A DNA stretch of 64,000 nt from Mycolicibacterium porcinum. GTDB lineage: Bacteria > Actinomycetota > Actinomycetes > Mycobacteriales > Mycobacteriaceae. The notes beneath the pieces were generated by a model. That model was given only the letters and a program-made list of their open reading frames with translations, ran no database searches and had not been told where the DNA came from. The stretch lies in NCBI GenBank assembly GCA_002086835.1, contig MVIG01000005.1:124001-188000 (forward strand). Reading direction: 5' to 3'. The position numbers and the translations under genes are program-made. Position 1 is the first letter of the stretch. Each line of letters begins with the position of its first letter. This document shows, piece after piece, positions 1-64,000 of the stretch.

Positions 1-1
1 C

Positions 2-610
2 CGCGCCATCGCGGTGGACCTGTCCGACATGGACGCCATCGATGAACTCGTCGCCACCGTGGAACGCGACCTGGGCGGCGTCGACATCCTGATCAACAAC
101 GCGGGCCGGTCCATCCGGCGTCCGTTGGCCGAGTCCCTGGACCGCTGGCACGACGTCGAGCGCACCATGACGCTCAACTACTACTCCCCGCTGCGGCTCA
201 TCCGCGGCCTCGCCCCGGGCATGCGCGACCGCCGCGACGGGCACATCATCAACGTCGCCACCTGGGGCGTGATGAACGAATCCTCGCCGCTGTTCGCCGT
301 GTACAACGCCTCCAAGGCCGCCCTGGCCGCGGTGAGCCGGGTCATCGAGACCGAATGGGGCGCAGTCGGTGTGCATTCCACGACGCTGTACTACCCGTTG
401 GTGAAGACCCCGATGATCGCGCCCACCCGGGCCTACGACGGGCTGCCCGGCCTGTCGGCCTCCGAGGCCGCCGACTGGATGCTGACCGCGGCGCGCACCC
501 GCCCGGTGCAGATCGCCCCACGCATGGCGGTGACGGCCAAGGCGATCAACACCGTGGCCCCCGGGCTGGTCGACGCCGTGATGAAACGGCAACGCGTCCA
601 ACCGGTCTGA
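2..610 (+). CDS. SDR-family oxidoreductase, C-terminal part (5' end outside window)
   Basis: The reading frame is open from the first bases, so the N-terminal nucleotide-binding part lies upstream of the window; about 202 residues remain. Visible short-chain dehydrogenase motifs are the NNAG structural motif and the YNASK catalytic Tyr-x3-Lys. The usual catalytic Ser position appears to be Thr (NVATWG). The stop codon abuts the stop of the convergent deacetylase gene without a gap. Position next to the VOC/pitA/menE block suggests the counterpart of M. tuberculosis Rv0547c, a putative oxidoreductase, but this is inferred from order only. The substrate is unknown. Confidence 0.8.
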   Translation, partial: RAIAVDLSDMDAIDELVATVERDLGGVDILINNAGRSIRRPLAESLDRWHDVERTMTLNYYSPLRLIRGLAPGMRDRRDGHIINVATWGVMNESSPLFAVYNASKAALAAVSRVIETEWGAVGVHSTTLYYPLVKTPMIAPTRAYDGLPGLSASEAADWMLTAARTRPVQIAPRMAVTAKAINTVAPGLVDAVMKRQRVQPV

Positions 611-1453
611 TCACGGCCTGGTGATGGTGCGCGGCGCAAGTCCGAGCTTGCGCACATGCTCGGCGATGGCACCGAGATTCGTGGTCCACACGTCCGTGTG
701 CTCACGCACGTACCGCATCAAGTCGTCCAGTTCGGCTGCCCGCGAAGCCCGACCGGACAGGAACGGGTGATTGGTCAGCACCCAGCACGCTCCGACGCGG
801 CGCAGAGCGTCGAACTCCAGCTGCCAGATTTCGCGGGCCTTGCGCGGGCTCTCGATCAGGCCGGACCCGGAGATGTCGGGCAGATAGCAGTACTGCTCCC
901 AGTCGTCGAGCGCCCACTGGATCGGAATCTCCACCAGCGAGCTGTCGCCGACCGCCAACTCGTACGGCGTGTCGGCATCCATCAGGCTCGAGTCGTACAG
1001 GAAGCCGCGCTCCGCGAGCAGCGACGAAGTATGCCACGACAGGTCCCACATCGGCGCGCGATAGCCGACGGGCCGCACCCCGGCCACCTCAGCCAGCGCC
1101 TCCAGTCCGCGGTCGAGCGCGTCGACCTCCTCCTGAAGGGTCAGGGCCGTCGGCTGCTCGTGCAGGTAACCATGGTGGGCGATCTCGTGCCCGGCCGCTG
1201 CGATCGCCCGCACCGCCTCGGGGTACCGGTGCGCGGTGTGGCCGGGGACGAAGAACGTGGACGGAATCTGGTGACGGTCCAGCAGATCCAGGATCCGGGG
1301 AATGCCCACCAACGGCCCGTAGGCCTGGTGGGACATCACACTCATCCTGGCCGCGGCCCCCTCATTGCCCCACAGCACCGCCGATTCGGCATCGACGTCG
1401 AAGGTGAAGGACGCGGCCGCGGTTTTGCCTTCCGGCCAACGGAATTCAGTCAT
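611..1453 (-). CDS. NodB-type polysaccharide deacetylase / PuuE-like amidohydrolase
   Basis: 280 residues, the size of single-domain carbohydrate esterase 4 (NodB fold) hydrolases. It shows TFDVD near residues 17-21, an HHGYLHE metal-site segment near 93-99, RAPMWDLS in the middle and a late HPF motif. There is no signal peptide, so it should be cytoplasmic. This argues for a small-molecule amidohydrolase of the allantoinase PuuE or cyclic-imide-hydrolase type rather than a cell-wall deacetylase. It is the last gene of a five-gene minus-strand run and overlaps the agmatinase-like gene by 8 nt, so the two are probably co-translated. Substrate assignment is inference from context. Confidence 0.75.
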   Translation of the reverse strand: MTEFRWPEGKTAAASFTFDVDAESAVLWGNEGAAARMSVMSHQAYGPLVGIPRILDLLDRHQIPSTFFVPGHTAHRYPEAVRAIAAAGHEIAHHGYLHEQPTALTLQEEVDALDRGLEALAEVAGVRPVGYRAPMWDLSWHTSSLLAERGFLYDSSLMDADTPYELAVGDSSLVEIPIQWALDDWEQYCYLPDISGSGLIESPRKAREIWQLEFDALRRVGACWVLTNHPFLSGRASRAAELDDLMRYVREHTDVWTTNLGAIAEHVRKLGLAPRTITRP

Positions 1454-2438
1454 CGTCAGCCATCAGCGTAACCAGTTCGTAGGCCAGATTGGCCGCCGCC
1501 ACGGCGGTGACATCACCGCTGTCGTAGGCCGGGGCGACCTCCACCACGTCGGCACCGACGATCGGCAACCCACGCATGGCCCGCAGCACCGCCACCAACT
1601 CGCGGCTCGTCATCCCACCGATCTCGGGCGTCCCGGTGCCCGGTGCGAATGCCGGATCCAGCACGTCGATGTCGATCGAGACGTACACCGGGTGCTCCCC
1701 CACCCGCGCGCGAATCCGCTCGATGACACCGTCCACACCGATGCGGTCGATATCGCGGCAGTGCACCACCGTGAACCCCAGCGACTCGTCGCCCAGCAGG
1801 TCGGCGCGATCGTAGAGCGAGCCGCGAATCCCGATGTGCGCCGAGTGGCCCTTGACGATCAGGCCCTGCTCGGAGGCCCGGCGGAACGGAGTGCCGTGCG
1901 TGCACGGCGCACCGAAGTAGGTGTCCCAGGTATCGAGGTGGGCGTCGAAGTGCACCAACGCCACCGGACCGTGCACCGCATGCATGGCCTGCAAGGCCGG
2001 CAGCGCGATGGTGTGGTCGCCGCCCAGCAGCACCACCCGCTGCTGCGGCGTGGTCACCAGCCCCGCGATGCCGTCCCGGATCTGGTCCACGGCCGTTTCG
2101 ATGTCGAACGGATTGGCCGCGATATCCCCTGCGTCGACCACCTGTGCCTGGGCGAACGGGCTGACGTCCAGGGCCGGGTGGTACGGCTTGAGCAGACGAG
2201 AGGCCTGCCGGATCGCGGCCGGACCGAACCGGGCACCCGGACGGTAGGTGACACCGGTGTCGAACGGCACCCCGACCACCGCGATGTCGTAGTCGGAGAC
2301 CTCGTGGCGTTGCGGCAGCCGGGCGAACGTGGCGATCCCGGCGTACCGCGGTACCGCCATCGCATCGATCTGACCGACGTTGCCCGTCTCCGACCGCACA
2401 TACGGCTGGCCTGTCACCTGATTCCCTTCTGTCATCAC
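1446..2438 (-). CDS. agmatinase / guanidinobutyrase-type ureohydrolase
   Basis: 330 residues with the full binuclear manganese signature of the arginase/agmatinase family: GGDH near 139-142, DAHLD near 165-169 and SIDIDVLDPAFAPGTGTPE near 254-272. All six metal-ligand positions (His, Asp, His, Asp, Asp, Asp) are present, so it should be active. The family hydrolyses guanidino compounds to an amine plus urea. The exact substrate (agmatine, guanidinobutyrate, guanidinopropionate or other) cannot be read from sequence. It lies between a NodB-type hydrolase and two SDR genes in a permease-linked operon, suggesting a catabolic rather than polyamine-synthetic role. Confidence 0.9.
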   Translation of the reverse strand: MMTEGNQVTGQPYVRSETGNVGQIDAMAVPRYAGIATFARLPQRHEVSDYDIAVVGVPFDTGVTYRPGARFGPAAIRQASRLLKPYHPALDVSPFAQAQVVDAGDIAANPFDIETAVDQIRDGIAGLVTTPQQRVVLLGGDHTIALPALQAMHAVHGPVALVHFDAHLDTWDTYFGAPCTHGTPFRRASEQGLIVKGHSAHIGIRGSLYDRADLLGDESLGFTVVHCRDIDRIGVDGVIERIRARVGEHPVYVSIDIDVLDPAFAPGTGTPEIGGMTSRELVAVLRAMRGLPIVGADVVEVAPAYDSGDVTAVAAANLAYELVTLMADDD

Positions 2439-2439
2439 T

Positions 2440-3201
2440 TCACACTCTCGTTCGGGTGGCGCCGCCGTTGCAGGAGATCACCTGCCCGACGACCGCCGAC
2501 ATCTCGAAATCGGCCAAGAACTGCACCGCGGCGGCGATCTCGTCGACAGAACCGATGCGGCCCAACGGGATCGCCTCGGCGTAGCGTGCCTGCATGTCGG
2601 ACAGCGTGATCCCGGCGGCGACGGCGTCGACCTCGAGCTGCGGGGTGTCGGTGACTCCGGGAGCCACCGCGTTGACGATGATTCCCTCGGGAGCCAGCTC
2701 CCGGCCCAGGGTCTTGACCAACGAGATGAGCCCGGCCTTCGACGCCGCGTAGGCAGTCGCCTCTGGCCAGCCGGTCACACCCCATTCACTGGAGATCACC
2801 ACGATCCGGCCCGCTCCGAGCCGGCGCATGTGCGGCAACACCGCCTGCACGAGATGAAACGTGCCGCCCAGGTTGGTGTCGATGACGCGCCACCAGTCCG
2901 CCTCGTCGTGTTCGAGCAGCGGGGCCATGGTCATGTACGCGTGATTGGCCACCAGCGCGTCGAGCCGCCCCGCCTCGCCGGCCACCTGGTCGGCAATCCG
3001 GGCGCAGGACCGCGGGTCGCTGACATCGCCGGGGACGGCCAGACCGCCGATCTCGGTGGCCAGCTCGTCCAGCGCCGCACTACCGCGAATATCGTTGACC
3101 GCCACCGTCGCTCCCGCGCCGGCCAGCCGACGGGCGTGCGCCGCGCCCATCCCCTGCGCGGCTCCGGTGACCAGCACGACCCGGCCCGACAGCGAACTCA
3201 T
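2440..3201 (-). CDS. SDR-family oxidoreductase (operon copy 1)
   Basis: 253 residues, full-length classical SDR. The N terminus has the TGxxxGxG-type nucleotide site (VTGAAQGMGAAHA), then VANHAYM in place of the NNAG motif, ISSEWG with the catalytic Ser, and YAASK. The C terminus carries the usual CNGG element. It ends just before the ureohydrolase start and its start overlaps the preceding SDR stop by 4 nt, typical of translational coupling. It probably oxidises or reduces an alcohol/carbonyl intermediate of the cluster's pathway; the substrate is unknown. Confidence 0.85.
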   Translation of the reverse strand: MSSLSGRVVLVTGAAQGMGAAHARRLAGAGATVAVNDIRGSAALDELATEIGGLAVPGDVSDPRSCARIADQVAGEAGRLDALVANHAYMTMAPLLEHDEADWWRVIDTNLGGTFHLVQAVLPHMRRLGAGRIVVISSEWGVTGWPEATAYAASKAGLISLVKTLGRELAPEGIIVNAVAPGVTDTPQLEVDAVAAGITLSDMQARYAEAIPLGRIGSVDEIAAAVQFLADFEMSAVVGQVISCNGGATRTRV

Positions 3202-3896
3202 ATCACCGCTCCCGCGTTCACGTTGACGACGTCACCGGTACTGAACGTGGCGTCGCACACCAGGTACTGCACGCAACGCGCCACCTCATCCGGGGTCACC
3301 AGCCGACGCAACGGCAAGGTGTCCAGGTAATCGGCTGCGCGCCACGGAGAATCGTCGGACAGCAGCGGGGTGTCGGTAGGACCCGGGGCCACCGCGTTCA
3401 CCCGCACACCCCGCCCGGCCACTTCGGCAGCCAGGCTGCGCACCAGTCCGAGGATGGCGCCTTTGGCCGCCGCGTAGTGGGCGTCGCCGTCGCCGCCACC
3501 GACGGCGAGTTCACTGGCCACCGCGACCACGGCGCCGGCACCCCGCCCCACCATGTCCGGCAGGCAGGCCCGAGCGGCGTGGAACAGCCCGCCCACATGG
3601 ACCCGCAGCATGCGCTGCCAGGCCTGGAGGCTGATCTGGCTCACCGGCGCCATCTCGTAGTGGCCCGCCGAGGTCACCAGTGCGGTGATGGGACCGAGTT
3701 GTGTGCGGATCTCGTCAACTCCGCCTGCCACCGCGGCGCCATCGGAAACATCCACCGCGACAGCGTGATCCGCCTTGGTCGCGCCCGACAGATCGAGCGT
3801 ACCGACGCGGTATCCACGCTCACGCAACGCTGTGACGACCGCGGCGCCGATCCCACTGGCGCCGCCGGTGACGACTGCCACAGGAGATTCAGTCAT
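3198..3896 (-). CDS. SDR-family oxidoreductase (operon copy 2)
   Basis: 232 residues. N-terminal VTGGASGIGAAV nucleotide-binding motif, VTSAGHYEM instead of the usual NNAG, VASELAVGGGDGDAHYAAAKG holding the Ser/Tyr/Lys catalytic residues, and a C-terminal NVNAG. It is distinct from its neighbour at 2440-3201, so this is a pair of paralogous dehydrogenases rather than a duplication artefact. The start overlaps the APC permease stop by 8 nt and its own stop overlaps the next SDR start. Two SDRs in one operon would fit stepwise oxidation of a hydroxylated side chain; that is inference. Confidence 0.85.
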   Translation of the reverse strand: MTESPVAVVTGGASGIGAAVVTALRERGYRVGTLDLSGATKADHAVAVDVSDGAAVAGGVDEIRTQLGPITALVTSAGHYEMAPVSQISLQAWQRMLRVHVGGLFHAARACLPDMVGRGAGAVVAVASELAVGGGDGDAHYAAAKGAILGLVRSLAAEVAGRGVRVNAVAPGPTDTPLLSDDSPWRAADYLDTLPLRRLVTPDEVARCVQYLVCDATFSTGDVVNVNAGAVI

Positions 3897-5385
3897 CGCT
3901 TGCCACCTTGTCGTCGGCGCGCTCGTCGATCGCTTCGGCCTCGTCGATCACCGCGGCGCTGACGATCCGGTGTCGCACGCCGAGCAGGATCGCCAGGCCG
4001 ATCACCCCGAGCACCGCGACCCCGATCCACACCGACCAGTCCAGGTAGCGCTGCTCGAAAACCGGCCTGGGCCAAGCGATGTTGAGCGTCTGCAGGATGG
4101 CCCACACGGCGGCAACCACGGCGATCGGGACCGTCGCCCGGCCCAGGCTGAACGCGCCGTCCTTCCAGCCGCGACGGGCCAGCACCACCACGAACCCGAT
4201 CAGCGGGAACAGGAAGGCCAGATAGAAGCCGCCCGCGGTGAAATTGACCATGAGCGAATAGATGTCACCTGCCACGATGCTGAGCAGGAACAGCGCCCCG
4301 CCGACCACCGTGGTGACCAGGATCGCCACCACCGGGATTCGGGCGCGGCCGCGCAGCCGAGCCAGCACGGCCGAGGCAGGCAGCGCGCCGTCGCGGGCGT
4401 AGGCCCAGATCACCCGGGATGCGGACGTCTGCAACGCCAGGAAGCTGGCCAGGAATCCGATCACGAACAGCACCTCCACCGGCTTGGCGATGCCGTGTCC
4501 CAATGCCGCCGTGAGGGTTTCGTACACCGGGTCGGCCACCGATCCGGCCACCACCGCATCCAGGTCCGGGATCGCCAGGATGATCGCCAGGCTCGAGTAG
4601 GCCACCACCAACGCGATGAACCCCAGCGAGAACAGGACGGCCTTGGGCAGATCACGCCGCGGTTCGTGCACTTCCTCGGCGATGGCCCCCGCGCTTTCGA
4701 ATCCGACGAACGAGAATCCGATGAACGCCACCGCGATCAGGAACGGCCCGCTCAGATAGCTCCAGGCGTCCACGTCGGCGCCACCGCCGTCGAACAGCAC
4801 CGACAACGAGTTGTTGCGGTGGAACAGCAGCAGCCAGGTGCCGAGGCCGAGCGAACCGATCACCTCGGCCACGATGCTGGCGGTCATGAACACCTTGAGC
4901 GCTCCGCGCCCGATCAAGTTGATCGCTGTCCCACCGAGCAGGATCACCAGCGCGATGACGGCCCGCAAGCCGCCTGACGGCGCTTCCACACCGGCGATGT
5001 TCGCCACGAACCCGGCGGCGCCGAGCGCCACCGTCGCCATCGCGATCACCAGCGTCCACATGTACACCCAGCCGGCGAACCACCCGTAGGACGTACCGAG
5101 CAGCCGCCGCGACCATTGATATATGGAACCCTCCAACGGCCAGCGTGACACCAGCATCGCGAAGACCAGGGCGACCAGCAGCTGACCGCCGAACACCAGC
5201 GCGAAACCCCACCAGAAGCTCGGGCCGGCCGCGGACAGCGCCAAACCGAAGATTCCGTAGAGCGCGACGATCGGCGAGATGAACGCAAAAGCAAAGGCAA
5301 AGGCCGACCACAGCGAGAATTCGCGCCGCAGCACCTGGGACCCGTCGGTCTCGTGGTCCGGCAACGAGATCGGCGATGCAGTCAT
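3889..5385 (-). CDS. APC-family amino acid/amine permease
   Basis: 498 residues with about 12 or more hydrophobic segments and the FAFAFISPIVALYGIFGL first-helix region typical of the amino acid-polyamine-organocation superfamily. Further marks are a GFESAGAIAEEVHEPRRDLP segment, the conserved loop after helix 6, and an EGSIYQW segment early on. It is the first gene of the minus-strand catabolic operon, so it probably imports the substrate of the ureohydrolase pathway. A GAGGGAG ribosome site lies shortly before the ATG. It is divergent from the PucR regulator across 165 bp that contain an inverted repeat. The acidic C-terminal tail is rich in Asp and Glu. Confidence 0.88.
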   Translation of the reverse strand: MTASPISLPDHETDGSQVLRREFSLWSAFAFAFAFISPIVALYGIFGLALSAAGPSFWWGFALVFGGQLLVALVFAMLVSRWPLEGSIYQWSRRLLGTSYGWFAGWVYMWTLVIAMATVALGAAGFVANIAGVEAPSGGLRAVIALVILLGGTAINLIGRGALKVFMTASIVAEVIGSLGLGTWLLLFHRNNSLSVLFDGGGADVDAWSYLSGPFLIAVAFIGFSFVGFESAGAIAEEVHEPRRDLPKAVLFSLGFIALVVAYSSLAIILAIPDLDAVVAGSVADPVYETLTAALGHGIAKPVEVLFVIGFLASFLALQTSASRVIWAYARDGALPASAVLARLRGRARIPVVAILVTTVVGGALFLLSIVAGDIYSLMVNFTAGGFYLAFLFPLIGFVVVLARRGWKDGAFSLGRATVPIAVVAAVWAILQTLNIAWPRPVFEQRYLDWSVWIGVAVLGVIGLAILLGVRHRIVSAAVIDEAEAIDERADDKVASDD

Positions 5386-5404
5386 GGTGTGCTCCCTCTG
5401 ACGT

Positions 5405-5439
5405 GGTTGCAGGAACTATCACGCCGCGGTGGTGCAACC
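5405..5439. promoter_or_regulatory. inverted repeat in permease/pucR divergent region
   Basis: GGTTGCA (5405-5411) and TGCAACC (5433-5439) form a perfect 7-bp inverted repeat with a 21-bp spacer, centred between the divergent permease and PucR genes. A second weak dyad, GCAG...CTGC, follows at about 5451-5466. This is the natural place for PucR to act, so it is a candidate operator. No PucR consensus is available to confirm it. Confidence 0.4.
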
Positions 5440-5538
5440 GCCAAGCAATCGCAGTGAACACGCTGCAAACCCACTGTCGTACGGCGCCGGCATTGGAGGA
5501 TCCGACAATGACCGCCGACGCGGGCGTGACGACGGCGT

Positions 5539-5544
5539 TACGCT
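5539..5544 (+). promoter_or_regulatory. candidate -10 box giving a leaderless pucR mRNA
   Basis: TACGCT fits the mycobacterial TANNNT -10 pattern and is followed by exactly six bases before the ATG at 5551. Transcription would then start on the A of the start codon. No Shine-Dalgarno sequence is visible upstream, which agrees. No convincing -35 element is present. Confidence 0.4.
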
Positions 5545-5550
5545 CGTGCC

Positions 5551-6927
5551 ATGTCGGACCGCAGCGACGTCGTACCGACTCTGCGGGATCTGCTCGAGTC
5601 CCACCGGGGCCTGCGCATCCCCGACACCCACGCGGGCGAGCTGGACCGCTCGATCAGCTGGGTGCACACCACCGAGTTGCGTGACCCGTCTCGGTATCTG
5701 CACGGCGGCGAGCTGGTCTGCACCGTAGGCATCAGCCTGCAGACCGAGCAGGACTGTGCGGCGTTCGTCGACTCACTGACCCGCGCCGGGGCGGCCGGGC
5801 TGTGCTTCGGCGTCGGCGATGTGCACGACAGTGGCCCGGCCGCGTTGATCACCGCCGCCGGCAAGGCCGGGCTGCCGGTCCTCATCGCCCCGCCCAACGT
5901 GCCGTTCTCCTCGGTGAGCCGCTATGTCGCCGACTTCCAGGTCGGTGGTGAGATCGCCGTCGCCAGGGCCACCAATTCGCTGATGCCGGAACTGCTTTCG
6001 TCGCAACGGCGGCGCGAGTCGGTCCGCCAGCTGCTGGACCGGGCGGGTGAGGTGCTGAGCGGCTACCTGCTGCTGGATCCCGACGGGACAGCCGAGGACT
6101 CCGGTACCACCATCGCGGTCGACGGATTGGGCACGTTGACCTGGGTGGGCAGCGGCGACCCGCCCGAAACCGCCGTGCTGGAGTTGATCGCGCGGTTCGC
6201 CCAGGCCGCCCAAGGGGATCGCGACATCGAATCCGCGCTGACCCGCGAACGCGTCGGGCAATTGCTGTCGCTGATCGAACGCCGCATGCTGCTGCCGGAC
6301 GCTCTCAATCAGCTGGTGGACTGGGCGGGCCTGAGCGCGCCTGAGCTGACCTGCTCGGCCTGGCCGGCAGGAGCCGGAGCCGTGTTGTCGATGGCATTTC
6401 CCGATGCCCTGGTCGGTGATGCACCCGAGGTGTGCCTGGTGATCGAGGCGGGCTCCCACGCTCAGGCCAGCCATGAGCTCTCGCTGCCTTCGGGGCACGC
6501 CGCGGCCGGGCCGCCGGCCGAACTGGGCGCGGCGATCACCCAGGCCCGCATCGCTCTCGACCTGGCCCAGCAGCACGGCGGGAGCATCGGGCCCGATCAA
6601 CTGAGCACCTTCGACAGCCTCCTCGAGGGTTTGCCGCTGAACCGGTTGGCTCCGTTCAAGAACCAGCTCATCGACCCGCTGGAGCGCCTGGACAGCGAGC
6701 GGGGCACCCAGCACGTGCGGACGTTGCGGACCTTCCTGGCCACCAACGGATCTCTGATCGACACCGCGCGTGAACTGTTCCTGCACACCAACACCGTGCG
6801 GCACCGGCTGGGCCGCATCCACGAGATCACCGGGCGCAACCCGATGAGCTTCGAAGACCAGGCCGCGTTCGCCATCGGTCTGCGCGCCAGCGACCGCGCC
6901 CGCCGGATGCCCGGGCGACCGGATTGA
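5551..6927 (+). CDS. PucR-family transcriptional regulator
   Basis: 458 residues. The N-terminal ~130 residues match the PucR/purine catabolism regulator-like domain (TLRDLLESHRGLRIPDTHAG onwards). The last ~60 residues form the PucR C-terminal HTH, with TARELFLHTNTVRHRLGRI as recognition region. PucR regulators usually control adjacent uptake and breakdown genes for nitrogen compounds in response to pathway ligands. It is divergent from the APC permease-ureohydrolase operon and is its likely regulator. The ATG at 5551 has no clear ribosome site but sits six bases after a -10-like box, so the message may be leaderless. Confidence 0.88.
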   Translation: MSDRSDVVPTLRDLLESHRGLRIPDTHAGELDRSISWVHTTELRDPSRYLHGGELVCTVGISLQTEQDCAAFVDSLTRAGAAGLCFGVGDVHDSGPAALITAAGKAGLPVLIAPPNVPFSSVSRYVADFQVGGEIAVARATNSLMPELLSSQRRRESVRQLLDRAGEVLSGYLLLDPDGTAEDSGTTIAVDGLGTLTWVGSGDPPETAVLELIARFAQAAQGDRDIESALTRERVGQLLSLIERRMLLPDALNQLVDWAGLSAPELTCSAWPAGAGAVLSMAFPDALVGDAPEVCLVIEAGSHAQASHELSLPSGHAAAGPPAELGAAITQARIALDLAQQHGGSIGPDQLSTFDSLLEGLPLNRLAPFKNQLIDPLERLDSERGTQHVRTLRTFLATNGSLIDTARELFLHTNTVRHRLGRIHEITGRNPMSFEDQAAFAIGLRASDRARRMPGRPD

Positions 6928-6973
6928 CGTGTCGCGGATTCCTGCGGACACCGCGCGGTGGTAGACAAGGGAC

Positions 6974-7354
6974 ATGGAAATCCTGGCCAGCCGGATGTTG
7001 ATCCGGCCGGTCCACTACCCGAGGTCGGTTGAGTTCTACCGCGACGGGATCGGTCTGGCCATCGCCCGCGAATACGGTGCGGGCACAGTCTTTTACGCCG
7101 GACAGTCACTGATCGAGCTGGCCGGTCACCACAGCCCGACCGAGCCCGGGGTGTTCCCGGGCGCGCTGTGGCTGCAGGTGCGCGACGTCTATGCGACCCA
7201 GGCGGAACTGGAAGGTCGCGGGGTGGCCATCGCCCGGGTCGCGGCCGAGGAGCCGTGGGGCCTGCACGAGATGCACGTGACCGATCCCGACGGCATCACC
7301 CTGATCTTCGTGCAGGTCCCCGAGACACATCCGCTGCGCCGGGATGTGCGTTGA
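6974..7354 (+). CDS. VOC (glyoxalase/bleomycin-resistance fold) protein
   Basis: 126 residues, one vicinal-oxygen-chelate domain. LASRMLIRPVHYPRSVEFYRD is the first beta-alpha unit and HEMHVTDPDGITLIFVQ is the conserved DPDGxxL tail with the metal-site Glu/His region. Such proteins may be metalloenzymes (isomerases, dioxygenases) or binding proteins; the specific role is unknown. An AAGGG ribosome site precedes the ATG. It corresponds by position to M. tuberculosis Rv0546c, which lies beside pitA there as well. Confidence 0.85.
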   Translation: MEILASRMLIRPVHYPRSVEFYRDGIGLAIAREYGAGTVFYAGQSLIELAGHHSPTEPGVFPGALWLQVRDVYATQAELEGRGVAIARVAAEEPWGLHEMHVTDPDGITLIFVQVPETHPLRRDVR

Positions 7355-7428
7355 CTCAGAACTGACGCTGCACTTGTGCGAGTAGCGGTGTGCTTGGCCT
7401 CAATGTCAACGGACGGTTGTAATGACGC

Positions 7429-7737
7429 TCAGCGCGCCGGTGTCGACAGCGGCCAACCCACCGAGGCCAGTCGCGCGGCGACCTGGTTGATCTCTTCGGG
7501 GTTCGGGTCCTTGTCGATGACATTGCGCACCGACAGGCGGATCTCGTCGTCGGTGACGGGGCTGTCGCCGGTGCTGGACCGCAGGATGTCGTGGGTGGCC
7601 TTGACCACCTCGTCCTCGGACAGCGACCGGGTCAGCAGCGCCAACAGGGCGAACTGATCGGTGTGCGGCACGCCCTCGGGGTAACCCGCACGCAGCCAGT
7701 TCAGGACGTTGTCCAGGAAGCTCGTCGTCTCCGTCAC
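7429..7737 (-). CDS. DUF3349 protein, copy A
   Basis: 102 residues from a GTG at 7737, chosen because the alignable domain (TSFLDNVLNWLRAGYPEGV) begins there and the longer frame adds an unrelated Ser/Arg-rich stretch inside the upstream gene. It is a small helical domain of unknown function found in mycobacteria; the paralogue is at 9609-9971. Both share the AGYPEGVP...LLALLTR pattern. The start overlaps the end of the membrane protein gene upstream by a few bases of spacing only, so it is the third gene of the pitA operon here. Confidence 0.8.
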   Translation of the reverse strand: MTETTSFLDNVLNWLRAGYPEGVPHTDQFALLALLTRSLSEDEVVKATHDILRSSTGDSPVTDDEIRLSVRNVIDKDPNPEEINQVAARLASVGWPLSTPAR

Positions 7738-7747
7738 GATGCTCAGC

Positions 7748-8032
7748 TCACTTCTTGGGCAGGAACGGGAAGAGGTCGACACCGGTGTGGTGGATGATCG
7801 TGGTCCGCGTGATCCACGCTATGGCCACCAGGATCACCAGACCGACCAGGGCGAACAACGCCAGCCCGAGAAACCTCAGGGCCGGGTTGGGGGCATGGGT
7901 GGTGCCGTCCGCATTCGCGCCGCCTGCCCCGTTGGAGTAGGCCACGAGCCCCGCGGCGAACACCGCCGGCAGACCGGCGCCGAGGATCAGCCCGACCACG
8001 AGCACCTTGAAAATGGCTTCCAGATAAGTCAT
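7748..8032 (-). CDS. two-TM membrane protein of the pitA operon (Rv0544c-like)
   Basis: 94 residues with two hydrophobic segments, near residues 8-30 and 50-75, joined by a short Gly/Asn/Ala loop, ending in a lysine-rich tail. It lies 36 bp after pitA on the same strand and 10 bp before a DUF3349 gene. In M. tuberculosis a small transmembrane gene, Rv0544c, occupies the same place beside pitA. The function is not known; an accessory role to the transporter is a guess from constant association. Confidence 0.75.
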   Translation of the reverse strand: MTYLEAIFKVLVVGLILGAGLPAVFAAGLVAYSNGAGGANADGTTHAPNPALRFLGLALFALVGLVILVAIAWITRTTIIHHTGVDLFPFLPKK

Positions 8033-8068
8033 TGCGATTCCTTGTGTCCGATGTGTGTGGTCGGGCGA

Positions 8069-9343
8069 TCAGACGCTGGCTTTGTCGGCGCCGGGCTTCT
8101 TCTCGGCGGCCGACGCGGCGGGCTTGGCCGCCTCACGCACGTCGGCGGGCACCACCGAGTTGGTCGAGTGGTCCCAATCGGCGTTGACGTTGCTGTGGTC
8201 GACCTTCTGCTGCTGGGCGCGCCACCACATGTATCCGGACAGGGCGACCAGGACCAGGAAGATCAGCCCGTCACCGGCGAGCGCGGAGGAGGTCAGCGAC
8301 TCGACGCCGTGGGACAGCCAGAATGCCAGCGCGCCGACGATGCCCGCGGCGGGAAGGGTCACCAGCCAGGCCACGGCCATGCGCCCGGCGACCGCCCAGC
8401 GCACCTCGGCACCGGGCTTGCCGACACCGCTGCCCAGGATCGAACCGGTCGCCACGTGGGTGGTGGACAGAGCCATACCGGCCGCGCTGGAACTCAGGAT
8501 GATCGCGGCCGACGACGCCTCGGCGGCCAGGCCCTGCGGCGATTCGATCTCGACGAGACCCTTGCCCAGGGTTCGGATCACGCGCCAGCCGCCGATGTAG
8601 GTGCCGAGGCCGATGGCCAGCGCACAGGAGGCGATGATCCAGAACGGCAGCCCGTCGTTCTTCACGTCACCGCTGAGGTGGCCGGTGGTGATGAGCGCGA
8701 GCGCGATGACGCCCATGGTCTTCTGCGCGTCGTTGGTGCCGTGCGAGAGCGCGACCAGCGAGGCGGTGGCGATCTGTCCCCAGCGGAACCCGGCCTCGCG
8801 GCGCTGCTGCGCGACGTTGCGGGTGATGCGGTAGACGAGCCAGGTGCCGCAGCCGGCCACCAGGCAGGCGATCACCGGGGCGGCCACCGCCGGGATCAGC
8901 ACCTTTTGCGTGACGCCGGTCCAGTTGACCCCGGCCAGACCGATCGCGGCCAGGCCGGCGCCGATCAGGCCACCGAACAGCGCGTGCGAGGAGCTCGAAG
9001 GGATACCGAACAGCCAGGTCAGCAAGTTCCACAGGATGCCGCCGATCAGGCCCGCGAAGATGATCGTCAGCCCGGTCGAGGCGTCGATCGACGGGATCAG
9101 GGATCCAGTCTTGGAGTCCTGGATCTTCAGCACCGAGCTCGTGACGGTGATGGCGACCTCCACCGACAGGAACGCACCGACCAGGTTCAGCACCCCGGCC
9201 AGCAGCACCGCCGTCTTCGGCTTGAGAGCGCGGGTGGCGATCGAGGTGGCCATGGCATTGCCGGTGTCGTGAAAGCCGTTTGTGAAGTCAAAGGCCAGTG
9301 CCGTTGCTATCAACAGCACCAGGACGATCAGCTCAGCGCTCAT
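8069..9343 (-). CDS. pitA: inorganic phosphate transporter, PiT family
   Basis: 424 residues from ATG 9343; the longer frame to 9433 adds a polar, non-conserved extension, whereas MSAELIVLVLLIATALAF starts directly with a helix. Two copies of the PiT repeat are visible: DFTNGFHDTGNAMAT near the N terminus and ALSHGTNDAQKTMGVIAL in the second half, both containing the GxNDxx-type phosphate signature. Low-affinity phosphate/cation symport across the inner membrane is the family role. The C-terminal ~60 residues are charged and cytoplasmic. A PHO-box-like direct repeat lies 85 bp upstream. Confidence 0.92.
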   Translation of the reverse strand: MSAELIVLVLLIATALAFDFTNGFHDTGNAMATSIATRALKPKTAVLLAGVLNLVGAFLSVEVAITVTSSVLKIQDSKTGSLIPSIDASTGLTIIFAGLIGGILWNLLTWLFGIPSSSSHALFGGLIGAGLAAIGLAGVNWTGVTQKVLIPAVAAPVIACLVAGCGTWLVYRITRNVAQQRREAGFRWGQIATASLVALSHGTNDAQKTMGVIALALITTGHLSGDVKNDGLPFWIIASCALAIGLGTYIGGWRVIRTLGKGLVEIESPQGLAAEASSAAIILSSSAAGMALSTTHVATGSILGSGVGKPGAEVRWAVAGRMAVAWLVTLPAAGIVGALAFWLSHGVESLTSSALAGDGLIFLVLVALSGYMWWRAQQQKVDHSNVNADWDHSTNSVVPADVREAAKPAASAAEKKPGADKASV

Positions 9344-9427
9344 GGCGGTAATTCTGTCGGACCACTGGCAATTTTGACCAGCCGGAAACACCTCGCTGAG
9401 CTGGGAATTCGAATACGCTACGAATGA

Positions 9428-9449
9428 GTTCACCTAGTGTTCATCTGTC
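9428..9449 (+). promoter_or_regulatory. PHO-box-like 11-nt direct repeat
   Basis: GTTCACC-TAGT then GTTCATC-TGTC: two head-to-tail 11-nt units, the arrangement of actinobacterial PHO boxes (repeats of GTTCACC-N4) bound by PhoP/RegX3-type response regulators. It lies in the 265-bp region between divergent pitA and the second DUF3349 gene. Phosphate control of either is plausible. Binding is inferred from pattern only. Confidence 0.45.
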
Positions 9450-9608
9450 CACCCCGGATTGTTCGCCGGGGCGGTTTGCCGATCCCCGAGCGGGCTATAA
9501 GTTCACTGCGAGCCAGCGTCGGCGGACAGCACTAACATCAATGCGGTCTTCCGGCTCAAACTCGTATGTCCGGAGGAACCTCGCTCGGGTGCATCAGGAG
9601 TAGGCACA

Positions 9609-9971
9609 GTGAACGCTTTTCTCGCGAAGATCGCGGCCTGGCTCAACGCCGGGTACCCCGAGGGGGTGCCAGGGCCAGACCGGGTGCCGCTGTTGGCGCT
9701 GCTGACCCGGCGCCTGACCAACGACGAAGTCAAAGCCGTCGCACAAGATCTCATCGACCGCGGTGAGTTCGATCACATCGACATCGGGGTGCTGATCACC
9801 CAGATCACCGACGAGCTGCCCCGCACCGAGGACGTCGAGCGGGTGCGCGAACGACTGGCCGCCAAGGGATGGCCGCTGGACGATCCCCGCGATGCCGAGG
9901 ACTCCCTCGACGCCGACGACGCCGGACACCACAACGGGGATGACCCGAAAGAGCCAGGGGGCCCGGCATAG
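9609..9971 (+). CDS. DUF3349 protein, copy B (Rv0543c-like)
   Basis: 120 residues from GTG 9609 (NAFLAKIAAWLNAGYPEGV). The first ~95 residues align with the DUF3349 protein at 7429-7737; the extra C-terminal ~25 residues are Asp-rich and low-complexity (DAEDSLDADDAGHHNGDD). It precedes menE on the same strand, as Rv0543c precedes menE in M. tuberculosis. A TATAAG -10-like hexamer at 9496-9501 could serve as promoter. Function unknown. Confidence 0.82.
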   Translation: MNAFLAKIAAWLNAGYPEGVPGPDRVPLLALLTRRLTNDEVKAVAQDLIDRGEFDHIDIGVLITQITDELPRTEDVERVRERLAAKGWPLDDPRDAEDSLDADDAGHHNGDDPKEPGGPA

Positions 9972-10066
9972 CCGTCCTTCACCCCGTCGCCGTCGGTTCC
10001 GCGACCGACGAACTGCTGGCAATCCTCGACGACGTCCTGACCGGGCGCGGCCCGGCCATCCTGCCC

Positions 10067-11107
10067 GTGCCCGCCGATGACGAACGTCAGAGTTCTTTGC
10101 TGACAACCACTTTGCGCGCCGGCGAGGACATCGACGACGACGTCGCCGTGGTGATCTCCACCTCCGGCACCACCGGCAAGCCCAAGGGCGCGCTGCTGAC
10201 CGCCAACGCGCTACGGGCCGGCGCGACCGCCACCCACACCCGGTTGGGCGGCACCGGGCGGTGGTTGCTGGCCCTGCCCGCTTATCACATCGCCGGCCTT
10301 CAGGTCCTGGTGCGCAGTGCGCTGGCCGGCAGCCCGCCCGTCACCGTCTCGGCATCCTTCGAGCCGGCCGAGTTGCCTGCTGCGGTAGCCGCTTTGGGCA
10401 GTGGGCGCCGCTACGCCTCGCTGGTGGCGGTGCAGCTGGACAAGTGCCTGCGCGACGCGGCCGCCGCGGAGGCGCTGGCCGAGTTCGACGCCGTCCTGAT
10501 CGGCGGCGGCCCCATGCCTGCCGGGGTGGCCGAGCGCGCCCGGGCGGCGGGGGTGAAGGTGGTGCGCACCTACGGGATGAGCGAGACCGCGGGCGGATGC
10601 GTGTACGACGGGGTGGCACTGGACGGCGTGAAGGTGCGGATCGACAATGCCCGGATCCTGCTCGGCGGTGCCACCGTGGCCAAGGGGTACCGCAACCCGG
10701 TCAGCCCCGACCCGTTCGCCGAACCCGGCTGGTTCCGTACCGACGACCTTGGCGCCGTGGACGATTCAGGCGTACTGCGAGTGCTCGGCCGTATCGACGA
10801 CGCGGTGAGCACCGGCGGTTTGACGGTGCTGCCGCAACTCGTCGAATCGGCGCTGGCCGGTCATCCGGCGATCGCCGACTGCGCGGTCTTCGGGGTCCCC
10901 GACGAGCGGCTCGGCCAGCGGGTGGTGGCCGCGCTGGTGCTGACCCCCGGCGCGTCGGTTCCCGACGTGGCCGAGCTGCGCACCCATGTGGCGCAGACCC
11001 TCGACGCCACCGCGGCGCCGCGGGAGGTGCACATCGTCGACGAGCTGCCCCGGCGCGGCATCGGCAAGCTCGACCGGCGCGCGCTGGCCGCCCGCTACAC
11101 GGGCTGA
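10067..11107 (+). CDS. menE: o-succinylbenzoate-CoA ligase (menaquinone synthesis)
   Basis: AMP-forming acyl-CoA synthetase of menaquinone biosynthesis. It shows the P-loop STSGTTGKPKGALLT near residues 28-41, a VVRTYGMSETAGG motif, the hinge GWFRTDDLG and a C-terminal PRRGIGKLDRRAL with the catalytic Lys. At about 346 residues it is shorter than most ligases but close to Rv0542c. GTG 10067 is the only canonical start in frame. However, the frame stays open and protein-like back to 9944 with no ATG, GTG or TTG, so the true N terminus may be longer (an ATA overlaps the preceding TAG at 9968-9971). Confidence 0.88.
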   Translation: MPADDERQSSLLTTTLRAGEDIDDDVAVVISTSGTTGKPKGALLTANALRAGATATHTRLGGTGRWLLALPAYHIAGLQVLVRSALAGSPPVTVSASFEPAELPAAVAALGSGRRYASLVAVQLDKCLRDAAAAEALAEFDAVLIGGGPMPAGVAERARAAGVKVVRTYGMSETAGGCVYDGVALDGVKVRIDNARILLGGATVAKGYRNPVSPDPFAEPGWFRTDDLGAVDDSGVLRVLGRIDDAVSTGGLTVLPQLVESALAGHPAIADCAVFGVPDERLGQRVVAALVLTPGASVPDVAELRTHVAQTLDATAAPREVHIVDELPRRGIGKLDRRALAARYTG

Positions 11108-11163
11108 GCTGGGCCCCGTTCCCGGCCGGACAATTCACTTGTCCGCTTCGGCATGATGGAGAC

Positions 11164-11778
11164 ATGCGCCGAGAAGTGACCTCCGCAGATGAGCTGCGCG
11201 CCATCGTCGGGCAACCCACCGCGGCCGTCGCCAAGAAGGTGACCGACCGCCTGTCGGAAGCGCAGCAGGGCTGGCTCAAGCAGTCCCCGCTGGGCTTCGT
11301 GGCGACCACCGATGCGCAGGGCCGCGTCGACGTCTCCCCCAAGGGCGACCCGCCCGGTTTCGTCCAGATCATCGACGACACCACGATCGCGATCCCCGAG
11401 CGCCCCGGCAACCGGCGCGTGGACGGGTTCCTCAACGTGCTGCAGCGCCCGAACGTCGGCACGGTCTTCGTGATCCCCGGCCGCGGCGACACCCTGCGGA
11501 TCAACGGCACCGGCCGGATCCTCTCGGATGCAGACTATTTCGACGCCATGGCGGTAGATGGCAAGCGGCCGATCCTGGCCCTCGAGATCGCCATCGAAGA
11601 GGTGTTCTTCCACTGCCCCAAGGCGTTCCTGCGTTCGAACACCTGGAAGCCCGAGTCATGGAATCCGACCGCGGTGCCGTCGGTGGCGCAGATGGCCAAG
11701 GCGTTCAAGCCCGACCAGAGCCAAGAGGAACTCGACGCGTATTACAGCGAGGACAACCTGCGCAAGATCCTCTACTGA
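11164..11778 (+). CDS. PPOX-class FMN-dependent protein, DR2398-type
   Basis: 204 residues from ATG 11164, preceded by a GGAG ribosome site. The split-barrel fold of pyridoxamine-phosphate-oxidase-like proteins is indicated by GFVATTDAQGRVDVSPKGDPPGF near residues 44-66 and a VFFHCPKAF motif near 145. This whole layout, with the PKGDPPGF and HCPKA elements, matches the subfamily of probable FMN-dependent PPOX proteins. The substrate is unknown; F420 or heme binding occurs in relatives. The stop overlaps that of the convergent GNAT gene by 7 nt. Confidence 0.82.
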   Translation: MRREVTSADELRAIVGQPTAAVAKKVTDRLSEAQQGWLKQSPLGFVATTDAQGRVDVSPKGDPPGFVQIIDDTTIAIPERPGNRRVDGFLNVLQRPNVGTVFVIPGRGDTLRINGTGRILSDADYFDAMAVDGKRPILALEIAIEEVFFHCPKAFLRSNTWKPESWNPTAVPSVAQMAKAFKPDQSQEELDAYYSEDNLRKILY

Positions 11779-12608
11779 ACCGCCTCGACCGGCTTCACCA
11801 GGATCGCCCGCGTGTAGAGCAACTGGAAACCGCGGCGCTGCACATTGTGCTGTGATTTCGACCCGGGCGCCGTTGTCACCACGGCGATCTCGCATCCGGC
11901 GTCGGCGGCCTCGGCCAGCCGCGCCGCCAGCAGTGCGGCCTGTACCCCGCGGCGGCGGTAGGCCGGCGCCGTCGCAGCCCCGGCCAACTGGGCGATCGGC
12001 CCGGCCAGCCGCATCATCCCGCCGCCTGCGACCGCCCCGTCACACAGCGCGACATACGCTGTCGCCCCGGCCTTTTCCATATCCCGCTCGGCCCGCTCGA
12101 TGATGTCGGCGGGGAACTGCTCATGGCTGAGCGGCCCCTCACCGTCGGGATGGGCGAAGCCCTCCACTACAACGTTCACCCACGCGGTGAGATCGTCGGC
12201 CCGGCGCACCTGAACGTCCGTCACCGGTCGGCGTTCATCGCCCACCGGCCGACCGAGCACGTTCTCGAACTCGTCGAGGCGGTAGCCGCGTCCGGACAAC
12301 AACGCGGTGATCTCAGGATCGGCCAGGTTGGACAGTTCCACCCGCGTGGCGCTGCCTCGTGCCGCGAAGGCCCGCTCGATCTCACCCAGCACCGCCTCGT
12401 CGGGCACTCCGTCGAACCCGAGGCCGACCACCTTGTTCATCGGCGACTCGGCCTCGGCGAAACAGGCGTATCCGCCGGCGAGTGGCAGCACCAGCCCGTC
12501 AGCACCACGGTGACCGGCTGCATGCGTCGCCGCCGAGATCAGGTCTGCCTCGGCTTTCTCGATACGCCGCGCCAGATCGACACCGCAGAACAGCTGCTCC
12601 GAGTTCAC
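11772..12608 (-). CDS. GNAT-family N-acetyltransferase
   Basis: 278 residues from GTG 12608; GTG 12632 in the same frame is an equally possible start, and the longer frame reaching 12728 runs into the TetR gene and was not used. The C-terminal half contains the acetyl-CoA site APAYRRRGVQAALLAARLA (the R-R-x-G-x-A pyrophosphate loop) and the preceding beta-4 AQLAGAATAP. The N-terminal ~130 residues resemble a degenerate second GNAT repeat (SPMNKVVGLG). The acceptor substrate is unknown. It lies behind the TetR gene on the same strand. Confidence 0.8.
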   Translation of the reverse strand: MNSEQLFCGVDLARRIEKAEADLISAATHAAGHRGADGLVLPLAGGYACFAEAESPMNKVVGLGFDGVPDEAVLGEIERAFAARGSATRVELSNLADPEITALLSGRGYRLDEFENVLGRPVGDERRPVTDVQVRRADDLTAWVNVVVEGFAHPDGEGPLSHEQFPADIIERAERDMEKAGATAYVALCDGAVAGGGMMRLAGPIAQLAGAATAPAYRRRGVQAALLAARLAEAADAGCEIAVVTTAPGSKSQHNVQRRGFQLLYTRAILVKPVEAVQ

Positions 12609-12672
12609 GCCTGAGTCACCGTTGATAGTCACGTGGATATTGTGCCCACACAAGCTTTTCCGAAACGTCAGG

Positions 12673-13335
12673 TCACCGAGGCGGCCCGGCCGGCTCCCAG
12701 CACTGCATCGCGATGTCGAGCGCTTCACTGTCGAGCGCTTTCACCGGTATCGGGGACTGATCAGCGTGGTATCGCATGCCCTCCAGCAAGATGGCCACGT
12801 ATCGGCGCCACAGTTCAGAGTCGACGTGGCCGGCGAATTCGCTGACCGTGCCGGCCAGAAGCCCGAAGAGCGGCATGTCTGTCGACGACACCTCCGGACG
12901 TAGATACCCGTCGCCCTGGGCCCGCTCGACCAGTTTGGTCAACACCGGGACGAGGCGTTCCTGGCAGGCCTTGACCCGGTCGCACCCGTAGGACTTACTG
13001 AAGGCGATTTCCCGCAATCCACGGTCGGTCGCCGTGATCTCGCACATCTTCTCGACGTACCACGCGAATCCCTGCCATGAATCTTCTTGTTCCAGAGCTG
13101 ATTCAGCCAGCGCGGTGAGTTGCTCCATGCCGTCCACGAAGAGCGCCGCGATCAGCTCTTCCTTCGTGGCGAAGCGCCGGTACACCGTGCCCACCCCAAC
13201 GTTGGCGTAGCGCGCAACATCATTGAGCGTCGCCTCAAGACCTTTCTCGGCAAACAGCTCCCTCGCAGCGTCGAGCACGCGCTGACGGTTGCGCTCTGCG
13301 TCCTTGCGCAGCGCGGGTCTTGTTTCCTCGGTCAT
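12673..13335 (-). CDS. TetR-family repressor, probable regulator of the mmpS/mmpL operon
   Basis: 220 residues. The N-terminal HTH is clear (AARELFAEKGLEATLNDVARYANVGVGTVYRRF, about residues 23-55 in sequence; the recognition helix is VGVGTVYRRF). The remaining ~160 residues form the helical ligand-binding domain. The gene is divergent from the MmpS-MmpL operon; between them lies a near-ideal palindrome. TetR repressors next to mmpS/mmpL genes are known in mycobacteria to control drug or lipid export, so autoregulation plus control of the exporter is the likely arrangement. The inducing ligand is unknown. Confidence 0.87.
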   Translation of the reverse strand: MTEETRPALRKDAERNRQRVLDAARELFAEKGLEATLNDVARYANVGVGTVYRRFATKEELIAALFVDGMEQLTALAESALEQEDSWQGFAWYVEKMCEITATDRGLREIAFSKSYGCDRVKACQERLVPVLTKLVERAQGDGYLRPEVSSTDMPLFGLLAGTVSEFAGHVDSELWRRYVAILLEGMRYHADQSPIPVKALDSEALDIAMQCWEPAGPPR

Positions 13336-13362
13336 AACTCTCAGTCCAAAGTGAGCGGCGTC

Positions 13363-13389
13363 ATAAGTGGATTGATCCTATCCACTTAT
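13363..13389. promoter_or_regulatory. 27-bp palindromic operator between tetR and mmpS
   Basis: ATAAGTGGAT (13363-13372) and ATCCACTTAT (13380-13389) are perfect 10-bp inverted arms around a 7-bp spacer. The dyad starts 28 bp before the TetR start codon and is 138 bp before the MmpS start. Size and location are typical of TetR operators. It is the only strong dyad in the divergent region. Confidence 0.75.
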
Positions 13390-13526
13390 TCCGATAACTT
13401 TACCCCTCGAAGTGCGTAGGCCACCTAATAGCAAGGTTGTCGCGATCGCATCGAAACGTCGGGAGGCCCACCAGTGACACCTGTCATCGACATGCCCGCC
13501 GCGGGCGTCCCCTCGGGGCAACCGAA

Positions 13527-13952
13527 ATGCTGAAGGCGGTCCGCCGAATCTGGCTCCCGGTACTGATCGTCATCGCCATGGGAGCCGGCGTGCTCATCGT
13601 GATGAACGTCCGCAAGGTCTTCGGAGCACATCCCGTGATCATCACCGACACCACGTCGGACAACGCCGAAGACTTCAACCCCAAGTTCGTGAAGTACGAG
13701 ATCTTCGGTAACGGCGGCACTGCCGTCATCAACTACATGGACCTCGAAGGCAAGCCCCAGCGCACGGGAACCGTGCCGCTGCCTTGGACTTTGACGCTGC
13801 AAACCACGCTGCCGTCGGTTCAGCCCAACATCATGGCCCAAGGCGACGGGGACAGCATCAGTTGCCGAGTCACCGTCGATGACCAGGTCAAAGAAGAGAG
13901 AACGGCTACTGGATTGAACGCACAAACCTTCTGCTTTGTGAAGGCAGCATGA
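13527..13952 (+). CDS. MmpS-family accessory protein
   Basis: 141 residues from ATG 13527; the longer frame from 13437 adds an Arg/His-rich stretch unlike MmpS. One transmembrane anchor near residues 8-29 ([18 protein letters not shown]) is followed by the periplasmic beta-rich MmpS domain with the conserved YEIFG and two Cys residues near the end. MmpS proteins are partners of MmpL exporters. The ATG of mmpL lies in the last codons (ATGA overlap), so the two are translationally coupled. Confidence 0.9.
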
Positions 13953-16864
13953 GCAGCCCCAAGGGAACCCAGACCGACGACACCCCGACCGACGCCATCC
14001 CGACGGGACGCCACAAGGCACCTCCCCGCCCAGCCATCCCACGATTCATCCGGATGTTCGCCCTGCCGATCATCCTGATCTGGATCGTGATCGTCGCACT
14101 GCTCAACACCGTCGTCCCGCAACTCGAGGTCGTCGGGAAGATGCGCGCGGTGTCGATGAGCCCCAACGACGCGCCCTCGATGATCGCCATCAAAGAGGTC
14201 GGCAAGAAGTTCCAGGAGTACGACACCAGCAGCTCGGTGATGGTGGTCCTCGAAGGCGACAAGCCGCTGGGCCTCGAGGCACACATGTTCTACGACCAGA
14301 TGGTTCGTGACCTGCGCGCCGACACCACCCACGTGCAGCATGTGCAGGACTTCTGGGGCGACACCCTGACCGCCAAGGGCGCCCAGAGCCGCGACGGCAA
14401 GGCCGCCTACGTACAGGTCTACATCGCGGGCGACCAGGGTGAGACGCTCGCCAACGATTCCGTCGAAGCAGTGCGGCGCATCGCCACCGAAAGCCCCGCG
14501 CCCGACGGCGTGAAGGCGTACGTAACGGGATCCGCGGCCTCCAGCACCGACCAGAACATCGTCGGTGACGAGAGCATGCAGATGATCGAGCTCGTCACCT
14601 TCGGCGTCATCGCGGTGATGCTGCTCGGCGTCTACCGGTCGATCATCACCACGCTGATCGTGCTGGCGATGGTCGTCCTCGAATTGTCCGGCGCCCGTGG
14701 GATGATCGCGCTGCTGGGCTATCACAATTTCTTCGGCCTCACGACGTTCGCCACCAACATGCTGGTGACCTTGGCCATCGCCGCGGCCACCGACTATGCG
14801 ATCTTCCTGATAGGCCGATATCAGGAAGCCAGACGCTCCGGCCACGATCGCGAAGCCGCCTACTACGACATGTTCCACGGCACGGCTCACGTCGTGCTCG
14901 CCTCGGGTCTGACCATCGCCGGCGCGACGTTCTGCCTGCACTTCACCCGCCTGCCGTACTTCCAGACCATGGGCATCCCACTGGCGATCGGCATGACGGT
15001 CGTGGTCGCCATGGCACTGACCCTCGGGCCTGCCGTCATCTCGGTGCTCAGCCGGTTCGGCAAGATCCTCGAGCCCAAGCGGTATTCGAAGTCCCGCGGA
15101 TGGCACCGGGTCGGCACCGCCACCGTCCGCTGGCCGGGCGCAATCCTGGTGTGCGCCATCGTGGCTGCGCTGGTCGGCCTGCTCGCCCTGCCCGGTTACC
15201 ACACCACCTACAACGACCGCATCTTCCTGCCCAAGGACGTCGGGACGAACATCGGATACGACGCCGCGTTCCGGCACTTCTCGCAGGCCAAGATGAACCC
15301 GGATCTGATGATGATCGAGTCCGACCGGGATCTGCGGAACCCGGCCGACTTCCTGGTGATCGACAAGATCGCCAAGGCCCTCAAGAACGTGCACGGTATC
15401 GCCCAGGTCCAGACCATCACCCGCCCCGACGGCGATCCGATCAAGCACTCGACGATCCCGTACACGCTGGGCCAGAGCGGCACGACCCAGCTGATGAACA
15501 ACGACTACCTGCAGAGCAATCTGGACAACATCCTCAAGCAGGCCAACGATCTGCAGAACAGCATCGACTCGATGACCGAGATGATGAGCATTCAGACAGA
15601 TCTCGCAGCGGTGTCGCAGCGCATGGCCGACAAGATGAAGACCACGTCCGGTGACATGAGCGAAGTCCGGGACCACCTCGCGGACTTCGACGACCAGTTC
15701 CGGCCCCTGCGCAATTACCTCTACTGGGAGCCGCACTGCTTCGACATCCCGATGTGCTGGTCGATGCGGTCGATCTTCGACGCGCTCGACGGCATCAACA
15801 CGATGTCCGACGACTTCCAGGACCTGGTTCCGGAAATGCAGCGCATGGCCGATCTGATGCCGCGGATGGTCGCCGTGTTGCCGGCGCAGATCCAGACCAT
15901 GAAGAACCAGAAGCAGATCCTGCTGAACCAGTACCAGGTACAGAAGGCCCAACAGGACCAGACGATGGCGATGCAGAACACCGCCACCGCCATGAGCGAA
16001 GCGTTCGATACGGCCAAGAACGACGATTCGTTCTACCTGCCACCGGAGGCCTTCGGGACCGACGACTTCCAGCGGGGCCTCAAGCTGTTCATGTCACCTG
16101 ACGGACATGCGGTGCGGTTCACCATCATTCACCAGGGTGATCCGCTGACCCCGGAAGGCACCTCTCGCATCGCACCGCTCAAGGTCGCGGCCACCGACGC
16201 CATCAAGGGGACACCGCTGGAGGGATCCAAGATCTATCTCGGCGGCAGCTCGGCGACGTTCGCCGACATGCAGCAAGGCGCCGACTACGACCTGATCATC
16301 GTCGCCGCGGCGGCACTGATCCTGATCTTCATCATCATGCTGGTGCTCACCCGCGCCGTGGTGGCGTCCGCGGTGATCGTCGGCACGGTGGTGCTGAGTC
16401 TTGCCTCGGCGTTCGGACTTTCGGTCCTGCTGTGGCAGCACATCGTGGGAATCCCGCTGCACTGGATGGTGATGCCGATGTCGGTCATCGTCCTGCTCGC
16501 CGTGGGCGCGGACTACAACCTGCTACTCGTCTCACGAATAAAGGAAGAGATCCACGCCGGGCTGAAGACCGGCATCATCCGGGCCATGGTCGGCACGGGT
16601 GCGGTGGTCACCTCCGCCGGTTTGGTCTTCGCCTTCACCATGGCATCGATGGCCGTCAGCAGCCTGATCGTCATCGGTCAGGTCGGCACGACCATCGGCC
16701 TGGGCCTGCTGTTCGACACCCTCGTCGTCAGGTCACTGATGACACCGTCCATCGCCACGCTGCTCGGCCGCTGGTTCTGGTGGCCGCAACGCGTCCGTCA
16801 GCGTCCGCTGCCGCAGCCCTGGCCGAAACCGATCCAGCGCGACCCCGAGGAGGCCATGGTCTGA
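13949..16864 (+). CDS. MmpL-family RND exporter
   Basis: 971 residues, the usual MmpL length. The first helix starts near residue 33, followed by a porter domain, a helix bundle with [16 protein letters not shown] (Asp-Tyr proton-relay pair), a second long periplasmic domain with coiled-coil character (many Met/Gln, [13 protein letters not shown]), and a second bundle containing [15 protein letters not shown] with the matching Asp-Tyr. Family members export lipids, siderophores or drugs using proton motive force. The cargo cannot be told. The stop overlaps the next ATG (ATGA). The MmpS/MmpL5-like order beside a TetR gene suggests an inducible efflux system. Confidence 0.92.
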
Positions 16865-17193
16865 TGAAGCGAGCACTCATCGCCCTGATGTTCGGCGCGG
16901 CAACAAGTCTGGCCGTCGCGGCGCCGGCGTACGCCGACCCGGACACGGACTTCGCCAACGAGTTGCACACCTTCGGGATCTACGGGCAGAAGGACTACAA
17001 CGCCTGGATCGGCAAGATCATGTGCAAGCGGTTGCACAACGGCGTCGACCACAATGCCAAGGACTCGGTCGGATTCGTGAAGAAGCAACTGGCCAAGGAC
17101 AGCACCGACGCCCAGTCGTGGCAGTTCCTGGGTACTGCCATCAACTACTACTGCCCCGATCAGCGCTTCGTGTACGAACAGGCCGCGCGCTGA
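16864..17193 (+). CDS. secreted DUF732 protein
   Basis: 109 residues: signal peptide near 1-24 ending APAYA-DPD, then a DUF732 domain (DTDFANELHTFGIYG...W.GK.MC..L..G) with two Cys residues likely forming a disulfide. DUF732 proteins are small exported mycobacterial proteins of unknown function. Its ATG overlaps the mmpL stop by 4 nt, so it is made together with the exporter and could be a periplasmic accessory factor. That role is inferred from coupling only. Confidence 0.85.
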   Translation: MKRALIALMFGAATSLAVAAPAYADPDTDFANELHTFGIYGQKDYNAWIGKIMCKRLHNGVDHNAKDSVGFVKKQLAKDSTDAQSWQFLGTAINYYCPDQRFVYEQAAR

Positions 17194-17209
17194 ACGACTT
17201 TGGAGTGAC

Positions 17210-17659
17210 ATGCTGAACAACCTGATCCGCACCGGCCTGGCCGCATGTGCCGTCGCGGGAGCACTGGCCGGCGCAGGCATCGCCTCGGCTGATGCCACCG
17301 ACGACTACCCGATCCCCAACCGGATCCTCAAGACGCCGTGCACCGCCGAGCAGATCATGGCGGCCGCCCGCGACGTCGAGCCCGTGTACTACGAGCGCTA
17401 CATGATCGACTACAACAACAAGCCGGTCGCCGACCAGCAGGGCGCCCAGGACCGCATCCACTGGTTCTTCTCGATGGACTACGCCGGCCGCCGCCAGTAC
17501 TCCGAGAACACCGCGACCAACGCGTTCTTCGAGAACATGTCCTGGCGCTGGCCGAACTGGGCCAAGCTGTTCTTCAACAACAAGGGCGTGGCAGCCAACA
17601 CCACCGATGTCTGCCAGAACTACCCGCCCAACGACATGTCCGTCTGGGACTGGCACTAG
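17210..17659 (+). CDS. secreted DUF5078 protein
   Basis: 149 residues: N-terminal signal peptide (about residues 1-28, AGAGIASADA cleavage region) and a mature part rich in Tyr, Asn and Trp with two Cys residues. It resembles the mycobacterial DUF5078 family, whose function is unknown. It begins 16 bp after the DUF732 stop and ends the mmpS-mmpL operon before a strong hairpin. Two small secreted partners in an MmpSL operon suggest an envelope-spanning export complex. Confidence 0.8.
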   Translation: MLNNLIRTGLAACAVAGALAGAGIASADATDDYPIPNRILKTPCTAEQIMAAARDVEPVYYERYMIDYNNKPVADQQGAQDRIHWFFSMDYAGRRQYSENTATNAFFENMSWRWPNWAKLFFNNKGVAANTTDVCQNYPPNDMSVWDWH

Positions 17660-17675
17660 TCCGAGGGATTCCACG

Positions 17676-17718
17676 CGGGCTGGGTCTGGCGGCCGACACG
17701 GCGGCAAGACCCAGCCCG
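17676..17718 (+). terminator. hairpin after the mmpS-mmpL operon
   Basis: CGGGCTGGGTCT (17676-17687) pairs perfectly with AGACCCAGCCCG (17707-17718) around a 19-nt loop that is itself G/C-rich. It starts 17 bp after the DUF5078 stop and is followed by TTGAGTTTG rather than a clean U-tract. It is a likely terminator and may work from both sides. Confidence 0.6.
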
Positions 17719-17807
17719 TTGAGTTTGAAACCACGCACACCGCTACTCGCAAGAATGCAGCGCCAGCTCAAAGTCAACTTAAGAGTTGGCGAGGTCACCA
17801 ACGGTCC

Positions 17808-18935
17808 CTAGTCCGGCAGTGAATTGCTCAACCGCTCGGTGGCCGCGAGGTAATCCTCGATGAACTCGCGGACCACCTCGCGGGCCGGCTTGACCTTGTT
17901 CATCAAACCCACACCCTGCCCGACGAAGTAGGTGGCAAGCGCCTGCGCGCCCGGATGCCCCTGGGCGGCAAGCACATCGATGCGCCTGATCACGGGTTCG
18001 GCGAGCATGTTCTGCAGCGGCAGCGGAAGGGTTTGGTGCCCTGCGGGATTCGGCTGCCAGGCATCGGTCCACTCCGACTTGAGCTGGCGGGCGGGCTTGC
18101 CCGTCCGCCCGGTCGAGCGCACTGTGTCCCGCGAGGTCGCCTCGAGCATCTTCTGCACGGTGTGCGGCGCCGTCTCGGCTTCCTCGGTGGTCAGCCACAC
18201 CGACCCGGTCCACGCCCCGGCGGCGCCCATCGCCACGGCCGCGGCCATCTGCCGTCCCGTGACGATGCCGCCGGCGGCCAGCACCGGAATGTCACTGCCC
18301 GCCTGCTCCAGCGTCTCCAGCACTTCCGGCACCAGCACCAGTGTGCTGACCTCACCGCAGTGCCCGCCGGCCTCGGTGCCCTGCGCGACGATCAGGTCCA
18401 CCCCGGCCTGCACCTGCTTGAGGGCATGCTCGCGGGCACCCACCAGAGCCGCGACCGGCACGCCCCGCTCCCGGCCTGCGTCGATCATGTAGTCCGGCGG
18501 CACTCCGAGCGCATTGGCGATCAGCTTGATCGGATGGCTCATCGCCACATCCAGCAACTCGCGGCCGGTGTCGCCGGACAACGAGGATCCGCCCAGCCGC
18601 TGTTTAGCCTCGGGCTCGATGCCGTGCTCGGCCAGCAGTCGCGCGACGAACTCCCGGTACTCGGCGGGGATGCGATCGGAGAGCTGCCCGCGCGACAGGT
18701 TCTCGCCCTTGCCCTCGAACTTCGCGGGCACGATGATGTCGGCGCCGTACGGCTTGCCGCCGACCTGCTCGTCGATCCAGGACAGCTCCTGGTCCAGCTG
18801 CTCGGGCGTGTAGGCCGTGGCGCCCAGCACGCCGAAGCCTCCGGCGTTGGTCACCGCGGCGACCACGTCACGGCAGTGACTGAAGGCGAAGAGCGGAAAG
18901 TCGATACCGAACTGCTCACAGATCGCGGGTTTCAC
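17808..18935 (-). CDS. nitronate monooxygenase (NPD-type flavoprotein)
   Basis: 375 residues, TIM-barrel FMN enzyme of the 2-nitropropane dioxygenase family. It shows FPLFAFSHCRDVVAAVTNAGGFGVLG at the N terminus (FMN-binding edge), a central IVAQGTEAGGHCGE motif with the catalytic-site His, and a VLAAGGIVTGRQMAAAVAMGA phosphate-binding stretch. The family oxidises alkyl nitronates and detoxifies propionate 3-nitronate; mycobacterial members often have undefined physiological substrates. It is separated from MTA phosphorylase by 59 bp on the same strand. Confidence 0.88.
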   Translation of the reverse strand: MKPAICEQFGIDFPLFAFSHCRDVVAAVTNAGGFGVLGATAYTPEQLDQELSWIDEQVGGKPYGADIIVPAKFEGKGENLSRGQLSDRIPAEYREFVARLLAEHGIEPEAKQRLGGSSLSGDTGRELLDVAMSHPIKLIANALGVPPDYMIDAGRERGVPVAALVGAREHALKQVQAGVDLIVAQGTEAGGHCGEVSTLVLVPEVLETLEQAGSDIPVLAAGGIVTGRQMAAAVAMGAAGAWTGSVWLTTEEAETAPHTVQKMLEATSRDTVRSTGRTGKPARQLKSEWTDAWQPNPAGHQTLPLPLQNMLAEPVIRRIDVLAAQGHPGAQALATYFVGQGVGLMNKVKPAREVVREFIEDYLAATERLSNSLPD

Positions 18936-18994
18936 CCCGTCAGTATTGGCACCCCGACTTGACGGGTGTCAAGAGGGGGTCCGTTCGCGCGCCG

Positions 18995-19771
18995 TCAGGG
19001 CAGCTCGAACGGCAACTTCACGCCGTCATGGGCCAGGCAGTGTGTGCAGGCCCGCTCACTCTCGACCGCTTCCAAGGCCGCGTGCACGAGCTTCTTGAAC
19101 GGCACCAGGTTGCGCTCGAACTCGGCGAACACGTCCACCGTCGTCACCCCGGAACCGGACTCGATCCCGGCATCCAGATCGGTGACCAAAGCGATTGCCG
19201 CGTAACACATCTCAAGCTCACGCGCCAGCACCGCCTCGGGGTAGCCGGTCATGTTGACCAGGGTGAAGCCCTGATCGGCGAACCACCGGCTCTCCGCGCG
19301 CGTGGAAAACCGCGGGCCCTGGATCACCACCATGGTGCCGCCGTCGATCACCCCGGGCAGACCGGCCGCGGCCGACCGCAACGCCGGGCAGTACGGATCA
19401 GCGAAACCGACATGGATGCCGCCGGAATCGAAGTACGTGTCGGCCCGGGCGCGGGTGCGGTCCACCAACTGATCCGGCACCACGATCGACCCCGGGCCCA
19501 ATTCCGCGGTCAGGCTGCCGACCGCACAGGGACCGAAGATCCGGCGTACCCCCAAGGTGCGCAGCGCCCACATGTTGGCCCGGTACGGGACCGTGTGGGG
19601 CGAGAACTCGTGGCCGACCCCGTGCCGGGGCAGGAAGGCCACCTCGTGCCCACCCACGGCACCCACCGTGATCGGCGCGCTCGGCGCGCCGTAGGGGGTG
19701 TCCACGGTGACGGTGCGGGCCTCGGGCCCGAAGAACGAATAGAAGCCACTACCGCCGATGACGCCGAGCAT
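18995..19771 (-). CDS. S-methyl-5'-thioadenosine phosphorylase
   Basis: 258 residues, counterpart of M. tuberculosis Rv0535. N-terminal GVIGGSGFYSF phosphate loop, RHGVGHEFSPHTVPYRAN, IQGPRFSTRAESRWF and MTGYPEAVLARELEMCYA are all conserved in trimeric MTAP/PNP enzymes. It cleaves methylthioadenosine, a by-product of polyamine and other SAM-dependent synthesis, to adenine and methylthioribose-1-phosphate. It is followed by nitronate monooxygenase and preceded by a small acidic protein on the same strand. Confidence 0.9.
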   Translation of the reverse strand: MLGVIGGSGFYSFFGPEARTVTVDTPYGAPSAPITVGAVGGHEVAFLPRHGVGHEFSPHTVPYRANMWALRTLGVRRIFGPCAVGSLTAELGPGSIVVPDQLVDRTRARADTYFDSGGIHVGFADPYCPALRSAAAGLPGVIDGGTMVVIQGPRFSTRAESRWFADQGFTLVNMTGYPEAVLARELEMCYAAIALVTDLDAGIESGSGVTTVDVFAEFERNLVPFKKLVHAALEAVESERACTHCLAHDGVKLPFELP

Positions 19772-19777
19772 GCAGTG

Positions 19778-20062
19778 CTATTCGGCCTCGTCGTGGGGCT
19801 TGACGGGATCCGCCGGGGCCTCGGCGACCTCCGCGTCGAGGTCATCGAGGTCGTCGTCGAAGTCGTCGAGGTCCTCGTTCGCCTTGCGGGCGCCGTCGGC
19901 GATCTCGAAGACGTCGGTGGCCAGGCCACCGATCGCCGTCGCGACGTCCTTGACGGCCGTGGTGATGATCGAGGTGACCTGCCCGACCGTGGAGGCGACG
20001 GCCTCGACGGATTCCTGCAGCACGTCCTTGCCGATCTCGGTCTTGCTGAGCTGCTCCTTCAT
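19778..20062 (-). CDS. small acidic hypothetical protein
   Basis: 94 residues, not recognised as a named family. Amphipathic helical N-terminal part with repeated Val/Ala/Thr (SVEAVASTVGQVTSIITTAV), then a strongly acidic C-terminal half with DDFDDDLDDLDAE. It has no signal or membrane anchor. The gene lies 6 bp upstream of the MTA phosphorylase start on the same strand and is divergent from menA, with 59 bp between. Co-transcription with the phosphorylase is likely. Confidence 0.65.
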   Translation of the reverse strand: MKEQLSKTEIGKDVLQESVEAVASTVGQVTSIITTAVKDVATAIGGLATDVFEIADGARKANEDLDDFDDDLDDLDAEVAEAPADPVKPHDEAE

Positions 20063-20108
20063 GAGGCTCAGTGTAAGAGTCAGCGCGGGGTGGCACCGGG
20101 TCAGCTCA

Positions 20109-20114
20109 TACGAT
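20109..20114 (+). promoter_or_regulatory. menA: candidate -10 box for menA
   Basis: TACGAT lies seven bases before the GTG at 20122, the start used by the Rv0534c-like protein. This spacing would give a leaderless or almost leaderless transcript. The competing ATG at 20113 overlaps the box, which argues against it as start. Confidence 0.35.
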
Positions 20115-20121
20115 GACCGTC

Positions 20122-20991
20122 GTGGCCAGTTTCGCGCAATGGATCGAAGGCGCCCGTCCCCGCACCCTGCCCAACGCCGTCGCCCCGGTGCTCGCCGGTA
20201 CCGGCGCCGCCGCCTGGGCGGGATCGGCGGTGTGGTGGAAAGCCTTGCTGGCGCTGGCCGTATCGCTCGCGTTGATCATCGGGGTGAACTACGCCAACGA
20301 CTACTCCGACGGCATCCGCGGGACCGACGACGTGCGGTCCGGCCCGTTGCGCCTGGTGGGTTCCAAGCTCGCCTCGCCGCGGGCGGTGCTGACCGCGGCG
20401 GTCGTCAGCCTGGCGATCGGCGCGGTGGCCGGGCTGGCCCTGGCAGCGGTCAGTGCGCCGTGGCTGATCGCCGTCGGCGCCGTGTGCATCGCCGGGGCCT
20501 GGCTGTACACCGGCGGTAAGAAGCCCTACGGCTACCTAGGGCTGGGCGAGGTGGCGGTGTTCATCTTCTTCGGCCTGGTCGCGGTGCTGGGCACGCAGTA
20601 CACCCAGGCCCTGCGCATCGACTGGGTCGGAGTGGTGGCGGCGGTGGCGATGGGCTCGCTGTCGTCGGCCGTGCTGGTGGCCAACAACCTGCGCGACATC
20701 CCCACCGACAGCCAGACCGGCAAGATCACCCTGGCCGTGCGCCTCGGCGATGCCCGCACCCGGCTGCTGTACCAGCTGCTGGTCGGCGTGGCGCTGGTGC
20801 TGCCCCTGGTGCTGATGCTCGCCACTCCGTGGTGTGCGGTGGGCCTGCTGGCAGTGGCGCCGGCGCTGCGGGGGCTGCGGCCGGTGCGCAACGGCAGCAC
20901 CGGAGCCCAGCTGATCCCCGTGCTGCGCGATACCGGCCTGACCATGCTGGTGTGGGCGATCACGGTGTCGCTGGCGTTGATCCTGGCCTAG
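20122..20991 (+). CDS. menA: 1,4-dihydroxy-2-naphthoate polyprenyltransferase
   Basis: 289 residues from GTG 20122, chosen because the conserved protein starts [18 protein letters not shown]; an ATG three codons upstream (20113) is possible. This UbiA-family membrane prenyltransferase carries the two Asp motifs: NYANDYSDG near residues 60-68 and [14 protein letters not shown] near 190-203. About eight or nine membrane helices are apparent. It attaches the polyprenyl chain to dihydroxynaphthoate, the committed membrane step of menaquinone synthesis, and thus works with MenE at 10 kb. It is convergent with the Clp-N protein gene. Confidence 0.92.
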
Positions 20992-21011
20992 CGTTCTCCC
21001 GCGAGCAGCCT

Positions 21012-21079
21012 CTCGCCGATTTCCACCTGCGGGTTGCGGCCCACCGGGCGTTTACGACCCAGAGGTGGAAACCGGCGAG
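21012..21079. terminator. long inverted repeat between convergent menA and Clp-N genes
   Basis: CTCGCCGATTTCCACCT (21012-21028) and AGGTGGAAACCGGCGAG (21063-21079) pair over 17 bp with one mismatch and a 34-nt loop. It fills the gap between two convergent stop codons and could end transcription from both sides. There is no U-tract, as is common in mycobacteria. Confidence 0.5.
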
Positions 21080-21085
21080 CCCGGC

Positions 21086-21652
21086 TCACGCCGCGTCGTC
21101 CAGCAGTCCCACGATGCCGGTGCGCAGCTCGCCGGCCCCCACGTGCTCGGTGATCAGTCCGACAGCGCGGTCATCTCCCCCGCGCAGGATCCCGAGCAGG
21201 ATGTGCTCGCACCCGATGAAGCCGTCCTTGTGCGCCAACGATTCCCGCAGCGCCAACTCGAGGACCTTCTTCGCGGCCTTGGTGAAGGGCAGGTGCCCAC
21301 GGCGCCTGCGCCGCCGGCCGGTGCTGCGCAGCGCGTTGTCGAAGGCACCGTCGCCGAAGCTGCGGTCGACGTTGGCCCGCACCGCCCGCAGGTCGATTCC
21401 GATCGATTGCAGCGCCTCGGCGTCGTCGTCGAACGACTCGTCACCGGGCGCATCGGCCTGAACCAACTCGGCACGGACCACATCTGAGGTCAGGCCGAAA
21501 CCCGCCAGCAGCGCGGACAATTCGCGTCCGGAACTCTGCAGCACACCGACCAGGATGTGTTCGGGCCGAATGTCGTTGGCCTCCAGCTCGCGGGCCTCCT
21601 CCTGGGCCAGAACCACCGCGACGCGCGCGTGACGGCTGAACCGTTCGAACAT
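21086..21652 (-). CDS. stand-alone double Clp-N domain protein (ClpC N-domain-like)
   Basis: 188 residues from ATG 21652 with an AAGGGA ribosome site; the longer frame is not protein-like. It contains two Clp_N repeats: MFERFSRHARVAVVLAQEEA...EHILVGVL and FTKAAKKVLELALRESLA...EHILLGIL, as at the N terminus of ClpC. No Walker motifs or AAA+ module follow. Without an ATPase it cannot unfold proteins. It may bind ClpC substrates, adaptors or ClpC-targeting toxins in place of ClpC. An Arg-rich linker ([10 protein letters not shown]) separates the repeats. It starts one base after the HTH gene stop. Confidence 0.85.
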   Translation of the reverse strand: MFERFSRHARVAVVLAQEEARELEANDIRPEHILVGVLQSSGRELSALLAGFGLTSDVVRAELVQADAPGDESFDDDAEALQSIGIDLRAVRANVDRSFGDGAFDNALRSTGRRRRRRGHLPFTKAAKKVLELALRESLAHKDGFIGCEHILLGILRGGDDRAVGLITEHVGAGELRTGIVGLLDDAA

Positions 21653-21653
21653 G

Positions 21654-21869
21654 TCATCCCTTCCGATTGTGTTTCTGATGCACAGCCTGGCGACTGACCT
21701 CAAGTGCCTCGGCGATCGCCTGCCAGCTCCAGCCCTGCTCCCTGGCATTGGCGACGTGGATGGCCTCGAGCCGCTCCTGCAGCCGCTGCAAGGCCCGCAC
21801 CGCACGCAGCCCCACCGCCGGGTCCGGGCTGCTGACACCTTCTGCGATCAGGTCATCGACTCCACTCAC
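21654..21869 (-). CDS. small HTH DNA-binding protein paired with Clp-N gene
   Basis: 71 residues from GTG 21869. A coiled helix (LRAVRALQRLQERLEAIHVANAREQ in part) precedes a clear HTH, WSWQAIAEALEVSRQAVHQKHNRK, close to the C terminus. GTG 21869 is chosen because it lies six bases after a good -10 hexamer, giving a leaderless message, and because upstream sequence is operator-like rather than coding. It is probably the repressor of its own operon, acting on the tandem repeats upstream. The stop is one base from the Clp-N ATG. Confidence 0.72.
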   Translation of the reverse strand: MSGVDDLIAEGVSSPDPAVGLRAVRALQRLQERLEAIHVANAREQGWSWQAIAEALEVSRQAVHQKHNRKG

Positions 21870-21872
21870 CCT

Positions 21873-21919
21873 GTCAAGATAACTTGACACGATAGAGGCG
21901 TCAAGAAAAGTTGACACGA
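21873..21919 (-). promoter_or_regulatory. tandem operator repeats over the HTH/Clp-N promoter
   Basis: GTCAAGATAACTTGACACGA (21873-21892) and GTCAAGAAAAGTTGACACGA (21900-21919) are direct repeats matching at 18 of 20 positions with a 27-bp period. Each is itself an inverted repeat with GTCAA...TTGAC arms. They cover the -35, spacer and -10 of the minus-strand promoter, so a bound protein would block transcription. The obvious candidate is the HTH protein encoded next to it. Confidence 0.7.
21876..21904 (-). promoter_or_regulatory. sigma-A-type promoter, leaderless start
   Basis: On the minus strand, -35 TTGACG (21904-21899), a 17-bp spacer and -10 TATCTT (21881-21876) are followed by GACAGG and then the GTG start at 21869. 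The predicted first transcribed base is the G of GTG, so the mRNA would have no 5' leader. No ribosome site is present, which agrees. Confidence 0.65.
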
Positions 21920-22018
21920 CGACGGCACAGCCGCGGCAACCCGCATCAGCCCACAGCCCCAGCGGTATTGCACTAACGTGACCGTCGGCCTGCAACGCCG
22001 ACCAGCTGGGGGACGCGG

Positions 22019-23368
22019 ATGACCACTTCGACCGAGGCGCATCAGCCCGCACCGTCGGGCCGCGCCGAAACCCGCCGCGCCATCTGGAACACCATCAGGG
22101 GCTCGTCGGGCAACCTCGTCGAGTGGTACGACGTCTACGTCTACACGGTGTTCGCCACGTACTTCGAAGCCCAGTTCTTCGACAAGGCCGACAAGAACGC
22201 GACCGTCTACGTGTACGCGATCTTCGCCGTCACCTTCCTCACCCGCCCGATCGGCTCATGGTTCTTCGGCAGATTCGCCGACCGGCGCGGCCGCCGTGCC
22301 GCACTGACCTTCAGCGTCTCGCTGATGGCGTTGTGCTCACTGGTGATCGCGCTCGTGCCGTCACGCGAAACCATCGGTGTCGCAGCGCCGGTCATCCTCA
22401 TCCTGTGCCGGCTGGTGCAGGGCTTCGCCACCGGCGGCGAGTACGGCACGTCGGCGACCTATATGTCCGAGGCCGCGACCCGCGAACGGCGCGGCTTCTT
22501 CTCGTCGTTCCAGTACGTGACGCTGGTCGGCGGACACGTGCTGGCCCAGTTCACCCTGCTGATCATCCTCACCGCGTTCAGCACCGAGCAGGTCCACGAA
22601 TTCGGTTGGCGCATCGGCTTTGCCATCGGCGGCGTGGCCGCGATCGTGGTGTTCTGGCTGCGGCGGACCATGGACGAATCACTGTCGGCCGAACAACTCG
22701 AAGCGATCCGCGAAGGCAAGGACAAGAGCGCAGGCTCGTTGAGCGAACTGCTCACCCGCTACTGGAAACCGCTGCTGCTGTGCTTCCTGATCACCATGGG
22801 CGGCACCCTGGCGTTCTACGCCTACAGCGTCAACGCCCCGGCCATCGTCAAGACCACCTACAAGGACCAGGCCATGACGGCCACCTGGATCAACCTGATC
22901 GGGCTGATCTTCCTGATGGCGATCCAACCCATCGGCGGGATGATCAGCGACAAGGTGGGTCGCAAACCGCTGCTGGTGGGCTTCGGTATCGGCGGGGTGA
23001 TCTACACCTACGTCCTGTTCACCTATCTGCCCCAGACACATTCACCGATCGTGTCGTTCCTGCTGGTCGCCGTCGCCTACGTGATCCTGACCGGATACAC
23101 CTCGATCAACGCCCTGGTGAAATCCGAGCTGTTCCCGTCACACATCCGCGCCCTCGGTGTGGGAATCGGCTACGCCCTGGCGAATTCGATGTTCGGCGGG
23201 ACCGCACCGGTGATCTACCAGGCGCTCAAGGATCGCGACCTCGTGCCGTGGTTCATCGCCTACGTCACGGTGTGCATCGCCCTGTCGCTCTGGGTGTACC
23301 TGGTCTTCCTCAAGAACAAGTCCGAAACCTACCTGGACCGGGAGAAGGGCTCGGCCTTCATCCGGTAG
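22019..23368 (+). CDS. MHS-family (MFS) metabolite:proton symporter, KgtP/ProP-like
   Basis: 449 residues with twelve predicted membrane helices. Typical metabolite:H+ symporter marks are GNLVEWYDVYVY in helix 1, the loop GRFADRRGRR after helix 2, GFATGGEYGTSATYMSE in helix 4 and DKVGRKP in the second half. Relatives move alpha-ketoglutarate, proline/betaine, shikimate or citrate; the substrate here is unknown. A GGGGGA ribosome site precedes the ATG. It is divergent from the HTH/Clp-N operon with 149 bp between. Confidence 0.88.
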   Translation: MTTSTEAHQPAPSGRAETRRAIWNTIRGSSGNLVEWYDVYVYTVFATYFEAQFFDKADKNATVYVYAIFAVTFLTRPIGSWFFGRFADRRGRRAALTFSVSLMALCSLVIALVPSRETIGVAAPVILILCRLVQGFATGGEYGTSATYMSEAATRERRGFFSSFQYVTLVGGHVLAQFTLLIILTAFSTEQVHEFGWRIGFAIGGVAAIVVFWLRRTMDESLSAEQLEAIREGKDKSAGSLSELLTRYWKPLLLCFLITMGGTLAFYAYSVNAPAIVKTTYKDQAMTATWINLIGLIFLMAIQPIGGMISDKVGRKPLLVGFGIGGVIYTYVLFTYLPQTHSPIVSFLLVAVAYVILTGYTSINALVKSELFPSHIRALGVGIGYALANSMFGGTAPVIYQALKDRDLVPWFIAYVTVCIALSLWVYLVFLKNKSETYLDREKGSAFIR

Positions 23369-23416
23369 CGAGCGAAAGCCGCTGCGCCGGAGCCGATATC
23401 GAACCGGCGCCGACCC

Positions 23417-23725
23417 TCAGTTCGCGGCCGGCGGCTCGTCGCCCCGCAACCGGGCCTGCAGTTGCTCACGGTCCTTGCGGCGCCGCTCGTCGACCACCGC
23501 GATGGAGGCCGTCGCCCGCTCACGCAGCGGACGGAACAGCCAGATCCCCACCGGGAGCGCGATCACGATGGCGAACAACAGCGCCACCACGACCGGGAAA
23601 TTCGCCACGACCAGACTTCCCACGCCGTAGATCGCCGCGGCCAGCACAGCAACCAGCACCAGCCGGGCGACGAGGTAAATCGCGACGTCGGCGACCATGC
23701 GAGAGGTCGAACCACTTCCTGACAC
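23417..23725 (-). CDS. DUF4229 membrane protein (Rv0531-like)
   Basis: 102 residues with two hydrophobic helices near 15-38 and 42-65, then a charged Arg/Glu-rich cytoplasmic tail (DERRRKDREQLQARLRGDE). An internal ATG (MVADVAIYL, tenth codon) is an alternative start. DUF4229 is a small actinobacterial membrane family of unknown function. By position it corresponds to M. tuberculosis Rv0531. It is divergent from the tiny gene at 23774, 48 bp away. Confidence 0.8.
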   Translation of the reverse strand: MSGSGSTSRMVADVAIYLVARLVLVAVLAAAIYGVGSLVVANFPVVVALLFAIVIALPVGIWLFRPLRERATASIAVVDERRRKDREQLQARLRGDEPPAAN

Positions 23726-23773
23726 ACTCCGAGCCTACCGACGACGCGTATATTCGGATCAAGGAGGTTTCGA

Positions 23774-23935
23774 GTGGCGTATCTACTCCTGCTCATCGCC
23801 GCGGCGAGCTTGGTCTACATCGGCTGGCGGCTGGCGCGGGTTTCTGGCAGCCGACCCAAGACTCGGGTGATCGGTCCCGATGACGACCCGGAATTCCTGC
23901 GTCGGCTCGGGCACGGCGACAACCCCCGCAACTAG
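23774..23935 (+). CDS. 53-residue membrane-anchored small protein (Rv0530A-like)
   Basis: GTG start at 23774 preceded by a perfect AAGGAGG ribosome site eight bases upstream. The product has an N-terminal hydrophobic helix (VAYLLLLIAAASLVYIGWRL), a basic stretch, and a conserved-looking tail VIGPDDDPEFLRRLGHG. The position between the Rv0531-like and Rv0530-like genes matches M. tuberculosis Rv0530A, also about 54 codons. Function unknown. It is short but well supported by its ribosome site, hydrophobic helix and synteny. Confidence 0.75.
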   Translation: MAYLLLLIAAASLVYIGWRLARVSGSRPKTRVIGPDDDPEFLRRLGHGDNPRN

Positions 23936-23941
23936 TCCGCG

Positions 23942-25354
23942 TCAGGCGCGCGCGTTCGTCGTCCGGCGTGTCCCGGCGAAGTCGGATGCCACCACCGCGG
24001 CCAGCTCGATCAGCGCTTCGCGGGTTCCGGGCTTGAGCCGGTCCAGGCTGATCTCCGCGCCCTCCTCCAGATGAGGATCGAACGGCACCAGCCGCACCGC
24101 ACGGCAGCGCCGCGAGAAGTGGTCCAGCACCTTGGACAGATCGACCTTGCCTGACCGCGGCCGCACCGCGTTGATCACCGCGATCGAATTGCGCACCAGG
24201 TCCTGATGTCCGTGCGCGTCAAGCCAGTCCAGGGTCGCCGACGCACTCCGCGCCCCGTCCACCGAACCCGAGCTGATCACGACCAGCACGTCGGCCTTCG
24301 ACAGCACCGCCGACATCGCCGAATGCATCAACCCCGTGCCGCAGTCGGTGAGCACCAGGCTGTAGAACCGCTCCAGCACCTCCAGCGCGCGCAGATAGTC
24401 GTCCGAGCTGAACGCCTCCGACACCGCCGGATCGCTCTCCGAAGCCAGCACCTCCAGCCGGCTCGGCCCCTGCGAGGTGTAGGCCCGGACATCGCTGTAG
24501 CGCTCGATGCCCTCGGCGTCGCGCAGCAGATGGCGCACCGTCGCCGCCGTCTCCAGCGGCACCTTCTGGCTCAACGTGCCGCGGTCCGGGTTGGCATCCA
24601 CCGCCACCACGCGGTCACCGCGGATCGACGCGAACGTGGCACCCAGCGTCGCCGTGATCGTGGTCTTGCCCACGCCGCCCTTCAGCGACATCACCGCGAT
24701 CCGGTAGCAGCCCTGCAGCGGCTGGCTGACCTCGGAGATCAGGTTGTTGCGGTGCGTGGTCTTGGGGCTCTCGCCGACGTTGACCTGCTTGAACGATGCG
24801 ACGTACAGCGCCTTGCGCCAGCCCGAGGTGGGCGGGTTCTTGCGCTGGCCCAGCAGCGCCGCGGTGGAGAGGTCCTTGTAGGCAGCGGCGTGAACACCGG
24901 CATCGATACCTGCGCCGGCGGGCGGCGCGAAGGGCCCCGGGGCCGGTGGCGGAAAGTTCGCGGCGGCCGGCCCGGGAAAGCTCGCGGGCACGGGCGGTGC
25001 GGTGATCACCGGGACGCCGTGCGGTGGCGTGGGAGCGGTCCACTCCGCGGGCAGCGGAGTGGAGACTCCGGGCTCGGCGGGATTGCTGAACCGCTGCTGA
25101 CTGCGGAACCCGGGCACCGGGGCGAACACGGACGGCACGGGCGGCAGATCGACGACGGGCGGAGCAGGCCGGGACACCGCCGGCGGTGGGTCAGCGGCGG
25201 GAGGGGCCGTCCGCTGGATCGCGGTCGATTCCTCGGCCCGAGCCTGCGGTGCCGATTCGCTGTCATCCTGGGTGGCAGGCTCCGGCGTTTCGGACGGCGC
25301 AGACACCGGCTCAGACTCAGACTCCCGCACCGGTTCAGACACTGGCTCGGACAC
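23942..25354 (-). CDS. MinD/ParA-like ATPase with Pro-rich N terminus (Rv0530-like)
   Basis: 470 residues from GTG 25354, which has a GAGAGG ribosome site; the ATG at 25375 lies before it and is less likely. Residues ~1-170 are Pro/Ala/Glu-rich and disordered (many PAPPVVDLPPVP-type runs). The C-terminal ~260 residues are a SIMIBI ATPase with the deviant Walker A KGGVGKTTITATLG, VAVDANPDRGTLS and VLTDCGTGLMH. The architecture resembles EspI and related ESX-linked ATPases, but no ESX genes are near. Its constant place beside ccsB suggests an envelope-related role; this is inference. Confidence 0.85.
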   Translation of the reverse strand: MSEPVSEPVRESESEPVSAPSETPEPATQDDSESAPQARAEESTAIQRTAPPAADPPPAVSRPAPPVVDLPPVPSVFAPVPGFRSQQRFSNPAEPGVSTPLPAEWTAPTPPHGVPVITAPPVPASFPGPAAANFPPPAPGPFAPPAGAGIDAGVHAAAYKDLSTAALLGQRKNPPTSGWRKALYVASFKQVNVGESPKTTHRNNLISEVSQPLQGCYRIAVMSLKGGVGKTTITATLGATFASIRGDRVVAVDANPDRGTLSQKVPLETAATVRHLLRDAEGIERYSDVRAYTSQGPSRLEVLASESDPAVSEAFSSDDYLRALEVLERFYSLVLTDCGTGLMHSAMSAVLSKADVLVVISSGSVDGARSASATLDWLDAHGHQDLVRNSIAVINAVRPRSGKVDLSKVLDHFSRRCRAVRLVPFDPHLEEGAEISLDRLKPGTREALIELAAVVASDFAGTRRTTNARA

Positions 25355-25408
25355 GAAAACCTCTCTTCTCCACACGATCCGACCGGATTCTCACCAATCT
25401 GGCGGTGG

Positions 25409-26377
25409 CTAGCCAACCCCCGCGTACGAATGCAGGCCAACGGTCACCAGGTTGATGAAGAACAGGTTGAACACCATCGCGACGAAACCCACGACGTTGA
25501 TCCAGGCCGCCTTGCGGTCCCGCCAGCCGGCGGTCGAACGGGCATGCAGATACGCCGCGTACACCACCCACGCGATGAACGACACCGTCTCCTTGGGATC
25601 CCAGCCCCAGTAGCGGCCCCAGGCCTCCTCGGCCCAGATGGCGCCGAAGATCACCCCGAAGCCGAAGATCGGGAACGCGAAGATCGTGGTGCGGTAGGCG
25701 ATGCGGTCGAGCGTCTGCGCATCGGGCAGCCGGCCGAGGATCCGCCCGAACGCGTTGTCCCGGTCAGCCAACGGCGACATTTTCAGCAGAAACAGGATGC
25801 TGGCCACACCGGCCACCAGGAACACCCCGGAACCGAGGCTGACCACCGACACGTGGATCGGCAGCCAGTAGGACTGCAGGGCCGGCATCACCGGAGCCGC
25901 GTTGGAGTACAGCCAGCGCCCGGACACCGTCAACAAGATCAGCACCGGAACCAGCACGAACACCCACAGCGCGCGGTACTGCGGCTTGCGCAGCACGACC
26001 GCGGCTGCGATCAGACCGCAGAAGCTGGTCAGATTGATGAACTCGTACATGTTGCCCCACGGCACCCGCGAGGTGGCCAGGCCGCGCAACACGATGCAGA
26101 TGAACAGCATGCCGATGCCGACATAGGTGAGCGCCAGACCGGTCTTGCCGACCCGCTCGTCGAACGGGCGCCGGGGCACCTCGGCGACGACGCCGGGGGT
26201 GGCGCTGTCGGCGCCGACGGTGGCACCGACCAGTTCACGATTCTCGACGCGACGGCCGCGGCTGTAGGCCAGCTCGACGGCCAGCAGGATCAGCGCGCCG
26301 ACCAGGACGACCACCGACGACGTGAACGCCCAGTCGGAATATCTGGCCAGCCCGATGTCGATGTGCTCGGTATTCAC
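25409..26377 (-). CDS. ccsB: cytochrome c synthase subunit CcsB/CcsA-type
   Basis: 322 residues from GTG 26377, which overlaps the resB stop (GTGA). Eight or so membrane helices; the heme-handling Trp-rich segment EEAWGRYWGWDPKETVSF lies near residue 230, with conserved His residues in flanking helices (PIHVSVV, YLHARS, GLHSYAG). It corresponds to Rv0529. With ResB it forms the system II synthase that carries heme across the membrane and attaches it to CxxCH of apocytochromes. Genes ccdA and a TlpA-like thioredoxin follow the same strand upstream. Confidence 0.92.
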   Translation of the reverse strand: MNTEHIDIGLARYSDWAFTSSVVVLVGALILLAVELAYSRGRRVENRELVGATVGADSATPGVVAEVPRRPFDERVGKTGLALTYVGIGMLFICIVLRGLATSRVPWGNMYEFINLTSFCGLIAAAVVLRKPQYRALWVFVLVPVLILLTVSGRWLYSNAAPVMPALQSYWLPIHVSVVSLGSGVFLVAGVASILFLLKMSPLADRDNAFGRILGRLPDAQTLDRIAYRTTIFAFPIFGFGVIFGAIWAEEAWGRYWGWDPKETVSFIAWVVYAAYLHARSTAGWRDRKAAWINVVGFVAMVFNLFFINLVTVGLHSYAGVG

Positions 26378-28017
26378 TGCTCCTGCTCCGCCTTCTCTTC
26401 TACCGCCGGCGCGTCGTCGTAGCCCTCCAACAGCCGCGCGGTCAGCTTCTCGAACTCGTCGCCCCAACCGGAGTTGTCGGTACGGGCCAGCCCGCCCAGC
26501 TCGACGTTCACCGTACCCGCAGCAGCCGGTTGGATCCGAACCCAGACGCGGCGCCTACGCACCACCAACGACACCAGCAACCCGGCCATCATCGACATCG
26601 CGAACACCAGCACCCAGACCTGCGCCGGATCGTGCGAGACCTGCAGGTTCACGAACGGCACCGCGCCGTCGAACCGGACCTTCGTCCCGTCGTCGAGCCG
26701 GGTGTCCTGGCCTGCGACCAGGTTGACGCGGGCAGCCTTGGTCAGCTGCTTGCGTTCGATCAACCGGGGGTCGAGCGAGAACAACGACTGCGGCCTACCG
26801 GTGTCCAGCCCTGTGTCACCGCGGTAGATGTCGATCGCGACGGCCGGGTCGTTGAGCGCCGGGAAGCTCGACGACAGCAGCGTGCCCTCAAGCTCCTTCG
26901 TCGGGGCGAACAGGCCCTGGATCGCGACCTGATGCTTGCGCCGCTCGTCGGCGTCGGGATACGTGCCGGCCGGCGGGTCGATGCGCACGACCCCGGAGGA
27001 CAGCAGCGTCATCTGTTCCTCGGGACGCCACTGAATGGTCTGGCTGCGCTGCTGACCGTCGGGGAACGTCACCGTGAACGACGGCGCGTAGCCGTGCCCC
27101 TGCAGATACACGCGGTCCCCGCCGATGCGCAGCGGGTGGTTGACCTCGAGGCGGTAGGAGCGCCAGCTGTCGGCGGCCAGATCCGCACCGGACTGGTAGT
27201 CGATGTTGGCGGCGAACGACAGCGCCTGCCCGGTGGGCAGATAGTGCGCGTCGAACTCGTTGACCCGCAGGCAGATCGGGCTCAGCGACGTGCCGTCGAC
27301 GGTGTTGCCGGCCCGGAAGGAGTCGAACGCCGCCGGTGAGGCGGTGCAGAAACCGGGGCCGCCGTCGGCGATGACGATCACGTTGCCCTCGTAGCCGAAC
27401 AGCTTGCCCGCGGCCACCGCCGCCAGCAGACCCAGCAACGAGAAGTGGAAGACGATGTTGCCGAACTCCCGCAGATAGCCCTTCTCCGCGGAGACTTCCG
27501 TGACCCCGTCCTGGCTACGGGTGACCTTGCGCCAGCCCTTCAACCGCCGAGTCACGGTCTGCGCGACCTCGTCGGCGTCGGCGCTCACCTGCTCGGCGTG
27601 GTGTTTGGGCAGCCGGCCCAGGTTGCGCGGCGCCGGTACCGGCACCGCCCGCAGACTGCGGAAATGCTCGATCATCCGGGGCGTCAGGCAACCCACCAGG
27701 GAGATGAACAGCAACACGTAGATCGCGGTGAACCAGAAGCTGGAGAACACGTCGAAGGCCTGCACCCGGTCCAGCCACGGCCCCAACGTGGGGTGCGCGG
27801 CCAGGTACTCGTCGACCTTGGACTCGTTGAGGCTGCGTTGCGGCAACAACGCACCCGGGATCGCGCCGAGCGCGAGCAGGAACAGCAGCACCAGCGCGGT
27901 GCCCATGGAGGTCAGCGTGCGCCAGGTGTTGCGCATCAGCGCGAGCAGACGTGAAACTGCCCCAAAACGGGGATTTTTGGGCAGTTTTGTGTCTGCTCGC
28001 GCATCGGAAGTAACCAT
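26374..28017 (-). CDS. resB: cytochrome c biogenesis protein ResB
   Basis: 547 residues if started at ATG 28017, which overlaps the ccdA stop. It has a long periplasmic domain between N-terminal helices (GTALVLLFLLALGAIPGALLP; FWFTAIYVLLFISLVG) and a C-terminal helix (VLVFAMSMMAGLLVSLVV). Counterpart of Rv0528. The first ~27 residues are encoded by a long palindrome (27939-28002) that is repeated elsewhere in the window. The conserved protein appears to start at ATG 27936 (MRNTWRTLTSMG), giving 520 residues. The choice of start is open: coupling favours 28017, homology favours 27936. Confidence 0.9.
   Translation of the reverse strand: MVTSDARADTKLPKNPRFGAVSRLLALMRNTWRTLTSMGTALVLLFLLALGAIPGALLPQRSLNESKVDEYLAAHPTLGPWLDRVQAFDVFSSFWFTAIYVLLFISLVGCLTPRMIEHFRSLRAVPVPAPRNLGRLPKHHAEQVSADADEVAQTVTRRLKGWRKVTRSQDGVTEVSAEKGYLREFGNIVFHFSLLGLLAAVAAGKLFGYEGNVIVIADGGPGFCTASPAAFDSFRAGNTVDGTSLSPICLRVNEFDAHYLPTGQALSFAANIDYQSGADLAADSWRSYRLEVNHPLRIGGDRVYLQGHGYAPSFTVTFPDGQQRSQTIQWRPEEQMTLLSSGVVRIDPPAGTYPDADERRKHQVAIQGLFAPTKELEGTLLSSSFPALNDPAVAIDIYRGDTGLDTGRPQSLFSLDPRLIERKQLTKAARVNLVAGQDTRLDDGTKVRFDGAVPFVNLQVSHDPAQVWVLVFAMSMMAGLLVSLVVRRRRVWVRIQPAAAGTVNVELGGLARTDNSGWGDEFEKLTARLLEGYDDAPAVEEKAEQEQ
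27939..28002. repeat. dispersed long palindrome, copy 1 (inside resB 5' end)
   Basis: A 24-nt left arm (27939-27962, starting GCGCGAGCAGAC, ending AAACTGCCC) pairs with 27979-28002 (GGGCAGTTTT...GTCTGCTCGCGC) with about three mismatches; weaker pairing continues into the 16-nt loop. The same arms occur at 49269-49330. Such a hairpin within the first codons of a gene is unusual and hints at insertion of a REP-like element. Confidence 0.8.
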
Positions 28018-28796
28018 CAGATCGGCAGCCTCACGTCACTGACGAAGGCGTCACGCACCCACGACACGAACTCATTCCACAGACCCGTCACGAGCGCGGT
28101 GCCCACCAGGATCAGCAGCACCCCACCGAAGATCTGGATGGTCCGGGTATGCCGGCGCAACCAGCCCAGACCCTGCACCGCCCGCGCCGAACCGAGCGCC
28201 AACAGCACGAACGGGATACCCAACCCCAGGCAGTAGGCCAGCACCAGCACCACGCCGCGTGCCACGCTCGCGCCGTCGGTGGCCGAGGCCACTGCGATCA
28301 CGCCGGTCAGCGTCGGACCGAGGCACGGCGTCCATCCCAGCGCGAAGACCGCACCCAACAGCGGGGCCCCGGCCATCGTGGACCACTGCCGCGGCGCGAA
28401 CCGGGCCTGCCGTTGCAGCGCCGGGATGAAACCGACGAAGACCAGACCCATCACGATCGTGACGATGCCACCGATGCGTTGCAGCAGAACCTGATTGGCG
28501 ATCAGCGTGGTGGTCATGCCCAGCACCGCCACCGCGCCGAGCAGGAACACCACGGTGAACCCCGCGACGAACAGCGCGGCCGCGCCGGCCACCCGCAAGC
28601 GGGCGGTCTTCACACCGACCGCGCCCGAGGCGGCAGCGGACTCGTCGACCCCGACCACCGCGGCCAGATACGACAGATAGCCGGGGACCAGCGGCACCAC
28701 GCACGGCGAGGCGAACGACACCACCCCGGCCAGCACGCTGATGCCCAACGCCAGCAGCACCGGCCCGGCGGCGGCGATCTCGGCGAACCCGGTCAT
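28017..28796 (-). CDS. ccdA: thiol-disulfide transmembrane reductase CcdA
   Basis: 259 residues, six to seven membrane helices, counterpart of Rv0527. The redox Cys pair is visible in FASPCVVPLVPGY (Cys32) and FALGWTPCLGPTL (Cys158), the standard two membrane cysteines of CcdA. It carries electrons from cytoplasmic thioredoxin to the periplasmic TlpA-like protein, keeping apocytochrome cysteines reduced for heme attachment. It overlaps its neighbours on both sides by a few bases, showing tight operon structure. Confidence 0.92.
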   Translation of the reverse strand: MTGFAEIAAAGPVLLALGISVLAGVVSFASPCVVPLVPGYLSYLAAVVGVDESAAASGAVGVKTARLRVAGAAALFVAGFTVVFLLGAVAVLGMTTTLIANQVLLQRIGGIVTIVMGLVFVGFIPALQRQARFAPRQWSTMAGAPLLGAVFALGWTPCLGPTLTGVIAVASATDGASVARGVVLVLAYCLGLGIPFVLLALGSARAVQGLGWLRRHTRTIQIFGGVLLILVGTALVTGLWNEFVSWVRDAFVSDVRLPI

Positions 28797-29398
28797 GGCT
28801 GCGGCCCTTCGGCCGCCAACCGCTCGACCACCGGTTGCAGATCCTCGGCCAGCAGCTCACGCAGGAACACCGCGGCCACCCGGTGCTGACGGTCCAGCAC
28901 CACGGTCGACGGGATCACCGTGGTCGGGTACTTGCCGCCGAACGCGATCATGGTGCGCATCGCCGGGTCGTAGATGGACGGGAAGGTGACCTTGCGGTCG
29001 GTGACGAAATCGACTGCGGCATCACGGTTGTTGTCCCGCACATCGATGCCGAGAAACGCCACGCCCTTGTCGTGGGTCGCGTCGTACACCTGCTGCAGCT
29101 GGCCGATCTCGGCGCGGCACGGCCCACACCACTGGCCCCACACATTGATCACCACGACCTTGCCCGCGAAATCCTCCAGCGAGATGGTCTTGTTCGGGTC
29201 GGTGAGCTCAGGACCACTCAGTTTGCCTGGGGTGCCGCGCTTTTCGGGCGGGTCGTAGAAGATGTCGGTCTTGCCGCCCGGTGCGACGAACTCGAACGTG
29301 CCGCCCTGGGCGACCGCGTCGTCACCTGTCGAGCAGGCGGTGAGCAGCACCAGCCCTGCCAGCACCGCCGCACTCACCCGGACGACCAACGACCTCAT
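28793..29398 (-). CDS. TlpA/ResA-like thioredoxin lipoprotein
   Basis: 201 residues with a lipoprotein signal: hydrophobic helix and lipobox LLTAC with Cys22 as lipidation site. The mature part is a thioredoxin fold with WGQWCGPC (Cys91, Cys94) and DFAGKVVVINVW before it, typical of ResA/TlpA reductases. It corresponds to Rv0526. It should receive electrons from CcdA and reduce the CxxCH cysteines of apocytochrome c. The stop overlaps the ccdA start by 4 nt. Confidence 0.92.
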   Translation of the reverse strand: MRSLVVRVSAAVLAGLVLLTACSTGDDAVAQGGTFEFVAPGGKTDIFYDPPEKRGTPGKLSGPELTDPNKTISLEDFAGKVVVINVWGQWCGPCRAEIGQLQQVYDATHDKGVAFLGIDVRDNNRDAAVDFVTDRKVTFPSIYDPAMRTMIAFGGKYPTTVIPSTVVLDRQHRVAAVFLRELLAEDLQPVVERLAAEGPQP

Positions 29399-30013
29399 TC
29401 AGATTCCCCAGGGCTCCGTGTAGCCCCATCGGATCAATGTGTCGTCATCGAAGGTGAACGACGTGATCGAGGACAGATTGCACAACCGGCTGTGCGGCAA
29501 CGGCAGATGGGCGAGCTTGCGGCCCGTCATCGCGCGGCGCAGCGTCTCCACCGGAAGCTGGTGGCTGACGCAGACCGCCTCGTGCCCGGCCGCCTTCTCC
29601 CGGGCCCGGTGCATGGCCGCCATCATCCGGGGAGCGATCTCGTCATAGGGCTCACCCCAGGAGGGCTTCATCGGATTGCGCAGCCGCGGCCAGTTCCTCG
29701 GATCGCGCAGCGCCCCGTCGCCCGGGGCCACCCGCTCCCCCTCGAACATGTTCCACGACTCGATGAGCCCGTCATCGGTGAAGATCGGCAGCCCATGGCT
29801 TTCGGCGATCGGCGCGGCCGTCTCCTGCGCCCGCTCCAACGGAGAGGCCACCACATGGACGATGTCCCGGCCCGCCAGCCAGTCCGCGGCGGCCCGCGCC
29901 TGAGCCTGCCCGCGCTCGGAAAGGTGGTAGCCGGGCAGCCGACCGTAGAGCACCTTCTCGGGGTTGAACACCTCGCCGTGCCGCATCACGTGCACGGTGG
30001 TCCGGACCGTCAC
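29399..30013 (-). CDS. histidine phosphatase (phosphoglycerate mutase-like)
   Basis: 204 residues, Rv0525-like. The N-terminal [13 protein letters not shown] contains the RHG catalytic histidine near residue 12; the second His is in [11 protein letters not shown] near 150. Acidic and basic residues for phosphate binding are present ([11 protein letters not shown]). The family includes phosphoglycerate mutases and broad phosphatases; this size and motif set favour a phosphatase of unknown substrate. It sits directly between hemL and the TlpA-like gene, overlapping hemL by 4 nt. Confidence 0.85.
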
Positions 30014-31347
30014 TGTGTGGCCTCCGCGGCGGCCCGGGCCGCGCCGGGCAGCGCGTCGGCGATGCGCGAGAACGCGTCGTCATCCAAAGCCGCTGAGACG
30101 AACCAGGTTTCGAAGGCGCTGCACGGCGGGTACACCCCGGCTTCCAGCAGCGCATGGAAGAACGGTGGGAAGCGCCAGGTTTCGGTGGCCTTGGCCGCGG
30201 CGAAGTCATCGACCTGCTCTTCGGTGAAGAACACGCTGAGCATGCTGCCCGCGCGCTGCACCCGGTGGGCCACCCCGGCGTCGGTCAGGGCACCGGTGAG
30301 CAGGCCGGCCAGCCGGTCGGCGTTGGCGTCCACCCGGGCGTATGCCGCATCGTCGGCGTTGCGCAGCGTGGCCAGCCCGGCCGCCATCGCCACGGGGTTC
30401 CCGGACAACGTTCCGGCCTGATAGACCGGGCCGAGCGGAGCGAGCCGCCCCATCACCTCGGCGCTGCCGCCGAACGCCGCGGCAGGCAATCCGCCGCTCA
30501 TCACCTTCCCGAAGGTGAACAGGTCCGCTTCGACGGGATCGAGCCCGTACCAGCCGGCCCGGCTCACCCGGAAGCCTGTCATCACCTCGTCGAGGATCAG
30601 CAGCGCACCGTGGGCCGCGGTGATCCGGCGCAGCGCCGCGTTGAACCCGGGCAACGGCGGCACCGTGCCCATGTTCCCGGGGCTGGCTTCGGTGATGACA
30701 CAAGCGATCTCGTCGCCGAACCGGCCGAAGATCTCTTCGAGTGCCTCGACGTTGTTGTACGGCAGCACGATGGTGTCGGCCGCCGCCGCGCCGGTGACAC
30801 CCGGCGAAGACGGCAGACCCAGCGTGGCCACACCCGAGCCGGCATCGGCCAGCAGCGCATCGCTGTGGCCGTGGTAGCAGCCCGAGAACTTGATGATCTT
30901 GGCGCGGCCGGTGTAGCCGCGGGCCAGCCGGATGGCGCTCATGGTGGCCTCGGTACCCGAGTTCACCAGACGCAGCCGCTCGACCGGGGCGACCCGGTCG
31001 ATGATCTCGGCGGCCAGCTCGGTCTCCGACGGGGTCGGGGCGCCGAAGCTCAGCCCGTCCGCCGCCACCTTCTGCACGGCCTCCACCACCGCCGGGTGCG
31101 CGTGACCGAGCAGCATCGGTCCCCACGAGCAGACCAGGTCGATGTAGCGGTTGTCATCGGCATCGGTCAGCCAGTAGCCCTTGGCCGAGGTGATGAACCT
31201 GGGGGTGCCGCCGACGGAGTTGAAGGCACGCACCGGCGAGTTCACCCCACCGGGGATGACTGCGCTGGCGTCGGCGAACAGTTCGGCCGATCGCCGAGTC
31301 TTGGATACTTGGTGCTCCTCGCGTCCGCCCGCTTGCTCAACACGCAT
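30010..31347 (-). CDS. hemL: glutamate-1-semialdehyde 2,1-aminomutase
   Basis: 445 residues from ATG 31347, chosen over upstream codons because the extension would run into the 21-bp repeat; GTG 31308 is a shorter alternative. This class III PLP aminotransferase shows SVIPGG-like [36 protein letters not shown] and [10 protein letters not shown] with the PLP lysine near residue 281. It makes 5-aminolevulinate from glutamate semialdehyde supplied by HemA, so it completes the C5 route with the hem operon at 42-47 kb. Counterpart of Rv0524. The islet lies directly upstream. Confidence 0.95.
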
Positions 31348-31374
31348 GGCCACCAGTGTCCCAGCCGGTGCAAA

Positions 31375-31395
31375 TGCGTCAACTACAGGGTGTAG
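31375..31395. repeat. 21-bp direct repeat, left copy (attL-like)
   Basis: A perfect 21-bp match to 32945-32965. It begins TGCGTCAACTACAGG and ends GTGTAG. It contains the near-palindrome CTACA-GGG-TGTAG (31383-31395). It lies 28 bp upstream of the hemL start codon. Confidence 0.85.
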
Positions 31396-32086
31396 CAGTT
31401 CCGATTGCGGTGTACTAGCTTGCTGTTCACAGTGGTAGGCGCCACATGTCAAATACCGGTGTCGACCAAATTATTCTAGAGTCGGCAAACCCCGGAAACC
31501 TGTCCCCACCTGCAATAATCCGAGTGGAGCTCAAGCGCAACCGGACGCCGCCAACCGACGTTGAACGTCGAGACATGATCCCCCACCTCGGAGTACGAGG
31601 TCGCGATGTTGCGCGGCGGCCTGTGGGAGTTCCTCTTGAAGAACAAGAGACACGAAACGTGATGAGGCTGGATCGCGGACACATCACGCGAATCCGTCGA
31701 ACGGCATACCTCGAAATTGTTCTGCTGCACCCGCGGCTCTTGGATGAGTTCCTGTCGAAGAAGAGCCGCGGCGCGATGACGACGTTTGGGCTGGCGACTT
31801 CTTCGCACCCGGCGTGTGGTGCCCGGCGGACGGTCCTCTGGACCCGGCGGCGTCGCCGACCTCACGCGCTTGCGGCAGATGACCGACCCGCTGTGGCGCC
31901 CGGACGGCATGTAGTCGGCCCGACATCAACTCCAGATTCTTCGTCGCAGCTTTGGTGAAGACCCAGCAGAAATGGGCTGCCTGATGAGCACGAAATGAGT
32001 ATGCGAAACAGCCATTGAGCAGCTATCACCGCTGGTAGCGTCACCGCTGAAGTTTTCGTCACCATGTGACGAGGGGGAACTGAACA
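31396..32086. other. gene-poor left part of the islet
   Basis: About 690 bp without a supported gene. The longest plus-strand frame (31446-31958, 170 codons) and an opposing frame on the minus strand do not resemble known proteins; the plus frame ends in an Arg-rich stretch typical of random high-GC translation. Another plus frame ends VADLTRLRQMTDPLWRPDGM before a TAG at 31912-31914, which could be the tail of a decayed gene. Base composition from ~31430 to 31760 is richer in A and T than the flanks. Confidence 0.4.
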
Positions 32087-32743
32087 ATGTCATCTGCTGA
32101 ACCACCGCCACCACGACCTGCGCCGGGGTGGTACCCCGATCCGGCAGGCAGCGGGACACAACGGTACTTCGACGGCACCAGGTGGGGCCAGTTCGCTCCG
32201 CCCTCGGCGCCTCCGCCGGCCCCGGCGTCGCCACCGAAAAAACCCGCCTCGACAACGCAGAAGGTCTTTGCGGTGATCGGTGCCGTCATTCTGCTGTTCA
32301 TCGTCGGTAAAGCGTGCGGTTCAGGCGACAAAAACGACGATGCATCGACCGCGCGGAGCACGTCACCGAGTAATTCAACATGGGACAGCCCCACCACTTC
32401 GGCAACGCCCACCTATAGCGAAGAAGAGATCGAATCAGCTGTCATCGACACGTGCCAGAACGCCATCAAGAAGAACCTCAAAGATCCTGACAGCGCGAAG
32501 TTCGACGACGAATGGAAAGCCTGGATCGTCACCAACACGAGCTCGCCACCGAAGGTGACGTATCACCCCGAGAACGGGGACAAGCTGTACTCAGCAGGCG
32601 GCGGCGTCAATGCCAAGAACAGCTTCGGGGGTTATGTCGGGTCGCAGCCGTACGGCTGCGATGCATCCGTAACCACCGACGGCGATGTTCGCGCTCAGGC
32701 CTACTCCCTCGAAGATCTCCTGAATCCGACCCAGACGCCGTAG
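32087..32743 (+). CDS. DUF2510 membrane-anchored protein
   Basis: 218 residues. The N terminus is a DUF2510 module (PGWYPDPAGSGTQRYFDGTRW, with its Trp-Tyr-Pro-Asp and Arg-Tyr-Trp pattern), then a Pro-rich stretch, one membrane helix near 63-78 (VFAVIGAVILLFIVG), a Ser/Thr-rich linker and an extracellular domain with two Cys residues (DTCQNAIKKNLKDPDSAKFDD; YGCDAS). A GAGGGGGA ribosome site precedes the ATG. DUF2510 proteins are frequent in actinobacterial and phage-derived accessory loci; function unknown. It is the only intact gene of the islet. Confidence 0.8.
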   Translation: MSSAEPPPPRPAPGWYPDPAGSGTQRYFDGTRWGQFAPPSAPPPAPASPPKKPASTTQKVFAVIGAVILLFIVGKACGSGDKNDDASTARSTSPSNSTWDSPTTSATPTYSEEEIESAVIDTCQNAIKKNLKDPDSAKFDDEWKAWIVTNTSSPPKVTYHPENGDKLYSAGGGVNAKNSFGGYVGSQPYGCDASVTTDGDVRAQAYSLEDLLNPTQTP

Positions 32744-32784
32744 ACCACCACCACCCGGCTCAGTAGCTCGTAGCTCACCATGCC

Positions 32785-32952
32785 TCACTCGGCCCCCAGC
32801 GCGCCAGGGCCGATGTTGAGTTCCATCGAGTAGCCCCGGTCGTGGTTACAGGACCAGTGCGCGCCTGCCCAGTTGTTCCGGTCGGGGATGAGTTCCGGGC
32901 GTTCCTTCACCGGCAGCTTGTGATCGAGACTCCAGCTTTCGGGGTGCGTCAA
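32785..32952 (-). pseudogene. HNH endonuclease, C-terminal remnant
   Basis: Minus-strand translation gives about 55 residues: HPESWSLDHKLPV, then ERPELIPDRNNW, AGAHWSCNHDRGY and a short tail to TGA at 32785. The DH...N...H..C...RG pattern is the core of phage-type HNH nucleases. The N-terminal half, including the zinc-binding CxxC usually found there, is absent. In frame, a TAG inside the 21-bp repeat precedes the fragment, so the gene was cut at the repeat. It is too short for standard ORF filters and easy to miss. Confidence 0.7.
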
Positions 32953-32965
32953 CTACAGGGTGTAG
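32945..32965. repeat. 21-bp direct repeat, right copy (attR-like)
   Basis: Perfect copy of 31375-31395. It overlaps the broken 5' end of the HNH remnant and ends 9 bp before the stop of the deazaflavin-type reductase gene. The pair thus marks both edges of the islet. Confidence 0.85.
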
Positions 32966-32974
32966 TGGGAGCGG

Positions 32975-33361
32975 TCACCCGGCGGGAGACAGCGCGAACA
33001 CCGGATGGTCGGCGTCGTCGGGCAGGTCGCGGAAATAGCCCTCGACCACCTTGCCGGCCAGCGGGCGGTAGGCCGCGATGATCGGGGCTCGCTGCTCGAC
33101 CGGGACCTCGGCCGCCAGATAACTGGCCTTGCCCAGAGTCACCCGCGGATTGGCCCGGATGTTGCGCACCCACTCCGACTCGCCACGGGTGGAGACCAGA
33201 TACTTGACGCCGTCGATCTCCGGAACCACAACCGGGATCTGCTGCGGCTGTTTGCTGACCCGGGTGGTGACGGTCAGGGTCTCGCTGTGGCCGATGCCGG
33301 TGGCCATCGCGATCCGATTGAACACCTTCTGAACGAACCACGGGGGCTTGAGGTAGGCCAT
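32975..33361 (-). CDS. deazaflavin (F420)-dependent nitroreductase-family protein, copy 1
   Basis: 128 residues from ATG 33361 (MAYLKPPWFVQKVFN); the longer frame adds a non-conserved extension. The split-barrel Ddn/FDOR-B fold is indicated by the N-terminal KPPWFVQKVFNRIAMATG, the YLVSTRGESEWVRNIRANPRVTL segment and a C-terminal HPVFAL. Such proteins bind F420 and reduce quinones, nitro compounds or other substrates; many also lack defined activity. It was probably adjacent to hemL before the islet arrived, being on the same strand with the same 21-bp sequence behind it. Confidence 0.82.
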   Translation of the reverse strand: MAYLKPPWFVQKVFNRIAMATGIGHSETLTVTTRVSKQPQQIPVVVPEIDGVKYLVSTRGESEWVRNIRANPRVTLGKASYLAAEVPVEQRAPIIAAYRPLAGKVVEGYFRDLPDDADHPVFALSPAG

Positions 33362-33423
33362 GCCACCAGTCTCGGCACATAACGCCCGGCGCGCCAGAGG
33401 TGGAAATCCGACCACGGTAGGTT

Positions 33424-33840
33424 GTGACCGCCATCACCGCTGCGATTGAATCGGGCATGCAACTTCCGCAATCGCTGGCCCGGTTCAACCGCCGTGTGAC
33501 CAACCCCATCCAGCGCCTGTGGGCGGGCTGGGCGCCCACGTTCGGCATCCTGGAGCACGTGGGCCGCAAGTCCGGGAAGACCTACCGGACCCCGTTGAGC
33601 GTGTTCAGCACCGACGACGGCGTGGCCATCATGCTGACCTACGGTCCCGATCGGGACTGGCTGAAGAACATCACCTCGGCGGGCCATGCCCGGATCCGCC
33701 GCCACGGCAAGACCATCGAAGTGTGTGACCCCCGAGTGGTGTCCAAGGCCGAAGCCGCCGAGCACGTCAAGGGTCGGGTGCAAAAGGTGTTCGCGCGCCT
33801 ACCGTTCGAACAGGCCGTGCTGCTCAAGAGGGTTCGGTGA
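33424..33840 (+). CDS. deazaflavin-dependent nitroreductase-family protein, copy 2
   Basis: 138 residues from GTG 33424; ATG 33457 (MQLPQSLARFNRRVTNP) is an alternative and fits the family N terminus better. The FDOR-type split barrel is visible as GILEHVGRKSGKTYRTPLSVFSTDDGVAIMLTYGPDRDWLKNI, with the RxSGKxYxTPL motif characteristic of Ddn relatives. It is divergent from copy 1 (about 60 bp between), forming a pair of related reductases. The substrate is unknown. Confidence 0.8.
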   Translation: MTAITAAIESGMQLPQSLARFNRRVTNPIQRLWAGWAPTFGILEHVGRKSGKTYRTPLSVFSTDDGVAIMLTYGPDRDWLKNITSAGHARIRRHGKTIEVCDPRVVSKAEAAEHVKGRVQKVFARLPFEQAVLLKRVR

Positions 33841-33967
33841 CCACCAGCGGGACCGCGCAGGCGTGCGAATCGAGCCGACGGTTCTGACAGATCACCACGC
33901 GGCGTAGCCCGAGCAATATCGCGACGGGGACCGCCATCAGCGCGATGATCTGGAACATCTCACTCAT
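33824..33967 (-). CDS. 47-residue putative membrane peptide
   Basis: ATG at 33967 with GGGGAAA upstream as a possible ribosome site. The product MSEMFQIIALMAVPVAILLG has one N-terminal helix, then a basic loop and two Cys residues (ICQNRR, HACAV). It overlaps the 3' end of the convergent reductase gene by 17 bp. No family is recognised. Support is moderate: good start region and a hydrophobic helix, but no homology that I can name. Confidence 0.4.
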   Translation of the reverse strand: MSEMFQIIALMAVPVAILLGLRRVVICQNRRLDSHACAVPLVVTEPS

Positions 33968-34394
33968 CGCGGTTTCCCCGTGAGCGCCCGGGCGGAATCA
34001 GTGCAGCCATCGGTGTTACGTCTCGCATACCTGCCGGTCTACCGAGGCCCCGGGCACGCCGCTTCGATCTCAACAGTTTCTTGACGGCGAACGATCGAAT
34101 CCTTACGGCGGCTCAGGGCGGGAGCAAACACCGGGGGAGCCGAGTCCGCCATTTCCGGCGTGCTGCCGCTTGCGATAACAACGTCGACAGCTAAGGTGTG
34201 CGGAGTCCCGCCACCAAATGGGGGAGCCAGTGCCGAACGGGTGGGACAGTGTCGATGTCAAAGCCACACCCGATGCGGGCGCATGCCAGCGTCGCTGGGA
34301 TCGACCGAGATCGACGCTCGGCAACACCGCCTGGCCGAATCACGCCGCCACATTTCGCACCCGCGCGACGGTCGGGCCACACCGGAGGGGACCT
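33968..34394 (+). other. long non-coding leader region upstream of the desaturase gene
   Basis: 427 bp with no supported gene. It holds several G-rich stretches (CCGGGGGAGCC near 34131, ATGGGGGAGCC near 34218) and GACAGCTAAGG near 34190. A frame in phase with the desaturase begins at 34218 but reads as random high-GC sequence. A structured 5' leader for the downstream gene is possible; no known riboswitch is convincingly matched. Confidence 0.35.
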
Positions 34395-35360
34395 GTGCAG
34401 AGACATTTGACCGACGACGAGATCCTCAAGGAACTCGAGCCGGTTGCCGAAGAAGGCCTCAATCACCATTTGAAGGTCGCCAAGGAGTGGCATCCGCACG
34501 ACTACGTTCCGTGGGACCTCGGCCGCAACTTCGCGGCTCTGGGCGGCGAAGACTGGGCACCCGAGCAGTCGGGCCTGTCCGAGGTCGCCAAGGTCGCGAT
34601 GATCACCAATCTGCTCACCGAGGACAACCTGCCGTCCTACCACCGCGGGGCGGCCAATCACTTCTCGCTCGACCGGGCCTGGGGACACTGGGTCAACCAG
34701 TGGACCGCCGAGGAGAACCGCCACGGCATCGTCATCCGCGACTACCTCGTCGTCACCCGCGGAGTCGACCCTGTCGCCCTGGAGCGCATGCGCATGGAGC
34801 ACATGCGCAACGGCTACGACCCCGACGAGGAAGAACGCGAGATCCACGAGCCCGGCCCGCTGATGATCGCGGCGTACGCCACCCTGCAGGAACTCGCCAC
34901 CCGCGTCAGCCACCGCAACACCGGCAAGATCTGCGACGACCCCCTTGCCGAGTCGATGCTGCAGCGCGTCGCCACCGACGAGAACCTGCACATGGTGTTC
35001 TACCGCAACGTGTTCTCCGCCGGGTTCGACCTGGCACCCGACCAGGCGATGGAGGCGGTATGCGCCATCATCGAAGGTTTCCGGATGCCCGGCCGAGGAA
35101 TGCCCAACTGGCGCCGCAACAGCGTGATCATGGCCAAGCACGGCATCTATGACCTGCGCCAGCACCTCGAAGAGGTCGTGATGCCCAACGTCAAGAAATG
35201 GCGGATCTTCGAGCGCAACGATGTGAGCGCCGTCGGCGAGAAGCGCCGCGAGCAGCTCGCCACCTACCTGGAGGATCTGCAGAAGCAGGTGCTCAGGTTC
35301 GAGGAACAACGCGACCGCATGCTCGCCCGTGAGGCCGCCAAGGCGGAGCGCACCGCGTAG
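34395..35360 (+). CDS. acyl-[ACP] desaturase, DesA1-like
   Basis: 321 residues from GTG 34395, chosen for its strong GGAGGGG ribosome site; homology also begins at LTDDEILKELEPV. This soluble diiron desaturase has EENRH near residues 107-111 and DENLH near residues 195-199, the two EExxH-type iron motifs (Asp in the second), plus a conserved VVMPNVKKWRIFER. It resembles DesA1 (Rv0824c), which introduces double bonds into acyl chains on ACP for mycolate/lipid synthesis. It lies outside the usual locus, so this is a paralogue. It has a long upstream region. Confidence 0.9.
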   Translation: MQRHLTDDEILKELEPVAEEGLNHHLKVAKEWHPHDYVPWDLGRNFAALGGEDWAPEQSGLSEVAKVAMITNLLTEDNLPSYHRGAANHFSLDRAWGHWVNQWTAEENRHGIVIRDYLVVTRGVDPVALERMRMEHMRNGYDPDEEEREIHEPGPLMIAAYATLQELATRVSHRNTGKICDDPLAESMLQRVATDENLHMVFYRNVFSAGFDLAPDQAMEAVCAIIEGFRMPGRGMPNWRRNSVIMAKHGIYDLRQHLEEVVMPNVKKWRIFERNDVSAVGEKRREQLATYLEDLQKQVLRFEEQRDRMLAREAAKAERTA

Positions 35361-35537
35361 CCGCACCAATGGAGTTGCGCCGGTACCGCGTGCCCGTCCG
35401 AACACGGCTGCACCACCACTGCGCCAACTCCCCATAAAAGCCTGTTCACCTGGGATTTGTCGGCCTAAGGTGAATGGGTCACTACTGCGATCGGCAGCAG
35501 GGCGCGGCATCTGTCCCATCGGTGGCAGGAGGTCACC

Positions 35538-36308
35538 ATGAAGCGCCTATTCGTCATCGGTTACGGGATCGTGAGCTATCTGGCGTTCGTCGTGGCCTTC
35601 CTCTACGCGATCGCCTTCGTCGGCAATTTCGCTGTACCGCGCACGGTCGACGCCGGCATCGCCGCACCGACCTCCGAGGCGGTGCTCGTCAACGTGCTGC
35701 TGCTCGGGGTGTTCGCCGTCCAGCACAGCGTGATGGCGCGGATCTGGTTCAAACGCCTCTGGACGCGGATCGTCCCGCAGGTCATCGAGCGAAGCACCTA
35801 TGTGCTCTTGTCGAGCCTGGCCCTGTTCCTGCTGTACTGGCAGTGGCGCACCATGCCCGCGGTCGTGTGGAACGTGGAATCCACTGCGGGACGGGTGATT
35901 CTGTGGGCGTTGTTCTGGGCGGGCTGGGCCACGGTGTTCGCCTCGACGTTCATGATCAACCACTTCGACCTGTTCGGGCTGCGGCAGGTGTGGCTGAACT
36001 GGCGCGGCCGGCCCTATGAAGACCTCGGGTTCCGCACGGTGATGTTCTACCGGGTGATCCGGCATCCGATCATGGCCGGGTTCATCGTGGCGTTCTGGGC
36101 GACCCCGACGATGACGGCCGGGCATCTGCTGTTCGCCGGCGTCAGCACCGCCTACATCCTGGTTGCGATCCAGCTCGAAGAGCGAGACCTGGTGGACACC
36201 ATCGGCGAGCAGTACCGGGACTACCGGCACCGCGTCGGAATGCTGGCCCCGGGCCTGCACCTCGGGCACGACAGCGCCACCCCCAAGGTCCGGCACCGGC
36301 CCGCGTAG
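35538..36308 (+). CDS. NnrU/MddA-type membrane methyltransferase
   Basis: 256 residues with six or so membrane helices and a cytoplasmic C-terminal part. FYRVIRHPIMAGFIVAFWATP near 170-190 and QLEERDLVDTIGEQYRDYRHRVGML near 215-240 match the isoprenylcysteine-methyltransferase-like fold with its SAM-binding RHPxxxG and E-E-R-D-L elements. Mycobacterial relatives are annotated methanethiol S-methyltransferase (MddA), forming dimethyl sulfide from methanethiol. An AGGAGG ribosome site precedes the ATG. It is followed by a strong terminator. Confidence 0.82.
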   Translation: MKRLFVIGYGIVSYLAFVVAFLYAIAFVGNFAVPRTVDAGIAAPTSEAVLVNVLLLGVFAVQHSVMARIWFKRLWTRIVPQVIERSTYVLLSSLALFLLYWQWRTMPAVVWNVESTAGRVILWALFWAGWATVFASTFMINHFDLFGLRQVWLNWRGRPYEDLGFRTVMFYRVIRHPIMAGFIVAFWATPTMTAGHLLFAGVSTAYILVAIQLEERDLVDTIGEQYRDYRHRVGMLAPGLHLGHDSATPKVRHRPA

Positions 36309-36316
36309 CCGTGGAG

Positions 36317-36367
36317 AAAAGCCAGTCGGCCGTCGAAAGACGGCCGACTGGCTTTTATTTTTTTCTG
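36317..36367 (+). terminator. canonical intrinsic terminator
   Basis: AAAAGCCAGTCGGCCGTC pairs perfectly with GACGGCCGACTGGCTTTT around a GAAA tetraloop, followed by ATTTTTTTT. An 18-bp stem with U-tract is rarely this clean in mycobacteria. It starts 8 bp after the MddA-like stop. Confidence 0.93.
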
Positions 36368-36412
36368 ATGTATGGTCGGCCTCAGTGATTGTTTGCGAGA
36401 AAAGGAGCAACG

Positions 36413-36547
36413 ATGGCTGAAAAATCCCAGGGGCGATCTCCCAAAAAACCCGCGATGACCATCAAGGAGCGGCGGGCGGCAAAACGCACGAAGGCCGCCG
36501 AGGCCGGCGAGACCATCCCCAGGCGGAAGCGGCCGGACCGCGCCTAG
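36413..36547 (+). CDS. 44-residue basic small protein
   Basis: ATG 36413 with an AAAGGAG ribosome site six bases upstream. The product is Lys/Arg-rich: MAEKSQGRSPKKPAMTIKE, then RRAAKRTKAAEAGE and a tail IPRRKRPDRA. Similar tiny basic proteins (MAEKSQ...K.A.LKEKRA type) recur in mycobacteria, but no function is known; binding to nucleic acid is possible from its charge. A weak hairpin AGCAGCC/GGCTGCT covers its stop. It has its own transcription unit between a terminator and an AT-rich gap. Confidence 0.75.
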   Translation: MAEKSQGRSPKKPAMTIKERRAAKRTKAAEAGETIPRRKRPDRA

Positions 36548-36604
36548 CAGCCTGGGCTGCTGATTTACCGCCCATCACCGTCACCACACCGCACCATCCG
36601 CACT

Positions 36605-36647
36605 GAATTCGCGGCGAATTCGCGCTATTGCATTGCGCGTCGCGAAT
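36605..36647. repeat. nested palindromes in AT-rich gap
   Basis: GAATTCGC-G-GCGAATTC (36605-36621) is a perfect 17-bp dyad; the right part ATTCGCG (36618-36624) also pairs with CGCGAAT (36641-36647). The surrounding 36549-36744 segment is non-coding and more AT-rich than its neighbours. It could be a protein-binding or structured RNA site. Confidence 0.5.
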
Positions 36648-36744
36648 ACGGGAAACTGGTGCAATTATATTTCACTATTTCCGTGGCCTTATTGCGTTTC
36701 ATCATGCGCGGTGCGGGGCGCGAAAAATTGTCGAGAACAACGTC

Positions 36745-36773
36745 GAACTGGCGGGCGTCATGCCCGCCAGTTC
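36745..36773 (-). terminator. hairpin over the stop codon of the PPOX gene
   Basis: GAACTGGCGGGC (36745-36756) and GCCCGCCAGTTC (36762-36773) form a perfect 12-bp stem with a 5-nt loop. The stop codon of the minus-strand PPOX gene lies in the loop region. No U-tract follows immediately, so it could terminate or protect the mRNA 3' end. Confidence 0.6.
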
Positions 36774-37264
36774 AATACTTCGCCGGAACCGGCTGTCATG
36801 ACGGTGCCCGGCATCACCCGCAGCCGGTACGGGGTCAGCCGCAGCGCCGCGAACTGGTCGGAGGTCGGCCCATCGCTCCACTGCGGGATGATGTACGGGT
36901 CGTATCCCACCGGCGCCGGGCCGTTGGCGAAGCGGTCCCAGACCTGGGTGCAGGTCTCGTCGTCGGTGTACCACTCCACCAGGCAGTCCGCGGCGCAGGT
37001 GTCGTGGTTGGTGGTCCAGTAGCTGACCGAAACGTGCGGGTGCACCGCCAGATGTGCCCGCTTGACCGGGCTGGGCACCGTTGCGACCCAACCGAACAGA
37101 TCGGTTCCGTCCCACTCCCAGATCGGGTGCAAGATGCGGCTGCGAGGTTGACCGTCGGCGTCGACGGTGGCCACCGAGGCCCACACGATCTCGTGGGCCA
37201 TGGTCACGAAGGCAGGGGCAATCCGGTCCAGCGGGGTAGCAGTCACATCAGCCACAGTAGGCAT
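36758..37264 (-). CDS. PPOX-class (pyridoxamine-phosphate-oxidase-like) flavoprotein
   Basis: 168 residues; GTG at VTATPL (seventh codon) is an alternative start. The N-terminal split-barrel segment VWASVATVDADGQPRSRILHPIWEW has the F/VxxxxxDGxPRxRxLHP pattern of the family, with a typical RAHLAVHPHVSVSYW strand region. It contains an unusual loop with HDTCAADC. Members bind FMN, F420 or heme; substrate unknown. It is convergent with no near gene on the left. Transcription stops at a perfect hairpin over its stop codon. Confidence 0.8.
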   Translation of the reverse strand: MPTVADVTATPLDRIAPAFVTMAHEIVWASVATVDADGQPRSRILHPIWEWDGTDLFGWVATVPSPVKRAHLAVHPHVSVSYWTTNHDTCAADCLVEWYTDDETCTQVWDRFANGPAPVGYDPYIIPQWSDGPTSDQFAALRLTPYRLRVMPGTVMTAGSGEVLNWRA

Positions 37265-37294
37265 GGCGCTACCCGCGACGGCGCAGGTTCGCGG

Positions 37295-37489
37295 TTACCG
37301 CTCCTGATCGGCGCGGCCGTAGATGGGATTGCCGTCCTCATCGACCCAGTCGTTGACGGCGGTGCCGGATACCGTGCCGTGGCTGCCCGGCAGGGTGACG
37401 GTGGGCCGGGAGTCGTCATACGACCTCATGACGCGTTCGGCTTCCTTGCGGTTCTCTTCGCTGACAGGCGGCGGTTCTTCGGTGGTCAT
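37295..37489 (-). CDS. small hydrophilic hypothetical protein
   Basis: 64 residues from ATG 37489 (MTTEEPPPVSEENRKEAERV); the longer frame adds an unlikely extension. Acidic and polar throughout, with a central VTLPGSHGTVSGTAVNDWVDEDGNPIYG stretch that looks conserved rather than random. There is no membrane segment. It lies between the TetR gene and the PPOX gene, all on the same strand. I do not recognise a named family or function. Confidence 0.65.
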   Translation of the reverse strand: MTTEEPPPVSEENRKEAERVMRSYDDSRPTVTLPGSHGTVSGTAVNDWVDEDGNPIYGRADQER

Positions 37490-37551
37490 ACTGTCGACTG
37501 CCCGAAAGTGTGAGCTGCCAAACGCTTCGGCGCCGCCCACCTGGCCGGCGA

Positions 37552-38184
37552 TCAGGCCGAGACCGTGCGGAGCGAGGCCGGCAGGCTGGGCAGGAAATGC
37601 CGGGTGGCAAACGCCCGGAGATCCTCGGGGGTGTCCAGCGGTTCGACGCTGGGCAGCAGCAGCACCATTCCGGCGTACCGCAGGATGGTGTCGGCCAGGT
37701 CGTTGACGGCCTGCTCGCCGATCCGCTCGGCGAATCCGGCGGGGAAGATCACCTTGAGCGCCGCGGCCATCCGCTCGATTGCCGCGCCGTAGTGGGTGTG
37801 CAGCATCTCCATCACCAATGCCGGTTCATCGGCGATCAGCTGGTTGAGCACGTGGTGGCGCCGGAACCGCAGGATCGACAGCGTGAACGCTTCGACATAG
37901 TAGTTTGATCCGACACGGCAATTTGATTGCGGCCCATCATTTTTCAGTTCCTCGGCGATATCGGCGAACAACGCGACGTTCTCCCGCTCGATCACCGCCG
38001 CGACCAGTTCGTCACGATTGGCGAACCGGCGGTAGATCGTGGTCCGGCTGACCCCGGCGCGGCGGGCGACGTCGTCGAGCGCGACCCGGCGCAAGCCGTG
38101 CCGTTCGAATTCGACGAGGGCCGCGTCCAGGATCCCCGTCACCGAATCAGCCACCGTCGTGGGTGACGGCTCAGGCCTTGGCAT
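37552..38184 (-). CDS. TetR-family regulator linked to MpaB-type oxygenase
   Basis: 210 residues from ATG 38184 ([13 protein letters not shown]); an upstream start at 38199 is possible. The HTH is [29 protein letters not shown] near residues 36-64. The ligand-binding part is larger at the C terminus ([25 protein letters not shown]). It overlaps the end of the MpaB-like gene, so it forms an operon with it and probably senses its substrate. A dyad upstream of the operon is a likely target for autoregulation. Confidence 0.85.
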
Positions 38185-39031
38185 AACCCTTTTGCGCAAA
38201 CTTGTTGTAGCGCACGCTCATCGGTAGATGATCCCACACCCAGTTCACCGGGCGGGACCGCCAGAACGCCGCGAACCGCTGATAGTTGCGCTCCTGCCGC
38301 TCGCTCCACGGCAGGTCCAGCAGGTCGCGGGCGCGCGGCGGCAGTCCGCCCGCGGTCAAGAACGCCGCGGCGGGGTCGAACACCTTGGCCACCACGCGCC
38401 AGACGGCCGGGTGGACCGCCTTGGGGCACGGGAAGCCCTTGGTGACGTAGCCGACGCCGTAGCGGGCGGACTTGTGCGGGACCGCCACCTCGTTCATCAT
38501 CCGGTCCCAGTACTGCTCGAATTCGGCGTAGGTGGCCGGCATCGGCCGGTCGCTGACCCCGTAGCGCCGGTACCAGGTCTTGGACTCCAGGTAGATCTGT
38601 TCCTTCTCCGCGTCGCTGAGCCGTTTGACGAAGGTGTCGGCGAAGTAGAGGACCTGCTCGACGAACGTCGCGTGCGCCCAGAAGTACGTGTCGGGATCCA
38701 GGGCGTGGTAGCGGGAACCGTCCGGCATATCGCCCTTGACGTGGTGGTGGAAGTCGCGCACCTGGGTGCCCGCGTTCTCGTCCTCGGTGCCGTACACGGT
38801 CCGGAAGATCGGCGGGATGGTGCGCTTGAGCCGCTCGGCGGTGTCGGAGAAGAACGTCGAATGGTCGAGCACGCCCTGTCCGAGCTCGGCCAGCATGTTC
38901 TGGAGCACCGCGGGCCGCGGCCCGATCAGGTACATCCGGTTGTCGCCGAAGTACTTCCAGACCAGCGATTGCGGACCCAGGGGCAGGGCGTCGGTCTGCT
39001 GCGGCTGCTCGGCCAGTTCGGTCATGGACAC
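38171..39031 (-). CDS. oxygenase MpaB-family (DUF2236) protein
   Basis: 286 residues. Features of the family are [68 protein letters not shown] with the conserved His residues near 94-120, and a late [14 protein letters not shown]. MpaB-type enzymes and mycobacterial ER-associated-like DUF2236 proteins are heme-independent or heme-linked oxygenases acting on lipids or polymers such as rubber (Lcp relatives). Mycobacteria have many copies. It is co-transcribed with the downstream TetR gene. Confidence 0.82.
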
Positions 39032-39049
39032 AGTGTTACAGATTTTGAA

Positions 39050-39061
39050 CTTTGTACCAAG
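39050..39061. promoter_or_regulatory. candidate TetR operator upstream of the MpaB/TetR operon
   Basis: CTTTGTACCAAG is a 12-bp dyad (CTTnGTACnAAG) 19 bp upstream of the MpaB-like start, within a larger imperfect symmetry CACAG...CTGTG (39029-39070). On the minus strand it overlaps a promoter-like TTGGTA. It is a good place for the co-encoded TetR protein. Confidence 0.45.
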
Positions 39062-39159
39062 TGTTCTGTGATGCCGCCCACAGCCAGGGGCCGGCGGCGT
39101 TATCGCGCTGTTGCCGGACGGTGCCCCGGGCTGAGACCCACCGTTGGAATGATGCGCAG

Positions 39160-40008
39160 GTGACCTCGCTGACCCGCCGCGACGCGCTGCGTCTAGGTCT
39201 CACCGGTGCGGGTGCCGCGGGACTCATGACGTTGGGCAGCCTGCTCGATCCGCCTACGCTGCGCGCGTCCCCTGGCCTCAACCAGACGGCCCCTGCGGGC
39301 AGCCCCTTACCGACCCGCGAATCGGGGTCGTTCACCTCCGCGGCCCGCGGCGGAGTCGAAACCAACTGGATCATCGCCCGCCCGCCGGGCCAGCACGGCC
39401 CATTGCGTCCGGTGATCGCCCTGCACGGGATGGACAACGACGCCGCAGGCGTGATGGACCTGGGCATTCCGGAGGCGCTGGCCCGGCTGACGGCGGCAGG
39501 CCGTCCGCCGTTCGCAGTGGTCAGTGTCGACGGCGGCAACTCGTTCTGGCGCCGTCGAGCCTCCGGCGGGGACTCCGGGGCGATGGTGCTCAACGAACTG
39601 ATCCCGATGCTGGCCACCAAGGGCATCGACACCTCGCGAGTGGCCTTCATGGGCTGGTCGATGGGCGGCTACGGCGCCATGCTGCTGGGTGCCAGACTGG
39701 GCGCCGCGCGCACCGCGGCGGTCTGCGCGATCAGCCCGGCGCTGTACCTGACGTACTGGGGCGCGCCGCCCGACGCCTTCGACAGCCTCGAAGACTGGCA
39801 GCAGAACTCAGCGCTGAGATTGCCACCGGCGCTTGGGTCGATCCCGCTCCGCATCGACTGCGGCACCGGCGACGGGTTCTACGCGGCGACCCGAATGTTC
39901 GTCAATCAACTGCCCAGGACCCCGGCTGTCGGCTTCTACCCCGGCGGACACGATCAGGACTTCTGGCGCGCGCACTTGTCCGACGAGCTGGCCTGGCTCG
40001 ATTCCTGA
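39160..40008 (+). CDS. Tat-exported alpha/beta-hydrolase (esterase D-like)
   Basis: 282 residues from GTG 39160, chosen because it starts a twin-arginine signal: LTRRDALRLGLTGAGAAGLM followed by a hydrophobic run. The mature part is an alpha/beta hydrolase: PVIALHGMDNDA (oxyanion region), VVSVDGGNSFWRRR, nucleophile elbow GWSMGG with Ser near residue 168, an Asp in RIDCGTGDGF and a C-terminal GGHDQDFW with the catalytic His. It resembles esterase D / mycolyltransferase-like exported esterases. The substrate is unknown; location is the cell wall or outside. Confidence 0.82.
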   Translation: MTSLTRRDALRLGLTGAGAAGLMTLGSLLDPPTLRASPGLNQTAPAGSPLPTRESGSFTSAARGGVETNWIIARPPGQHGPLRPVIALHGMDNDAAGVMDLGIPEALARLTAAGRPPFAVVSVDGGNSFWRRRASGGDSGAMVLNELIPMLATKGIDTSRVAFMGWSMGGYGAMLLGARLGAARTAAVCAISPALYLTYWGAPPDAFDSLEDWQQNSALRLPPALGSIPLRIDCGTGDGFYAATRMFVNQLPRTPAVGFYPGGHDQDFWRAHLSDELAWLDS

Positions 40009-40024
40009 ACCGCGCCTTGGGGTT

Positions 40025-40789
40025 TCAGCCCCAGGTCAGCGGATCGAGCGCGAGATAGAAGTGCAGACGCTCCGGGTCGACTTCCGCCGGATAACCCGCC
40101 GCCAAGCCCGCCGCGGCGTCCTCGGCGAATCCCGGGAAGCTGTCAGCGGTATTGGCCAGCAGCAGCGCCAGATCCGCGTGCCGGTCCGCGATGCCGAGCC
40201 GGCCCAGGTCGATGAACCCCTCGACCGTGAGCCGGTCGGGGTCGATGAGGATGTTGGGCAGACACAGGTCGCCGTGGCACACCACCTGATCGACCACCTC
40301 CTGGCGACGACGCCGCTCCGCCTCACGTTCGACGCGCGCCAGCAGCTCGGCCTGTGGGACGTCCCGGTCCTCGTCGCGCAGAAAGTCAGGGTTGACCGCA
40401 CCTGCGGCGACGACGGATCTGGCCCGCGACAGCATCTCGTCGAGGTCGCGGCGATACGGACAGTCGTCGGCCACGACGCCGTGCAGGGCGCGGACCGCCT
40501 CGACCACCGCGGGCCAGGCCGACCGCAGTGCCGTCTCGGTGAGCCGATCGGCTCCGATGCCACCGACAGCGCTGGTGACCAGGACCGCTCCCCCGTCCTC
40601 GGTGATCTCCCAGTCGATCACCGACGGCACGGAAAGACCGTGGGCGTGCGCCCAGGACACCCGGTCCCGCTCAGCGGCCAGATCGGCCACCGCCGCCGGA
40701 CCGACCACCTTGGCGTAGCGGGAACCGTCCGCGCTGCGGAACACCCCGGCACCGGATTCACCGTCGGAAACAGGCCGCCAATCGGTCAC
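40025..40789 (-). CDS. aminoglycoside O-phosphotransferase, APH(3'')-like
   Basis: 254 residues with the APH kinase fold. VVCHGDLCLPNILID is the catalytic loop (HGDxxxxN) and GFIDLGRLGIADRHADLAL holds the metal-binding Asp. N-terminal GESGAGVFR and RYAKVV (nucleotide-binding Lys) are intact, so it should be active. The overall pattern (MTDW...GESGAGVF start; LDPLTWG end) matches the APH(3'') streptomycin-kinase group described from M. fortuitum. It lies immediately after the hem operon on the same strand. It may be an intrinsic resistance gene; the true substrate range is not known. Confidence 0.82.
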   Translation of the reverse strand: MTDWRPVSDGESGAGVFRSADGSRYAKVVGPAAVADLAAERDRVSWAHAHGLSVPSVIDWEITEDGGAVLVTSAVGGIGADRLTETALRSAWPAVVEAVRALHGVVADDCPYRRDLDEMLSRARSVVAAGAVNPDFLRDEDRDVPQAELLARVEREAERRRRQEVVDQVVCHGDLCLPNILIDPDRLTVEGFIDLGRLGIADRHADLALLLANTADSFPGFAEDAAAGLAAGYPAEVDPERLHFYLALDPLTWG

Positions 40790-40793
40790 GGTG

Positions 40794-41021
40794 TCAGCGG
40801 CGCAACCGGGCGATGCCGAGCACGGTCAGCACTCCGGCCAGACCGGCCAGCACCAACGCCAGCACCAGCAGCGGCGCCGAATAGCTGATCGCGGTGGTGG
40901 GCGGCTCGCCGTCGAGCACCGGCGCCACCTCGATCGTCGTCGACGCCGCGATCCAGCTCAGCACACAACCCACCGCCGCCACGACGGCCACCACGAACTC
41001 CAGCACGGCCCGGCGCTTCAC
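40794..41021 (-). CDS. small two-TM membrane protein (Rv0514-like)
   Basis: 75 residues with helices near 7-27 (LEFVVAVVAAVGCVLSWIAAS) and 46-70, and a short loop between. Its ATG overlaps the stop of the DUF3093 gene (ATGA), so the two are coupled. By position it corresponds to Rv0514, a small membrane protein after hemB. Function unknown. The APH-type gene follows 4 bp after its stop, suggesting read-through from the heme operon. Confidence 0.78.
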   Translation of the reverse strand: MKRRAVLEFVVAVVAAVGCVLSWIAASTTIEVAPVLDGEPPTTAISYSAPLLVLALVLAGLAGVLTVLGIARLRR

Positions 41022-41509
41022 GCGGTGCGCTCCTCGACCAACGGCGTGAGCACTTCCCGCAGCTTCCGGTGCTTGCGCGCCCAGGCCTGGGCAGTGCGGC
41101 CGCCGGTGAGCTTCAGTCCGATGCCGGTGCGGCCCTTCGGCACTCCCGACAGCTCACCGAGTGCACGGGCGGATTGCCATTTGGGCGCCTCCGAGCCCGA
41201 CGCCTCGGGATAGATCTGCACGATCTCGTCGACCCGCAGCGTCTCGGCGCCCTGCCGCAGGGTCGCGGCGGTCAGCTCGACCGAGGTGTGGATCCGCGCC
41301 GCCTTGATCTGGATGGCCACGAACACCGACACCAGCAGCAGGAACAAGACGGGGATCCACAGATCCCGGCCGTATCCGCCGGTCATCTGCAGAACCGCCA
41401 TGCCGACCCCGGCGAACGGGCCCAGCAGCAGCCAGGCCCAGCTGGCCCCCTGCTCGTAGAACAGCACCTCGGAGGCAACCTCGTTCACCGGGTCACTCAC
41501 CATCGTCAC
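41018..41509 (-). CDS. DUF3093 membrane protein (Rv0513-like)
   Basis: 163 residues. Two N-terminal helices (WAWLLLGPFAGVGMAVL; WIPVLFLLLVSVFVAIQI) precede a cytoplasmic beta-rich part (HTSVELTAATLRQGAETLRVDEI) typical of DUF3093, with KGRTGIGLKLTGGRTAQAWARKH near the end. Counterpart of Rv0513 in the hemB neighbourhood. Overlaps the upstream membrane gene by 17 bp and the downstream one by 4 bp. Role unknown. Confidence 0.8.
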   Translation of the reverse strand: MTMVSDPVNEVASEVLFYEQGASWAWLLLGPFAGVGMAVLQMTGGYGRDLWIPVLFLLLVSVFVAIQIKAARIHTSVELTAATLRQGAETLRVDEIVQIYPEASGSEAPKWQSARALGELSGVPKGRTGIGLKLTGGRTAQAWARKHRKLREVLTPLVEERTA

Positions 41510-41876
41510 CCCTTCGCAGCGACACCGTGCTCACGCCGCTGCCCACGATCAGCAGCAGCAGCGCCAGCAACGTCAGGATGTGCACCGGTGCCAGACTGAA
41601 CGCCGCGATCAACGCGACCACCACCACGATCGCCATAGACAGCGCGATCGCGGCCCGGTGATACCGCGCGTCACCCGAGCGGCTGCGACCGGCCAGGTAG
41701 GCCAGGCCCACGCCGGCCAGCGCGGTGAGCACACCGACGCAGCGGAACAGAGTGCTCTGGGCACTGGGCCAGGACGCCGAGGCGGCGATCATGCCACCGA
41801 CGATCAACAACACGGCGCCGGCCAGCCAGAAACCGAACGAGATGGTCGCGCGCCGCGACGCTGATGATGAAGGCAT
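41493..41876 (-). CDS. four-TM membrane protein in hem operon
   Basis: 127 residues from ATG 41876 (MPSSSASRRATISFG); the longer frame has a Cys/Arg-rich start unlike a real protein. Four hydrophobic helices cover most of the chain (GFWLAGAVLLIVGGMI; CVGVLTALAGVGLAYLAG; AIALSMAIVVVVALIAAF; ILTLLALLLLIVGSG). No family is recognised with certainty. It lies between a related-looking membrane gene and the DUF3093 gene in the run after hemB. Confidence 0.7.
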   Translation of the reverse strand: MPSSSASRRATISFGFWLAGAVLLIVGGMIAASASWPSAQSTLFRCVGVLTALAGVGLAYLAGRSRSGDARYHRAAIALSMAIVVVVALIAAFSLAPVHILTLLALLLLIVGSGVSTVSLRRGDDGE

Positions 41877-41895
41877 TGTCGGGAAGCGTAACCAA

Positions 41896-42330
41896 TCAGC
41901 GGGTGAAGAAACCGTCGGCGTCCTTGCGATGCAGCAGGTACAGGCCACCGGCGATCAGCACCGATCCGACGATCGCGGTGACGGCGTAACCCACCGCGGC
42001 CGCATCCTGGCGTTCGCCCGTCAGCAGGCTGCTGATCGCGTGCAGCACCGTGACGATCCCACCGCTGGTCAGCAGGGTGCGGGCCCAGCGATAGCCCTGG
42101 CGCATCAACCACAGGAAGGTACCCACGATCGAGCACAGCACCACCAGGAACATGATCGAGAAGACGACGGTCATCGACCGCTGCACCCCGGTGCCGGATC
42201 CGGTGAGCGCGTCGATCAGGTATCCCACCGCCATCAGCACCAGCGCGGCCGTCCACAACCAGAACCCGGTGTCGACGTCCTCGGGACGGCCGCTCGGGGT
42301 CTGCCGGGGTTCGGTCACCTGCTCGGTCAC
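41896..42330 (-). CDS. membrane protein following hemB
   Basis: 144 residues from GTG 42330, which overlaps the hemB stop as GTGA and is therefore preferred to the TTG at 42339. About four helices (FWLWTAALVLMAVGYLIDAL; TVVFSIMFLVVLCSIVGTFL; a central one; VGYAVTAIVGSVLIAGGLYLL) and a short charged tail. No named family recognised. Coupling to hemB suggests co-expression with heme synthesis; whether it has a role there is unknown. Confidence 0.75.
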   Translation of the reverse strand: MTEQVTEPRQTPSGRPEDVDTGFWLWTAALVLMAVGYLIDALTGSGTGVQRSMTVVFSIMFLVVLCSIVGTFLWLMRQGYRWARTLLTSGGIVTVLHAISSLLTGERQDAAAVGYAVTAIVGSVLIAGGLYLLHRKDADGFFTR

Positions 42331-43307
42331 GCGAGCCAACCGGCCACGTCGGCGGCCCAGTAGGTCAGCACGATGTCGGCACCGGCCCGCCGGATTCCGG
42401 TCAGCGACTCCAGGGCCGCCGCCTGCAGGTCGATCCAGCCGTTGGCCGCGGCCGCACAGATCATCGAGTACTCGCCCGAGATCTGGTAGGCCGCAACGGG
42501 TACCGGCGAGATATCGGCGGCGGCGCGCACCACGTCCAGGTAGCTCATCGCGGGTTTGACCATTACCATGTCGGCACCCTCGGCGATGTCGAGCTCGACT
42601 TCGTGCACGGCTTCGCGGATGTTGCCCGGATCCTGTTGGTAGGTACGGCGATCCCCGACCAGGCTGGACGACACCGCCTCGCGGAACGGGCCGTAGAACG
42701 CCGAGGCGAACTTGGCCGCGTAGGCGAGAACGGCCACGTCGGTGTGCCCGGCGGCGTCGAGCCCGTCCCGGATGGCAGCCACCTGGCCGTCCATCATGCC
42801 GCTGGGACCGACCACATGCGCGCCCGATTCAGCTTGTGCCACAGCAAGTTCCACGTAGCGCAGGTTGGTCGCGTCGTTATCGACTCTGCCGGCCCCGTCG
42901 AGTACCCCGCAGTGCCCGTGATCGGTGAATTCGTCGAGGCAGGTGTCGGCCATCAGCACCGTGGCATCACCGAGGTCCTTGACCAGATCCCGCAGCGCCA
43001 CGTTGAGGATGCCGTCCGGATGGACACCGATCGAGCCCGTGGGATCCTTGTCCTCGTCGCGGGGAACCCCGAAGAGCATCAGCCCGCCCACACCCGCGGC
43101 CACCGCATCAGCGGCCGCCTGGCGCAACGAATCCCTGGTGTGTTGGACCACGCCGGGCATCGAGGAGATCGGCCGCGGTTCATCGATCCCGTCCGCCACG
43201 AACATCGGCAGCACCAGATGCCTTGGCTCCAACGAGGTCTGGGCCACCAGGCGACGCATCGCCGGCGTGGACCGCAGGCGACGAGGCCGGTGCCTGGGGT
43301 AAGCCAT
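42327..43307 (-). CDS. hemB: delta-aminolevulinic acid dehydratase (porphobilinogen synthase)
   Basis: 326 residues. The Schiff-base lysines are in YAAKFASAFYGPFREA and MVKPAMSYLDVV. MADTCLDEFTDHGHCGVL keeps two cysteines of the metal-binding loop. It condenses two 5-aminolevulinate molecules to porphobilinogen, which HemC uses next. Counterpart of Rv0512. It is fourth in the operon hemA-hemC-hemD-hemB, 8 bp after the HemD fusion gene. Confidence 0.96.
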   Translation of the reverse strand: MAYPRHRPRRLRSTPAMRRLVAQTSLEPRHLVLPMFVADGIDEPRPISSMPGVVQHTRDSLRQAAADAVAAGVGGLMLFGVPRDEDKDPTGSIGVHPDGILNVALRDLVKDLGDATVLMADTCLDEFTDHGHCGVLDGAGRVDNDATNLRYVELAVAQAESGAHVVGPSGMMDGQVAAIRDGLDAAGHTDVAVLAYAAKFASAFYGPFREAVSSSLVGDRRTYQQDPGNIREAVHEVELDIAEGADMVMVKPAMSYLDVVRAAADISPVPVAAYQISGEYSMICAAAANGWIDLQAAALESLTGIRRAGADIVLTYWAADVAGWLA

Positions 43308-43315
43308 GGCGCGGC

Positions 43316-45007
43316 TTACCTGCGGCGGCTCTTCTTGCGCGGCGGGGGCAGCGCCCCCTCGGCACGGAGCCGGGCAGCGTGCTCGGCCAGCGCATCGACC
43401 AGCGGTCCGACCGCGGCCGACTCCGGCTGCACATCCACCCGCAGACCGAATTCCGCTGCGGTTTCAGCGGTCTTGGGCCCGATGCAGGCCACGATGGTCC
43501 GAGCGTGCGGCTTGCCCGCGATACCGACCAGGTTGCGCACCGTCGAGCTCGAGGTGAAGCAGACCGCGTCGAACCCGCCGGTCTTGATCATCTCGCGGGT
43601 CTGCGCCGGCGGCGGAGCCGCGCGCACGGTGCGGTAGGCCGTGACGTCCTCGATCTCCCAGCCGCGTTCCCGCAGGCCCTCGGCCAGCGTCTCGGTGGCG
43701 ATGTCGGCGCGCGGCAACAGCACCCGGTTCACCGGATCGAAAACCTCGTCGAACGGCGGGAACTCGTCGAGCAGGCCGAGCGAGGACTGCTCGCCCGAGG
43801 GCACCAGCTCGGGGTTGATGCCGAACGCCCGCACCTTGTCCGCGGTGGCCTGGCCGACACACGCGATCTTCACACCCGAGAACGCCCGCGCGTCCAGGCC
43901 GAACTCGTTGAACTTCTCCCACACCGCACGCACGGCGTTGGTCGAGGTGAACACCACCCACTGGAACCGGCCGTCGACCAGACCCTTGACCGCACGCTCC
44001 ATCTGCGCGGGGCTGCGCGGCGGCTCGACCGCGATGGTCGGCACCTCGATCGGCAGCGCACCGTGGCCCACGAGCTTCTCGCTCATCTCGCCCGCCTGAT
44101 CCTTGGTGCGCGGCACCAGCACGGTCCAGCCGTACAGGGCGCGGCTCTCCCACCAGTTCAGCTTGGCGCGGTTGGACACGGTCTTACCGATGGTGACGAC
44201 CAGCGGTCCCGTCAACGGCCCGGCCAGCTCGCTGCCGGCCGGCTTCTCCAGCACGGCCTTGTCGAGCAGGCCACCGAGTGTGGTCTCCACCGACCGCTGC
44301 TGGCACGTGGTGCCGCTCGCGGTCACCACCGCCGGGGTGCTGTCCACCAGGCCCTGTTCGATCAGGGTGCGCGCGGCGTCCGGCAGGTGCGACGCCGTCG
44401 CGTGCAGGATCAGCGGCCCTGGCGCGGCGGCCAGCGCCGCCCAGTCCACGTCACCGCGGACATCGGCCACGGTGTGCGACGAACCGAGCGGCAGGCCCGC
44501 GTAGGTGGGTACCGCGCTGGTGGCGGGCAGCCCGGGGACGATCTCGAAGTTCACGTGGGACTTGGCCAGCGCACCGATCTCGGTGATGACGGCGTCGACC
44601 GACAGCGGGTCGCCTGCGACCAGGCGCACCACGTCGTAGCCGTGGCGGGCCTCGGCGACCAGCGTCTTAGCCACCTCGGCGGGGTCGCCGAGAGCGGGGC
44701 GGACCTCGGGCCCACCGGAGATGACGGCGGCCTGGGCAGCGTCAGAGTTCGCCGTGGCATCGGCGTCGGACGCGGCACCGGCAGCAGCGTCGGCCTTGGC
44801 CGGGGCGGCCGGGGCCGGGCCGGAGGCCGGCGGCAGGTCGGTGCCGATCAGGGCCAACACAGCTTCTGGGACGTCGGGATCGGTGAACACCAACTCGGCG
44901 TGCGCCAGCACGGATTGCGCCCGTGCCGTCAGCAGCCCCGGATCTCCCGGGCCTGAGCCCACAAATGTGATGCGGCCGGGCTTCGCCTTGCGACCTCGCA
45001 TGGTCAT
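43316..45007 (-). CDS. hemD: uroporphyrinogen-III methyltransferase / synthase fusion
   Basis: 563 residues with two enzymes. The N-terminal ~290 residues form a CobA/CysG-C type SAM-dependent methyltransferase: [16 protein letters not shown] at the start, [11 protein letters not shown] and [18 protein letters not shown]. The C-terminal ~260 residues are uroporphyrinogen-III synthase ([15 protein letters not shown]...TSTNAV...[12 protein letters not shown]). A low-complexity Ala/Asp insertion at about residues 56-85 is odd. The fusion directs uroporphyrinogen III to heme and, by methylation, to precorrin-2/siroheme. Counterpart of Rv0511. Its ATG overlaps the hemC stop. Confidence 0.93.
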
Positions 45008-45960
45008 TCTTCACTCCCGCGCTCTACCAACAGCTCGCGTGCACCCAGCTCGAAAAGCTCCGCGGCCACCGAGACACCCAAGTCAGCGGCCCGATCGGGA
45101 GTTCCGATGCCGGACGCACGGATCACGTCGGATCCGTCCAGCGTCGCTACGCAGCCGCGCAACGACAGCTCCTCGAAGACATTGCCGTCCTCATCGATCG
45201 ACTCGACCACTTCTGCGATCGCGCCCACCGGTGCGGAACAGCCCGCCTCCAGTTCGGCGAGCAGGATCCGTTCGGCGGTGACCGCGGCGCGCGTATCGGC
45301 GTCATCCAATTCCGACAGCACCGAAATCAGCTCGGTGTCGCCGGAGCGACATTCCACCGCGAGCGCACCCTGAGCCGGAGCTGGCAACATCTGCACCGGC
45401 TCGAGCGACTCGGTGACCCGATCGAGTCGTCCGATGCGGGCGAGACCCGCGCGGGCGACCACGATGGCGTCGAGATCACCGCTCGTAACCCTGTTCAACC
45501 TGGTATCTAGGTTGCCTCGTAGGGGGCGGATTTCCAAACCGAGACCCAGTGCTCTAAGCTGTGCGGCCCGTCGCGCACTGGACGTGCCGATCACGGACCC
45601 CGCCGGCAACTCCCCGAGCACCAGTCCGTCACGCGCCACCAGCGCGTCACGGGGGTCCTCACGGGGCGGGACGGCCGCGATCACGAACCGGTCGTCGCGC
45701 GCGGTGGGCAAATCTTTGTACGAGTGCACAGCCATGTCCACGCGGCCGTCGTGGATCGCCTCCCGCAGCGCCGCGGTGAAGACCCCGACGCCGATCTCGG
45801 CGATGGGGCCCTGGTTGCGGTCGCCCTCGGTCGAGATGATCACCAGCTCGCAGGCGTGGCCCGCGGCCGCCAAAGCGTCCCTGATGGTGCCGGCCTGCGT
45901 GGTCGCCAGCAGGCTACCCCGGGTGCCGATCCGGATTACCGTATCGCGCGTTTCTACCAA
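45004..45960 (-). CDS. hemC: hydroxymethylbilane synthase
   Basis: 318 residues if started at TTG 45960; no ATG or GTG is available before [14 protein letters not shown], so TTG is the likely start, just 3 bp after the hemA stop. Conserved segments are [36 protein letters not shown] and [11 protein letters not shown] with the dipyrromethane-binding Cys. It polymerises four porphobilinogens into hydroxymethylbilane for HemD. Counterpart of Rv0510. Confidence 0.95.
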
Positions 45961-45963
45961 GCT

Positions 45964-47322
45964 CTACTCAGACTTATCGAGATCTGTTGTCATGAAGGGC
46001 AATTCGCTGGCCGCCACAGCTTCGACGGCTTGCGGATCGAGTTCGAACAGCTCGCGCAGGGCCTCTGCGTAGCTATCCCCGCCAGGCGCGCTGGCGAGTT
46101 GTTTCACCCGCACCGTGGGTGCGTGCAAAAGCTTGTCCACGACGCGGCGGACCGTTTTGGCCACCTCGTCGCGATGCGTCGCGTCCAGCCCGGGGAGCCG
46201 GTTGTCCAGGCGCAGCAGCTCGGCCTCGACCACGTCCGCGGCGCGCTGCCGCAGCGCGGTGACCGTCGGGGTGACCTCGGCCATCCGCTGGCCGGCCAGG
46301 TAGTTGGCAACCTCCGTGGCGACGATCGTGCGGGCCGCATCGGCATCGGTGGCCGCGGCCCGCGCCGACGGCTCGCGCTGGATGCGGTCCATGTCGACGA
46401 CCCAGACCCCGGGCAGCCCCGCCACCGCCGGATCGACATCGCGCGGCATGCCGAGGTCGCAGATGACCAGCTGCCGATCGCCACCGGCGGCGGCGTTGCG
46501 CTGCGCCAGGGCATGGTGCACGTCGGCCAGCGAGACCACCGGCCGCACCGCACCCGTGCTGCTGACCACGACGTCGGCGTCGACCAGAGCCTCTTCCAGA
46601 TGGTCGAGGGAGAAGGCCTGCGCCTGCACGCCCTGCTCGGTGAGGTTCTCCGCGAGGCGCTCGGCCCGCGGCAGGGAGCGGTTCACCACGTGGACCCGCT
46701 CGATTCCGGCCCGTACCAGGTGCGCGCCGGCCAGCGCGCCCATCGAGCCCGCGCCGATCACGGCAGCGGTGCGGCCGGCGATCCCGCCGGTGAGTTTGGC
46801 CTCGGCCATGCCGAGCGCGACCGAGACGACGGATGCGCCCGCGGCGTCGATCCCCGTCTCGGAATGCACCCGCTTGCCGACGTTGAGGGCCCGTTGGGCC
46901 AGCTCGTGCAGGGTGCGCCCGACGGTCTGGTGTTCTTCGGCCGACGCGTAGGCGCGGCGCACCTGCCCGAGCACCTGGGCTTCGCCGATGACAGCCGAAT
47001 CCAGGCCGCTGGTCACCGCGAACAGGTGCTCGACGGCGGCCTCGGCGTAGCGGACGTAGGCGTATTTGGTGAGGTCGTTGAGCGACATGCCGGAGTGCTC
47101 GGAGAGCACCTGACCGATGATCGAAAGACCGCCGTGGAAGGCCTCCACCACCGCGTAGATCTCGACGCGGTTGCACGTGGACAGGACCATGGCCTCGGTG
47201 ACCAACGAGGATCTGAGCACCTCGTCGATGATCTTGGCCTGATCGGACTCGTCAGTGCTCAACTGCTCGAGAACAGACACCGGCGCGCTGCGGTGCGAAA
47301 CCCCGAATAGCAGCACACTCAC
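45964..47322 (-). CDS. hemA: glutamyl-tRNA reductase
   Basis: 452 residues from GTG 47322. Cys50 in [11 protein letters not shown] is the catalytic nucleophile; NADPH site [12 protein letters not shown] near 185; the C-terminal helical dimerisation domain ends at about 450. First enzyme of the C5 heme pathway, reducing glutamyl-tRNA to glutamate-1-semialdehyde, the substrate of HemL at 30-31 kb. It opens the hem operon; the 65-bp gap before it contains no obvious riboswitch. Counterpart of Rv0509. Confidence 0.96.
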
Positions 47323-47387
47323 GGCTTCATCACCACGTCACCAAGGTAATCGTTTCCCGCCCGCCCACCAAATTTCACCTGTGGGTT

Positions 47388-47684
47388 TCATCTGGCAGGC
47401 ACCTCTGCCCGAAGCTGCTGCTCGTCGACATCCCAGTAGCTGTGTTCGACCCCGTTCAGCAAAATCATCGGCAACAGGTCGCCGTAGCGAGCCCGCAGGG
47501 AGGCGTCGCCGGCCGCGGCGGCCTCATCCACGTCCGTGGTCACCAGCTCGAAGTCCAGCTCCTCGCGCAACACGGCCAGCTGCCGGGCCGCCCTTTCACA
47601 CATGCCGCAACCCGCCCTGGTCAGCAACGTCACAGTGTTCCCCCCGCCGGCCCGACTGCCGCCACCCGTCTGCTCGCGCTCCAC
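47388..47684 (-). CDS. glutaredoxin-family protein (Rv0508-like)
   Basis: 98 residues; the first ~16 residues are Gly-rich and a GTG at VTLLTRAGC gives a shorter alternative. A thioredoxin-fold with CGMC redox motif (TRAGCGMCERAARQL) and a cis-Pro region LPMILLNGVEHSYW. It resembles DUF836/glutaredoxin-2 type proteins. In mycobacteria it lies beside hemA, but a role in tetrapyrrole synthesis is not established. On the same strand as hemA with 65 bp between. Confidence 0.82.
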   Translation of the reverse strand: MEREQTGGGSRAGGGNTVTLLTRAGCGMCERAARQLAVLREELDFELVTTDVDEAAAAGDASLRARYGDLLPMILLNGVEHSYWDVDEQQLRAEVPAR

Positions 47685-47710
47685 AACGCCAGTATCCCGG
47701 CGCGGTGACT

Positions 47711-47716
47711 TAGGGT
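47711..47716 (+). promoter_or_regulatory. -10 box giving a leaderless HAD-phosphatase mRNA
   Basis: TAGGGT fits TANNNT and is followed by GAAAAC and then the GTG start at 47723. The predicted start of transcription coincides with that GTG, as at 21869. No separate ribosome site is seen. Confidence 0.5.
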
Positions 47717-47722
47717 GAAAAC

Positions 47723-48616
47723 GTGCCCGAATCCGGTAGTGCCGATGCGCTCGAACAGGAGCTTGCCGCCGAGGCCAGCGCTGAACTCGCTGTCACCGAG
47801 CTCGAGTCCGACACCGACCCTGTCGGGACTCCGGCGCCGCCGCCGGATCTGACGGCCGCAGCGTTCTTCGACGTCGACAACACCCTGGTGCACGGATCCT
47901 CGCTGGTGCACTTCGCCCGCGGACTGGCCGCGCGCAAGTACTTCACCTACCGCGACATCCTCGGCATCGTGTACGCCCAGGCCAAGTTCCAGTTCACCGG
48001 CAAGGAGAACAGCGACGACGTCGCCGAGGGCAAGCAGAAGGCCCTGGCCTTCATCGAGGGCCGCTCCACCGCCGAGCTCGTCGAACTGGGCGAGGAGATC
48101 TACGACGAGATCATCGCCGACAAGATCTGGCCGGGCACTCGGGCACTGGCCCAGATGCACCTGGACGCCGGGCAGCAGGTGTGGCTGGTCACGGCGACCC
48201 CCTACGAGCTGGCCGCCACGATCGCCCGGCGCCTGGGCCTGACGGGTGCGCTGGGCACCGTCGCCGAATCGGTCGACGGGGTGTTCACCGGCCGGCTGGT
48301 CGGCGACATCCTGCACGGCACCGGGAAAGCGCACGCGGTGCGGTCGCTGGCCATCCGGGAAGGCCTCAACCTGCGCCGGTGCACCGCCTACTCGGACAGC
48401 TTCAACGACGTGCCGATGCTGTCGCTGGTCGGTACCGCGGTGGCGATCAACCCCGACGCCGCGCTGCGCGACGTGGCCAGGGAGCGGGGCTGGGAGATCC
48501 GCGATTTCCGCACCGCCCGCAAGGCCGCGCGCATCGGTGTCCCGTCGGCCCTGGCGCTCGGCGCACTGGGCGGCGCACTGGCGGCTGCCGCCTCCCGCCG
48601 CCACGACATTCGCTGA
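47723..48616 (+). CDS. HAD-IB phosphatase (SerB-like, Rv0505c-type)
   Basis: 297 residues from GTG 47723. After an acidic N-terminal stretch of about 45 residues, the HAD motifs appear: [13 protein letters not shown] (DxDxT nucleophile), VTATP and [11 protein letters not shown]. It is annotated serB1 (phosphoserine phosphatase) in M. tuberculosis, but the HAD-IB/CicA-like pattern with the C-terminal hydrophobic tail ([15 protein letters not shown]) suggests a phospholipid-type or broad phosphatase; the function is unsettled. The message may be leaderless. Confidence 0.85.
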
Positions 48617-48724
48617 GCCGGCGGGCCGCGTTGATAAGATTCCGCGGCGGGTCGCACCACGCGGACCCCACAGCATGCCCGTTTCGTGCGCACCGCGCAC
48701 CGCAGACCGAACAGCGCAGGGAAT

Positions 48725-49258
48725 ATGAGCATCGCCGCAAACATCATCGGGACCCACTACCGCTACCCCGACTACTTCGAGGTCGGCCGGGAGAAGGTCC
48801 GCGAGTTCGCTCGCGCGGTCAAGGACGAGCACCCGGCGCTCTATGACGCCGAGGCCGCCAAGGAGTACGGCCACGACGCCGTGGTGGCGCCGGTGACCTT
48901 CCTGGCCGTGGCGGGCCGACGCGTCCAGCTCGAGCTGTTCGACAAGTTCGACATTCCGATCAACCTGGAGCGCGTGCTGCACCGCGACCAGAAGCTGATC
49001 TTCCACCGGCCGATCCTGGTCGGCGACAAGCTGTGGTTCGACTCGTACCTGGACTCGGTGATCGAGTCGCACGGCACCGTGATCGCCGAGGTCCGCGCCG
49101 AGGTCACCGACGACGACGGCAACCCGGTTGCCACGAGCATCGTCACCATGCTGGGCGAGGCGGCCATCGACGAGGCCGATGAGATCAGTTCGCAGATCGC
49201 CGCGGCGCGCGATGCGGCGATCGCCAAGATGGTTGCCGGGCAAAAATCCGGCGCCTGA
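48725..49258 (+). CDS. MaoC/HadA-like (3R)-hydroxyacyl dehydratase subunit (Rv0504c-like)
   Basis: 177 residues from ATG 48725; the longer frame is not conserved. Single hotdog domain of the FAS1-like N-terminal dehydratase type: [24 protein letters not shown] at the start, the [12 protein letters not shown] segment and [20 protein letters not shown] with the His region. HadA-type subunits form heterodimers with HadB in FAS-II; Rv0504c is a HadA paralogue of unknown partner. It is followed by a palindrome between convergent genes. Confidence 0.85.
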
Positions 49259-49268
49259 TTTTCCGTTC

Positions 49269-49330
49269 CGCGAGCAGACAGAAAACTGCCCATCTCCAAC
49301 GGGAGATGGGCAGTTTTGCGTCTGCTCGCG
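49269..49330. repeat. dispersed long palindrome, copy 2 (between convergent genes)
   Basis: 29-bp arms (49269-49297 and 49302-49330; they start CGCGAGCAGAC and end CCCATCTCC / GGAGATGGG) pair with two mismatches around a 4-nt loop. The arms share GCGAGCAGAC and AAACTGCCC with the copy at 27939-28002. It lies between two convergent genes, where it can act as a two-way terminator, but the repeated sequence suggests a REP-like family. Confidence 0.85.
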
Positions 49331-49351
49331 TGAAGAGGTGCGGCGAAAGAC

Positions 49352-50419
49352 TCAGCCGAAGAACATGTTTCGGCGCCCCGCCAGGAGCTGATAGAGCGTG
49401 TGCTGGATGGTCTCGCGGACCTGATCGGTGAGCTCGAACGTGACCATCGGATCGTCGGCGGCGCTCTCGTCGTAGTCGGTCGTCTCGATCGGCTCGCCGA
49501 ATTGGATGTGCCACTTCGACGGCAGCGGCACCAGTCCGAGCGGGCCGGCCAACGGGAACAGCGGGGTCACCGGGAAGTACGGCAGGCCGAGCAGCCGGGC
49601 CAGCAGCTTGACGTCGGCCATCATCGGGTAGATCTCCTCCGACCCGACGATCGAGCACGGCACGATGGGCGCCTGTGCGCGCAGAGCTGCGGAAACGAAC
49701 CCGCCACGACCGAACCGCTGCAGCTTGTAGCGGTCTTTGAAGTTCTTGCCCAGCCCCTTGAAGCCTTCGGGGAACACGGCGGTGAGCTCACCGTTGGCGA
49801 GCAGCCGGTGCGCGTCGGTGGTGCAGGCCAAGGTGTGCCCGGCCTTACGCGCGGCCTGCCCGACCATCGGCAGATCGAACACCAGATCCGCGGCCAGCAG
49901 ACGCAGGTCCCGGTTCCCGGGGTGGTGATCGTGCACGGCCACCTGAGTCATCAGCCCGTCGAAGGGCAGCACCCCGGCGTGGTTGGCCACCACGAGGGCC
50001 GCGCCGTCGGCGGGCAGGTTCTCGATGCCGGACACCTCGACCCGGAACCAGGACCGGAAAAACGTTCGCAGCAAAGGCAAGAAGATTGCGTTGGTGATGT
50101 GCGGGTCGAAGCCGAACTCGTCCACCGGGTACGCACCGGTCATGCGGGTGCGGATGAATTCCGAGACCGCCGCGATGCCCTTGACGAGTTCGCTGGGGCC
50201 CGTGTCGGCCGCCGACTGACCCGAGGCTCCGCTACGCCGCTGATCGATCTCCCGGACCACTGCGGCGATCTGCTCGGCGGAGGCCCGACTCCCCGGATCG
50301 GCCAGAACCGACGGATGCCTGCGGGCACTGTCCGACCGGGCCGCAGCCCGGCGCGCAGCAGAGGAACGGCTCGAGTTCCCATGTAGCGGAATAACTTTCG
50401 CCTTGGATTCAGCCGCCAC
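49352..50419 (-). CDS. PlsC-type acyltransferase (Rv0502-like)
   Basis: 355 residues from GTG 50419 with a GGGAGAAGG ribosome site; the N terminus AAESKAKVIPLHGN is conserved with Rv0502. The acyltransferase block 1 reads ANHAGVLPFDG, in which His and Asp are separated by six residues rather than the usual four, and block 3 is AVFPEGFKG. The N-terminal ~90 residues are Ser/Arg-rich and unstructured. Probable role: phospholipid or acylglycerol synthesis; the unusual spacing is shared by the mycobacterial subfamily. Same strand as the epimerase. Confidence 0.85.
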   Translation of the reverse strand: MAAESKAKVIPLHGNSSRSSAARRAAARSDSARRHPSVLADPGSRASAEQIAAVVREIDQRRSGASGQSAADTGPSELVKGIAAVSEFIRTRMTGAYPVDEFGFDPHITNAIFLPLLRTFFRSWFRVEVSGIENLPADGAALVVANHAGVLPFDGLMTQVAVHDHHPGNRDLRLLAADLVFDLPMVGQAARKAGHTLACTTDAHRLLANGELTAVFPEGFKGLGKNFKDRYKLQRFGRGGFVSAALRAQAPIVPCSIVGSEEIYPMMADVKLLARLLGLPYFPVTPLFPLAGPLGLVPLPSKWHIQFGEPIETTDYDESAADDPMVTFELTDQVRETIQHTLYQLLAGRRNMFFG

Positions 50420-50454
50420 GTCGATACCTTCTCCCACCCCGGATAGAGCCAGTC

Positions 50455-51597
50455 CTAATATCCCAAACGCTGCGCCACCCCCATGGCGCGACTCTCCATT
50501 GAGCGTACCCATCGTGGATCGAGTATCGGCGTCAATCCACGACCGCGGACGTAATCGTCGAATGCTTCGGCGGTCGTCCACTTGGGACTGTAGCCCAGAT
50601 CCCTGTGCATTCGCGTAGTGTCCATGACCCTGCCGTAGCTCAGGTAGTTCATCTGATCGCGGTCGAGTTCGGTGTAACTCGTTGCGCGACTGAGGGAATT
50701 GATCGCCGACAGCGCCCCGCGCGGCACCGGGAGCCGGACACGTCCGGACCGCCGAATTGCTTGACTCATCATGATGATGCCCGCGGCACCGACGTTGAAG
50801 GTGCCCGCCTTGCCTGCCATGGTCGCGCGCTCCAGGACGCCGAGGGCGTCCTGTTCGTGCAACAACTGCAGCCGGGCATCGTGGCCGACCACCGACGGGA
50901 CCACCGGCCCGGCCAGATACCGCGACAGGGCGGTGTCCATAGCGGGCCCGATCATGTTGGCCAGCCGAAGGATGGTCAGGTCGATGTCAGGACGGCGCCG
51001 GGCCAGACCGCGGGCATAGCCCTCGATGTCGATGCTGTCGCGAGCGAACCCGTCGCCCGGTGGACGCCTGGCGCTGCTCTCCTCGCTGAACATCACCGGA
51101 TCACGCGAGCTCGAGCCGTACACCTCTGAGGTCGACTTGAGCACCACCCGACGGACCGACGGCGCCTTCTGGCAGGCGGCGAACAGTTGGATCGCGCCCA
51201 TCACGTTGAGTTCCTTCAACGTGGCCCGGCCCCCGGACCGCGGTGCGTAGGACGCCGCCGCGGCATGCACGACGGTGTCCACGTTCCCGTTTCGGATCAC
51301 CTTGGCGATAAACGGGTTGCGGATGTCGGCGCGGACGAATTCGGCCCGCCCCATCCGACGCATGAGGTCCTTGCTCGGCACCACCGCATCCACGGCGATG
51401 ACATGCTCGATCGACGGGTTCTGTGCCAGCCTGGCGGTCAGATAACCGCCGAGGAACCGGCACGCACCCGTGACCAGAACCACTTTCGGAGCGGGCGCTG
51501 CATCTCCCGACAGTCCTGTCTGCGTTCCCGCTGAAGAATCCGCGCCAGGCCCGGGGACTCCCGTCGGGCGTCCCCCCGAACGACCATCAGAATCCAT
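50455..51597 (-). CDS. NAD-dependent sugar epimerase/dehydratase-like (GalE2-type, Rv0501)
   Basis: 380 residues. N-terminal ~30 residues Ser/Gly-rich, then an extended-SDR Rossmann start VVLVTGACRFLGGYLTARL, in which the usual GxxGxxG has ACR in place of the middle Gly. HAAAASYAPRSGG and LKSTSEVYGSS follow, but a clear YxxxK is not seen. Annotated galE2 in M. tuberculosis; relatives may bind NAD without epimerising. The acyltransferase follows 36 bp downstream. Precise activity unknown. Confidence 0.82.
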   Translation of the reverse strand: MDSDGRSGGRPTGVPGPGADSSAGTQTGLSGDAAPAPKVVLVTGACRFLGGYLTARLAQNPSIEHVIAVDAVVPSKDLMRRMGRAEFVRADIRNPFIAKVIRNGNVDTVVHAAAASYAPRSGGRATLKELNVMGAIQLFAACQKAPSVRRVVLKSTSEVYGSSSRDPVMFSEESSARRPPGDGFARDSIDIEGYARGLARRRPDIDLTILRLANMIGPAMDTALSRYLAGPVVPSVVGHDARLQLLHEQDALGVLERATMAGKAGTFNVGAAGIIMMSQAIRRSGRVRLPVPRGALSAINSLSRATSYTELDRDQMNYLSYGRVMDTTRMHRDLGYSPKWTTAEAFDDYVRGRGLTPILDPRWVRSMESRAMGVAQRLGY

Positions 51598-51626
51598 CGG
51601 CTCAGCCTAGCGGCTGCAGCTGTTGG

Positions 51627-51728
51627 CTACTTGCCAAGTTTTCTGCGCTGCACCCGGGTACGGCGAAGCAGCTTGCGGTGCTTCTTCTTCGACATACGCT
51701 TACGCCGCTTCTTGATGACTGAGCCCAT
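51627..51728 (-). CDS. bS22-type 33-residue ribosomal protein (Rv0500B-like)
   Basis: A 33-codon gene: [20 protein letters not shown] followed by [13 protein letters not shown]. Extremely basic and matching the AURKAIP1/COX24-like small protein known as bS22 in mycobacterial ribosomes, where it lies at the subunit interface. Its position between the epimerase and the BldC-like gene is as in M. tuberculosis (Rv0500B). It is too short for common ORF cut-offs. Confidence 0.92.
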
Positions 51729-51845
51729 AAACCCTGGTGTCTCCGCTACTTACGCTGATGGTTGACCCGGTTACTTTACCCGGGCCGACCACCGAAACGG
51801 AAAACGGCAGCCCGCTAGGGCTGCTCAGCTCACCGCGGCGTGTGG

Positions 51846-52073
51846 CTAGCCGGCGTCGAAGTACGAAGACTCCAACAGATCGTGGACTGCCTTGGCGTGG
51901 ACCCGGAACGATCGGCCCACTCGTACCGCAGGCAGTTCACCGTTGTGCACCAACCGGTACACCGTCATCTTCGAGACCCTCATCAGGCTCGCCACTTCGG
52001 CGACCGTCAGAAATTGAGCTCGAGGCTGACCGTCGCCAGCATCCCGCGCCGATGGCCCGTTCATAGACGTCAT
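51846..52073 (-). CDS. BldC/excisionase-type HTH regulator (Rv0500A-like)
   Basis: 75 residues. A MerR-like winged helix: FLTVAEVASLMRVSKMTVYRLVHNGELPAVRVGRSFRV, the pattern of BldC and phage excisionases. The N-terminal ~20 residues are polar. BldC proteins bind direct repeats cooperatively and control development in Streptomyces; in mycobacteria the role is not clear. It lies 117 bp upstream of the bS22 gene on the same strand, as in M. tuberculosis. Confidence 0.88.
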   Translation of the reverse strand: MTSMNGPSARDAGDGQPRAQFLTVAEVASLMRVSKMTVYRLVHNGELPAVRVGRSFRVHAKAVHDLLESSYFDAG

Positions 52074-52211
52074 CGCAACCCAATCAATCAGGCACAGGCA
52101 GTTCCAGCGGCTTCCCCACCGCTGGCACCGACCCGCGCATACAAAGGGAGAATAGCGTGGCGGGTGGGGTTACTGCGACGGGTGTGGGCTAATCAGTTGG
52201 AATTAATCTAA

Positions 52212-53072
52212 TTACTCAGATGTAATTCCGAGCTGCTCAGAGCGCGTTTTCGCGGCCTGAACGGCGTTGGCGACCGCGGCCCGCAGTCCCCCACGCTCAA
52301 GTTCCCGCAGCCCAGCGGCGGTGGTCCCGGCCGGCGAGGTCACCATCGCCCGCAATTGGGCCGGTGTGGTGTCCAGCGCGGCGCCTCCGGCCGCATTCAC
52401 CTCGTCGAGGCGTTCCAGCAGCATCGCCGCCGAGCCCGCCATCGTCTGCACCGCCAGATCGGTCGACACCGCACGCGACAGACCCGATTCCACGGCCGCA
52501 TCGACCAGCGCCTCGACCATCAGGAAGAAATACGCCGGGCCCGAGCCGGAAACCGCGGTCACCGCATCCAGCTGCGACTCGGCGACGGTGATCACACCGC
52601 CGACCGCGTCGAAGATCGACGAGACCTCCTTGAGCTGGTCCGCGGTGGCAAACCGGCCCGGCGCCAGCGCACTGATCCCCCCGCCGACCACGATCGGCGA
52701 GTTGGGCATCACCCGGATCACCGGCGATCCGGCCGGAAGCTTGTTTTCGTAGTACGACGTGGCCACACCCGCCGCGATCGAGACGAACACCTGCTCGGCG
52801 GTGTCACTGTCGGCCCGCACCGCCGCATCGGCGATCTCGTCGATCACCTTCTCGACGTCGGCCGGTTTCACCGCGATGACCACGTAGGTGGCGCTCTCGG
52901 CGGCCGCCGCGACCGAGGTCACCTGCACCGAGTACTTCTCCGCCAGGAACTTGGCCCGGTCACCGAACTTCTCCGCGACCACCATGTCCTTGACTTGCCT
53001 GCCAGCCCGTAACAGCCCCGACAGCAGCGCCTCGCCCATGCTTCCGCCGCCGATTATCGCGATTCTCGACAT
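52212..53072 (-). CDS. proC: pyrroline-5-carboxylate reductase
   Basis: 286 residues from ATG 53072 (MSRIAIIGGGSMGEALLSG), chosen because the Rossmann motif begins at once; a GTG at 53114 is in frame but adds a non-conserved extension. The C-terminal half has GSGPAYFFLMVEAL and LRELERGGLR with the dimer/substrate region. It reduces pyrroline-5-carboxylate to proline. No ribosome site is visible before the ATG; a short uORF reads across it, so translation may be coupled to that. Counterpart of Rv0500. Confidence 0.93.
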   Translation of the reverse strand: MSRIAIIGGGSMGEALLSGLLRAGRQVKDMVVAEKFGDRAKFLAEKYSVQVTSVAAAAESATYVVIAVKPADVEKVIDEIADAAVRADSDTAEQVFVSIAAGVATSYYENKLPAGSPVIRVMPNSPIVVGGGISALAPGRFATADQLKEVSSIFDAVGGVITVAESQLDAVTAVSGSGPAYFFLMVEALVDAAVESGLSRAVSTDLAVQTMAGSAAMLLERLDEVNAAGGAALDTTPAQLRAMVTSPAGTTAAGLRELERGGLRAAVANAVQAAKTRSEQLGITSE

Positions 53073-53110
53073 GGGCGACAGCATCCCATGTCCTGGCAGA
53101 GGGGCCGCAT
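53054..53110 (-). CDS. cysteine-rich 18-residue uORF overlapping the proC start
   Basis: ATG at 53110 lies five bases after a GGAGG motif. The encoded peptide is MRPLCQDMGCCRPCRESR, stop TAA at 53054, which is 16 bp inside proC in another frame. Four of 18 residues are Cys. Overlap with the proC start fits a termination-reinitiation or attenuation role. No homology is claimed. Confidence 0.35.
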   Translation of the reverse strand: MRPLCQDMGCCRPCRESR

Positions 53111-53206
53111 TCACGCCTCCGGCTCAGGACTGGATGATTCGCCTCCGGCTCAGGACCGCATGATTCGCCTCCGGCTCAGGACCGCATGATTCGCCTCCGG
53201 CTCAGG
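53109..53206 (-). repeat. 26-bp tandem repeat of micro-cistrons before proC
   Basis: Two perfect 26-bp units (53137-53162 and 53163-53188), a partial unit (53189-53206) and a diverged 28-bp unit (53109-53136). Read on the minus strand each unit contains TGA-GCC-GGAGG-CGAATC-ATG-CGG-TCC-TGA: a ribosome site six bases before a three-codon frame (Met-Arg-Ser). The first stop in the series is that of the thioesterase gene. Confidence 0.85.
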
Positions 53207-54014
53207 CCGGCGCGGGCACCATCGCCAACTGGCGCGTCTGCACGATGATCCGGCCCTCGCAGTCGACCACGATGTGGTCCTCGTCGAACCAGTCCTGACC
53301 GATCTGAACCGAGGTGCACATCACCCGCAGCCAGCCGTCGGCCGGCAAGGCCCGCAGATAGGCCGTCAGCTGGACCGTGGGCGCCCAACCGGCGCGTTCC
53401 ACGGCAAAGGTGACCGGAGCCGACACATCGCCACACAGAAGCGCGAACAGCACGTCGGGAGCGACGCCCTTCGGACGCACCCAGTACTCGAACACCGGCG
53501 GGCCGCCGTCGGTGCGCGGGCCCATCGTGTGCAGCGCAGGCCGGATGTCGCAGCCGTGCGCCAGGTGCACGACGTGCTCCATGGGATGCCCTGGACCGAT
53601 CGACTCCAGCCCCGGCGGCGGTTCAGGCGTCATCAACGGCACCACCGGGTTGAACGACAACAGCGGGGACACATGATGCTCGGGTTCACCGAGGGTCACC
53701 GACACCGTCACCGCGGTCCGTTCCCCCTGCCGGAGTTCGACGTCGACCAGGCCGATCCGGCGGCCCCGCTTGCGCACCGTGGCAACCACCTGCATCGGAC
53801 CGGGATCCGGTGCCCACAGGAAGTTGCCGGACACCGCGAGAGGTTGGGCCGACGTGCCCAACTCGGTACGGGCGGCATTGGCGCACAGCGCGAGCATCGC
53901 GCCGCCGTGCACCTTGGGCCCGATCGTCCAGTGCTCGTTGAGCTCACCGAGATAGACGCCGTCGCCTGCCGGCGTCAGCGCCATGGCGTCGGTGAACAGG
54001 GTCGAGCCAGTCAT
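53202..54014 (-). CDS. acyl-CoA thioesterase-like double-hotdog protein (Rv0499-like)
   Basis: 270 residues. The N-terminal hotdog carries LNEHWTIGPKVHGGAMLALCANAARTEL, the second has VFALLCGDVSAPVTFAVERAGWAPTVQLTAYLRALPADGW. Both fit TesB/4HBT-like thioesterase family proteins. Catalytic residues are not certain. It lies 31 bp after the sugar isomerase gene on the same strand and is followed by the tandem repeat and proC. Rv0499 occupies the same place in M. tuberculosis. Confidence 0.8.
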   Translation of the reverse strand: MTGSTLFTDAMALTPAGDGVYLGELNEHWTIGPKVHGGAMLALCANAARTELGTSAQPLAVSGNFLWAPDPGPMQVVATVRKRGRRIGLVDVELRQGERTAVTVSVTLGEPEHHVSPLLSFNPVVPLMTPEPPPGLESIGPGHPMEHVVHLAHGCDIRPALHTMGPRTDGGPPVFEYWVRPKGVAPDVLFALLCGDVSAPVTFAVERAGWAPTVQLTAYLRALPADGWLRVMCTSVQIGQDWFDEDHIVVDCEGRIIVQTRQLAMVPAPA

Positions 54015-54045
54015 GTGCGGTCCTTCTGCAGAGGGGTGGGGCGGG

Positions 54046-54891
54046 TCAGCGCAGCAGATGCTTGCGGGCGAACTGCAGCGACTCGGTGAGCAGCGCGTCG
54101 CGCTCGGTGGCGGTCTTGGCCGCCGAAGTGGTGACCTCGAGGACGACGTGGCCGGCGAAATCGCTTGCCGCCAACATCTGGCACACCTCGGCGGTGGGCT
54201 GGGTGCCGCGACCGGGAACCAGGTGCTCGTCGGTGGACGCGCCCTTGCCGTCGCACAGGTGTAGGTGCACCAGGCCGTCGCCCATGCGCCGGGCCATGTC
54301 CAGGGCGTCGGTGCCCGCCGTCGCGGTATGGCTCAGATCGAGCGTGTAATGCGCGTGATTGCCGTCCAGCGGGTCGTAGGACGGAGCGAACGCGGAAATC
54401 CCTGGCCCGGGCCTGCCGCCGCGCTTGCGCATCCGTTCGATGGACGTGCCACCCGCGCCGAAGAACCGATCGGCCCGGAACGGGAACATGTTCTCCACCG
54501 CCACCAGGACGTCGCTGTCTGCCTCCAACCCGGCCACCTGCTCGGTGAATCCCTCGGCGTAGCGACGCTGCCAGCGGAACGGCGGATGCACGACGACGGT
54601 CTGCGCACCCAGCTGTTCGGCGGCGCGCACGCTGCGTTCCAACTTCGGGATCGGGTTGGCGCCCCACACCCGCTGCGAGATCAGCAGACAGGGCGCGTGC
54701 ACCGACAGCACCGGCACCCCGTAGTGGGCCGACATCTTCGCCACCGTGTCGATATCCTGGCTGACCGACTCGGCCCACACCATCAGCTCGACGCCGTCGT
54801 AGCCGAGGCGGGCGGCGTGCTCGAACGCGGCCTCAGTCCTCAGCGGATAGACCGAAGCGGTGGACAGGCCGATCTTGATGGCTGGGCGCAC
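54046..54891 (-). CDS. sugar phosphate isomerase/epimerase, TIM-barrel (Rv0498-like)
   Basis: 281 residues from GTG 54891 (RPAIKIGLSTASVYPL); the longer frame is unrelated. AP endonuclease 2-like TIM barrel with VHAPCLLIS, VVHPPFRWQ, VAVENMFPF, LDLSHTATAG and LHLCDGKG, which carry the Glu, His and Asp metal ligands of xylose-isomerase-like proteins. Substrate unknown. Nearly identical in layout to Rv0498. It precedes the thioesterase gene and follows the Rv0497-like gene on the same strand. Confidence 0.88.
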   Translation of the reverse strand: MRPAIKIGLSTASVYPLRTEAAFEHAARLGYDGVELMVWAESVSQDIDTVAKMSAHYGVPVLSVHAPCLLISQRVWGANPIPKLERSVRAAEQLGAQTVVVHPPFRWQRRYAEGFTEQVAGLEADSDVLVAVENMFPFRADRFFGAGGTSIERMRKRGGRPGPGISAFAPSYDPLDGNHAHYTLDLSHTATAGTDALDMARRMGDGLVHLHLCDGKGASTDEHLVPGRGTQPTAEVCQMLAASDFAGHVVLEVTTSAAKTATERDALLTESLQFARKHLLR

Positions 54892-54913
54892 AACCCAATT
54901 GTCTACTGGAGTA

Positions 54914-56074
54914 CTAACTCGCCTGCAGCAGCGCCAACGGTCCAAAGGTGACCAGCGCACCGACCGCAACCGCTGTGAGCGTGCTGCCGATGTCCTCGGT
55001 CTTCCGAACCACCCGCACACCACCGGCCAGGCCGAGGATCACCAGCACGCCCAGCACGAGCGCGACGATGGTGTTCCACTTCCACAGCTGATCGAAGGCG
55101 ATGAACAGACCGGCACCGAAGGCCACCGCGACCACGCACTGACCGACGATCCACAGCGCGCGCACCAGCGGGGAGCTGGGCTCGGCTTCGTCGTCGAATT
55201 CGTCGTGCTCGTCGAAGGCGTCGGCTTCGCGGGCGCCTTCGGACAGGTCGTCGTCGTGCTCGAGGTCGAGGTCGTCGACACCGCCGCGGCCGCGCGAACG
55301 GCGGGGCCGCTCGTCGACATCGGACTCGCCGCCGAACAGCGACGCGTAGGAGGTGTCGCCGAACTCGTCGTCGTACTCGTCGAACGCGGCGCCGTCGGCA
55401 TCCACGTCGCGGACGTCGTGAGCGTCGGCCTCGACCAGTTCGTCGGCCGGCTCGGCCGCGGCGTCCTCGTCGAGGTCGTAGAGCGGATCAGGGCTCATCC
55501 GCTCCGCGCCGGTGCCCGACGGCCGGTAGTCGCGCGCCGGGGTCTTGTACGGAGCGCGGCGCGGCCGCGGCCGAAACTCGACGGGTTCCGGATCGGCGTC
55601 GCGGGCGGCCAGGTGCGCGTCGTAGTCGTCCTCGGCCTCGGTCCGCACCTCATCGGGTTCGGCGGGCCGGACGGGCGGCTTGCCCCGGGGCGGCCGGCCG
55701 ACGCCGTTGCGGCTCCCGCCGCGGCCCCGCGGCTCATCGCGGGGTTCGCGGTCACGAGGTTCGCGGGGTTGCGGTTGCTCACGCGGCGCGCGGGGTTCGT
55801 CCGCGCGGGGCTCATCCAGGATCGGTGCCACGACGGCGGTGTCGACCAGCGGATCAGGGGCGGGCACCGATGCATCACTCGGTTCGAACTCGATGTCGTC
55901 GGTGATGACCGGGATCTCGCCGGTGAGTTCGGCGACGGTCACCGCGTCGCTGTTGCCGCGACGGCGCCGACGGCGACCGCCGACCGGCGGCGCACCGATC
56001 GTCCCGTTCTTCGCCAGCAACTCCGCTACCGAGATCGGTCGGGTGCCGGATGGGTTGTTCTCTGGTCCTGTCAT
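54914..56074 (-). CDS. acidic/proline-rich protein with C-terminal TM pair (Rv0497-like)
   Basis: 386 residues. The first ~280 are low-complexity: an Arg run (GGRRRRRRG) near 33-40, Pro/Arg-rich stretches and long Asp/Glu-rich parts. The last ~100 contain hydrophobic helices (ALWIVGQCVVAVAFGAGLFIAF; TIVALVLGVLVILGLAGGV; LTAVAVGALVTFGPLALL). It resembles Rv0497, a conserved membrane protein of unknown function next to Ppx. Possible phosphorylation or envelope-scaffold role is speculative. Confidence 0.78.
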   Translation of the reverse strand: MTGPENNPSGTRPISVAELLAKNGTIGAPPVGGRRRRRRGNSDAVTVAELTGEIPVITDDIEFEPSDASVPAPDPLVDTAVVAPILDEPRADEPRAPREQPQPREPRDREPRDEPRGRGGSRNGVGRPPRGKPPVRPAEPDEVRTEAEDDYDAHLAARDADPEPVEFRPRPRRAPYKTPARDYRPSGTGAERMSPDPLYDLDEDAAAEPADELVEADAHDVRDVDADGAAFDEYDDEFGDTSYASLFGGESDVDERPRRSRGRGGVDDLDLEHDDDLSEGAREADAFDEHDEFDDEAEPSSPLVRALWIVGQCVVAVAFGAGLFIAFDQLWKWNTIVALVLGVLVILGLAGGVRVVRKTEDIGSTLTAVAVGALVTFGPLALLQAS

Positions 56075-56104
56075 ACCTATGTTGCCTTTGGGGCTAGCTT
56101 TTCC

Positions 56105-57076
56105 TTAACGTCCGGCATCCCGCGCCGACGTCTCTACCAAGGCTGTGCCGTCGGCCTCGCTGTCGAGTTTCCGCAGAATCAACCCCTCCCGCAACGCCCA
56201 GGGGCAAATGTCGACGGAATCGATCTCCAGTGCTCGCATACTAGCTTCAGCTACCAAAGCACCGGCCACGATCTGTGGTGCCCGCTCGGCACTCACCCCT
56301 TCCAGTTCGGCACGGTCAGCCGCTGTCATCCTAGAGATGAAAGCTATGAGCTGTCTTAATCCAGCCGCGGTGAGCGTCCGCTTGACCCGCGGGCCTGCAC
56401 CCGAGGGGGCCGCTCCGGTGAGTCGGGCCAGCGACCGGAAGGTCTTCGACGTCGCGACCGCCAGGTCCGGGTTCCCGGAGCGGCGCATGGTCGCACCGGC
56501 ATCGGCGAGCTCGGTGGCCAGCCAGTCCCGCAGCATGGCGACGCGACGCCGCCCAGGTGGGTCTTCGGCCAACCACTCCCTGGTCAGGCGGCCTGCGCCC
56601 AGCGGCAGCGACATGGCCACCTCGGGCTCTTCGTCGACCCCGCTCGACAACTCCAGTGAGCCGCCGCCGATGTCGATGTTGATGATCCGGCCTGCGCTCC
56701 AGCCGTACCAGCGGCGCACCGCCAGGAACGTGAGCCGGGATTCGTCGACGCCGCTGAGCACGCCCAGCGACACCCCGGTCTCGGCCCGCACCCTTGCCAG
56801 CACTTCCTCAGAGTTCGTGGCGTCGCGCACAGCCGAGGTGGCAAACGCCATCAATTCGGCGCAACCCGAGCTGGTGGCGATTTTGGCGAACTCGTCAACG
56901 GTGGCCACCAGGCTGTCGGCACCCTTGCGGGTCAGCTTGCCCGAGTTGTCGATCGCCTCGGCCAGCCGCAGGGCCGCCTTCGTTGAGCTCATCGGGGTCG
57001 GGTGCCCGCCACGGCGCGCATCCACCACGAGGAGATGAACCGTGTTACTACCGACATCGAGCACGCCTAACCGCAC
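56105..57076 (-). CDS. ppx: Ppx/GppA exopolyphosphatase-family protein
   Basis: 323 residues from GTG 57076. Actin-like ATPase fold: phosphate-1 [14 protein letters not shown] and phosphate-2 [13 protein letters not shown] are clear. Counterpart of Rv0496 (Ppx1), which hydrolyses short-chain polyphosphate and modulates (p)ppGpp-linked physiology. The C-terminal HD domain of longer Ppx/GppA proteins is absent, as is usual for this mycobacterial type. It lies 30 bp before the Rv0497-like gene on the same strand, close to the phosphate-sensing senX3-regX3. Confidence 0.92.
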
Positions 57077-57212
57077 TGCACCAACCTAACCGCAGCCGAC
57101 CAGCACTTCGTGGCCGGACCTCCCGCGCCCTTCGTGACGGCCGGGGCCGGGTTGTGGCGGGAGCCACCGCGCGTCGTGGCGCGGTTGGGAAATGCGTTCC
57201 GCCATATGCGAG

Positions 57213-57218
57213 TACCGT
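57213..57218 (+). promoter_or_regulatory. -10 box for the Rv0495c-like gene
   Basis: TACCGT (TANNNT) is followed by TTGCGCC and the GTG at 57226. This places the predicted transcription start at or one base before the start codon, so a leaderless message is likely. No ribosome site is visible. Confidence 0.45.
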
Positions 57219-57225
57219 TTGCGCC

Positions 57226-58011
57226 GTGACAGATGTGCATCCCGGCGAAGTCGAGCTCGACTTTGCCCGCGAATGGGTGGAGTTCTATGACCCGGAGGAC
57301 GCGACACATCTGATCGCGGCCGACATGACGTGGTTGCTGTCCCGCTGGACGTGTGTGTTCGGCACACCCGCCTGCAAGGGCACCGTCGAGGGGCGCCCCG
57401 ACGACGGCTGCTGCTCCCATGGAGCGTTCCTTTCTGACGACGACGATCGGGCCCGGCTGGACGACGCGGTCAAACAACTGACCGATGAGGACTGGCAGTT
57501 CCGCGAGAAGGGCCTCGGTCGCAAGGGCTATCTGGAAGACGACGAGTACGACGGCAAGCCCAACCTGCGCACCCGTAAGTACAAGGGCGCGTGCATCTTC
57601 CTGAACCGGCCGGACTTCCCGGGCGGAATCGGATGCGCGCTGCACAGCAAGGCTCTCAAGCTGGGTGTCGAGCCGTTGACCATGAAGCCCGACGTCTGCT
57701 GGCAGCTGCCGATCCGGCGCAGCCAGGAATGGATCACCCGGCCCGACGACACCCAGATCCTGCGGACCGTCATCACCGAGTACGACCGGCGCGGCTGGGG
57801 CGAGGGCGGTGCCGACCTGCACTGGTACTGCACCGGCGATCCCGCTGCCCATGTCGGTGCCCGCCCGGTGTTCGAGTCGTACGCACCCGAGCTCATCGCG
57901 GTGCTCGGCGAGAAGGCCTACGCCGAGTTGGCCGCGATGTGCCGGCGCCGCAGCGCCCTCGGGCTGGTCGCCGTTCACCCGGCGACCCGCGCCGCCGAGC
58001 ACACCGAGTGA
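57226..58011 (+). CDS. Cys-rich conserved protein (Rv0495c-like)
   Basis: 261 residues from GTG 57226. Many cysteines ([56 protein letters not shown]) and His residues indicate a metal- or cluster-binding protein. No named family is certain; it is highly conserved in mycobacteria beside regX3-senX3. It converges on regX3 with only 4 bp between stops. Function unknown. Confidence 0.82.
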
Positions 58012-58015
58012 GAAC

Positions 58016-58702
58016 TCAGCCCTCCAGCTTGTAACCGAGACCTCGCACCGTGACGAGGTGCACGGGGTTGGCCGGGTCGGCCTCGATCTTGGACCGCAGC
58101 CGTTTCACATGCACGTCAAGGGTTTTGGTGTCGCCCACATAGTCGGCGCCCCACACCCGGTCGATGAGCTGGCCGCGCGTCAGCACGCGGCCACTGTTGC
58201 GCATCAGGTACTCCAGGAGGTCGAACTCCTTGAGCGGCAACGTGATCTGCTCCCCGTTGACGCTGACGACGTGCCGTTCCACGTCCATCCGCACCGGGCC
58301 TGCCTCGAGCACGCCGTCGCCGACCGCGCCGTCGTCGGTGTCGGCGCCGCGGCGCAGCACCGCCCGGATCCGCGCGATCAGCTCGCGGGCCGAATACGGC
58401 TTGGTGACATAGTCATCGGCGCCCAATTCGAGGCCGACGACCTTGTCGATCTCACTGTCGCGGGCGGTGACCATGATCACCGGCACGCTGGACCGGGCAC
58501 GCAGTTGCTTACAGACGTCGGTACCGCTCATCCCAGGCAGCATCAGGTCCAGCAGGACGATGTCGGCGCCGGAGCGCTCGAACTCGGCCAGTGCGGAGGG
58601 ACCATCGGCCACCACGGTGGCCTCGAAGCCTTCCTTGCGGAGCAGGAATGCCAGGGGATCGGCCAGCGACTCCTCGTCCTCAACGATCAACACGCTGGTC
58701 AT
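58016..58702 (-). CDS. regX3: phosphate-response regulator RegX3
   Basis: 228 residues, OmpR/PhoB type. Receiver domain 1-120 with acidic cluster VEDEE, phosphoacceptor Asp52 (VLLDLMLPG) and Lys in VTKPYSARELIARI; winged-helix domain 130-228 (LTRGQLIDRVWG...TLDVHVKRLRSKIE). It activates the phosphate-starvation regulon. Start is 8 bp from the senX3 stop, with none of the MIRU repeats that separate these genes in M. tuberculosis. Possible targets here are the PHO-like boxes near pitA and senX3. Confidence 0.96.
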   Translation of the reverse strand: MTSVLIVEDEESLADPLAFLLRKEGFEATVVADGPSALAEFERSGADIVLLDLMLPGMSGTDVCKQLRARSSVPVIMVTARDSEIDKVVGLELGADDYVTKPYSARELIARIRAVLRRGADTDDGAVGDGVLEAGPVRMDVERHVVSVNGEQITLPLKEFDLLEYLMRNSGRVLTRGQLIDRVWGADYVGDTKTLDVHVKRLRSKIEADPANPVHLVTVRGLGYKLEG

Positions 58703-58710
58703 CGGTCTCG

Positions 58711-59898
58711 CTAATCCTCTCGGTCGTCTGAGTCACTCGTCGACTCATCGGTTTCGGGATAGGCCGGGATCGACAACGTGAATGTCGACCCGGTGCCCGG
58801 CTGACTCCACAGCCGGATGGTTCCGTTGTGGTTCGCGGCCACGTGTTTGACGATCGCCAGGCCGAGCCCGGTACCGCCGGTGGCGCGCGACCGGGCCTTG
58901 TCGACCCGGAAGAATCGCTCGAAGACCCGCTCCTGATCGGCCTTGGCGATTCCGATACCGCGGTCGGTGACCGCGATCTCGACGCTTCCGCCCCGCCGGC
59001 GCCGGCTGACAGATATGCCGGATCCATTGGGCGAGTATGCAATTGCGTTGGACACCAGGTTGGCGACAGCGGTCACGAGCAGGGTCTGGTCACCCAGCAC
59101 CCGGTAACCGGTCGGCGCATCGGTGGTGATGGAGATGTCGGCCTTGTCGGCGGCCACCTTGTGCCGCGACAACGCTTCGGACACCACGGTGTCGACGTCG
59201 ACGGCGCCCAGGTCTGGCAGCCGCTCGGCACCCTGCAGCCGGGACAGTTCGATCAGCTCGCCGACCATGTCCGCCAGCCGCAGCGATTCGGCGACCATCT
59301 TGTCGGAGAAGCGGCGCACCATGTCCGGGTCGTCGGCGGAGGCCTGCAGCGCTTCGGCCAGCACGCGCATGGCGCCCACCGGGGTCTTGAGCTCGTGGCT
59401 GACGTTGGCGACGAAATCCCGCCGGGTCGCTTCCATCCTGGCGTGCTCGGACTGGTCGTCGGCGTAGACGACGGCGAATCGGCGGTCCTCCTCGGACAGC
59501 AGCCGCACCCAGCCACGCACCGAGATGCCCGAGCGTCCGGGATGCGGCAGCTTGCGCGGCGACAGGTCGACGTCGAGGGGCTGGCCGGTGGCGAACACCT
59601 GCTCGGCCGCCCGCCAGGCCCGGTCGTCGAGCAGCCGGTCACGCACGACGCCCAGTTCCGAGGCCCGGTCGTTGGCGTAGACCACGTCGTTGAAGGTGTC
59701 GACGACGACGATGCCGTTGGGCGACGCGGAGACGATGTGCTGCAGCATCTGCGACACCGTCAGACCGGCCTGCTCCGCCTCGAGACGTCGCCGCTTGGCC
59801 ACGAGGCGGGGGACGACTGCGGCGGCCACACCCGCACCGACGATCAGCGCGAGCAACGACACGACCGCCGTCAGCAGTAACGCCGACACCAAGCTCAC
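58711..59898 (-). CDS. senX3: phosphate-sensing histidine kinase SenX3
   Basis: 395 residues. N-terminal membrane helix ([24 protein letters not shown]), then a PAS-like region ([23 protein letters not shown]), the HisKA box [18 protein letters not shown] with phosphoacceptor His, and the ATPase domain: [13 protein letters not shown] (N box), DRGIGIAK (G1) and [11 protein letters not shown] (G2). It controls RegX3 together with the Pst transporter. In this window pitA, ppx and senX3-regX3 all relate to phosphate. Confidence 0.95.
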
Positions 59899-59990
59899 GC
59901 GAAAATCGTACGCACCCGGTGAACGTCATCCCAGCAGCGTGCGGCCAAAACGGGACATGTCACACCGTCAAATACAGGAGTTCGGCTCTC

Positions 59991-60012
59991 GTTAACCCCC
60001 GGTAACCTGCTG
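59991..60012 (+). promoter_or_regulatory. PHO-like 11-nt direct repeat upstream of senX3
   Basis: GTTAACC-CCCG followed by GTAACCT-GCTG: two 11-nt units, about 93-114 bp upstream of the senX3 start, in the gap to gpmA. A GTTCACC element also occurs on the minus strand near 59917-59923. RegX3 is known to regulate its own operon, so this is a plausible binding site. It matches the box type seen at 9428. Confidence 0.4.
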
Positions 60013-60041
60013 TTTGCCCGCAAGCCCGAGTGTCCAGCGAA

Positions 60042-60785
60042 CTATTTCTTGGCACCCTGCGCGGCCACCGCGGCGGCCCCGGCGGCAGCGGCCTCGGGAT
60101 CGAGGTACTCACCCCCGGCGACCAGGGGCTTGAGGTTCTCGTCGAGTTCGTAGCGCAGCGGGATGCCGGTCGGGATGTTCAGGCCGACCACCTCCTCGTC
60201 GGACATTCCGTCGAGGTATTTGACCAGCGCACGCAGCGAGTTGCCGTGGGCGGCGATCAGCACGGTCTTGCCTGCCTTGAGTTCAGGCACGATCGTGCTC
60301 TCGTAGTACGGCACGAACCGCTCCACGACGTCCTTGAGGCATTCGGTCAGCGGCCCGCCGCCGATGTCCGCGTAGCGCGGATCGGCGTCCTGGCTGAACT
60401 CGCTGCCCTTCTCGATCGGCGGCGGCGGGGTGTCGTAGCTGCGCCGCCACGCCATGAACTGCTCTTCGCCGTACTTCTCCTTGGTGGCGGCCTTGTCGAG
60501 GCCCTGCAGCGCGCCGTAGTGACGCTCGTTGAGCCGCCAGTCCCGGTGCACGGGGATCCAGTGCCGGTCGGCGGCGTCCAGCGCGAGGTTCGCGGTGGTG
60601 ATCGCGCGGCGCAGCAGCGAGGTGTAGACCACGTCGGGCAGCACGTCGTTCTCGACCAGCAGCTTGCCGCCGCGTACGGCCTCGGTGCGGCCCTTGTCGG
60701 TGAGGTCGACGTCGACCCATCCGGTGAACAGGTTCTTCTGGTTCCAGTCGCTCTCACCGTGGCGGAGCAGGATCAGCGTCGGCAT
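60042..60785 (-). CDS. gpmA: 2,3-bisphosphoglycerate-dependent phosphoglycerate mutase
   Basis: 247 residues from ATG 60785 ([15 protein letters not shown]); the longer frame adds a non-conserved start. RHGES (His near residue 9), [14 protein letters not shown] and [14 protein letters not shown] are diagnostic of dPGM. A Pro/Ser loop [13 protein letters not shown] precedes the C-terminal part; an Ala-rich tail ends the protein. Glycolytic interconversion of 3- and 2-phosphoglycerate. Counterpart of Rv0489 (gpm1). Confidence 0.96.
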
Positions 60786-60836
60786 GGGGTGGTTTGTCCT
60801 CCTCGCGTGCGGGCCAGACGATCTTCTCACGAGCGC

Positions 60837-61337
60837 TCAGTCGTCGATGAGGTGCTCGAACGCTTCGAGGTTCTTCAGCGACTCACCGCGCGAAACCCGC
60901 CACTCCCACTCTTTCTGGATCGATGAGCGGAATCCCAGCTCGAGCAAGGTGTTGAAGTCGGAGTCGACGGCTTCGAGCACCTGGCCCAGCACCCGGTCGA
61001 TCTCGTCGGCGGTGACCGAGTGCAGTGCCATCCGGCCGACGAGATAGATGTCGCCGACGTTGTCGAGGGTGTAGGCGACGCCGTAGAGCCTGCGGTTGCG
61101 CTTGAGCAGGAACCGGTAGACGCCTTCGAAGTTCTCGTCGGGCTTGCGGCACACGAACGCCTCGACCCGTACCGAGTGCTCGCCGATGCTCAGGATGGTG
61201 TTGGTCTTGAGTTTCCGCTCCCCGGGCAACTCCACGACGATGCCGGGCAACCCGCCGTGGGCGCCCTCGTGCCGGTGGTAGACCAGCTCGTGCTCGTCGA
61301 GGGTGTCGGTGATGACCTGTGCGACGTCGGCCGCCAT
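60837..61337 (-). CDS. YbjN-domain protein (Rv0487-like)
   Basis: 166 residues from ATG 61337, overlapping the mshA stop (TAATG). Single YbjN/type III secretion chaperone-like fold: LPGIVVELPGERKLKTNT, FVCRKPDENFEGVYRFLLKRNRRLYGVAYTLD and GDIYLVGRMALHSV. In M. tuberculosis Rv0487 also lies between mshA and gpm1. YbjN proteins modify motility or stress responses in E. coli by unknown means; a role in mycothiol metabolism is possible only by association. Confidence 0.88.
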   Translation of the reverse strand: MAADVAQVITDTLDEHELVYHRHEGAHGGLPGIVVELPGERKLKTNTILSIGEHSVRVEAFVCRKPDENFEGVYRFLLKRNRRLYGVAYTLDNVGDIYLVGRMALHSVTADEIDRVLGQVLEAVDSDFNTLLELGFRSSIQKEWEWRVSRGESLKNLEAFEHLIDD

Positions 61338-62641
61338 TACGCCCGCACCCCCCGACGCAGCGCGAACCGCCGCCCGGGGCGGCGGCCCGACACCCTGCGG
61401 TGCCGCGAGCGGTAGTCGCTCATCGCGTGGGCGTAGCTGTTCAGCAGGGCATCGACGGTGTGCGCCCACGAGAACTGGGCGGCGTGCGCCGCGGCGGCCA
61501 CGCTCAGCGGGCCCGGATCGCGCTGCAGCACGTCGTCGATCGCGGCGGCCCAGTCGTCGACGTCGTGGCCTTCGACCAGGGCCCCGCTGACCCCGTCGGC
61601 CACCGCGACGGGCAGACCGCCGACGGCGGCCGCCACCACCGGCGTCCCGCACGCCTGGGCCTCGATGGCGACCAGGCCGAAGGATTCCGAGTAGCTGGGC
61701 ACGGCGACCAGGTCGGCCGCGCGGTACACGTTGACCAGTTGTTCGCGAGATTGCGGCGGCAGGAATGTCACGCGGTCGGTGATACCCAGTTCATCGGCCA
61801 GCCGAATCAGGGTGTCCGGTTCGGCCAGGCCACTCCCGGACGGCCCGCCGGCGATCAGCACCCGGACCCCGGGCAGTTTGGCGGCCGCGCGCAGCAGCAC
61901 ATCGGGGGCCTTGAGCGGTTGGATCCGGCCCACGAACGCGACCACCTGTTCGCGGGGCGCGATCCCGAGCACCGCCCGCGCCGCGTCGCGATCCCCCGGC
62001 GTGAAGGCGTCCAGATCGACGCCCGGATGCACCACATCGATCCGGCCCGGATCGGCGTGATGCAGTGAAACCAGTTGTTGGGCTTCGTGTTCGGTGTTGA
62101 CGATGAGGCGGTCGGCCTCGTCGACCACCTGCTGCTCCCCCACCGCGCGCAGCGGCGGCTCGGGCGAGTCACCCGCAGCCAGGGCGGCGTTCTTCACCGC
62201 GGCCAGGGTGTGCGCGGTGTGGACCAGCGGCACCGCCCAGCGGTCCCGGGCCAGCCAGCCGACCTGACCCGACAGCCAATAATGCGAGTGCACGACGTCG
62301 TAATAGCCGGGCTCATGGGTCGCCTCGGCGCGCAACACCCCCGCGGTGAACGCGCACAGCTGGGTGGGCAGATCGTATTTGTCCAGGCCCTCGAACGGCC
62401 CGGCCACCACGTTGCGCACCAGCACGCCTGGCGCCACCGGCACCACCGGGGCGTCCGACGACGAGGTGGCCCTGGTGAAGACCTCCACCTCGACACCGCG
62501 TTTGGCCAGCTGCAATGCGGTCTGCAGCACGTACACATTCATCCCGCCGGCGTCACCGGTGCCCGGTTGCGCCAGCGGCGAAGTATGTACGGATAACACC
62601 GCAACGCGGCGCGGAATCTCGAGGTCCGGGGCTAGACGCAC
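61337..62641 (-). CDS. mshA: D-inositol-3-phosphate glycosyltransferase (mycothiol synthesis)
   Basis: 434 residues from GTG 62641 ([22 protein letters not shown]), counterpart of Rv0486. GT-B, GT4 family: [12 protein letters not shown] acceptor/donor loop near residue 27-38, [17 protein letters not shown], and the donor-site E-x7-E in [19 protein letters not shown]. It transfers N-acetylglucosamine to inositol-3-phosphate, the first step in making mycothiol, the main low-molecular-weight thiol. The longer ORF start is not conserved. Stop and next ATG overlap. Confidence 0.96.
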
Positions 62642-62651
62642 ACAGACATGT

Positions 62652-63995
62652 CTACACCGCTGCGGATCGGCGGGTTTGAGCGCGCCGCATGGCACCGATC
62701 GGATCGGCGTACAGGCCGCCCAGCGAAACGATGCCCGCGCTGGCCTCCTGGACCCGGTTGCCGAACGCCGTCAGCCGGATATCGCGGGGCCCCAGCACCG
62801 AACGACGCGTCACCGCGTCCTCCACGACCGGCATGCCCTCGGGGTATTCGGTGAAGGCCTGGCCGCCGAGCACCAGATCGTCGGGGTTGAGCAGATCACG
62901 AAGGAGCGCGACGGCCTCACCGAGCACGCGGGCCCGGTCCGCCAGCAGCTCGACCGCTTTGTCGTTGCCCTGCCGGGCCGCGCGCAGCACCGTCGCGAGC
63001 GTCGACGACGGGCCCTCGGCCGGGATGATCCGCAGCTTGCGGGCGGCGTTGAGCACCGCCTCGTCACTCACGGTGGATTCCAATTGCCCTGAGCCACCGA
63101 GCAATTCAGACTGCGCGGGCAGGCCGGCGATGGTTCCGGGGCCGCTGGCCGGGGAGTGCACGCGGCCGTCGATCGACAACGCGTACCCGACGGTCTCGCG
63201 GGCGTACACGTAGAGGCTGGTGCGGGCCGGGGCACCGACGGCCTCGGGCGAGGAACGCCGTCCGCCCAGCAGCAGCTCGGCACCGGCCATCGCGTCGACG
63301 TGCGAGGCCACCGACACCGGCAGCCCGAGCGCTTCGGCGAGCACCGGCCCCACCGGGGCGTCGGCCCAGCCGAGCCGGGGGTGATCGAGGTATCCGGTGG
63401 CGCTGTCGACGACGCCACCGGAGGCAACACCGACCCACAGCGGACGACGCCGATGCCAGCGGCTCAGGTAGCGGCGGGCGCTGGAGGCCAGCGTGGCCAG
63501 CGCCGCGGATTGGGGCCCCGACGGGGTCGGCGTCTCGACCACGTCCAGGGTGCGGCCGAGCAGATCGGTGGCCACGATGCTGGTGGTACGCGCGCCGATG
63601 TGGACACCGAGCGTGAGGTACGGCTCGTGGTTGACCTCGACGGGTACGCGGGGCCGACCGATGGCCCCCGAAACCGCGAGATCTGCACGCTCACGCAGGA
63701 TTCCGGCGTCGAGCAGCGCCGTCACCTGACGGTTGACGGTGGCGATGCTCAACTGGGTGAGCTGTGCGATGGCGTCCCGGGCGATGGGGCCGCGGGTGCG
63801 GACCGCGCTGAACACCGACGCCGCGGCGGCGTCGGGCACCTTCAGCGACGGGGCGACGATGTGCAGGAGCCGGGACTGCGGATAACGCGAGGCGGCGGCC
63901 AGCGTCCGGGACGGACGGGCGAGGTTGCCTGCACCGGCGGACGAAGCCGAGGCGGTACGTGCGGTGCGACGGGGAGCGGAGATGGCGGTGGTCAC
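62652..63995 (-). CDS. ROK-family transcriptional regulator (Rv0485-like)
   Basis: 447 residues from GTG 63995; the window ends five bases upstream, so a longer start cannot be ruled out. N-terminal winged helix ([39 protein letters not shown]) followed by the ROK sugar-kinase-like domain with [29 protein letters not shown] and a GDLL-type [12 protein letters not shown]. The glucose-phosphorylating Asp seems replaced, so it is likely a regulator without kinase activity. Rv0485 is reported to regulate the pe13-ppe18 genes; targets here are unknown. Confidence 0.85.
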
Positions 63996-64000
63996 GTGAA

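Follow-up and report, generated by a model that had tools for sequence, protein, structure and literature searches.

A 1.5-kb islet inserted with a doubled 21-bp host sequence upstream of hemL in Mycolicibacterium porcinum, a likely remnant of an integrated element

Prophages are commonly delimited by the short sequences at which they join the chromosome. In passages of a survey of M. abscessus prophages, junctions are defined by a core that is common to both ends of the element and that occurs singly in element-free strains (PMC8092301). The same passages give cores of 3 to 25 bp for tyrosine-integrase prophages at non-tRNA sites and of 5 to 8 bp for serine-integrase sites. A small islet beside hemL in Mycolicibacterium porcinum, described here, resembles the M. 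abscessus prophages at non-tRNA attB sites, as these passages present them, in having short identical cores at its junctions, a single core in element-free relatives, gene content of possible phage type, and a cargo gene with a relative near a prophage end. However, the islet measures about 1.5 kb and has no integrase, structural, or lysis genes, whereas those prophages span 40 to 70 kb (PMC8092301). It is also like the mycobacterial defective prophages and candidate phage-inducible islands that are treated in parts of a second study (PMC10654092), which are reduced, have att cores, and keep few phage genes; the integrated elements described in those parts have an integrase, but the islet does not, and it therefore lacks the internal integrase of an intact prophage or satellite. 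Insertion sequences, as another class of mobile DNA, share with the islet a target that is doubled at both ends, but the transposase and terminal inverted repeats by which insertion sequences and transposons are recognized were not found in it.

The islet lies within a 64,000-nucleotide stretch of M. porcinum DNA (hereafter, the window), between two copies of the sequence TGCGTCAACTACAGGGTGTAG, one at positions 31375 to 31395, forming an attL- or attR-like junction on the hemL side, and the other at positions 32945 to 32965, on the side of a reductase gene. The copies agree at 21 of 21 positions and are spaced 1,570 bp apart. An earlier note on this DNA had reported the pair as exact and without further copies, had judged chance recurrence very unlikely, and had pointed to a CTACA-GGG-TGTAG dyad within the repeat. 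These observations hold: the dyad is present in the 21-mer, about 0.005 exact 21-mer pairs are expected in 64 kb under a composition-only model, and no third copy with two or fewer mismatches occurs in the whole 6.96-Mb genome. Allowing three mismatches adds a single place, C11:58209, with three, and the stretch from 31300 to 33100 matches its own genome once, at itself.

The dyad was also considered as the mark of a genome-wide operator family or regulon. The pattern ACTACANNNTGTAGT, with one mismatch allowed, occurs at 11 places in the genome, a count that includes the two repeats, versus 28 for a reversed control pattern, giving no sign of such a family. Separately, the near-copy at C11:58209-58230 (L004) holds an exact ACTACA-GCG-TGTAGT dyad directly upstream of an open frame that, named by eye, is GNAT-like acetyltransferase, and a DNA-binding protein of the same kind may use this dyad as its site. 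The open frames neighboring C11:58209, inspected by eye for a trans-acting partner of the islet, include no integrase. Elsewhere in the window, shared 18-mers revealed a tandem direct repeat, exact and with a period of 26 bp, at 53134 to 53185 and just beyond, whose unit starts ATGATTCGCCTCCGGCTCAGGACCGC and which lies directly upstream of an open reading frame on the minus strand (52212 to 53114).

Both flanking genes are host genes on the minus strand. An open reading frame at 30010 to 31347, with a likely ATG at 31345 to 31347, is hemL, and a gene for a deazaflavin-dependent reductase-type protein (F420H2_quin_red) occupies 32975 to 33415. The earlier note had suggested looking in close relatives for an empty site in which a single copy of the 21-mer joins these two genes. 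Such sites exist in three relatives: G020 and G021, identified in a search of 61 genomes, and G351, picked up through a search for the core. G351 and G021 have the 21-mer without a mismatch; in G020, 19 of its 21 positions match. Sequence to the left of copy 1 and to the right of copy 2 carries on as in these single-copy sites, and when the two flanks of the islet are joined, they align in one block with each relative, covering 3,788 bp at 93.3% identity through the junction in G351, passing through the core in G020, and starting shortly before the core in G021. For hemL, the reductase, and the next gene, respectively, protein identities are 97%, 95%, and 93% to G351; 94%, 90%, and 77% to G020; and 95%, 81%, and 74% to G021, which makes G351 the closest of the three by this measure. 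The interior of the islet (1,549 bp, 31396 to 32944) has no match in any of them; as a positive control, the same query finds itself in its own genome. Since three relatives have one copy of the core and no islet, insertion of the islet with doubling of 21 bp is well supported. Two outcomes that the earlier note had named as speaking against insertion did not materialize: the segment is not common to close relatives, the whole islet being confined to this genome among 396 congeneric genomes, nor does the 21-mer recur as a motif at numerous unrelated loci, as judged by the genome search and by the hemL-adjacent loci described next.

The doubled sequence is widespread at this position. A 16-mer, CAACTACAGGGTGTAG, occurs in 213 of the 396 congeneric genomes (206 of the 361 of good quality), and only two genomes have more than one copy, namely, this one, with two in the same direction, and G131, with two in opposite directions. 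In G131, the hemL region is present twice on a single contig, in opposite orientations (C34, near 109.7 kb and 221 kb; L085 and L086), with one 16-mer in each matching copy; this is either an artefact of assembly or a large inverted duplication. Of 29 relatives chosen for their similarity in the hemL region, a site within six mismatches of the 21-mer is present in 26 and missing from 3 (L025, L029, and L033). Its 13-base centre is present in 56 of 59 loci (L006 to L064, of which 30 were chosen for holding the 16-mer and among which some genomes are represented twice), and in 56 of 56, alignable hemL begins 16 to 155 nt away. Moreover, the exact 21-mer was found in 16 records of a species-level genome collection, all of them labelled as mycobacteria, with one copy each; hemL adjoins it in 15, and in the remaining record (L132), the stretch compared starts 3 bases before the core. 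The islet is absent from all 16 records, a single 22-base match in L133 being attributable to chance.

Because the core recurs upstream of hemL across the genus, the repeat is, by this conservation, a long-standing host sequence, a point overlooked in the earlier note. It begins 28 nt before the likely ATG of hemL, and this position suggests that it may be part of the hemL promoter or operator. A sigma-70 scan of 31250 to 33100 returned no promoter-like site, and no described role for a dyad upstream of hemL was found in the literature. The hemL region was also considered as an insertion hot spot by examining four genomes in which reductase-type genes lie 1.5 to 8 kb from the core (G018, G030, G015, and G027). 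With a crude frame filter, the intervening DNA of G018, G030 (whose 8 kb were partly covered), and G027 contains ordinary-looking genes and no integrase by eye, and that of G015 yielded no frame.

The islet itself has few recognizable genes. Between the repeats, the earlier note had described AT-richer sequence, a DUF2510 protein, and a broken HNH gene but no integrase, and each part of that description was borne out. GC content is 60.7% in the islet versus 67.4% in the window. The first 690 bp or so (31396 to 32086) are without recognizable genes and presumably decayed: ten frames tested there gave no Pfam match and one PHROG match only at an E value of 0.27. RNA families likewise have no match from 31200 to 33200. 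DNA matches to this left part in G015, G028, G203, G397, and G248 are short and fall in long, unrelated-looking coding frames, and so they were set aside as chance. Across all islet frames tested, no integrase or transposase family was matched in Pfam or PHROG.

To the right of this stretch, on the plus strand at 32087 to 32743, is an intact gene for a 218-amino-acid protein (the cargo protein) with a DUF2510 domain (Pfam E value, 1.2e-8) and a C-terminal part resembling phrog_2320 (E value, 6e-21). It is 63% identical over 205 amino acids to a protein of G001, and because dN is 0.24 and dS is 1.16 for this gene pair over 213 codons, there is a sign of selection acting on the protein. A role in superinfection exclusion was considered and is not claimed, since the PHROGs concerned match weakly (E values of 0.001 to 0.003) and over a membrane stretch. 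The other recognizable gene is a C-terminal fragment of an HNH endonuclease, 55 codons long, on the minus strand at 32788 to 32952, with an open frame that extends into repeat copy 2. It matches 46 phage records by tblastn, with an E value of 4e-5 for the best of those listed, and its match to PF01844 (E value, 0.0011; 19.6 bits) falls just below the curated cutoff of 21.4. With either the cargo protein or the HNH fragment, NCBIfam and PADLOC gave subthreshold or weak matches only. At the DNA level, 81 of the 396 genomes match the islet, nearly all through short pieces of the DUF2510 region, and the longest match outside this genome covers 740 bp at 70% identity, in G001.

Some relatives of the cargo gene lie near prophage ends or lysis genes. 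The cargo protein matches 82 records of a phage collection, among those listed mostly via its C-terminal part. Two M. abscessus prophages, GD08-3 and GD25-1, have its relative, accompanied by toxin and immunity genes, in the interval from the lysis cassette to the prophage end; the GD25-1 gene is followed by a tyrosine integrase gene and the annotated att site. The C-terminal part is present at an E value of 1e-8 or lower in 4 of the 396 genomes: this one, G001, G357, and G220. The G220 relative has two endolysin-type genes and a holin gene upstream and adjoins an open frame that by eye resembles an HNH nuclease. Genes near the G001 relative encode a DnaB-like helicase and a zinc-finger protein with matches to HNH families. 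The cargo gene and its HNH-type neighbor are arranged tail to tail in the islet, G220, and G001, an agreement in orientation that is only a hint of a shared arrangement. As a separate observation, the G001 region (C77; L110 and L090) adjoins bioB, and in addition to the DnaB-like helicase and the zinc-finger protein, it contains DUF2510-type proteins and, named by eye, WXG/ESX-like open frames; perhaps it is a genomic island.

In searches for the source of the islet, distant blastn returned no plasmid matches and three phage records, two of them of one phage, over 88 query bases inside the DUF2510 gene. The 16-mer occurs in three viral contigs, with unrelated phage genes in the two that were examined. 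No phage carrying the core was found, and 35-mers spanning the junctions matched the phage collection only at chance level (E value of 4). A search for exact cores in one genome per species found no element with a cognate integrase at the same core, and no intact relative of the islet element was found.

In our view, the islet is likely what remains of a site-specifically integrated element that was later reduced; a temperate phage or a phage satellite is the most likely identity of that element. According to this model, the integrase of the element would have recombined a 21-bp attP core with the identical chromosomal core upstream of hemL (attB), leaving one core at each junction as attL and attR. 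Internal deletion and decay would then have stripped away the integrase along with almost every other gene, leaving 1,549 bp with the intact DUF2510/phrog_2320 accessory gene and the tail of the HNH nuclease. The inserting agent was probably a tyrosine integrase, since lost, because a 21-bp core fits the 3- to 25-bp range of tyrosine integrases and not the 5- to 8-bp range of serine integrases. The islet is probably immobile now. In support of this reading are the single-copy sites in relatives, the conservation of the core upstream of hemL across the genus, the lack of terminal inverted repeats, the actinobacteriophage-like HNH fragment, and the cargo relatives near prophage ends or lysis genes. 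Counting against it, neither an integrase, nor an intact relative, nor a core-bearing phage was found; the left 690 bp have no recognizable phage content; the HNH match is weak; and the cargo gene is also present in G001, in a region that may lie outside any prophage, and in G357, in an ambiguous setting.

A still-mobile version of the same idea, in which the islet is a small cassette that is excised and reintegrated by an integrase supplied in trans from another element, seems improbable to us. Both 21-bp cores are intact and identical, as such a cassette would have them, and three places in the genome exceed the family cutoff for tyrosine integrases (PF00589; C6, C10, and C30, of four places in total), but no other place in the genome has the core at two or fewer mismatches, no second cassette was seen at the site in the 213 genomes where the 16-mer is exact, and the nuclease gene is a fragment. 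The earlier note had offered an excisable or trans-mobilized element and a prophage scar; the scar fits best, and the mobile option is unsupported, with no further core at two or fewer mismatches in this genome and no other 16-mer pair apart from the inverted duplicate in G131.

We give similarly little credence to a transposon-like insertion that made a 21-bp target duplication. A doubled target also marks transposition, and some mycobacterial insertion sequences make long target duplications. Set against this, the islet has no transposase match and no inverted match of at least 6 bases within its outer 80 bases that could serve as terminal inverted repeats, and transposition usually involves a loose choice of target, unlike the conserved sequence with a dyad that is seen here. 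It is just as doubtful that the islet arrived with imported chromosomal DNA, or by short-homology recombination at the conserved hemL-upstream sequence: many relatives have the core, and it could provide the short homology, but a 21-bp match is a short substrate for homologous recombination, nothing in the alignment of the flanks to G351 (93.3%, 91.6%, and 89.1% identity) points to an imported block, and import would merely shift the question to the donor.

The remnant of an integrated element, our preferred reading, is a real insertion of an ordinary kind at an attachment site for which we found no earlier report. A hemL-upstream site is absent from the passages of PMC8092301 that we drew on, the word "semialdehyde" is absent from the main texts of both prophage studies, and "hemL" is absent from the main text of PMC10654092; the supplementary site tables may list it. 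Literature matches for glutamate-1-semialdehyde and integration concern Xylella and Francisella, not mycobacteria. A bolder proposal, which we regard as rather unlikely, is that an unknown family of mycobacterial integrative elements uses the conserved hemL regulatory sequence as its attachment core, such that the copy brought by the element would keep the control of hemL intact while a second copy ends up at the far junction; the islet would then be the first fossil of that family.

With empty sites in relatives as the comparison, the islet is a clean case of site-specific insertion outside a tRNA gene. Its modest interest rests on the conserved target, and it points to a conserved dyad upstream of hemL. 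Because much of the genus shares the site, which lies beside a gene for haem synthesis, an integrase acting on it, if found, could yield a broadly usable integration system.
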